Below are positions 1 through 34,378 of a stretch of 34,378 nucleotides of DNA, in pieces; the stretch's first letter is position 1, and every line of letters begins with the position of its first letter. Source of the stretch: Verrucomicrobiota bacterium (GTDB taxonomy: Bacteria > Verrucomicrobiota > Kiritimatiellia > SS1-B-03-39 > UBA6053). The stretch covers positions 1-34,378 of the forward strand of contig JAFIGC010000047.1 in the NCBI GenBank assembly GCA_020831635.1, read 5' to 3'. Under the pieces are notes generated by a model. It did no database searches, had not been told where the DNA came from, and saw only the letters and a list, made by a program, of their open reading frames with translations. The position numbers were made by a program, and so were the translations under genes.

Positions 1-8
1 GGCGCTAG

Positions 9-473
9 CTTGCTCTAGCAAGTCATCTCAGTGGCGCGGGGGGGACCGGGGGGGGCGGCATCAACAGCCGCCTGTTCCGCGCCGTTCGGCGGGCCGACCC
101 CGAGGCCGGACCCCGGGATTGGACGGCGGTGAAATTTGAAGCCGGCGCCCGCGGCGGCGAAGCGCCCGCCCATGGACAAGGCAATCTGGAGTGGTTTCAA
201 TGGGAGGGACGCCTGGGCCTGGAGTGGCAACACCGCTATTTGGGCGCGGATCGCGGACCCATCTACACCACCGGACGCACCTTGGAGGGCGGCTTGTTGT
301 GGACCGACCTTCAAGCCGACCGGGTGGGCTTCAAAGGGTCCGCCCGACAAAATTTCGGCATTTATCTTCGCGCAAGCTTCGATGTGGGGCCATCCCAATT
401 TTTCGGATTGGAAGCGGACTGGATGGGCTCCTCCGACCGGCGTTATGCCGTGGTGGGCGGCTTCCGCTTTTAA
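9..473 (+). CDS. C-terminal part of a probable outer-membrane beta-barrel protein (5' end missing)
   Basis: The open frame ends at TAA 471-473. Only its last part is present: an in-frame TAG lies at 6-8 and the only nearby start is a GTG at 129, without a convincing ribosome site. The translated part alternates polar and aromatic residues in strand-like stretches (for example LEWFQWEGRLGLEWQ and FGIYLRASFDVG) and finishes in ...VVGGFRF. A terminal Phe after a beta strand is the usual signature for BAM-dependent insertion of outer-membrane barrels. I infer the last few strands of a barrel protein; the family cannot be named. The stretch 39-60 is rich in G runs (seven and eight G), so the frame upstream of about 70 may be disturbed by an indel, and the stop at 6-8 may not be real. 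Confidence 0.5.
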   Translation, partial: LALASHLSGAGGTGGGGINSRLFRAVRRADPEAGPRDWTAVKFEAGARGGEAPAHGQGNLEWFQWEGRLGLEWQHRYLGADRGPIYTTGRTLEGGLLWTDLQADRVGFKGSARQNFGIYLRASFDVGPSQFFGLEADWMGSSDRRYAVVGGFRF

Positions 474-618
474 TCTGATTCCATGGTCTTGGGGCCTTCA
501 GGGCAAGGACCTCTCGGATTCGGGTTCAATTAAAAATACAATTATCGCTTAACAGAATCCACTCCGGGTGGTATTCTCATGATGATTCCCTTGCCTTTCA
601 CCATTCGGGAGAAACATT

Positions 619-2133
619 ATGAGCAAAAATCCTATTGATCCGGTTCTCGATCTTCACGATCATGAGATCTCCAAACAAAGCGCCAAATCCAAGCGCAACG
701 CCACCTTGGTGAGTGTCGCCGTTCACGTGGTTCTCGTCCTGTTGGCCACATTGATCGTCGCCATGACGATTCCGGAAAAAGAGGATGTTGCTTTTGAATC
801 TCCCCCGCCTCCGCGCCCCCGCCTCGAACCGCGGAAATTGGAAATGCAAGTGCGGGTCAACCAATTGACCCGTCGCTCCGCCCGCCCACAGGTTCAGCCC
901 CGCATGATGGTGGACGCGCCCTCCGATTTGGCCTTGCCGGAAGTGAAGCAAAATCCGGATGTGATCAAAAACCAAATCGTGCGGAATTTCAATACCATGG
1001 GCATGACCGGTGTCGGTCAGGGGCTCGGAGGGGGGTATGGGACGGGCATGGGCGGCGGCACCGGCGGCATGGGCTTGCCCGCGAGTATGGCCGACCGTTG
1101 CAGTGCCACCAATCGCAGTGCCCGCATGAGGGCCACCGGCGGGCGCGCGTCTTCCGAACGGGCCGTGACCAATGCCCTGGCTTGGCTGCAAACCCAACAA
1201 AATCCGGATGGAAGCTGGGGGCAACAGCACAAACCCGCCATGACGGGCCTGGCCGTGCTCGCCTATTTGGGGCATTGCGAAACCCCCGACAGCCCCATGT
1301 ACGGTGAAACCGTCAAGCGCGGCCTTGATTTTCTGGCCGAAGTGGCCTGTAGCAGTGGAAACAATGGCCTGCCCGCGGGCACCTCCGGTCACGCCCGCTC
1401 TTATTCGCACGGGATCGTCACCTATGCGCTCGGTGAGGCCTACATTATGACCGGGATGCCAGAGTATCGCGATCCGTTTCGTTGTGGCGTGGAAGTGATC
1501 ATTCGCGCCCAGCAAAACGACGGGGGGTGGGTCTATGCCATGAACGGAGGCAACGAAGGGGGCGACACCTCCGTTTCCGGTTGGCAGGTGCAAGCCATGA
1601 AATCCGCGTATCTCGCGGGTTTGGACGATATCGAAGGCTTGGATGCGGCCTTGGACAAATCCATGGACTTCATGAAGCTGGTGCACCAAAATGATGGCGG
1701 GTTCGCGTATCGTCCGGGTCGGAACTCCCACACCGACAGCCTCACGGGGATCGGGGTGTTTACGTTGGCCATGTGGAAAGAAGGCAATTCCCCCGAAGCC
1801 CGTGCCGGGGTCAATTATATTATGAATCGTGTCGGCGACGAGCGTAGGCGCGGTGATGCCCGACGTTTGAGCTATGACAGTATGCACACCTATGGCATGT
1901 ACTATGATGTGCAGGCCATGTTTGCCGTCGGGGGACGGGAATGGCGTCGCTTCAACGACTATTTCCAGTCTTCTTTGGTCGAGGCGCAAAATGCCGACGG
2001 CAGTTGGCCCCCCAATGGCGGGAATTTGGCCCGGGGTGGGGACGATGGCCCGGACGGGCAAATCTATCGCACTGCCCTTCATACCTTGATGTTGGAAGTC
2101 TATTATCGGTATCTTCCCGTCACCGATATGTAA
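619..2133 (+). CDS. Membrane-anchored protein with prenyltransferase/squalene-cyclase-type repeats
   Basis: 504 residues. A basic N-terminus is followed by one membrane segment at about 29-50, then a Pro-rich stretch (61-70), a charged linker and a Gly/Met-rich hinge (about 128-153). The C-terminal half (about 175-500) has repeats of the alpha/alpha-barrel type, marked by QNPDGSW (194-200), QQNDGGW, QNDGGF and QNADGSW. These resemble the QW motifs of terpene cyclases and prenyltransferase beta subunits. The N-terminal plan (short cytoplasmic part, one helix, Pro-rich periplasmic stalk) resembles TonB. The repeat domain should therefore lie in the periplasm, where terpene cyclisation is unlikely; I see no DxDD-type cyclase motif. 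The function is unknown. The ATG follows GGGAGA with normal spacing. It is probably transcribed alone or with yrbG, 47 bases downstream. Confidence 0.75.
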   Translation: MSKNPIDPVLDLHDHEISKQSAKSKRNATLVSVAVHVVLVLLATLIVAMTIPEKEDVAFESPPPPRPRLEPRKLEMQVRVNQLTRRSARPQVQPRMMVDAPSDLALPEVKQNPDVIKNQIVRNFNTMGMTGVGQGLGGGYGTGMGGGTGGMGLPASMADRCSATNRSARMRATGGRASSERAVTNALAWLQTQQNPDGSWGQQHKPAMTGLAVLAYLGHCETPDSPMYGETVKRGLDFLAEVACSSGNNGLPAGTSGHARSYSHGIVTYALGEAYIMTGMPEYRDPFRCGVEVIIRAQQNDGGWVYAMNGGNEGGDTSVSGWQVQAMKSAYLAGLDDIEGLDAALDKSMDFMKLVHQNDGGFAYRPGRNSHTDSLTGIGVFTLAMWKEGNSPEARAGVNYIMNRVGDERRRGDARRLSYDSMHTYGMYYDVQAMFAVGGREWRRFNDYFQSSLVEAQNADGSWPPNGGNLARGGDDGPDGQIYRTALHTLMLEVYYRYLPVTDM

Positions 2134-2180
2134 GTAAACTTGCGATTTGATCTTTCCCATGGAGCTGATACAGATGCAAT

Positions 2181-3146
2181 ATGCTTTACCCATTGCTGGC
2201 CTTGGTCTGTGGACTGGTCATTTTAATTTGGAGTTCCGACCGATTTGTGGCCGGTGCGAGTGCCTTGGCCCGAATCAGTGGCGTGCCTCCCCTTGTGATT
2301 GGGATCATTGTCATTGGGTTCGGCACCTCCGCCCCGGAATTGGTGGTGTCCGCGACCTCCTCATGGCAGGGAAATCCCGGATTGGCCCTGGGAAACGCGT
2401 ACGGCTCCAATATTTCCAACTTCGGCCTCATCCTTGGCTTGGCGGCATTGATCAAACCCATCCGGGTGCAATCGGGCATCCTCCGCCGCGAATTGCCTTT
2501 GTTGACCTTGGTGACCTTGATCTCCGTGGCCATGCTGGCCAACCTCGACATCAGCCGTGTCAACGGCGTGATCCTGCTGCTTTTGTTCGTCGGCGTGATG
2601 TTTTGGATTGTCCGGCAGGGCCTTCAACAGCCCGACGATGAAATTTTGCGGGGCGTCTTGGACGAAACCCCGCCGGCGGAAAATTCCATCACCTGGTCGG
2701 TTTTGATCTTGCTGCTCGGATTGGTTTTTCTCGTGGGCAGTTCCCGCCTTGTGGTTTGGGGCGCGGTGGGACTCGCCAAATTGTTTGGGGTCGGCGATTT
2801 GCTGATTGGACTCACCGTGGTGGCCATCGGCACCTCGTTGCCGGAATTGGCCTCCACGCTGGTGGCCAGCCGCAAAGGAGAGGATGATTTGGCCCTGGGG
2901 AATCTCGTGGGCTCCAATCTCTTCAACACCTTGGGCGTGGTGGGGATCGCCGGGGTGATCCATCCGCTGGGCATTCAGACCGAGATGATCACCCGCGACC
3001 TGCTTGTCATGACCCTCTTGACCGTATCCCTCTTTGCCATTGGGTATGGGCGGCATGGGCATGGTCGGGTCAACCGATTTGAGGGGGCGCTGCTGCTCTG
3101 CAGCTATTTCGGGTACCTTGCCTGGCTGGTTTTGCCGAAAATCTGA
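2181..3146 (+). CDS. yrbG: Calcium/sodium antiporter, YrbG type (CaCA family)
   Basis: 321 residues, close to the 325 of E. coli YrbG. It is an inner-membrane exchanger expected to move Ca2+ out in return for Na+. The two inverted halves each carry the alpha-repeat signature of the family: GFGTSAPE (46-53) followed by GNAYGSNISN (71-80), and AIGTSLPE (215-222) followed by GNLVGSNLFN (240-249). The paired acidic and Asn residues in these motifs form the ion sites in known exchangers. About ten hydrophobic segments are visible, with a charged central loop at about 149-170. The start ATG lies 16 bases after GGAG, which is long, but the hydrophobic N-terminus fits. It converges with the methyltransferase gene, with two bases between the two stop codons. 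Confidence 0.92.
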   Translation: MLYPLLALVCGLVILIWSSDRFVAGASALARISGVPPLVIGIIVIGFGTSAPELVVSATSSWQGNPGLALGNAYGSNISNFGLILGLAALIKPIRVQSGILRRELPLLTLVTLISVAMLANLDISRVNGVILLLLFVGVMFWIVRQGLQQPDDEILRGVLDETPPAENSITWSVLILLLGLVFLVGSSRLVVWGAVGLAKLFGVGDLLIGLTVVAIGTSLPELASTLVASRKGEDDLALGNLVGSNLFNTLGVVGIAGVIHPLGIQTEMITRDLLVMTLLTVSLFAIGYGRHGHGRVNRFEGALLLCSYFGYLAWLVLPKI

Positions 3147-3148
3147 GG

Positions 3149-3853
3149 TTACACGCAGGTGATTTCCGCGAATTGCAGAAAGCGTCCGAAAGATTGCACC
3201 TCGATTTGATGTTCCTTGCGCCACCTGCGGATCACGTGACGATCAATGCTGCGGTTGCTGTCGTCCATCATCACCCGGCATTGCGTGTGCAAGCGGTCCC
3301 GCATGATGGGAAACAACCCGTAACGTCCACTGTCGGTCAAATGCCGGGCGGGTCCGTCGCAGATCACCAACTGAAAATTGTCTCCGAGATCCGCCTTGGG
3401 CAGTTCGTACCAGTCGAAGCCGCCGTAGGATTGAATGGGGGTGTGGTGTACGGTGATGTTTCTCAAGCGGTAGCGATCTACCAAAGCCGTCAATTTCCGT
3501 TGGCATTCAATGTCGTGTTCGAAGGTATGGACCCGATGTCCGAGCCGACCGGCGGTCACGGCCAACAGCAGGGAAGACAATCCGCTGCCACATTCCAAGA
3601 CATCGCCCTGAACGGAGGTGGCCTTTTGCGCCATGTGGCGAAGATAGGCCCGGCTGTTTTGGCGGAATCCGAGGCAAGCGCCGACCCATTGCAAATCGCT
3701 GATCATATAGGTGGGAGGCGTGCAACTTGGATCGACAACGCGAAGGGCCGCGATGGCTTCATCCAAGGTATTCAAAGGGTTCGGGCATCCCAGGCGGATG
3801 CGGGCGGGCAGTTGCTTGAGGATTTTTCGTCCCCGGTGGGCCGGGAGACTCAT
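3149..3853 (-). CDS. Class I SAM-dependent methyltransferase-like protein
   Basis: 234 residues. The central part fits a Rossmann-fold methyltransferase: motif I reads DVLECGSGLSSLL (84-96), in which the ECGSG loop would hold SAM, the next strand ends in an acidic FEHD (111-114) expected to bind the ribose, and LVICDGPA forms the motif IV region. The substrate cannot be told; the basic N-terminus (PAHRGRKILKQLPARIR) and lack of an extra domain give no clue. The start ATG is preceded by GGGAG at eight bases. It is transcribed divergently from mutS, with 187 bases between the two starts. It could instead belong to a sugar- or lipid-modifying subgroup. Confidence 0.7.
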   Translation of the reverse strand: MSLPAHRGRKILKQLPARIRLGCPNPLNTLDEAIAALRVVDPSCTPPTYMISDLQWVGACLGFRQNSRAYLRHMAQKATSVQGDVLECGSGLSSLLLAVTAGRLGHRVHTFEHDIECQRKLTALVDRYRLRNITVHHTPIQSYGGFDWYELPKADLGDNFQLVICDGPARHLTDSGRYGLFPIMRDRLHTQCRVMMDDSNRSIDRHVIRRWRKEHQIEVQSFGRFLQFAEITCV

Positions 3854-4040
3854 CCTTGATACTCCCTTTGTTTGTTCTCGAACGCGGTTTCCTTCTTCAT
3901 GGCTTCATCATAGCCTAATTTGGGTGCAAAGGTTAAGAAAAGAATTCATTAGATTTCAATTATCTGTTGATTTGAGAATTGTATTGCAAGCCGAATCCGC
4001 TTTTTCTTGCGAACCGCATACAGGCGGGTATGGATGCATC

Positions 4041-6545
4041 ATGGCCAACGAATCCACTCCCATGATGAAGCAATACCGGCAAATACGCAACAGTCTTCCG
4101 CCGGAAGTGATCCTTTTTTTTCGGTTGGGTGATTTTTATGAGATGTTTTTTGAAGATGCGGTGACCGCTTCAAGCATCCTGGAAATCACCCTGACCAAGC
4201 GACAGAAGGTGCCTATGTGCGGGGTCCCGTTCCATAGCGCCGACGGGTACATGGCCAAATTGATCCGCGCGGGCAAAAAGGTGGCCATTTGCGATCAGGT
4301 GGAAAATCCCGCCGAGGTCAAGGGCATCGTCCGCCGCGAAGTGGTCCGAATCGTCACCCCCGGCACCGTTATCGAGGACAATGTCCTCGAATCCTCCCGG
4401 GCCAATTATCTGGCCGGCCTCCATTTGAGCCGGAAAAGATGGGGCATGGCGTTGCTGGACATCTCCACCGGCGATTTCCGGGTGGAAGAATCCGACCGGT
4501 TGCAAACCCTGCTCGACAGCCTCACCGCCGCCGGACCCGCGGAATTGTTGGTCGCCGAAGAGGAAATTCCCCACTGGCCCCAGGAAATCCGCCAAATCGC
4601 CCCGGTGTTGACCCCCTACGAAGATTGGACCTTTGAAGGGGACGCGGCCGCGGATTTGCTGACGCGGCATTTCCAAGTGCAATCCCTGGAAGGCTTTGGA
4701 TGTCAGCATCTCGGGCCCGCCTTGGGCGCCGCCGGCGCGGTTTTGCATTACGTGACCCACAAGCTCCACAACCGGATCGAACACATCCGCCGCATTCAAG
4801 TGCGCAATCCGGATGATTTCATGATGCTCGACGAGGCCACTTCCTCCAATCTGGAACTGGTCGATCCCCGGGACAGCCGACCCGCCCATCGTAGCCCAAC
4901 GCTACTAAAGGTCATCGATAGCACCCGCACCGCTTTGGGGGCCCGCCTTTTGCGCGCCTGGATGCAGCGTCCGCTCACCCGGCTGGATCAAATTCGCGAT
5001 CGACACGACGCCGTGTCCGCCTTGCTCGACCAGCGCGCCGCATTCCGGAGCCTTCGCGAGCAACTTGGCGAAGTCAAAGATTTGGAGCGTTTGTTGACCC
5101 GCCTGCACAGTGGCGGGGGAAATCCCCGCGAGGTGCAGACCTTGTCCCAATCCCTGCGGGCCCTGCCGACCATCAAAGAAACCCTCCTTGCCGTCGGCCA
5201 CGCTCCCCGCCTGAAGGCCTTGGGCGAAACCCTTTGCCCGCTGCCGGAATTGACCGAGGCCATCGATACCGCCTTGGTAGACGAGCCGCCGGTAAACCTC
5301 AAAGACGGCGGGGTGATTCGCAACGGGGTCCACCCCGAACTGGACGAATTGCGAAATGCCTCCACCGAAGGCCGACAGTGGCTGGCGAAATTTCAGGCAG
5401 ACGAACAAAGCCGCACCGGCATCAAGAGCTTGAAAGTTCGGCACAACAAGGTTTTCGGGTATTACATCGAAGTCAGCAAAGCCAACATGGATCTGGTGCC
5501 CGAAGACTATCAGCGCAAGCAAACCCTCGCCAACGCCGAGCGCTTCATCACTCCCGCGCTCAAGGAAGTGGAAAACAAAATTCTTGGGGCCCACGAGCGG
5601 GCCGTGAACCTCGAACAAGAGCTTTTCGCCGAATTGCGGGAAAAAGTCCTCGCCCACACCAACGAAATTCAGCAGAGTGCGGGAGCCCTGGCGGAGCTGG
5701 ATGTCCTCGCCTGTTTTGCCGACCGGGCCATGACCCTCCGTTATGTGCGTCCGGAAATGCGGGAAGGGGATGCCCTCGATATTCGCGATGGACGGCACCC
5801 GGTCATCGAAACCCTGGAGGATTCCGAGCGTTTCGTGCCCAACGACACCTCCTTGGATACCCGCGAACAGCAACTCCATATTCTCACCGGACCCAACATG
5901 GCCGGGAAATCCACCTATATCCGCCAAGTGGCCCTCATCGTGATCCTCGCCCAAATCGGTTCCTACGTGCCCGCTTCCGAGGCGAAGCTATGCGTGGTGG
6001 ACCGGGTGTTCACCCGGGTGGGCGCCAGCGACGACCTCGCCCGCGGACGCAGTACCTTCATGGTGGAGATGCAGGAAACCGCCAACATTCTCAATAACGT
6101 CACCCCCCGCAGCCTGGTGATTTTGGACGAGATTGGACGCGGCACCTCCACCTACGACGGCATCAGCATCGCCTGGGCCGTGGCCGAGCATCTGCATCAG
6201 CTCCCGGCGTGCAAAGCCAAAACCCTGTTTGCCACCCACTATCACGAACTCACCCAGCTGCCCGAAACCTTGTCCGGCGCCAAAAATTATTCCGTGGCCG
6301 TGCGGGAACGCGGCGAGCAAATCGTCTTTCTCCGCAAAATCGTGGAAGGGGCGGCTGACCGTAGTTATGGCATCCAAGTGGCCAGATTGGCCGGGTTGCC
6401 GGACGGCGTGGTCTCCCGGGCCCGGGAAATCCTTTACGGCCTTGAGGCCGGCAGCCACAGCTCCGGTCAGCCCCAACTCGTCCGCCCCAAACCCCGAAAG
6501 CCCAAGGAAAACAAAGACCAGTTGCGGCTTTTTGACGAGGTATGA
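4041..6545 (+). CDS. mutS: DNA mismatch repair protein MutS
   Basis: 834 residues, against 853 in E. coli. MutS binds mismatches and small loops and, using ATP, recruits MutL. The mismatch-contacting Phe-x-Glu pair is F32 and E34 in GDFYE. The C-terminal ATPase has the Walker A motif GPNMAGKST (617-625), the Walker B motif VILDE (693-697) followed by IGRGTSTYDG, and the conserved ATHYHELTQL. The frame is open further upstream, to 3711, but the reading there crosses the divergent gene's start. MANESTPMMKQY at 4041 is the usual MutS beginning, with the clamp helices following at normal distance. The ribosome site is weak. The C-terminal tail is basic (PRKPKENK). A housekeeping gene. Confidence 0.96.
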   Translation: MANESTPMMKQYRQIRNSLPPEVILFFRLGDFYEMFFEDAVTASSILEITLTKRQKVPMCGVPFHSADGYMAKLIRAGKKVAICDQVENPAEVKGIVRREVVRIVTPGTVIEDNVLESSRANYLAGLHLSRKRWGMALLDISTGDFRVEESDRLQTLLDSLTAAGPAELLVAEEEIPHWPQEIRQIAPVLTPYEDWTFEGDAAADLLTRHFQVQSLEGFGCQHLGPALGAAGAVLHYVTHKLHNRIEHIRRIQVRNPDDFMMLDEATSSNLELVDPRDSRPAHRSPTLLKVIDSTRTALGARLLRAWMQRPLTRLDQIRDRHDAVSALLDQRAAFRSLREQLGEVKDLERLLTRLHSGGGNPREVQTLSQSLRALPTIKETLLAVGHAPRLKALGETLCPLPELTEAIDTALVDEPPVNLKDGGVIRNGVHPELDELRNASTEGRQWLAKFQADEQSRTGIKSLKVRHNKVFGYYIEVSKANMDLVPEDYQRKQTLANAERFITPALKEVENKILGAHERAVNLEQELFAELREKVLAHTNEIQQSAGALAELDVLACFADRAMTLRYVRPEMREGDALDIRDGRHPVIETLEDSERFVPNDTSLDTREQQLHILTGPNMAGKSTYIRQVALIVILAQIGSYVPASEAKLCVVDRVFTRVGASDDLARGRSTFMVEMQETANILNNVTPRSLVILDEIGRGTSTYDGISIAWAVAEHLHQLPACKAKTLFATHYHELTQLPETLSGAKNYSVAVRERGEQIVFLRKIVEGAADRSYGIQVARLAGLPDGVVSRAREILYGLEAGSHSSGQPQLVRPKPRKPKENKDQLRLFDEV

Positions 6546-6678
6546 GCCTCAATCTCAACGGCATGCTCGCTTGTGTTCCCTCCGAATTGGATCCTGAGAA
6601 AGTAGTGATCTTGTTATCATTTTGAGACCCCCGCATGAAAGACTGGATTTTCCCTGTCCACCATTATTTTGCGGAAAT

Positions 6679-7008
6679 TTAACGTATCTCGACCAGGTTT
6701 TCTCCAGATTCGAAATGTGCGAATGTGGCAGGCAAATGTTTTTTCAAAAGAAATTCAAGGTGTTTTGATGAAGTGTTTCCACATCTTAACCAAATGACTT
6801 TTGGCGGTGGGCCTTCCATGCTCAGCAGTTTGGCAAAGTCAGCGTCTTTGGTCATTAGGATTGCTCGCACGGTTTTTGCGGCATTAAAGATCGTTCGGTC
6901 ATCCGCGTTAAGCAGACCAAGTTCACGGACATGCTGGCATCGAACACGAAAATTGGCTTCCAGCCATTTGGCGAGTTTCGGAGAAATGTGTGCATCCAGC
7001 CAGATCAT
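6679..7008 (-). CDS. DUF5615 family PIN-like toxin
   Basis: 109 residues. The fold belongs to the PIN-like nuclease superfamily: an early acidic residue in IWLDAHIS (D5), a second acidic group in LNADDRTIF, and a third in LMTKDADFAKL, the typical spacing of the metal-binding acidic residues in DUF5615/Mut7-C proteins. Such proteins act as RNase-type toxins or are proposed to do so. The start codon overlaps the stop of the upstream DUF433 gene in an ATGA, which is normal for this antitoxin-toxin order. The activity is inferred from family and pairing, not shown by the sequence. Confidence 0.82.
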   Translation of the reverse strand: MIWLDAHISPKLAKWLEANFRVRCQHVRELGLLNADDRTIFNAAKTVRAILMTKDADFAKLLSMEGPPPKVIWLRCGNTSSKHLEFLLKKHLPATFAHFESGENLVEIR

Positions 7009-7235
7009 GCCACCAGAACCGGGTGATCGAGGCCTCTTGCCGCATATTCGATCGCGGCAACGATATCCTCGCGCTCAAGATCGGGAAGCTCATCAAGAAT
7101 TTCAGAGAAAGTCAGTCCAGAGGCAAGAAGATCAAGAACATCGGTCACCCGGATTCGCATCCCCCGCAAACAGGGACGTCCGCCACATTGCTGGGGATTG
7201 ATCGTAACTCGGTTTGCTGATTGTGTCATGGGCAT
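7005..7235 (-). CDS. DUF433 antitoxin
   Basis: 76 residues. The sequence matches the DUF433 pattern throughout: RVTINPQQCGGRPCLRGMRIRV, then VLDLLASGLTFSEILDELPDL, then REDIVAAIEYAA. DUF433 proteins have a small winged/homeodomain-like fold and are found directly upstream of DUF5615 toxins, as here, where the genes overlap by four bases. The antitoxin should bind the toxin and repress its own promoter. Start at 7235 is preceded by GAAG; a second in-frame ATG two codons on is possible. The pair lies between mutS and the metal-efflux genes. Confidence 0.82.
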   Translation of the reverse strand: MPMTQSANRVTINPQQCGGRPCLRGMRIRVTDVLDLLASGLTFSEILDELPDLEREDIVAAIEYAARGLDHPVLVA

Positions 7236-7260
7236 ACCATACTTCAGGTGCGGGTTAAGA

Positions 7261-10200
7261 TCAAGCGTTGTTTGTTTCTCTGGCGCAGACCCGCTCCGCT
7301 CGCCAGGCGTAGAGCACGGGCACCACGAAGACGGTGAGGGTGGCGACGATCATGCCGCCAAAGGCGGGCAGGGCCATGGGCACCATGATGTCGCTGCCTT
7401 TGCCGGTGCTGGTCATCACCGGCAGCAGGGCCAGCAGAGTGGTGGCGGTGGTCATGAGGGCTGGGCGGATGCGGCGGGAGGCGGCGTCGATGACGGCCGC
7501 GCGGATCTCTTCCCGGGTTTTGGGATTCTGCTCCTCAAAGGTCTGGTCCAGGCGGGTGGCGAAAAGCACCCCGTCGTCGGTGGCGATGCCGAAGAGGGCG
7601 AGAAATCCGACCCAAACGGCGACGCTGAGGCTGATGGGGTGGACCTGGAAGAGTTCGCTCAGGTTTTGTCCGAAGAGGCTGAAGTCGAGGAAGCCGTCCA
7701 GACCATACAGCCACAGCAACACGAAGCCGCCGCTCCAGGCGGTGAAGACGCCGCTGAACACCATGAGGCTGGTGCCGACACGGTGGAATTGCAGGTGCAG
7801 CACCACGAGGATAAGCAGCAGGGACAGCGGCAGCACCCAGGCGAGGGTGCGGGCGGCGCGCACCTGGTTTTCCCAGACCCCGGTGAATTCCACGCGGATG
7901 CCTGTGGGCGCCTGCCATCCCTCCGCCTCCAGAAAGGCGCGGGCCTGTTCGACCGCGTCGAGCTGCGAGACCCCGGCGGCGCGGTCAAAGGTGACGTAGG
8001 TGGTGAGGAAGGTGTCCTCGGTACGGATCATCTGCGGTCCGGGCCGATAATGGATGGTGGCGAGTTCGCCCAGCGGAATTTGCGCCCCCATCATGGTGGG
8101 CACCAGCACGCGCTCCAGATCTTCCGGCGTTTGGCGCAACTCGCGGGGATAGCGCACGCGTATGGGATACCGTTCGCGTCCTTCGGTGGTCTGCCCCAGC
8201 GGCTGACCGCCGATTGCGGTTTCGATTACCATTTGCACATCGCGCACGGAGAGTCCGTGCCGGGCGATGGCGGGGCGGTCGATTTCGATTTCCAAATACG
8301 GCTTGCCGATGGCGGGTTCGTAGGCGACGGTGTCGGTGTTGATGGCGGGCACGCGGCGTAGCAGCCCCTCCAGCTCCCGCGCGGCCCGGTCCATGGTGGC
8401 CAGATCGCTGCCCTGAATGCGCACCGCGAAGTTGGCGCGGATCCCGGTCTGCAACATCACCAGCCGGGTTTCGATGGGCTGGAGAATGGAGGCAGGGGTC
8501 ACGCCCGGCACCCGGGAGCCGCGTTCGAGCGCGTTCCAGATGTCCTGCGGCGTGCGGATCCCCGCCCAGGCTTCTCGGTCCTCGTTGAGGTCGGGGTCAA
8601 GCGCCGGACGCCAAAGGCGGAACGGTTTGCCGCGCCGGTCGGGAATGAGTTGGCCATCGTCGTCGCGCACATACCGTCCGCTCACCGTGTAGGGTTCGCC
8701 GTCGGGGGCGGGCAACGGATTTCCCTCCACATCGCGGAAGAGATCGGGCTCCCGCCTGTCAAAGCGGAATCGCTGCACGCGGCCGCGTTCGTCGCGGAGA
8801 AACTCGGGATGATAATGGATCACGCTTTCATACATGGAGATGGGCGCGGGATCGAGGGGAGAGTCCACCCGGCCGAGTTTGCCGATGACCTCGCGCACCT
8901 CCGGCACCGCGTCGATGAGGCGGTCCTGCAACTGCATCAGCTCCATGGCCTCGCCGATGGAGGCATGGTCACTGGTGACCGGCATGAACAGAAAGCTGCC
9001 CTCGTCCAGGCGAGGCATGAATTCGCGGCCCAGTCCGGGAAAGGCGTGGAAAACCGCGGAGACCGGACGCCAAGAGCGTATTCCGCCCGGGATCCAGCCC
9101 AGCAACTTCGGCGCGCCCAGCCAGATGAACAGCGCGAAGACCATCAGAAGCGCCGGAAACGGCAGAAAAATCCGACGGTGATTGAGCGCACATCCCAGAA
9201 GCTTGGGATAGAGCTTTTGGAAGAGCGCGATCAGTCCTATGCTGCCGAAGACCAGCGTGCCCACCAGCAACAGTTGCGGGAAGATATGTACGTCCATTCC
9301 CAGCGGACGCCAGTCGGCGGCAAGCCAGATCCAAACTCCCAGCAGGATCGTCCAATAGAGAATCCGCCGGGGCCATTTTCCCATCTGGAGCGGTTTGCCC
9401 AGCAAGGCTTTGGTTGAAAGCGCGGGCAACACCGTGAGAGCCAGGAAGATGGCTGCCACCAGTGCGAAGACCTTGGTGAAGGCCAGTGGTTGGAAAAGCT
9501 TTCCTTCGGCGCCAGTCATGAAAAACACCGGCAGGAAACTGATTACGGTGGTGGTGGCGGCGGTGAGCACCGCCCCGCCTACTTCCAGCGCGGCGCGGCG
9601 GGCGAGGTCGATACGGCCCGCGTCGGGTTCCTGTTCGCGCAGACGCAGGGTATTCTCGCAAAGCACGATCCCCATGTCCACCATCACCCCGATGGCAATG
9701 GCGATGCCGGAGAGGGCCACGATGTTGGCATCCACTCCGAACTGTTTCATGGCGATAAAGGCAATGAGCACCGCCATGGGCAGCATCGCGGAAATCAAGC
9801 CGCTGGCCCCGAAATGTTTCACCATCAGCAGCACCACGAGAATGGTGATGAGAATCTGATGCCGCAGGGCCTCGCCGAGGGTGTCGAGGGTTTCGTGAAT
9901 CAGTTCGGTGCGGTCATAAAAGGGGACGATTTCCACTTGGGCGCGTGTCACCCAATTTGGCCAGTCCCCACGGTCCCTCCGGTCCATCCAGTCCAGCAGA
10001 CCGTCCTCGGGAATTCCGTGTTGTTCCTGAAAACCGGCCACCTCATTCGGGGTCGTTTGTTCCCAGTCGATCAAAGCGCGGGCGGGAAGCCCGGAGGCGA
10101 TTTCGTTTACGCGCTCGCGCACGCGGTCGATCACCTGCAGGGGGTTGTCCCCGTAGCGTACCACCACCACGCCGCCCACGGAGTCCAGGCCACCCCGGTC

Positions 10201-11109
10201 CAGCGCACCCAGACGTTGCGCGGGACCAAACTGGATGTTGGCCACCTCGCCGAGGGTGATGGGCACGTTGTCGCGCACTGCCAACACCGCCGCTTCCAAA
10301 TCGGACAAATCCTTCAACAGCCCCAGCCCGCGCACATAATATTCCACCCGGTTGATTTCCAGGTTGCGGGCCCCCACGTCCAGATTGGAGCCGCGCACCG
10401 CGTCCACCACCTGCATGAGGGTCACCCCGTGGGCGCGCATCGCGTCCGGATCCACGTCCACCTGCCATTCGCGGGTGAAGCCGCCGATGGAGGCCACTTC
10501 CGAAACGCCCTCCACCGACATGAGACTGAAGCGCACGAACCAGTCCTGCACCGAGCGCAGTTCGTCCGGATCCCAGCCGCCCACGGGATGTCCGTCGGGG
10601 TCGCGGCTTTCCAAGGTGTACCAATAGACCTGCCCCAGGCCGGTGGCATCCGGACCCAGTTGGGGCGACACGCCCTCCGGCAAAAGGCCGGCGGGCAGGG
10701 AGGAAAGCTTTTCCAGCAGCCGCGAGCGGGACCAGTAGAATTCCACCTCATCGCTGAAAATTACGGTGATAAAGCTCATGCCGAACATCGAGTTGGCGCG
10801 GATCGACGTCACCCCCGGCACCCCCAGCAGGGCGGTGCTGAGCGGATAGGTCACCTGATCCTCCACGTCCTGCGGGGAGCGCCCCATCCATTCGGTGAAG
10901 ACCACCTGCTGGTTTTCGCCGTAGTCGGGAATCGCGTCCACTGGCACCGGATCGTTGCGCATTGTCTCCGGCAGAAACGTGAACGGGGCCACCGACGCGC
11001 CCCAGCCCAGCACCACGATCAGCAGCAAAAAGACGATCAGCCGATTGGACAGACAAAAACGGATGATGCGGTCGAGTGGGGAGCGGGGCGGTTCAGTGAA
11101 CGTGGCCAT
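7261..11109 (-). CDS. cusA: CusA-type heavy-metal RND efflux permease, extra-long form
   Basis: 1282 residues; E. coli CusA has 1047. It is the inner-membrane proton-driven pump of a tripartite metal exporter. N-terminal helix at 22-45, PDYGENQQV and the PLST-ALLGVPGV stretch are typical of the HME-RND family. TM4 carries GVMVDMGIVLCEN (474-486) with the proton-relay Asp at 478, and the periplasmic head includes FMPRLDEGSF. Two regions exceed the family plan: extra hydrophobic stretches at about 583-600 and 611-634 between TM6 and TM7, and a charged insert at about 772-845 in the second periplasmic loop. A strong ribosome site (GGAGG, eight bases before ATG) lies within the end of the adaptor gene, which it overlaps by 17 bases. 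Cu+/Ag+ is the likely substrate, judged from the adaptor next to it. Confidence 0.92.
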   Translation of the reverse strand: MATFTEPPRSPLDRIIRFCLSNRLIVFLLLIVVLGWGASVAPFTFLPETMRNDPVPVDAIPDYGENQQVVFTEWMGRSPQDVEDQVTYPLSTALLGVPGVTSIRANSMFGMSFITVIFSDEVEFYWSRSRLLEKLSSLPAGLLPEGVSPQLGPDATGLGQVYWYTLESRDPDGHPVGGWDPDELRSVQDWFVRFSLMSVEGVSEVASIGGFTREWQVDVDPDAMRAHGVTLMQVVDAVRGSNLDVGARNLEINRVEYYVRGLGLLKDLSDLEAAVLAVRDNVPITLGEVANIQFGPAQRLGALDRGGLDSVGGVVVVRYGDNPLQVIDRVRERVNEIASGLPARALIDWEQTTPNEVAGFQEQHGIPEDGLLDWMDRRDRGDWPNWVTRAQVEIVPFYDRTELIHETLDTLGEALRHQILITILVVLLMVKHFGASGLISAMLPMAVLIAFIAMKQFGVDANIVALSGIAIAIGVMVDMGIVLCENTLRLREQEPDAGRIDLARRAALEVGGAVLTAATTTVISFLPVFFMTGAEGKLFQPLAFTKVFALVAAIFLALTVLPALSTKALLGKPLQMGKWPRRILYWTILLGVWIWLAADWRPLGMDVHIFPQLLLVGTLVFGSIGLIALFQKLYPKLLGCALNHRRIFLPFPALLMVFALFIWLGAPKLLGWIPGGIRSWRPVSAVFHAFPGLGREFMPRLDEGSFLFMPVTSDHASIGEAMELMQLQDRLIDAVPEVREVIGKLGRVDSPLDPAPISMYESVIHYHPEFLRDERGRVQRFRFDRREPDLFRDVEGNPLPAPDGEPYTVSGRYVRDDDGQLIPDRRGKPFRLWRPALDPDLNEDREAWAGIRTPQDIWNALERGSRVPGVTPASILQPIETRLVMLQTGIRANFAVRIQGSDLATMDRAARELEGLLRRVPAINTDTVAYEPAIGKPYLEIEIDRPAIARHGLSVRDVQMVIETAIGGQPLGQTTEGRERYPIRVRYPRELRQTPEDLERVLVPTMMGAQIPLGELATIHYRPGPQMIRTEDTFLTTYVTFDRAAGVSQLDAVEQARAFLEAEGWQAPTGIRVEFTGVWENQVRAARTLAWVLPLSLLLILVVLHLQFHRVGTSLMVFSGVFTAWSGGFVLLWLYGLDGFLDFSLFGQNLSELFQVHPISLSVAVWVGFLALFGIATDDGVLFATRLDQTFEEQNPKTREEIRAAVIDAASRRIRPALMTTATTLLALLPVMTSTGKGSDIMVPMALPAFGGMIVATLTVFVVPVLYAWRAERVCARETNNA

Positions 11110-12652
11110 TGGGGACCTCCTTTCGCGGGGCGGGCAGGTTCAGGGGCCGTTCTTCGCCGCACTCCAACATTTCCGCGCCGAAGTAGGGGTTGCGGAGCGG
11201 GCCGGGTTTCTGCAACCAGTCGGCCCCGTCCCAGTCGAAGGCCATGGGGCAGTGGGCCTTGATGAGTTCAACGCCCTCCGGCAGCCCGTTGGCTTCCACG
11301 ACCGCGATGAGAAAATTGGAGATCGGTTCGAAGGCTTTGCGGGCCGTGTCGATATCCTCCGCCTCCACCAGCGCGTCCCAGCCCTCGATGGGCATGGCGT
11401 GAAAATGTTCCGGCGGCCACTCGTCGGCGGCGAGGGTTTGTTGGACATTGATGGCCTCCTCCAGCCAATGCGAAAGCGTTTCCGCATCCACCCGGGGCAC
11501 CTCCGCCTCCGGCTGGATCAGGGTCATCATGGAGGGCTGACCGCGGATCTGGAGTTCGCTGTCGATGCGGAACGCGCCGCGGCTGACCACGATGTCGCCT
11601 TCGTCGAGCCCTTCGAGCACGATGCGGCCTTCCTGCGCGCGGGGACCGATACGCACCACGCGGGGCGCGTAGACATCCTCGTCCTCGGCGGAGTGCACAT
11701 AGACCACGGCCCGGTCACCCGTGAAGAGCGGGGCGGATTCGGGCACCACCAGCGCCTCTCCCGCATCCGCGTGCAACCTCGCCCGCACAAACATGCCCGC
11801 CACCAAATAGCCGTCGGGGTTGTCGAGGGACAGCCGCACCCGCGCCACCCGGGTGCGGGGATTCACGGACGGGTCCACACGCACCACCTCGGCTTCATGG
11901 GTTTCGCCGGGGCGGCCTCCCAGTTCCAATTCCACCTTGTCGCCCGCACGAATCCAGGCCAAGTCCGCTTCATACGCATCGAGGTAGACCCAAACCTTGG
12001 ACAAATCCGCCAAGGTGAAAAGCGGCGCGCCCGTGGCCACGTTTTGCCCCGCGCGCACATGGCGCTCGGTGACGATACCGTCGAAGGGGGAGAGGATTTC
12101 CAACTGATCGGGCACGGTTCCATTTTCACGGAGGGTCTCCAACTGCGCTTCGGAAAAACCCAGCAGCAAAAGTTTGTCCCGGGTTTCGCGGGTTTGCAGA
12201 AATTCGCGCTGGGCCGCGATCAATTCGGGACTGTAGAGGTCGAGCAGTGCCGCTCCTTTGGCGACGGTTTCGCCGGGTTCGAAGACATGGAGATGCTCAA
12301 TCCGCCCCGCCGCACGTGCGGTGACCACACGGACCCCGGCTTCGTCATAGGCGGTGATGCCGCTCAGGCGCAACACCCGGGTGGCCTGAACGCGGCGCAC
12401 GGGGTCGGTTTGCACGCGCAATAGGTCGCGGTTGCGTTCGCTCAGACGCAGACCGGCGGTGGGGGCGTCGGCATCGGCCTCGTCCTCCTCCACCAGGGGC
12501 ATGCCGCAAATAGGGCAGCTGTCGGGTCCGGGTCGCCGTACCTGCGGGTGCATGGGGCAGACGTATTCGGCGGCATAAATGGGCAGAAGGAAGATCAGAC
12601 TGATCAGTCCGATCCGTCGGATCAGACGGATGGTGGTAGCATTAGTTGTCAT
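11093..12652 (-). CDS. cusB: CusB-type periplasmic adaptor with heavy-metal-binding and DUF3347 domains
   Basis: 519 residues from the ATG at 12652, which has GGGAG seven bases upstream; a longer start at 12682 is less likely. Order of parts: signal/anchor helix (about 10-27); a heavy-metal-binding domain YVCPMHP...CPICGMPLV with Cys at 32, 46 and 49; the barrel-sandwich (lipoyl) and beta-barrel regions of the HlyD/CusB family with ITAYDEAGVRVVTARAAGRIE and SPFDGIVTERHVRAGQ; then a C-terminal DUF3347 domain (about 400-500) with AHCPMAFDWDGADW and NPYFGAEMLECG. It links CusA to the outer-membrane channel and passes metal on. The gene overlaps the TolC gene upstream by 11 bases and cusA by 17, so the three form one operon in the order C-B-A. 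Confidence 0.92.
   Translation of the reverse strand: MTTNATTIRLIRRIGLISLIFLLPIYAAEYVCPMHPQVRRPGPDSCPICGMPLVEEDEADADAPTAGLRLSERNRDLLRVQTDPVRRVQATRVLRLSGITAYDEAGVRVVTARAAGRIEHLHVFEPGETVAKGAALLDLYSPELIAAQREFLQTRETRDKLLLLGFSEAQLETLRENGTVPDQLEILSPFDGIVTERHVRAGQNVATGAPLFTLADLSKVWVYLDAYEADLAWIRAGDKVELELGGRPGETHEAEVVRVDPSVNPRTRVARVRLSLDNPDGYLVAGMFVRARLHADAGEALVVPESAPLFTGDRAVVYVHSAEDEDVYAPRVVRIGPRAQEGRIVLEGLDEGDIVVSRGAFRIDSELQIRGQPSMMTLIQPEAEVPRVDAETLSHWLEEAINVQQTLAADEWPPEHFHAMPIEGWDALVEAEDIDTARKAFEPISNFLIAVVEANGLPEGVELIKAHCPMAFDWDGADWLQKPGPLRNPYFGAEMLECGEERPLNLPAPRKEVPNGHVH
12612..12631. repeat. 20-base palindromic repeat, copy 1 (in cusB)
   Basis: ATCCGTCGGATCAGACGGAT is an inverted repeat (ATCCGTC, six-base spacer, GACGGAT) inside the signal-peptide coding part of the adaptor gene. 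An identical copy is at 13215-13234 in the TolC gene. Its location in two reading frames of neighbouring genes suggests a dispersed element or gene conversion rather than protein selection. Confidence 0.7.
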
Positions 12653-13850
12653 CGGAATTCTCCCAGTTGAAAGGAAAGCCAAGGGTTTCGAGGCCGGCGG
12701 CGGCGCGGAGCGCGTCGCGGCGGGCGAAAATTTCGGAAAGGCGGAGCTGAAGCAGACGGTCTTCGGCTTCCAGCAAATCGGTGAAGGGGGCGTTGCCGGC
12801 TCGGTAGGCGTCGCGGGTGACCGCGAGGGTGTTTTCGGCGCGGGGAAGTAAATCCTCGCGGACGAAATTCAGGCGACGCCGGGCGTCGGCAAGATCGGCG
12901 CGGCGCATTTGCACATCCGCGTCCTGCATATCTTCCATCGACAGAGCTTCTGCGGCGGCGGCGGCCTGACGGGCCTTGGCCTGGTCGATACGGGCACGAT
13001 TTTTGCCCGGCCAAAGCGGAATGGAAAGGCCCACGCTGGCCATGGTGGCGTCTTCGCCCATGCCCATGCCTCCGGAGGGCGCAAATTCCTGCTCCAGCAT
13101 CAGCATGACCATGGGACGCCGTTCGGACCGGGCCATACGCGCCTCCGATTCGGCCATGGCCTCCATGGCGGTGGCGAGGCGCAAGGTTGGGGTGGGATCC
13201 GTCTGATCCGTCGGATCCGTCGGATCAGACGGATCGGGGAGTGTCAGGGGGGCGCCGGGGTCGGTGCGGGCCAGACGGGTGAGGGCGGCGGCCATGCCTT
13301 GGCGGCGGGATTTCAGGGTTGCGAACATGTCGCCCGCCATGGCGAGACGGTCCTGGGCGCGCCAGAGGTCGCGGGCCGGGGCACCGGCGCGAACGCGGAT
13401 TTCAGCGGTGTCCACGAGGTTTTTCCAGAGGCCGATGCGTTCCGCTTGCAGGGCGATTTCCGCGTCCATTGCGGCCAAGTCCGCCCAGCGGCGGATGGAT
13501 TCTCCGCGCAGTCGGGCGAGGAGTTGATCGTGGCGGGCTTTGGCGGCGTCGGTTTCGGCGCGGGACATCCCCTCGCCGGCGTCACGCATGCCCCAGGCGG
13601 GGAGGGTTTGACTGACGCCAATCCGGCGCAGATCGGTTTCCCCGCCCATGTTTTCGAACATGGCCGAGACTTCGGGGTCCGGGAGGGCGCGGGCGAGGGG
13701 GCGTCCCGCCGCGGCGGCGTCCACCCCGGCTGCGGCGGCCCTGAGTTCGGGGTTGTCGGCCTCCACGCGCTTCAGAAAAGTGGGAAGCGAAATCGTGTCG
13801 GCAGGGGCGAGCAGGGGCATTAGGCCCAGGAGTAGGTATAAGGTTTTCAT
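12642..13850 (-). CDS. TolC/CusC-type outer-membrane efflux channel
   Basis: 402 residues from MKTLYLLLGLMPLLA, a clear signal peptide, although the ribosome site is weak; the frame is open to 13943 but the added residues are low-complexity and out of character. The rest is mostly long Ala/Arg-rich helices (for example AARDLWRAQDRLAMAG and RAENTLAVTRDAYRAGNA), in two similar halves as in TolC. It should form the trimeric outer-membrane duct for the adaptor and pump encoded next. Between the halves is a short DPT/DQT linker encoded by a nine-base tandem repeat (13206-13234). A shared 20-base palindromic sequence occurs here and again in the next gene. Confidence 0.86.
   Translation of the reverse strand: MKTLYLLLGLMPLLAPADTISLPTFLKRVEADNPELRAAAAGVDAAAAGRPLARALPDPEVSAMFENMGGETDLRRIGVSQTLPAWGMRDAGEGMSRAETDAAKARHDQLLARLRGESIRRWADLAAMDAEIALQAERIGLWKNLVDTAEIRVRAGAPARDLWRAQDRLAMAGDMFATLKSRRQGMAAALTRLARTDPGAPLTLPDPSDPTDPTDQTDPTPTLRLATAMEAMAESEARMARSERRPMVMLMLEQEFAPSGGMGMGEDATMASVGLSIPLWPGKNRARIDQAKARQAAAAAEALSMEDMQDADVQMRRADLADARRRLNFVREDLLPRAENTLAVTRDAYRAGNAPFTDLLEAEDRLLQLRLSEIFARRDALRAAAGLETLGFPFNWENSDDN
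13206..13234. repeat. Nine-base tandem repeat with palindromic repeat, copy 2 (in the TolC gene)
   Basis: Units ATCCGTCGG, ATCCGTCGG and ATCAGACGG follow each other and encode a DPT-DPT-DQT linker on the minus strand. The last part (13215-13234) equals the palindromic copy at 12612-12631. Confidence 0.7.
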
Positions 13851-13860
13851 GAGCGTGAAG

Positions 13861-13896
13861 GGGTCGGGCAGGCCTGGGATCGGGCAGGCCCGACCC
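13861..13896. repeat. Inverted repeat between the YHS-protein and TolC genes
   Basis: GGGTCGGGC and its complement GCCCGACCC are separated by 18 bases that repeat part of the same unit (CGGGCAGGCC twice). It fills the gap between the small YHS protein gene and the TolC gene, both minus strand. It could form a hairpin that adjusts expression between the two; no T run follows, so it is not a typical terminator. Confidence 0.5.
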
Positions 13897-13899
13897 GTA

Positions 13900-14175
13900 C
13901 TAGTCGTTCGAGGGTTTGGGCGCTTTTTCGCGGGCATCCTCAATTATTTTGAGGTATTTTGCAGGTTCGCGGTTGAAGCGGGGCAGACAGCCCTTGCAGC
14001 AGAAACGCACTTCGGTGCCTTCGTGCTCATGGATGTAGGGGCCACCCATGGAATCGAGTTTCGCTCCCGTAACCACACAGGTGGCCAGGGGGTAGTCGGA
14101 TTCGGGGGCGGGGGTTTCGGCTTCGGCCCACAACAGGGCCGGGAATAATAGGATCGAGAAGATCAGGGATTTCAT
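13900..14175 (-). CDS. Small exported YHS/TRASH-like metal-binding protein
   Basis: 91 residues. The ATG at 14175 has GGAG six bases upstream, while the in-frame ATG at 14187 has none. A signal peptide (1-17, ending in LLWAEA) precedes one compact domain with CVVTGAKL (Cys33) and EVRFCCKGCLPRF (Cys59, 60, 63), then PAKYLKII. This layout (C-x2-T-G, then FCCxxC-x3-F and a P-x-x-Y end) is that of the YHS/TRASH group, treble-clef domains found in copper and other metal proteins. A second copy of the same domain is at the front of the 14689-15435 gene. It probably binds or hands over metal in the periplasm; 49 bases separate it from the TolC gene that follows. Confidence 0.75.
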   Translation of the reverse strand: MKSLIFSILLFPALLWAEAETPAPESDYPLATCVVTGAKLDSMGGPYIHEHEGTEVRFCCKGCLPRFNREPAKYLKIIEDAREKAPKPSND

Positions 14176-14259
14176 TTGTTTCTCCATAGGAGGGTTGAGA
14201 GGGTAGAGGTCAGAGGTCGGAGGTCAGTACATGACCGCCGCGGGATCAAACCTGGCTTC

Positions 14260-14616
14260 TCAACACCGCCAAATCTGGAGAAAGGCTGCGCTTGTGCGTG
14301 GCGGAGCGTTTCCGAGCGTCGGAAAGCTTGAAAAAATCTTTTCCGACGGTCGGAAAAGGGCGATTTCCTGCGAAGGCAGGGTATAAAGAGCCGTTTGGTG
14401 GTCGCGCGGGGCAAATTGGAGGGTCACGGGTTGCGCCGGGACCTCCTCGGGGGCCTGAATGGCACAAGGACAGTTGTGGTTGGGTTCTGGCTCGGGTTCC
14501 GCGCAGCAAGCGGGCGGGTCCGCTGGCGGGGTGCAGCAACATGCGTCACCCAGCAAGCCGCCTTGTGCAAAGGTGGCCCACAACAGGGTGGTGAGAATGG
14601 CTGCGAGTACTTTCAT
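14260..14616 (-). CDS. Small exported Cys-rich protein (family member 1)
   Basis: 118 residues, not recognised as a named family. A signal peptide (1 to about 19) is followed by a Cys cluster: CCC at 26-28, PACC at 35-38 and CPC at 49-51. A Pro-rich section and a basic stretch lead to the final residues LQIWRC. The spacing CC-x8-PACC, a later C-x-C-x-I and the C-terminal LQIW-x-C are shared with the 16632-17045 protein, so the two are paralogues. Eight Cys in a small exported protein among metal-efflux genes suggests metal binding. No strong ribosome site is seen. Confidence 0.6.
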   Translation of the reverse strand: MKVLAAILTTLLWATFAQGGLLGDACCCTPPADPPACCAEPEPEPNHNCPCAIQAPEEVPAQPVTLQFAPRDHQTALYTLPSQEIALFRPSEKIFSSFPTLGNAPPRTSAAFLQIWRC

Positions 14617-14688
14617 TGTTTGGTTTGTAACATAACAGGGCGGGAACTTACAAGGAAATGTGTGATATTTAGGCAGTCAATGAGCGGG

Positions 14689-15435
14689 TTAAAATGAAAA
14701 ATAGTTCAGACCATGCACCAGAGTTCCGCCAACATGCGCGGTCACCGGGATGACAATCACCATGAGGAACAACGTAATCCGGAAAAGGAGAAGGCTCTTT
14801 TTACTTTTTTTTCGGTGAAATTGAAAGAGTGCAAGCAGTCCGATTGTGGCGAGGACGGGCACCGCTGTGCCGAACCACCGATGAATTTCCAGCGTTTGGC
14901 GCAATGTGTCGGGATAATGGGACTGACCGGCTGAGATCCAGCCCAGAATGGCGGCGGGGTACGCGCTGAGAGATCCCAACACATACACGGTTCTCGCGGA
15001 TTGGGTCCATGCACCGCGTCCGCGCAACGCGCCGGCCAATTCGAGGAGTCCAGAGACCATGATCAAGGCAATGGGGAAATGAATGGACAAAACGTGAAAG
15101 GACCCGATCCAACCCTGGAATCGGCGGGAGATGTCTTTTTCTTGCCGATCGGAACGCGTGGGCTTTATGTCGGTATCCTCAGATGGGGAGGGGGTGTCCG
15201 CTTCCAAGAACCCGGGCAGATTTGCAAGGTAGGCCCGGGGATCGGCGTTGAACGACCTGACGCAGGATCGACAGCAGAGTCCGATGGTTTTGCCTTCGTA
15301 AGTGGTGGTGAAAAAAGGATCCGCGGGCTCCTCGGGTGTGACCGGGCACCATTCATTGATAGGTGCCCCCGCCCGGACGGGCGGGAGCACGAAACCCAAG
15401 GCCATGGCCAGGAACAGTGCCCGGGAGACTTTCAT
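14689..15435 (-). CDS. Exported YHS/TRASH-like domain fused to a DUF2231 membrane domain
   Basis: 248 residues. A signal peptide (1 to about 22) comes first, then a Cys domain with WCPVTPEE (Cys30) and IGLCCRSCVRSF (Cys54, 55, 58) and DPRAYLANL, matching the small protein at 13900-14175. After a charged linker, residues from about 110 form four hydrophobic helices starting GSFHVLSIHFPIALIMVSG, the typical opening of DUF2231. The metal domain would face the periplasm. The start at 15435 follows the upstream stop by one base (TAAAATG), so translation is probably coupled; an ATG at 15447 is also in frame. A role in sensing or transferring metal at the inner membrane is inference. Confidence 0.75.
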   Translation of the reverse strand: MKVSRALFLAMALGFVLPPVRAGAPINEWCPVTPEEPADPFFTTTYEGKTIGLCCRSCVRSFNADPRAYLANLPGFLEADTPSPSEDTDIKPTRSDRQEKDISRRFQGWIGSFHVLSIHFPIALIMVSGLLELAGALRGRGAWTQSARTVYVLGSLSAYPAAILGWISAGQSHYPDTLRQTLEIHRWFGTAVPVLATIGLLALFQFHRKKSKKSLLLFRITLFLMVIVIPVTAHVGGTLVHGLNYFSF

Positions 15436-15436
15436 T

Positions 15437-16024
15437 TTAGTGGCCATGGTGGGGATGATGGGGTTGTTGCGGCGCGTGGGGCTGCTCCTGTTGCCCGTGG
15501 TGATGGTCCCGGTGGGTTTTTTCCTCGCGGGGAGATAGTTGCCTCATCGGGCTGCCACAACGAAGCATATTGGCCCCGAAATAGGGGTTGTTCACTTCTT
15601 TTCCAACCTGCACCCAGCGGGCACCCGTGTTGTCAAATGCCATGGGACAGTGTATGAGATGAAGTTCGTCATCTTCGATTGTGCCCACGTGACCGAGCAG
15701 CGTGGAAAATTCCAGGGAAAGCTCGAAAAACGCTTTGCGCGCGGCGGCAATGTCGTCGGCCCCCTGGAGGGCCTGCGCCGGTTTGCGAAGGTCTTCAGAT
15801 TCCTTGGCCGCGTCCCCTTGATCGGGGGCTTCTTTCATGGCTTCCAGGAAATCGGCGGCTCCCGATTTTGCATTGTTCAGGTCATCCCCCGCCAGCGCGG
15901 TTTGCATGGCGAGATACGAGGGGGTGATGGATGCGACGAATTCGGGTTTGAAGGCAGGGTCATGCCCGAACGCGGGAGCGGTGGTGAAGGCGAGTGTCAC
16001 CAGAGAAAGGATGAGAGGTTTCAT
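15437..16024 (-). CDS. Exported DUF3347 protein with His-rich tail
   Basis: 195 residues. A signal peptide (MKPLILSLVTLAF...APAFG) is followed by a helical DUF3347 domain with IHCPMAFDNTGARW and NPYFGANMLRCG. The tail from about 165 is rich in His (HHHG, HPHHGH), about a dozen in 30 residues. The same domain forms the C-terminus of the CusB adaptor encoded at 11093-12652, with matching HCPMAFD and NPYFGA-MLxCG motifs. The ribosome site AAGGA lies six bases before ATG. It is probably a periplasmic metal-binding partner of the pump; the conserved His, Cys and Met around the HCPMAF motif are possible ligands. The stop overlaps the next gene's start region. Confidence 0.8.
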   Translation of the reverse strand: MKPLILSLVTLAFTTAPAFGHDPAFKPEFVASITPSYLAMQTALAGDDLNNAKSGAADFLEAMKEAPDQGDAAKESEDLRKPAQALQGADDIAAARKAFFELSLEFSTLLGHVGTIEDDELHLIHCPMAFDNTGARWVQVGKEVNNPYFGANMLRCGSPMRQLSPREEKTHRDHHHGQQEQPHAPQQPHHPHHGH

Positions 16025-16069
16025 TTGTATTCCTTGGATTGTGAATTTTCAGAGTTTGAGAAGGGAAGA

Positions 16070-16095
16070 GCCCGCGCCGGTTTCCCGGCGCGAGC
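16070..16095 (-). terminator. Hairpin with GAAA loop after the Arg-rich repeat gene
   Basis: On the minus strand an 11-pair stem (one G-T pair) of GC-rich sequence is closed by a GAAA tetraloop and followed by TCTTCCCTTCTC. It lies 14 bases after the stop of the Arg-rich protein gene and 46 bases before the DUF3347 gene. It may be a weak terminator or a processing site dividing the leftward arm. Confidence 0.5.
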
Positions 16096-16108
16096 GGGTT
16101 GGGTCGAT

Positions 16109-16564
16109 TTACCAGCGGCTTTTCACACCTCCCGCGCGGCGGCGGGTGGCGGGTGCCGACTCGGATTCGGTCAGATCCCGCTGTGTGGCGGGTCGGGTCC
16201 GGTTAAGGATGCTCCGTTTGACCCCGCCGGCGCGGCGTACCTGTGTCGTCTGCGTTTCGCGGACCTCACGTGTGGTTGGCTGTGCGTTTCGGGGGGATGA
16301 GGTGAACACCCGGCGGCTTTTCACACCGCCCGCGCGTCGGCGGGTGGCGGGTGCCGACTCGGATTCTGTCAGATCCCGCTGTGTGGCGGGTCGAGTCCGG
16401 TTATGGATGCTCCGCTTGGCCCCGCCGGCGAGGCGAACCCGTGTCGTCTGCGTTTCGCGGACCTCACGTGTGGTTGGTTGCGCGTTTCCGGACGGGGTGG
16501 GTTCCGCCGTTACAAAAAAGGCGGAAGTCAGGGCCAGGGCCCAAAAGGTCGTTTTAATTTTCAT
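16109..16564 (-). CDS. Exported Arg-rich protein made of two 66-residue tandem repeats
   Basis: 151 residues, unknown family. The signal peptide MKIKTTFWALALTSAFFVTA and GGAGA before the ATG show that the minus strand is the coding one. After residue 27 there are two nearly identical units with a 66-residue period; each has NAQPTTREVRETQTT, AGG-KRSI-NRTRPATQRD, then LTESESAPATRRRAGGVKSR. The protein is very basic, without Cys or His in the repeats apart from one His, and has little hydrophobic core, so it is probably extended or disordered. Nucleotide identity between the copies is very high, so the duplication is recent or kept alike by recombination. Position among metal-exporting genes is the only hint to its role. 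Confidence 0.6.
   Translation of the reverse strand: MKIKTTFWALALTSAFFVTAEPTPSGNAQPTTREVRETQTTRVRLAGGAKRSIHNRTRPATQRDLTESESAPATRRRAGGVKSRRVFTSSPRNAQPTTREVRETQTTQVRRAGGVKRSILNRTRPATQRDLTESESAPATRRRAGGVKSRW
16115..16488. repeat. Two direct repeats with a 198-base period
   Basis: Copies at about 16115-16290 and 16313-16488 differ at only a small number of bases. They encode the two 66-residue units of the Arg-rich exported protein. The period is a multiple of three, so copies could be gained or lost without a frameshift. Confidence 0.85.
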
Positions 16565-16631
16565 GATGTCTCCAATGATTTGGTTTGGTTTGTAGAGTGT
16601 AAATAAGCAATTCAGGGAAAGCCTGATTGCC

Positions 16632-17045
16632 TCAACACAACCAAATCTGGAGATCGGCGCAGTGGGGGCGCGCAGTGTGCATTCCCGGATTGGGAAGCTT
16701 GGAAACCTGCCGTGCAGGGTTTCGAATCAACTGAAAATCAAACGGGGCTGGCAACAAGGCCAGCACAGGTTGCTGGGGGCGCCGGCTTGGCAGAAGGATT
16801 TCACGAGTGAAAGAGGTCTCCAATTCGCCAGCCTCCCGTATATGGCAGGCGCAGTCCTGTGAAGGGGCTGCGTACAGGGGTTGAACTCCGGGTTCGCGTT
16901 GGCAACACGCGGGGCTTTCCACAGGCATCACATGGCAACAATCCCGACCCGATTCGGAGGGACAGTCTGCCCACACAACCGCAATCAGGTTGGCCTTTGC
17001 GGCAACCCATACGATCATGGTAAAGAATGTGACGTACTTTTTCAT
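16632..17045 (-). CDS. Small exported Cys-rich protein (family member 2)
   Basis: 137 residues, unknown family. A signal peptide (1 to about 26, ending VVWA) precedes Cys28, CC36-37, PACC with Cys47-48, then DCACHIR with Cys65 and 67, and the C-terminal LQIWLC with Cys137. The cysteine pattern and the LQIW-x-C end match the protein encoded at 14260-14616. It is the first gene of the leftward arm; its start lies 276 bases from the first gene of the rightward arm. A periplasmic metal-binding or redox role is a guess from the cysteine count and context. Confidence 0.6.
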   Translation of the reverse strand: MKKYVTFFTMIVWVAAKANLIAVVWADCPSESGRDCCHVMPVESPACCQREPGVQPLYAAPSQDCACHIREAGELETSFTREILLPSRRPQQPVLALLPAPFDFQLIRNPARQVSKLPNPGMHTARPHCADLQIWLC

Positions 17046-17321
17046 AGTTTCTAAATGTAAGTCTTATTTGACGAACTAATTCTTACAATAAAATTCAAAA
17101 ACCATTCCGGCGTAGACAACGGTCTTGCAAATAATCAGCTGACATGCCCAGGTGGGGCGGGCGGATGGTTCCTGGGTGTGGGGCAAAGCTTTACAGATTC
17201 TCAGGCGTGGATTCAAAAAAATCGAGCGGAAGGGGTTGACAGCACGGAAAATAAAGCTATATAAAAGCATATATTATTGTTTGTTGTCTACTCGATTACC
17301 CAAGATAAAGGGATGCGAAAT
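17046..17321. promoter_or_regulatory. Intergenic control region between the divergent metal-efflux arms
   Basis: 276 bases between the first leftward gene (Cys-rich protein) and the first rightward gene (FMN lipoprotein). It is AT-rich at both edges. It contains the rightward promoter at 17236-17265 and an inverted repeat CCCAGG/CCTGGG (17147-17152 and 17171-17176) in a G-rich middle part. I cannot place the leftward promoter with confidence. No match to the CueR or CopY operator consensus is apparent. Confidence 0.5.
17236..17265 (+). promoter_or_regulatory. Sigma-70-type promoter for the FMN-lipoprotein gene
   Basis: A perfect -35 (TTGACA, 17236-17241) is followed after 16 to 18 bases by TATATAAA (17258-17265). 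Transcription would begin near 17272, about 50 bases before the start codon at 17322. It probably drives the whole rightward arm. Confidence 0.7.
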
Positions 17322-17786
17322 ATGATGAAGCCGAGCCAAACCAATATGATGATTCTCGTTGTCGCGGCAACTTTGCTACTTGCCGCATGCGTCTCACGAA
17401 AACCAATGACCACTGCCGAAGCGCGTTCACATCCCGATGCCACATATCGAGGTGCTTTTATTGATGAGGGCATTATTCAGGTAAATCTCCAATTCACACT
17501 TGTAGATGGAATGGTAACAGAGGCATCTTTCCGCCATCTTGTCGGGGCGATACCTGAATATAATCTGGATAACCAACAAGAGCCCTATCGATCAGTCGTG
17601 GCGCAATACGAGGAAGCATTACAGCACCTTGTCGGGAAATCTCTAAGGGATCACTTGCCCGACCTTTATGAACCCGGGGGTATCATTACCCTCGAAGTGG
17701 ATGGATACACTGGGGCCACCATTCGTTCCACGAAGATCATCTCCGCAGTTCGCGATGCGCTCAACAGGGGCCCGTATGAATTTTAA
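17322..17786 (+). CDS. FMN-binding domain lipoprotein
   Basis: 154 residues from the ATG at 17322, which has AGGG nine bases upstream; other in-frame starts lie just before and after. The lipobox L-A-A-C at 20-23 marks a lipoprotein. The rest fits an FMN-binding domain: TYRGAFIDEGIIQVNLQFTL, and near the end DGYTGATIRSTKI. The D-x-x-T-G-A-T core is the target of ApbE, which links FMN covalently to the last Thr in NqrC, RnfG and related proteins. It would sit on the outside of a membrane as an electron carrier. A promoter lies at 17236-17265. The DoxX gene overlaps its end by 11 bases. Confidence 0.78.
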   Translation: MMKPSQTNMMILVVAATLLLAACVSRKPMTTAEARSHPDATYRGAFIDEGIIQVNLQFTLVDGMVTEASFRHLVGAIPEYNLDNQQEPYRSVVAQYEEALQHLVGKSLRDHLPDLYEPGGIITLEVDGYTGATIRSTKIISAVRDALNRGPYEF

Positions 17787-18240
17787 GCGTAAATTGAAAA
17801 ATTGGAAAAAACTTTTTTCCACCTGCAGTCATCCGCCGGTAATTCTCATTCGGGGGATGATCGGGGTGGTGTTCCTGATCGCGGGGTTGCAGAAGTTCAT
17901 TTTTCCCGGAGAGATGGGTCCGGGACGTTTTGAGGAAATGGGATATGCCTACCCGGCGTTCACGGCCTACGCGGTTGGATTTTTTGAGGCGGGGGGCGGG
18001 GTGTTGATCCTGCTCGGGCTGGCGACACGGCTGGCGGCGGTACCCATCGCGGTGATTATGTCGGTGGCGATCATCACCACCAAGATCCCGCGTCTAGAGG
18101 CGGGCATTTGGGATTTTCTGCACGGGAGCCGTTTGGATTTCGCGATGTTGATGGGTGCGTTGTTTTTAATTTGGAGTGGGGCGGACCGGTTGTCGCTGGA
18201 CGCCAGGTTGGGGAAACGAAAAAGGGCGGGATTTTCATGA
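17776..18240 (+). CDS. DoxX family membrane protein
   Basis: 154 residues. The ATG at 17776 has AGGGG upstream and overlaps the previous gene by 11 bases. Four hydrophobic helices and motifs typical of DoxX: LIRGMIGVVFLIAGLQKFIFPG, then FEAGGGVLILLGLATRLAAVPIAVIM, then DFAMLMGALFLIWSGADRLSLD. The family includes small quinone-linked subunits and proteins in oxidative-stress membrane complexes. With the FMN lipoprotein next to it, a small membrane electron-transfer pair can be suggested; this is inference. Confidence 0.85.
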   Translation: MNFKRKLKNWKKLFSTCSHPPVILIRGMIGVVFLIAGLQKFIFPGEMGPGRFEEMGYAYPAFTAYAVGFFEAGGGVLILLGLATRLAAVPIAVIMSVAIITTKIPRLEAGIWDFLHGSRLDFAMLMGALFLIWSGADRLSLDARLGKRKRAGFS

Positions 18241-18388
18241 GCCCGTCGTGTGCGTGTAAATGGGCGGTGGCCCTCAGCTGATGTACGCGGCCAAGGCCAT
18301 ACACGCTTTTGGTCCTTTTTCTGTCTGGTGTCACAAGGATTTCACAAATACGGCTTGATTTCCTGAGTTCTGCTCATAGGAAATAAAT

Positions 18389-18781
18389 ATGACTTCCGTC
18401 TGCCGGCCACGTTTGATCCTTGGGTTCATCATGATTTTCATGATGACGATTTTACCTTTGGCCGAGGGGATGTGTTTTGACCGGGTCCATGAAGAAAAAC
18501 TGAATTGTTCCGGTGAACCAATGGCTACTGACTGTTGTGCGGGAGTTATTCTCTCCACGAATGACGATTGTTGCCTGCAACACCATGACTGCCTGGAACT
18601 CTCAGGGGAAAAGTTGCAATTTTTTCCCGGAGAGTCCATGAATGCTCCGACTTGTCCGGTGGTGTTTGAAGCGCCGCGGTCATTGTGCTCCCGGCAGTCG
18701 CGGGTTTCCTTCAGAATATTTTCGGCGGAGGGGCTGTCAACGGCCCGGCTTTCGACGCATCCACTGATTCTCCGCATTTGA
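18389..18781 (+). CDS. Small exported Cys-rich protein (possible family member 3)
   Basis: 130 residues, unknown family. A hydrophobic N-terminal segment (about 9-26, ending PLAEG) is followed by Cys29, 40, CC49-50, CC61-62, Cys68, 89 and 100. The double CC spacing (CC-x10-CC) resembles that of the two minus-strand Cys-rich proteins, but the C-x-C and terminal LQIW-x-C are missing, so relation is uncertain. AGGA lies eight bases before the ATG. It sits at the head of the second RND set, as the other two head or accompany the first. Confidence 0.5.
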   Translation: MTSVCRPRLILGFIMIFMMTILPLAEGMCFDRVHEEKLNCSGEPMATDCCAGVILSTNDDCCLQHHDCLELSGEKLQFFPGESMNAPTCPVVFEAPRSLCSRQSRVSFRIFSAEGLSTARLSTHPLILRI

Positions 18782-18850
18782 TCTCCAAAATCGACATCCC
18801 GTGACATTCCCTTACCGGAGTGTTTTTTGTGTCAATTTTGGAGGATTTTC

Positions 18851-20086
18851 ATGCGATTTTTTATTTGTTTTTTTTGGATGTATATCGGGGTATTCCCCCC
18901 CGTTTTTGCAGAGTCCACACCGGACTTCGATTCTTTTTTAAACCAAGTGATAGGGGCGCATCCTGACGTTTCCCGGCAGGTGTTGTTGTTGCGGGCCGCG
19001 GAGGAGGCGGTCCAGGCTTCGGGGAGTTCCCGCGCGACCGAACTGGAGATCCGGGGGGGTTCGGGCCGATTTTCGTCCGATTCCGCCACAGACGTAATCG
19101 AGGTGGAGCTTTCCCGCCCGGTTCCCGGATCGAATCGGGTGGCGGTCGGGCAATCACTGGCGACTATCGGGCAAAAACGTCAGCAGCTCGAACTGGAACA
19201 ACTTGTCCGGGACCTTTCCTTGGAGATCCGCACGGAATTGCTCACGCTGTGGCGGCTGAAGCGTGTGACCCTGTCTTTGGAGGAAAGTCGGGAGGAATGG
19301 CAGGGTATTCTCCGAATGGGAGAGGAGATGGTCCGGAATGGACATATGACTCCATTGGACATTCAACCGTACCGAATGAGCCTCTTGCAGGTTCAGCGGG
19401 ATCTTCGTGAGATGACCCGTGAAAAAGAGCGCTCGGAACGGGCGCTGGGACAGTGGGCGGAGGACGTTTCGCCGCCGGATCCCGAGGAGGTGTTCATTCT
19501 GCCCGAACACGAATGCGCCGCGTTCGAACGGCTTCCGCCCATCCGGGAAAGCCAGTTGGCGTTGGCGTTGGCGGAAGTCGACCTGCGCGCGGCGGTGTTC
19601 GCGGGGCGTGAGGAACCACGTTTGGGACTGTTTGTCGAGCACGAGCGGGAGGAGAATGGCGGCTCCGGTCATATGATGGGCGTGTTTTTCAGTGTTTCGC
19701 TTCCCTATCGGGCGGAAACGCATCAACGCAAATCCATGGAGCTTCAAAGGGATGCCGCCCGGGAACGTTTGCGAATGCGTGAGCGGGAGTGGCGAGTGGA
19801 GCTGTCGGCGCTGCGCGAGGAGACCGAAAGCGTGCGGGAAACCCTGAAGTGGTTTGACACGGAGTTGCTTCCACAGGCCCTTGAAGGTGTGGACCAGCTA
19901 AACCGCGCGGTGGAGGAGGGGCGAATGACCCCCTTGGAGCACGCCCTCGCACAGGTGGAGGTTCAGATGTTGCAACGCGAACGGTTGGAGTACCTTCACC
20001 GCCTTTCTCTTCTTCAGGCCCGGACACATCGTTGGTGCGGCCCTGACCCTGTGCTTTTTCTTTCCGGAGATGTTTCCCATGACTAA
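18851..20086 (+). CDS. TolC family outer-membrane efflux protein (second set)
   Basis: 411 residues. The start at 18851 has GGAGG seven bases upstream; the frame runs back to 18827 without better evidence. A signal peptide (1 to about 20, ending PPVFA) precedes long charged helices such as LEQLVRDLSLEIRTELLTLW and the second-half LRMREREWRVELSALREE, the two-part helical layout of TolC channels. It would form the outer-membrane exit of the second RND pump. Its end overlaps the adaptor gene by eight bases. It shows little similarity by eye to the first TolC protein (12642-13850). Confidence 0.85.
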   Translation: MRFFICFFWMYIGVFPPVFAESTPDFDSFLNQVIGAHPDVSRQVLLLRAAEEAVQASGSSRATELEIRGGSGRFSSDSATDVIEVELSRPVPGSNRVAVGQSLATIGQKRQQLELEQLVRDLSLEIRTELLTLWRLKRVTLSLEESREEWQGILRMGEEMVRNGHMTPLDIQPYRMSLLQVQRDLREMTREKERSERALGQWAEDVSPPDPEEVFILPEHECAAFERLPPIRESQLALALAEVDLRAAVFAGREEPRLGLFVEHEREENGGSGHMMGVFFSVSLPYRAETHQRKSMELQRDAARERLRMREREWRVELSALREETESVRETLKWFDTELLPQALEGVDQLNRAVEEGRMTPLEHALAQVEVQMLQRERLEYLHRLSLLQARTHRWCGPDPVLFLSGDVSHD

Positions 20087-21191
20087 TCATACGATGTTCC
20101 TGTTTTTGTTTGGCTTCCTTTTAAGTTCGACCGCCCGCGCCGAGCGCGCGGAAAACATCCTGATTCTGGATGAAACCGCCGTGAGAAATTTACAACTGGA
20201 ATCGACCGTGGTTTTTTTGGAACCGTTTGAGCGGACCCAAACCGTACTGGGACGGGTGGAGGTCTTGCCGGAGCGTCAGTCGGTGCTGAGTTCCCGGGTG
20301 CCGGGTCGAATCGTCTCGATTCTTGTGTCAGAAGGGCAGCGGGTGGAGTCCGGGCAGGCGCTGGCGCTTTTGGAGCCGCAGGCCGCTCAATCGGAAAGGC
20401 CTCCGCTGGAACTGAAAGCCCCGGCGGATGGGAGGGTCGTGCGGATGAATCTTCGGCTGGGGGCCACGGTGGATCCGGGGGAGGTGTTGATGGAGATATC
20501 GGACACCTCCCGGCTCCGCGTGGTGCTGCAACTGCCGGAATCGCTGACGGCCCGCATTCCGGATGCCGCGCAGGTCAGGGTGAAGGTACCGGGGCTGTCC
20601 AGCGATCTTCCCGTGGCTTCGATTGAACGGTTCGCGGATCACCTGGATTCAGCAAAAGGGTGGCTGGATGCTTTTTTGACCGTGGAGAATGCGGACGGCC
20701 GGTTGCGGCCGGGGATGCGGGTGGAGGGGGAGGTGATCCTGGATCGGCGGGAAGACGTGCTGAGTGTTCCCCGCGAGGCGGTGCGCGGGGATACGGCCCG
20801 TCCCGTGGTGTTTGTGAAAGATTTTGAACTTCCTCACGCCTTTCTGCGTTCCCCGGTGGTTTTGGGGAGCCGGAATGAATCCCGGGTGGAAATCCTGTCG
20901 GGACTTTTCGAGGGCGATGAAGTCATCACCCGCGGCTCCTATGCCCTCTCGTTCACGGGCTCGGGTTCGGGACCTTCGCTGAAAGAGGCTTTGGATGCCG
21001 CGCATGGTCATGAACACAACGAGGACGGTTCGGAAATCGAACCCGGGCACTCTTCAACCAGGGATGATCATGATCATTCGGACACTTCGCCACGGCCTCA
21101 TCGACCCTGGCTGCTCGGGTATGCGGCGGGGGTTACGCTGCTTTGCCTGATTCTCGGGGATCTGCTTCGACGCGCACGGAGGACGATTTGA
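20079..21191 (+). CDS. CzcB-type RND periplasmic adaptor with His cluster and C-terminal helix
   Basis: 370 residues from ATG 20079, nine bases after GGAG. A signal peptide (to about 22) leads into the adaptor fold: barrel-sandwich halves RVPGRIVSILVSEGQRVESGQ and LKAPADGRVVRMNLRLGATV, the beta-barrel region LRVVLQLPESLTARIPDAAQV, and a final domain with VPREAVRGD and LSGLFEGDEVITRGSYAL. Unlike the usual adaptor, a loop rich in His/Asp (about 311-343, with HGHEHN and DDHDHSD) then a hydrophobic helix (about 345-365) and a basic RRARR end follow. The His loop probably binds Zn2+, Co2+ or Ni2+; the helix would anchor the C-terminus. The stop overlaps the pump's ATG by one base. Confidence 0.87.
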   Translation: MTNHTMFLFLFGFLLSSTARAERAENILILDETAVRNLQLESTVVFLEPFERTQTVLGRVEVLPERQSVLSSRVPGRIVSILVSEGQRVESGQALALLEPQAAQSERPPLELKAPADGRVVRMNLRLGATVDPGEVLMEISDTSRLRVVLQLPESLTARIPDAAQVRVKVPGLSSDLPVASIERFADHLDSAKGWLDAFLTVENADGRLRPGMRVEGEVILDRREDVLSVPREAVRGDTARPVVFVKDFELPHAFLRSPVVLGSRNESRVEILSGLFEGDEVITRGSYALSFTGSGSGPSLKEALDAAHGHEHNEDGSEIEPGHSSTRDDHDHSDTSPRPHRPWLLGYAAGVTLLCLILGDLLRRARRTI

Positions 21192-24100
21192 TGTTGAATG
21201 CTCTGATTCGTTTTTCGATTCGCCGCCGGGGCTGGATTCTTTATGCCGCCGCATTTCTTCTCGTGTTCGGGGTGCGCAGCGCCATGCGGTTGCCCATGGA
21301 TGTGTTGCCGGACCTTACCAAACCGACGGTCACGCTGCTGACCGAGGCCCCGGGTTATGCCCCCGAGGAGGTCGAAATGTTGGTGACCCTTCCTCTGGAG
21401 AACAGCCTCTCGGGCATTGTCGGGGTCACGCGGGTGCGGACCGTGAACGATGCGGGTTTGTCCATGATTCAAATTGAATTTGACTGGGGGACGGATGTGT
21501 TCCGCGCCCGCACCCTGGTTCGGGAACGGCTGGTGACGGTTTCGGATGAGTTGCCTCCGGGGCTGGTGCCGCATGTCACTCCGGAAAGCTCGCTGATGGG
21601 GAATATTCTGCTGATTGCGCTTACGGACCCGACGGGCCAAATACCGATGGACGAGCTGCGGGTGTTTGCCGATGTGGTCATGGCGCGCAGGCTCCAGGCG
21701 ATTCCGGGGGTGGCCGAGGTGATTGCCATGGGCGGGGGCGTGCAACAACTCGAAATTCAACCCGATCCCGACCGGATGCGTGCTCTGGGAGTCCGTCGAT
21801 CCGAACTGCGTGAAGCTTTGGAGCAGGCCTCGCTCAATGCGACCGGGGGGGTGTTGATCGAAGATTCCCGTGAAGTGATGGTCCGTCTATTGGGGACTCA
21901 CATCGCCCCGTCCGTCATTGCGGAAACAATCGTGAGTACTGAAAACGGACAACGCGTGACCATGGGGGAAATTGCGGAGGTCGTTCAAAACACCGCCCCG
22001 ATGCGGGGGGATGCCGGTGTGGGGTCCCGGCATTTATCCGCCGGAGAAGGCGGCGGGTTGCGGAGTTTTCCGGGCATCATGGTGGATGTCACCAAAGCAC
22101 CGGGCTTCGACACCCTGTCCCTGACCCGACAGGTGGAGACGGTGCTTGAAGACCTGCGGGAGAATTTGCCAGGGGATGTGCGGATGCTGACGGTTTATCG
22201 ACAAGCTGATTTTATCGGGCTGTCAATTGACAATCTGGTCAGTGCGCTGCGTGACGGCGGACTGCTGGTTGCGGTGATTCTGCTGCTGTTCATGGGTAAT
22301 CCGCGGGTGGCGTTGATCGCGCTTTCGGCCATTCCGCTTTCGCTGGGCATTACGTTCATCGTTTTTGACTGGATCGGCGCCAGTGTGAACACCATGACCC
22401 TGGGCGGATTGGCGGTTGCGATCGGCCTGGTGGTGGATGATGCCATTGTGGATGTGGAGAACACCTACCGTCGACTGCGCGAAAATGCGGCTTCCCCGCG
22501 GCCGCTCTCCAAAGCGGATTTGATCTACAAAGCGTCTTTGGAGGTGAGATCCTCGATTTTATATGCCTCGGTTTCCATCATGCTGGTGTTCCTGCCCCTG
22601 CTGGCGCTGGGAGGAATTGAGGGCCGATTGTTCACACCCATCGCGGTGGCCACCCTGCTCAGTATGGCGGCCGCGTTTCTGGTGTCCATGACCCTGACCA
22701 ACGCCCTGGCCTATGTGCTGCTGAATCCCAAAGCGGGGGCGGCTCCGCGGGACAACTTTATTGTGCGCGGCTTGAAAAAACTGTTTGAGATCACCTGGCT
22801 GCGTTGGTGTCTGGCGGCCCCGCTGGTCTTGACCGGATTGTGCGTCCTGCTGACTGCGTGGGCTTTGCATGTGCATTTTCAGCTCGGGGATAATTTTCTG
22901 CCGACCTTTCAGGAGCCTTCCGCAGTGGTGGCCACCACCACTCCGCCGGGCACCTCCCTGGAGGAAACCACCCGCGTCGCCCATGTGATCAACGAATTGC
23001 TTCTGGCGATTCCCGGCGTCGAAACCGTGGGCTTCCGGGCGGGTCGGGCCGAAAAAGACGATCATGTGGTTCCTGTCTCCACCGTTGAGTTTGAGGTGGA
23101 GTTTGACCGGGCATCGGAACGAAGCCGGGAGGAGATCCTCGCTGAAATTCGGCAAACCCTGCGAGGCGTTCCCGGAACTTTCAGTGCGGTCAGCGCCCCG
23201 CTTGCCGACCGCATTGGCCACATGCTCAGCGGCGTGGCCGATCCGGTTGCGATCAAAATTTTCGGGCCCAATCTGGGTGAACTCGAACGCCTGGGCGAAA
23301 AACTGCTGGAAATCGCACGCACCATTCCTGAACTGCAGGAGGCCCGGTTGGAACCCCTCACTCCGGTTCCGCAATTGCGTATTGAGGTGGATCCGCATCG
23401 GGCCTCCCTGTATGGCGTGACCCCGGGAAGCGTCGTTGGAGAAGTGGGCGGACTCCTGGCCGGGGAAACGTTGTTGGAAATCCCCTTGGATGGACGCGCC
23501 CTTGCTTTGACCCTCAGGCTATCGGGGCGCTGGCGAACGAACCTCGAACAACTGGAACAACTTCCGCTGGAGCATGAAGGCGACCGCCTGGTCTTGCTCG
23601 GGGATGTCGCCCGGGTGGCGATGGCCACCGGGCCGGGGGTGATCCGCCGCGAGAACGGCAGTCGACGGCTTGCCATGACCGCGAAATCCTCCGGAGGCGA
23701 TCTGACCGGGGCGGTGGCGGAACTCCGTCGCCGCGTGTCCGGGGAACTGGTGTTGCCTACAGGCTACACCCTGACTTATGAAGGGGATTATGCCGCCAGA
23801 GCCGCGGCGGCCCGCACCATTCAATGGACCTCTCTGGTCGCCCTGATTTTGATCACCGCATTATTGCAAAACTACTTCCGCTCTTGGCGGCTGACCGCAC
23901 TGGTGCTGCTCAACATCCCCGTGGCATTGACCGGCGGAGTATTGCTGACCAGGCTGATGCTCAACACCGCCAGCATCGCCACACTGGTGGGTTACATCGC
24001 GGTGGGAGGGATTGCGCTGCGGAATGCCATCATGATGGTGTCCCATTTTTTGCATATTCTGCGGTATGAGGGCGAAGAATTTGACCTTTCGATGATCCGA

Positions 24101-24349
24101 AGAGGAGCCTTGGAGCGATTGTCGCCCGTGCTGATGACCGCGCTGACGGCGGGATTCGCCTTGCTGCCGCTTGTTTTCGCCCAGGGGGACAGCGGAAAAG
24201 AAATTCTCAATCCGGTGGCCGTGGTCATTGTCGGCGGCCTGATCAGTTCCACCTTTCTGGGACTGGGGCTGACCCCCACTCTCTTTTATCACTTCTGTCG
24301 AAGCGCCGCCGAAAAATCCATTCGATTAGACGCGCCCGCGACGGCCTAA
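21191..24349 (+). CDS. CzcA/CusA-type heavy-metal RND efflux permease (second set)
   Basis: 1052 residues, normal for the HME-RND family. The ATG at 21191 overlaps the adaptor stop by one base and has GGAGG upstream; the frame is open to 21143. N-terminal helix at about 14-32, then VLPDLTKPTVTLLTEAPGYAPEEVE, typical of the first periplasmic part. TM4 has GLVVDDAIVDVEN (412-424) with the acidic pair D416-D417 expected to carry protons. The second half repeats the plan, ending in TM helices LLPLVFAQGD and VIVGGLISSTFLGL. It exports metal ions with the adaptor and TolC encoded upstream. His-rich partners on both sides suggest divalent metals, but the sequence alone does not prove specificity. 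Confidence 0.92.
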   Translation: MLNALIRFSIRRRGWILYAAAFLLVFGVRSAMRLPMDVLPDLTKPTVTLLTEAPGYAPEEVEMLVTLPLENSLSGIVGVTRVRTVNDAGLSMIQIEFDWGTDVFRARTLVRERLVTVSDELPPGLVPHVTPESSLMGNILLIALTDPTGQIPMDELRVFADVVMARRLQAIPGVAEVIAMGGGVQQLEIQPDPDRMRALGVRRSELREALEQASLNATGGVLIEDSREVMVRLLGTHIAPSVIAETIVSTENGQRVTMGEIAEVVQNTAPMRGDAGVGSRHLSAGEGGGLRSFPGIMVDVTKAPGFDTLSLTRQVETVLEDLRENLPGDVRMLTVYRQADFIGLSIDNLVSALRDGGLLVAVILLLFMGNPRVALIALSAIPLSLGITFIVFDWIGASVNTMTLGGLAVAIGLVVDDAIVDVENTYRRLRENAASPRPLSKADLIYKASLEVRSSILYASVSIMLVFLPLLALGGIEGRLFTPIAVATLLSMAAAFLVSMTLTNALAYVLLNPKAGAAPRDNFIVRGLKKLFEITWLRWCLAAPLVLTGLCVLLTAWALHVHFQLGDNFLPTFQEPSAVVATTTPPGTSLEETTRVAHVINELLLAIPGVETVGFRAGRAEKDDHVVPVSTVEFEVEFDRASERSREEILAEIRQTLRGVPGTFSAVSAPLADRIGHMLSGVADPVAIKIFGPNLGELERLGEKLLEIARTIPELQEARLEPLTPVPQLRIEVDPHRASLYGVTPGSVVGEVGGLLAGETLLEIPLDGRALALTLRLSGRWRTNLEQLEQLPLEHEGDRLVLLGDVARVAMATGPGVIRRENGSRRLAMTAKSSGGDLTGAVAELRRRVSGELVLPTGYTLTYEGDYAARAAAARTIQWTSLVALILITALLQNYFRSWRLTALVLLNIPVALTGGVLLTRLMLNTASIATLVGYIAVGGIALRNAIMMVSHFLHILRYEGEEFDLSMIRRGALERLSPVLMTALTAGFALLPLVFAQGDSGKEILNPVAVVIVGGLISSTFLGLGLTPTLFYHFCRSAAEKSIRLDAPATA

Positions 24350-24374
24350 CCCAACCCCAAAGGAACCACATCCC

Positions 24375-24854
24375 ATGAAAAAAACAACCATCCCCGGCCT
24401 ACTCCTGCTTCTCGCCTTGACGCACGCGCAAGCGAACGCTCAACACGACCATGATCATGAACACGGTCATGATCATGATCATCCCCACCCGAAGGTGGAA
24501 CTGTCGGGCCGCCACCTCTCGCAAGCGGGCCAACACTTCGAGTTCCGTCTGCTGCCCGACAACCGGGCTGTCGTGATCCCCCTGAATGAAAAAAAAGAAG
24601 CCCTCGCTCCGGGGAATCAGGAAGTGCAACTCACCGGCGGAGATCGTTCCGCGCCTGTCCGCATCGCCTTTGAAAAAACCGATGTGCACTGGATCAGTAT
24701 GGAAGCTTTGCCCGACGTTCAGAATATGCCTGTGGTCCTGCGCGTAACCCACGCCGGGGACCGCCCCCTGTTTTTCAGGTTTCAACTGGATCGTCGGATT
24801 TGCGGTGAGTGTGGAAAAATGGAATATGCCTGTAGTTGCGACCACCATCATTAA
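24375..24854 (+). CDS. Exported His-rich metal-binding protein
   Basis: 159 residues. A signal peptide (1-22, ending AQANA) precedes a His/Asp run at about 23-42 (QHDHDHEHGHDHDHPHP). The middle is a beta-rich domain without a name that I recognise (VELSGRHLSQAGQHFEFRLL, VHWISMEALPDV). The end has Cys at CGECGKMEYACSC followed by DHHH. Both ends could hold soft or divalent metals. It is the last gene of the rightward arm, 25 bases after the pump, with AAAGGA before the ATG, so it is probably a periplasmic metal buffer for the second efflux set. Confidence 0.78.
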   Translation: MKKTTIPGLLLLLALTHAQANAQHDHDHEHGHDHDHPHPKVELSGRHLSQAGQHFEFRLLPDNRAVVIPLNEKKEALAPGNQEVQLTGGDRSAPVRIAFEKTDVHWISMEALPDVQNMPVVLRVTHAGDRPLFFRFQLDRRICGECGKMEYACSCDHHH

Positions 24855-24892
24855 GATTGGTCGTATAGGGCGTCTTCAAGAAGGCTTTAGGT

Positions 24893-24925
24893 TTGACAAA
24901 TCCTCATGTTATAACTATTGTTATA
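24893..24925 (+). promoter_or_regulatory. Promoter and palindromic operator of the AbrB-Doc pair
   Basis: The -35 TTGACA (24893-24898) lies 17 bases before TATTGT (24916-24921), which places the start of transcription at about 24928, the A of the antitoxin ATG. The palindrome TATAAC-TATT-GTTATA (24910-24925) covers the -10 element and is a natural autoregulation site for the antitoxin. Confidence 0.65.
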
Positions 24926-24927
24926 CC

Positions 24928-25158
24928 ATGAGCACACAAACCAAAGTACGGAAAATCGGAAATTCCATGGGCATCATTCTGCCCAAGGAGTCCTTGCAGG
25001 CCCTGAAAGTGAAGGAGGGCGACACGCTGTATCTCACCGAGGCGCCGAACGGGTCCTTGCAGGTGAATGTGGGGTCTCCACATTTCAACCGCGTGATGGA
25101 AATCGCGGAGGACTGCATGGATCAATACCGAAATGCATTGCGAGAGCTGGCGAAATGA
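24928..25158 (+). CDS. AbrB/MazE-type antitoxin
   Basis: 76 residues from ATG 24928. The swapped-hairpin DNA-binding domain is plain: KVRKIGNSMGIILPKESLQALKVKEGDTLYLTE. The C-terminal part (about 50-76) is acidic and helical, the usual toxin-binding tail. There is no ribosome site before the ATG, and a good promoter places transcription start at or next to this ATG, so the mRNA may be leaderless. A perfect palindrome overlaps the -10 element. The toxin gene follows with a four-base overlap. The open frame runs to 24805 but that part is outside the family. Confidence 0.87.
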   Translation: MSTQTKVRKIGNSMGIILPKESLQALKVKEGDTLYLTEAPNGSLQVNVGSPHFNRVMEIAEDCMDQYRNALRELAK

Positions 25159-25550
25159 AGGAGCCTGTGTGGATTCCCAGAGAGGCCGTGCTGGCAATGC
25201 AACGGCAGCTTTTGTCACGCTTTGGCGGTTTGGATGGTCTACGGGACGAGGGTTTGTTGGATTCGGCCTTGAATCGTCCTCTACAGATTTTCGCTTACGG
25301 ATCGCCCGATGTATTTGATCTTGCGGCGGCCTACGCCATGGGCTTGGTGAAAAACCACCCGTTTTTGGATGGCAACAAACGCATTGGCTTTGTTTCGGCT
25401 TTCACGTTTTTGGGGTTAAATGGCTTTTCCCTGCAAGCCCCCGAAGCCGAGGCGGTGTTGCAAACGGTGGCATTGGCGGCGGGGGAGATCGGGGAGGCGG
25501 ACTATGCGCTTTGGCTCAAGGACAACTGCGTGGAACGTTCCGCGGACTGA
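25155..25550 (+). CDS. doc: Doc-type Fic domain toxin
   Basis: 131 residues. The Fic/Doc active-site motif reads HPFLDGNKR at 68-76, with H68 expected to activate and N74, K75 and R76 to hold the nucleotide. Doc from phage P1 phosphorylates elongation factor Tu; other Fic proteins transfer AMP. The short form of the protein with GGLDGLRDEGLLDSALNRP at the N-terminus and the single-domain size fits Doc. The start overlaps the antitoxin stop (ATGA). AbrB-type antitoxins with Doc toxins are a known pairing. Which modification it makes cannot be told from sequence alone. Confidence 0.88.
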   Translation: MKEPVWIPREAVLAMQRQLLSRFGGLDGLRDEGLLDSALNRPLQIFAYGSPDVFDLAAAYAMGLVKNHPFLDGNKRIGFVSAFTFLGLNGFSLQAPEAEAVLQTVALAAGEIGEADYALWLKDNCVERSAD

Positions 25551-25596
25551 TGCGGCCCTTGTGGCTGCCTTTTTATATCCGCATGCCCCACAAAAA

Positions 25597-25620
25597 AAGG
25601 CCCCGCCGAAGCGGGGCCTT
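25597..25620. terminator. Rho-independent terminator, probably serving groL and doc
   Basis: A perfect ten-base-pair stem (AAGGCCCCGC with its complement) encloses a four-base loop. On the minus strand the loop is TTCG closed by C-G, a very stable tetraloop, and the hairpin is followed by a run of seven T, so it ends groL transcription. On the plus strand the hairpin is followed by CCTTTCC, weaker, but it could also stop the toxin-antitoxin transcript. Confidence 0.9.
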
Positions 25621-25650
25621 TCCGATTTGTTCTTTGGAAGAACGGTTGGC

Positions 25651-27294
<1,644 letters not shown>

Positions 27295-27332
27295 TGGGTA
27301 TGACTCCTTTTAGAGTTGGGTAATGGGTTGGA

Positions 27333-27620
27333 TTAGTTGAGGATGCCGAGGATATCATCCTCACGCAGGATCTGGTAGGCAACGCCGTCCAGTTTGATTT
27401 CGGTGCCGCCGTATTTGGGCAGCAACACGGTGTCGCCTTCTTTGACGTTGAACGCTTTGAGCGAACCGTCTTCGTTTTTGCCACCGGTGCCGATGGCTTT
27501 GACGACGCCCTGCTGGGGCTTTTCTTTGGCGCTGTCGGGGATAATGATGCCGCCGACTTCTTGTTGGCCTTCTTTTTTCGGTTCGACCAGAACGCGGTCT
27601 CCGAGGGGTTGGAATTTCAT
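27333..27620 (-). CDS. groS: Co-chaperonin GroES
   Basis: 95 residues from the ATG at 27620, which has AAGGAG at nine bases; the ATG two codons earlier (27626) is only three bases from the same site, so it is not favoured. The sequence begins [14 protein letters not shown], contains the mobile loop with [16 protein letters not shown] and ends in [13 protein letters not shown]. It forms the seven-membered lid of GroEL. Cotranscribed with groL. Confidence 0.97.
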
Positions 27621-27721
27621 ACGCATGTACTCCTTGTTTTTGTGTTTGCGTTTGGGTTGAGGGAATGAAAACCGCCCGCCGCACCCAAGGGGAGAAGCGG
27701 ACGATTTCGGTTTACAGGGGT

Positions 27722-29632
27722 TTATTTTTCGTCGTCCACGACTTCGGCGTCGATGATGTCATCGTCACTGTTGTCGCTGCTTCCGGCGTCGGTATCTCCG
27801 CCACCGGCGGCGCCCGTGGCTTCTTGTGCGGCCTGGGCCTGACTGTAGAGGTCTTGGGACACGGACTGCATTTCCGCGTTCACCGCTTCGATGGCCGCTT
27901 TCATGCGCTCGGTGTCGTTGGACTCGATGGCTTTCTTAAGATCGTCGATTTTCTCTTGGACCTTGGCCCTTTTGTCGTCGGCGATTTTGTCTTCGTTTTC
28001 TTTCAATAGCTTTTCGAGTTGGAAGACGGTGGAATCGGCCAGGTTTTTGGTGTCGGCGGCTTCCTTGCGCTTTTCGTCCTCGGAGGCGTGCTCTTCGGCG
28101 TCGCGGACCATGCGGTCGATGTCTTTTTCATCGAGACCGCTGGAAGCCTGAATGGTGATCTTCTGCTCCTTGCCGGTGCCGAGGTCCTTGGCACTGACGT
28201 GGAGGATTCCGTTGGCATCGATGTCGAAGGTGACTTCGATTTGCGGGGTGCCGCGCGGCGCCGGGGGAATGCCGTCCAAGGAGAAACGTCCGATGGTTTT
28301 GTTGTCGTTGGACATTTTCCGTTCGCCTTGGATCACGTGAATGTCCACTTGCGGCTGGTTGTCGGCGGCGGTGGAGAAAATCTCCGATTTCTTGGTGGGA
28401 ATCGTGGTGTTGCGTTCGATCAACGGAGTGGCGATGCCACCCATGGTTTCGATGCCCAGGGTCAGCGGAGTGACGTCGAGCAGGAGCACGTCCTTGACGT
28501 CGCCCTTGAGCACGCCGCCCTGAATGGAGGCGCCGATGGCGACCACTTCGTCGGGATTGACCCCTTTGTGGGGATCTTTGCCAAAGAACGCCTTCACTTT
28601 TTCCTGCACCAGGGGCATGCGGGTGGAACCGCCCACGAGCACCACTTCCTTGATGTCACCGATTTTGACGCCGGCGTCGGCCATGCAGTCTTTGACGGGT
28701 TTCATGGAACGTTCGATGAGCGTGTCCACCAACTGTTCCAGCTTGGAGCGGGACAGGGAGATGTTCAAGTGCTTGGGCCCGGAGGCGTCGGCGGTGATGA
28801 AGGGCAGGTTGATGTCGTAATTGGTGGAGGAGGAGAGGGCAATTTTGGCCTTTTCCGCTTCTTCCTTCAGGCGTTGTAGGGCCATGGGATCCTTGGAAAG
28901 GTCGATGCCGTGTTCCTTTTGGAAGCTGTCGGCCAGCCAGGAGATGACTTCCTGGTCGAGATCGTCGCCCCCCAAGTGGGTGTCGCCGTTGGTGGCTTTC
29001 ACTTCGAAGACGCCGTCGCCGATTTCCAGCACGGAAATATCGAAGGTACCGCCGCCCAAGTCGTATACGGCAATGTTTTCCTCGGTTTTCCGGTCCAAAC
29101 CGTAGGCCAAGGAGGCGGCGGTGGGCTCGTTGATGATGCGGAGGACTTCCAAACCGGCGATTTTGCCCGCGTCTTTGGTGGCTTGGCGTTGGCTGTCGTT
29201 AAAATAGGCAGGGACGGTGATCACCGCTTGGGTGATTTTTTCGCCCAAATAGGCTTCCGCGTCCGCTCTGAGCTTCTGCAAAATCATCGCGGAAATTTCC
29301 GGCGGGCTGTAGGTTTTGCCATTGGCTTCGATCTGGGCGTCGCCGTTGGAGGCTTTGCTCACTTTGTAGGGAACGTATTTCAGTTCCTTTTGCACTTCGT
29401 CGAAACGACGCCCCATGAACCGTTTCACCGAGGCGATGGTGTTGATCGGGTTGGTGACGGCTTGGCGTTTCGCGGCTTGGCCGACCAGTCGTTCGCCGTC
29501 TTTGGTGAATGCCACCACGGACGGGGTGGTGCGCGCGCCTTCCGCATTTGGAATGACGACGGGTTCGCCGCCTTCCATGACGGACATACAGCTGTTGGTT
29601 GTTCCTAAATCAATTCCTAAAACTTTGGACAT
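27722..29632 (-). CDS. dnaK: Chaperone DnaK (Hsp70)
   Basis: 636 residues, as in E. coli. The N-terminal ATPase has [11 protein letters not shown] and [10 protein letters not shown]; the substrate domain and linker are shown by [17 protein letters not shown], and the C-terminal tail is acidic and ends DAEVVDDEK. It folds and protects proteins with DnaJ and GrpE, neither of which is in the window. AAAGGA precedes the ATG. No CIRCE element is seen upstream. It lies 101 bases upstream of groS on the same strand, so both may share a heat-shock transcript. Confidence 0.98.
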
Positions 29633-29717
29633 GATGTGTTTCCTTTATTCAATGGGTTCGCGTAAATTGTTGGTTTTCCTTTTAGCAACGCCCATGCCAA
29701 GACGGGAGGCCTTATGG

Positions 29718-29766
29718 ATGAATATTTCATAAAACATTGGCGTGTAAGGCTAAATGGAATATATTC
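29718..29766. promoter_or_regulatory. Two AT-rich palindromes upstream of dnaK
   Basis: ATGAA-TAT-TTCAT (29718-29730) and GAATATATTC (29757-29766) lie between dnaK and the regulator gene. They may be repressor sites or chance in AT-rich DNA. The rest of 29633-29888 shows no gene. Confidence 0.25.
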
Positions 29767-29794
29767 AGTCTGGGATGTGTAAAGAGAAGGGGGC

Positions 29795-29837
29795 GATTGT
29801 GCCACAATGGCGCAACCTGTGACAGAAGGTTGTGCCA
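29795..29837. promoter_or_regulatory. Cluster of TTGTGCCA-type sites before the XylR-like gene
   Basis: Three copies of a ten-base word: GATTGTGCCA (29795-29804), its near complement TGGCGCAACC (29808-29817) and GGTTGTGCCA (29828-29837). The first two form a dyad with a CAA centre. They lie 52 to 94 bases before the regulator start, so autoregulation is the natural reading. Confidence 0.5.
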
Positions 29838-29888
29838 ATTTGATTTTTTTTGCTTTTTTCGTGGAGACGCGAGCGGTATGAACCGGGA

Positions 29889-31124
29889 ATGAATTTTTCC
29901 CATGACAAGTTTGCTTCAGCGGACCCAGAAAGGATGTACTACGTTTTCGCGGAACAAAGCAGCATGGCCCGGCAAATTTTAAAGGGCGCCTTTGACCAGG
30001 CAGAGACCCGTGGCACCGATGCCATGATCCTGCTGGGGAAAACCCGCAAAGAAAAACGGATGCTGGATCCGGAAATTTCGGGGTCCATTTTGACGTCGTG
30101 CGTCCGCGAGAACATTCCGTTTTTCCAATCCTTGCCGCATCCGCTGATCAACACCAGTAATCGGATGGGGCCTTTGGAGGGCGTGGGGAATTTTCTGAAT
30201 GATGATCGGGAGGTGGGGAGAATGGCGGCCCGTTATTTATTGGAGCGTGGTCACACATCGTTTTTGGTCACATGGATTAAAGGCGTGACCGTTCATGAGG
30301 AGCGCATGGAGGGCTTTGTCGAGGTCATTGAAGCTTCCGGTCATTCGCTCAGTCTCTTTTCACATAATTATAAGGCCGCCGACCCCCGAATCGACACCCA
30401 TTGGAAATTTCTACATTTCCTTCGCGAGGTATTTCGTGCGCCATTGGAAACTTTGCCTTTGGGTGCCGGGGTTTTTGCCACCAATGACGAAGTGGGCGTG
30501 TTGATCCTGCAAGTGATGAAACAATTTTACCCCGAACATTTGATGGCCTCGGGCGTTTTGGGTGTGGACAATGCCGCCGGTTACGATCAATATTTGGGCG
30601 GATTGCCCGGCCTTTCTTCCATTGTGCCCGCTTTTCACCAATTGGGGGCGGCGGCGATCGATTGGCTCTTGGATCATCCCGGACCGGAAGGGAAGGAACG
30701 GGTGGCCTCGCTTTCCAAACGGTTTGCACCCGTGAAGGTGATTACCCGGGAATCGACGGCGGCGGGCGCATGCGAAGATCCCGTCACCTCGCAAATCATT
30801 CGTTGGGCGTGGGTGCGCATTCAACGCGGTGAGTCCGTTCAAGTCAATGACATGGCCAAAGCCCACCGGCAAGGCCGTCAAACCTTGGATCGGAAATTTA
30901 CAGAACATGTCGGGACCACCCCGGTGGAATTGCTGGCCCGAATGAGATTGGATTTGGCCCGGGAATTGTTGCGGGACAGCCATTTATCCATCGCGGAAAT
31001 TTCCGCCCGATGCGGCTTTTCCAAGCAGGATGTGCTTTCGCGGGCCATGCGCCGGGCCTATGGATACACCCCGCGGGATTATCGCCAACAGCATAGTCTC
31101 AAATCATCAGATGGCGGGTTTTGA
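29889..31124 (+). CDS. XylR-like transcription factor: sugar-binding sensor with AraC DNA-binding domain
   Basis: 411 residues from ATG 29889; a TTG at 29850 and an ATG at 29934 are also in frame, and none has a good ribosome site. The N-terminal two thirds resemble the periplasmic-binding-protein fold of LacI/XylR sensors: MARQILKGAFDQAETRGTDAM, ARYLLERGHTSFLVTW, FATNDEVGVLILQVMKQF and VLGVDNAAGYDQYLGG. The last about 110 residues are two AraC helix-turn-helix units, with VNDMAKAHRQGRQTLDRKF and LSIAEISARCGFSKQDVLSRAMRRAYGYTPRDYR. It probably controls the GH42 gene downstream in response to a sugar. Its end overlaps the end of the convergent VTT gene by 18 bases. Confidence 0.87.
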   Translation: MNFSHDKFASADPERMYYVFAEQSSMARQILKGAFDQAETRGTDAMILLGKTRKEKRMLDPEISGSILTSCVRENIPFFQSLPHPLINTSNRMGPLEGVGNFLNDDREVGRMAARYLLERGHTSFLVTWIKGVTVHEERMEGFVEVIEASGHSLSLFSHNYKAADPRIDTHWKFLHFLREVFRAPLETLPLGAGVFATNDEVGVLILQVMKQFYPEHLMASGVLGVDNAAGYDQYLGGLPGLSSIVPAFHQLGAAAIDWLLDHPGPEGKERVASLSKRFAPVKVITRESTAAGACEDPVTSQIIRWAWVRIQRGESVQVNDMAKAHRQGRQTLDRKFTEHVGTTPVELLARMRLDLARELLRDSHLSIAEISARCGFSKQDVLSRAMRRAYGYTPRDYRQQHSLKSSDGGF

Positions 31125-31793
31125 GTTTTCGTCCGATTCTTCGGCTTCATTCTTTGGATTGAATTTGCGGGAAAGAAAATGTGCCCCCACGCTCAGCAGC
31201 ACCAGTACGCTTACGGCAATCACCAAGGTGGATACGTCTTGGTCGAAGACGGACTCTCCCAGCAGAATGAAGGGAACCGCATAGGTGAAGGAAATCGCCA
31301 TGGACAGGCTGAAATAAATGGGGAGCGACACCCCGGCCAAACAGAGAAGGTAGTTTTTCACGAAATTCGGCATGGCCGGCACCATGCGGACGAGGATAGT
31401 GAAGCGTACGCCCCGGTCGTTGCCGATATTTGGTAATTTGTGTTTGGTTTTGGCCAAAATCTTTTCCACGACGGGCCTCAGACCGCTGGCGGTAATCCAC
31501 CAGGACAGCATAAGATTGGCTGCCAGGGCGATGGCCGTGCCCACCAACGCCACGGCAATTCCGTAGGTGGCCCCCGCAACCATGAAAAAAGGCGTGGTGG
31601 GCAGACCGATCAAGGGCAAAAAGGTCAAAGCTCCGAAAAAAAGATGCGGCGGGGCGGTCTCTTTCCACGCCCGCAGGGCCTCCTGGTCGATTTGCCGGCC
31701 AATGGCATAGAGTCCGCCCAAGAACATCAGCACGGCGATGATCTTGAAGAAGCGTTTCCAATTGGAATGGATTTTTTTCATTGATGTGGACAT
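31107..31793 (-). CDS. TVP38/TMEM64 (VTT domain) membrane protein
   Basis: 228 residues with about six hydrophobic segments. The VTT/DedA-type core is visible as LIGLPTTPFFMVAGATYGIAVALVGTAIALAANLMLSWW, then VRFTILVRMVPAMPNFVKNYLLCLAGVSLPIYF. The family is related to lipid scramblases and DedA flippases; its task in bacteria is not firmly set. The N-terminus is basic and the C-terminus charged (SRKFNPKNEAEESDEN). Two possible starts, 31793 and 31781; no clear ribosome site. It lies between the regulator and the GH42 gene but on the other strand. Confidence 0.85.
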   Translation of the reverse strand: MSTSMKKIHSNWKRFFKIIAVLMFLGGLYAIGRQIDQEALRAWKETAPPHLFFGALTFLPLIGLPTTPFFMVAGATYGIAVALVGTAIALAANLMLSWWITASGLRPVVEKILAKTKHKLPNIGNDRGVRFTILVRMVPAMPNFVKNYLLCLAGVSLPIYFSLSMAISFTYAVPFILLGESVFDQDVSTLVIAVSVLVLLSVGAHFLSRKFNPKNEAEESDENSKPAI

Positions 31794-31863
31794 CTAACCC
31801 GATGAATGCGGAAAAGCCACGTTCAAACTTGTCTAATTTCAGAATTCAGGCAAGGGGGCAACC

Positions 31864-33930
31864 ATGCAAAAATATCCACCTTTCCTTTCTTCTTTTCCGA
31901 AAATGGCCCATGGCGGCGATTACAACCCCGAGCAATGGCTGGAGTCGGTCCCCGATATTCTGGACCAAGATATTCGGTTGATGCGCCTGTCGGGATGCAA
32001 CACCTTCTCGGTCGGGATTTTTTCCTGGGCGAGGTACGAACCGCGGGAAGGGGAGTTTTCATTCGAGTGGATGGACAGAATTCTGGACCGGTTGGCCGCG
32101 GCGGATGTCAATGTGCTCCTTGCCACACCCAGCGCGGCCATGCCCGCTTGGATGCGTCAGAAATATCCGGAAATTTCACGGGTCAATCGTGACGGAGTTC
32201 GTGAATTGCAACCCGGACGCATGGATCATTGCTTTTCCTCGCGGGTGTTTCGTGAAAAGGTCGGGGACATCAACCGGCGGCTCGCCGAACGGTATCGAAC
32301 CCATCCGGCCGTGAAAATGTGGCACATTTCCAATGAATACCAGTCCCTGTGTCACTGTGAGCAATGCGTGGAGGCTTTCCGGGCTTGGCTGCGGACGAAA
32401 TACGGAACCCTGGAAAATCTCAACCGGGCCTGGTGGACGTCGTTTTGGGGGCAGTCGTTTCAGGATTGGGGGGAAATCAATCCCCGCAACCGGGCCTTGG
32501 ACGGATCGAAATTGGACTGGAAGCGCTTCCAGACGGATCAAATCGTGGATTTCCTGAAACACGAAATCGCGGCCCTGCGGGAAGGGGGCGCCACCCAGCC
32601 GGCCACCACCAACATGATGAGCCTTTGGCCCACCGTGAATTTTCAGCGTCTGGCCGATACCGTGGATGTGATCGCCGATGACTGTTATCCGGTATGGAAG
32701 CAAAATGGACGCGACGAGCAAACCGCGGCCAGCATTTCATTCGTGCACGATTTGCGCCGCAGCATGAAAGGCGGACGGCCTTGGGTGTTGATGGAATCCT
32801 GCCCCTCCGTGCCACAATGGCACAACCCGCCGAAACTCAAGCGTCCCGGCATGGCCCGCATGGAAATGATGCAGGCCGTGGCCCACGGTTCGGATGGGGT
32901 GCTGTATTTCCAATGGCGGAAAGGACGCGGCGGACACGAAAAATATCATGGCGCCGTGGTCGATCACGTCGGCCATGAACACACCCGCGTTTTCCGGGAT
33001 GTTTCCGAAATCGGCAACACCCTTGCCAAACTCGACGATCTGGTCGGGACCACCACCCCCGCCGAAGTGGCCTTTGTCTACGATTGGGAGGTCCGCTGGG
33101 CACTGGAGACTTCGGCCGGGGTGTTGAAAGACTCGGCGGTGGAGGACGATGCCTACACCGAAACCGTGAAAGCGCATTATTTCCCCTATTGGAGCATGGG
33201 CGTTCCCGTGGATGTGCTGGAAAGCCGGGCAGAATTTTCAGGATACCGTCTCCTGGTGGCGCCCCGTTTGTATCTGCTCCTTCCGGGGGTGGCCGATGCC
33301 CTGAAAACCTTTGTCGAGAACGGGGGCACCTTGGTGTTGAGCGCTTACTGCGGACAGGTCAACGAAAGCAATTTGTGTTTCACCGGGGGTTGGCCAGGGG
33401 ACGGTTTGCGGGAGTTGTGCGGCATTTGGGTCGAAGAAACCGACCGACTGTTGCCCGAAGACCAGCAAAACCTCACGTTCGCCGATCCGCGATTTCCCGC
33501 GCTACAGGGTGAATGGTCCGCCGGACCCCTTTGCGAGATTCTCCATGCCGAAGGCGCGGAAGTCCTGGCCACCTATGGCGCACAGTTCTATGCGGGAACC
33601 CCGGCATTGACCCGCAACGCGTTTGGAAAGGGCGAGGTGTGGTATCTGGCCACCGATGTGGATCCCGATTTTCTCCTCGGTCTGCACCGCGAATTGAAGA
33701 ATCGTCTGAAACTTAGACAGACCACCGGGACGGATCTGCCTCCGGGCGTGGGCGCCACCTGGCGGACCGACGGGGAAAGCGAATGGGTTTTCCTGCAAAA
33801 CTTTGGCACCGATTCCGTGGAAATTTCCCTGGACTCCCGCCCGCACCGGGATGTGGAAAGCGGCGAGACCGTTTCCTCTCCCCTGCACCTCAAGCCCGTG
33901 GAAACCCGGATTTTGCAGCGAAAAGCGTAA
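31864..33930 (+). CDS. GH42 family beta-galactosidase
   Basis: 688 residues, typical of GH42. It begins with the TIM-barrel part (GGDYNPEQWLESVPDILDQD). The acid/base is E158 in WHISNEY and the nucleophile E311 in VLMESCP. Cys at 123, 163, 165 and 168 (CHCEQC) match the Zn site known in many members. The barrel is followed by a trimerisation domain like a glutamine amidotransferase (about 390-600, with YRLLVAPRLYLLLPG and GGTLVLSAYCG) and a small beta domain. No signal peptide, so cytoplasmic. AAGGGGG precedes the ATG. It removes beta-linked galactose, or a related sugar such as arabinose, from small oligosaccharides, probably under the XylR-like regulator upstream. Confidence 0.93.
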   Translation: MQKYPPFLSSFPKMAHGGDYNPEQWLESVPDILDQDIRLMRLSGCNTFSVGIFSWARYEPREGEFSFEWMDRILDRLAAADVNVLLATPSAAMPAWMRQKYPEISRVNRDGVRELQPGRMDHCFSSRVFREKVGDINRRLAERYRTHPAVKMWHISNEYQSLCHCEQCVEAFRAWLRTKYGTLENLNRAWWTSFWGQSFQDWGEINPRNRALDGSKLDWKRFQTDQIVDFLKHEIAALREGGATQPATTNMMSLWPTVNFQRLADTVDVIADDCYPVWKQNGRDEQTAASISFVHDLRRSMKGGRPWVLMESCPSVPQWHNPPKLKRPGMARMEMMQAVAHGSDGVLYFQWRKGRGGHEKYHGAVVDHVGHEHTRVFRDVSEIGNTLAKLDDLVGTTTPAEVAFVYDWEVRWALETSAGVLKDSAVEDDAYTETVKAHYFPYWSMGVPVDVLESRAEFSGYRLLVAPRLYLLLPGVADALKTFVENGGTLVLSAYCGQVNESNLCFTGGWPGDGLRELCGIWVEETDRLLPEDQQNLTFADPRFPALQGEWSAGPLCEILHAEGAEVLATYGAQFYAGTPALTRNAFGKGEVWYLATDVDPDFLLGLHRELKNRLKLRQTTGTDLPPGVGATWRTDGESEWVFLQNFGTDSVEISLDSRPHRDVESGETVSSPLHLKPVETRILQRKA
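32809..32827. promoter_or_regulatory. Copy of the regulator-upstream dyad inside the GH42 gene
   Basis: GTGCCACAATGGCACAACC matches 18 of 19 bases of 29799-29817 and has a perfect GTGCCA-CAA-TGGCAC dyad. It lies within the codons for VPQWHN after the catalytic nucleophile. It might bind the same regulator; coincidence is possible. Confidence 0.25.
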
Positions 33931-34018
33931 AGGTTGGATTTGTGATCGCGCCACACGCCGCCTTGTGTAAGATCCAGAGGCGTTACCCCTGTATATTTAC
34001 GGAATGGAGGCGGCAAAA

Positions 34019-34063
34019 ATGAAAAGGATTAAAACGTTTTACACCCCTGTAAACACTGCATAA
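34019..34063 (+). CDS. Possible 14-residue leader peptide
   Basis: A short frame MKRIKTFYTPVNTA with GGAGG eight bases before its ATG, a better ribosome site than many full genes here. It covers two palindromes and lies before the exported-protein gene at 34206. It may be a leader peptide, a remnant or chance. Nothing in it resembles an attenuator with repeated amino acids. Confidence 0.2.
   Translation: MKRIKTFYTPVNTA
34031..34053. promoter_or_regulatory. Overlapping palindromes downstream of the GH42 gene
   Basis: AAAACGTTTT (34031-34040), a CG-centred palindrome like LacI-family operators, runs into TTTACA-CCCC-TGTAAA (34038-34053). The word ACCCCTGTA occurs here and at 33985-33993. They lie about 60 bases before the promoter of the exported-protein gene, which suggests transcription control. 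Confidence 0.4.
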
Positions 34064-34110
34064 AACTTATAATGTTTAAGTTTAACTTTTAAATTAGTTT
34101 CATTTTTACC

Positions 34111-34139
34111 TTTACAAAAATACCGATCCTGTGTTTAAT
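34111..34139 (+). promoter_or_regulatory. Sigma-70-type promoter for the exported-protein gene
   Basis: TTTACA (34111-34116) and TTTAAT (34134-34139) are 17 bases apart, each with one mismatch to consensus. The 5' untranslated region would be about 60 bases, containing the AGGAG ribosome site at 34192-34196. Confidence 0.5.
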
Positions 34140-34205
34140 ATTCATAATGCGCACGCTTGTGGCGAATCAATGAAACGAAAAATGACAATGCAGGAGAAAG
34201 TAAAC

Positions 34206-34378
34206 ATGAACGCAAATCATAAACCCTTGAGGGGGGGGGGCATTACATAGATTACACTTGGCTAGCGCCTTCGCCGGTGTTTTTCTCCTCTGCTTTACAC
34301 TCTCCGCAACCGCCCAGTTGCCTCCTCCGGGCGTTTTTCATTCAGTTGATTTTGAAGACACGGATCAAACCGAACTTG
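34206..34378 (+). CDS. Exported protein, N-terminal fragment, out of frame at a G10 run
   Basis: ATG 34206 has AGGAG nine bases upstream. The first nine codons read MNANHKPLR, then ten G (34231-34240) shift the frame to TAG 34248-34250. With nine G the frame continues as LHRLHLASAFAGVFLLCFTLSATAQ, a complete signal peptide, then LPPPGVFHSVDFEDTDQTEL to the window end. The signal peptide is so regular that I take the continuing frame as real. The cause is either a homopolymer sequencing/assembly error or slipped-strand phase variation, with G9 as ON. The mature protein is too short to assign. A sigma-70-like promoter lies at 34111-34139. Confidence 0.55.

Follow-up and report, generated by a model that had tools for sequence, protein, structure and literature searches.

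The window analysed here (34,378 nucleotides) is the complete contig C111 of a draft genome comprising 308 contigs and 6.0 Mb. A poly-G site was observed at the broken 3' end of this contig, 275 bases past the stop of a gene for a GH42 beta-galactosidase. The last ~400 bases belong to a repeat present in five copies, which carries the leader, signal peptide and N-domain of a secreted-protein family. The features are as follows:

31864 to 33930, GH42 beta-galactosidase gene
33978 to 34205, plus strand, A+T-rich leader common to the other copies (84% identity to C72 over 33978-34378)
34192 to 34196, plus strand, AGGAG ribosome-binding site, 9 nt upstream of ATG 34206
34206 to 34250, plus strand, frame as written, 14 codons plus TAG (OFF), product MNANHKPLRGGGIT and stop
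34218 to 34244, plus strand, island HKPL-[R/M]GGG-L
34231 to 34240, plus strand, G10 tract, shifted +1 against the frame of the signal peptide
34242 to 34378, plus strand, +1 frame with the signal peptide and the start of the N-domain QLPPPGVFHSVDFEDTDQTEL, truncated by the contig end
34324 to 34378, plus strand, final 55 bases, which match a stretch of contig C52 exactly (an overlap left by the assembly at a repeat branch, with the tract outside it)

The original prediction, of an ATG at 34206 with a ribosome site and a run of ten G at 34231-34240 whose frame as written stops at 34248, was borne out, with AGGAG upstream of the start and the stop being TAG at 34248-34250. The run had been placed nine codons after the ATG, which was right to within one codon, as the AGG that opens the tract is found 8 codons after the start. 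Past the G10 the +1 frame reads ...GGGALHRLHLASAFAGVFLLCFTLSATA/QLPPPGVFHSVDFEDTDQTEL (LHRLHLASAFAGVFLLCFTLSATA-QLPPPGVFHSVDFEDTDQTEL) and stays open through 34378 (45 codons), with a hydrophobic core and an ATA/Q cleavage-like site when read by eye; the expectation that one G fewer would give a signal peptide and a frame open to the window end thus agreed with what this frame encodes. The run exceeds the length of at least 7 used for a homopolymeric G/C tract within a reading frame (threshold from PMC6321876), and a change of one unit toggles the frame: frame 0 stops at 34248, the +1 frame is open to the contig end where the C111 gene is left incomplete in the assembly, and the C72 copy stays in frame through 227 codons, up to the end of its own contig. 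A translation start downstream of the tract at a TTG (in CAC TTG GCT) was considered and rejected, since this TTG was not kept in the other copies.

The length of the run by itself was not significant, as 42 of 100 dinucleotide shuffles of the window contained a G10 (42%; mean of 0.79 matches). In the 1.08 Mb surveyed of the 6.0 Mb genome we counted 22 G/C runs of at least 9 away from the ends of the sampled pieces, or about 20 per Mb. Because a G10 alone is not rare in this window or genome, the case for the tract rests on its context. What is beyond chance is the relation of the frame to a real signal peptide, as seen through the paralogues, together with the recurrence of the run at matching codons of two paralogues and of another species. 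A genome-wide set of G switches at gene starts was also considered and dropped, most interior tracts being located inside open frames or away from starts. Elsewhere in the same class, one genome (G055) held approximately 560 G/C runs of at least 9 in 3.0 Mb, a density many times that of the other searched genomes.

Besides C111, copies of the repeat were observed in C72, C228 (84% and 87% identity to the window, respectively), C188 and C52, with four of the five located at a contig start or end, as expected since repeats break assembly. The sequence GCAGGAGA followed by ATG was kept in four copies. At the same codons, the tract is G10 in C111 (+1, OFF), G9 plus T in C228 (+1, OFF), G9 in C72 (in frame) and GGGTGGGGG in C188 (in frame at this point). 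The distance from the TTG/CTG codon ahead of the tract as far as ATTACA is 11 bases and in frame in C188 (CGGGTGGGGGC) and C72 (ATGGGGGGGGG), and 12 bases and +1 in C111 (AGGGGGGGGGGC) and C228 (ATGGGGGGGGGT). C188, the copy at the ancestral position, combines an interrupted tract with a separate one-base insertion that shifts the frame after codon 168, and looks like a case of decay. In C111 and C228, the 38-45 codons past the tract contained no extra stop or indel. Copy-to-copy dN/dS past the tract ranged from about 0.14 to 0.6, a small sample of only 38-46 codons, with a value of 0.30 between C111 and C228, both of which are OFF. These values suggest that the signal-peptide frame is under some constraint and may still be used even in the OFF copies. 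In C52 (positions 1-180) the signal-peptide sequence of the family was observed to run straight into the interior of an hsdM-like gene of type I restriction-modification, a junction that could be either an insertion or a chimeric contig end.

The original prediction had proposed a check for G tracts in homologues. Nine Gs were found at the corresponding codons of two paralogues and of one congeneric orthologue, and no G run in the family-level homologues inspected. The congeneric gene, from a second species of the genus (G003), has a G9 tract (CATAAACCTTTGATGGGGGGGGGCTTAC) in frame within an intact gene of 372 codons, and a single copy was found in that genome. It directly precedes the same periplasmic metal-binding-like gene as the C188 copy (a resemblance judged by eye), and we took it as the orthologue of C188 for this reason. 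Between C72 and G003 the island HKPLMGGGL is identical at 9 of 9 amino acids (Fisher p 1.5e-5, for a window chosen after the fact) and 25 of 27 bases, compared with 27% protein identity outside the island, and no other 27 bases of the gene are as well conserved. Identical codons numbered 6 of 8 in the island versus 18 of 53 elsewhere (p 0.035); because this codon-level evidence is weak, the peptide rather than the tract may be what is conserved. Among 116 genomes searched with a degenerate DNA pattern for HKPLMGGG-type peptides, exact matches were confined to this genome and G003. The peptide was rejected as a widespread motif, since the one-mismatch matches beyond the genus read HEPFMGGG with glycine codons that were mostly not GGG. 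The G run was absent from the homologues inspected in four further family genomes (G004, G005, G008, G010), whose leaders differ. With the tract retained by two paralogues and by one further species of the genus, interrupted in C188 and absent at the family level, it seems to be a feature of the genus that is better kept than the rest of the gene. The domain also recurs nearly identically at two contig ends in G005, so that the multi-copy arrangement may be a family trait.

Searches of the domain against Pfam, NCBIfam, Rfam and PDB returned nothing useful, and a structure model of the N-domain (pLDDT 41) was too poor for use. In relatives within the family the N-domain is joined to TSP3_bac and Laminin_G_3 domains, and GLEYA/PA14 matched more weakly. 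A signal peptide and extracellular domains thus occur together in this family, the domains being those of the relatives, as the C111 copy ends before any of them. On this sequence evidence, the proteins are secreted and probably surface-exposed. Four proteins of the family (C188, G003:C77, G005:C48, G005:C12) were also observed to end in FTVYTPLR or FRVFTPLR, with TPLR following an aromatic residue, an ending that might serve in sorting or anchoring.

We consider a slipped-strand ON/OFF switch to be the best single explanation of the site, with a probability of roughly 45% on the basis of the sequence comparisons. The duplicated family encodes secreted, probably cell-surface proteins having a signal peptide, a conserved N-domain and a C-terminal VFTPLR, and in this genus about nine Gs occupy the codons just ahead of the hydrophobic stretch of the signal peptide. 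If the strands slipped in replication, one G would be gained or lost, and each copy would be toggled independently between ON, with the secreted protein made at full length, and OFF, with a short abortive peptide; the C111 copy is OFF as written. We infer that tract length varies from cell to cell and is under selection. In favour of such a switch are the two copies in frame and two copies at +1, all at the same site, the G9 of the second species within its conserved island, the dN/dS values past the tract, the position of the tract outside the 55-base overlap, the domains of the relatives, and the Campylobacter and Akkermansia precedents; counting against it are the decay-like C188, the four family genomes without the tract, the single copy in G003 and the many G runs of this genome that mostly lie off gene starts. 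We regard as rather doubtful, if possible, the fuller reading of an Opa-like contingency family, in which dispersed, secreted, adhesin-like copies would each carry a poly-G switch in the leader, and selection on the tract would maintain them across species of the genus.

The main rival is that the gene has been duplicated repeatedly with most copies decaying, in which case the G run would be a site of frequent mutation and no selected switch, and the C111 copy a fixed pseudogene. This is quite possible given the independent frameshift in C188, the C52 copy broken off beside hsdM sequence, the two of four copies out of frame and the commonness of long G runs (at least 9) in this genome. However, decay does not fit as well with the frames of C111 and C228, which are undamaged past the tract with dN/dS below 1, or with the second species, which keeps the tract in an intact gene. 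The original prediction had posed the choice as phase switch or sequencing error. The G tracts in homologues and the copies in frame and at +1 fit phase variation and weaken a simple sequencing error, but decay of duplicates explains much of the same data. An extra G introduced in error by the assembly or the consensus at a site that is repeated and rich in G, with the true C111 copy in frame, would be in keeping with the end of the contig in a repeat common to C52 and with the artefact-like G/C runs at contig ends of this assembly. We consider such an error unlikely, since the tract and its flanks are C111 sequence beyond the 55-base overlap (the G10 sits 138 bases inside the contig) and C228 is also at +1, through a different sequence. 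The frame could also be restored in expression, at a reduced product level and with the DNA unchanged, if translation or transcription slipped on the G run. Ten identical bases near the start would permit it and the downstream frame seems conserved, but the leader had no Rfam match, no stimulatory element was recognised in it, and slippage cannot be a shared requirement because neither C72 nor the second species needs it to be in frame. We rate this explanation as very improbable.

Compared with known systems, the C111 gene is a candidate simple-sequence-repeat phase-variable gene. Phase-variable tracts in Campylobacter peak at 9 and 10 G, and for poly-G homologues there the tract is interrupted or missing in some and length change has been measured for some loci (PMC6321876). 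The tracts described here are likewise of 9-10 G inside reading frames and are interrupted (C188) or absent (family level) in homologues, but length change is something we infer here, and most G runs in this genome are off gene starts. The Opa genes of Neisseria, as far as the account in PMC3745409 goes, are a multi-locus system with the repeat in signal-peptide codons. Shared with Opa are several copies of a gene for a surface protein that are dispersed in the genome, have a leader-region repeat each and stand in mixed ON and OFF states. The Opa repeat is a pentamer and ours a single-base G run; the family here has five partly assembled copies, with a surface location suggested by the domains of relatives. 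In Akkermansia muciniphila, phase variation through G runs has been proposed from long G runs in capsule genes (PMC3048395). It shares a phylum with the family relatives UBA6053 and UBA6056, and long G runs in genes with phase variation proposed are common to both cases. The genes in question are capsule genes there and a secreted-protein family here, and both cases are proposals.

Most known cases of poly-G phase variation come from host-associated pathogens and commensals. If true, a switchable surface family in several copies in an uncultured bacterium related to Verrucomicrobia would extend this range, and may point to strong pressure on cell-surface variation, e.g. from phages or predators. 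Such genes break draft assemblies and would be under-reported.

At the contig ends of this genome, G/C runs of 15-50 were observed to cluster (C6:1-20, C21:1-20, C12:8932-8951, the C135 end with G50, C139:1-34 and the C207 end). Some of these adjoin a common sequence of 54-55 bases (ACCCCGAGCTACGACCGTCTGCCCC...). The runs may be artefacts of two-colour sequencing, or they may represent a genuine G-rich repeat at which the assembly breaks.
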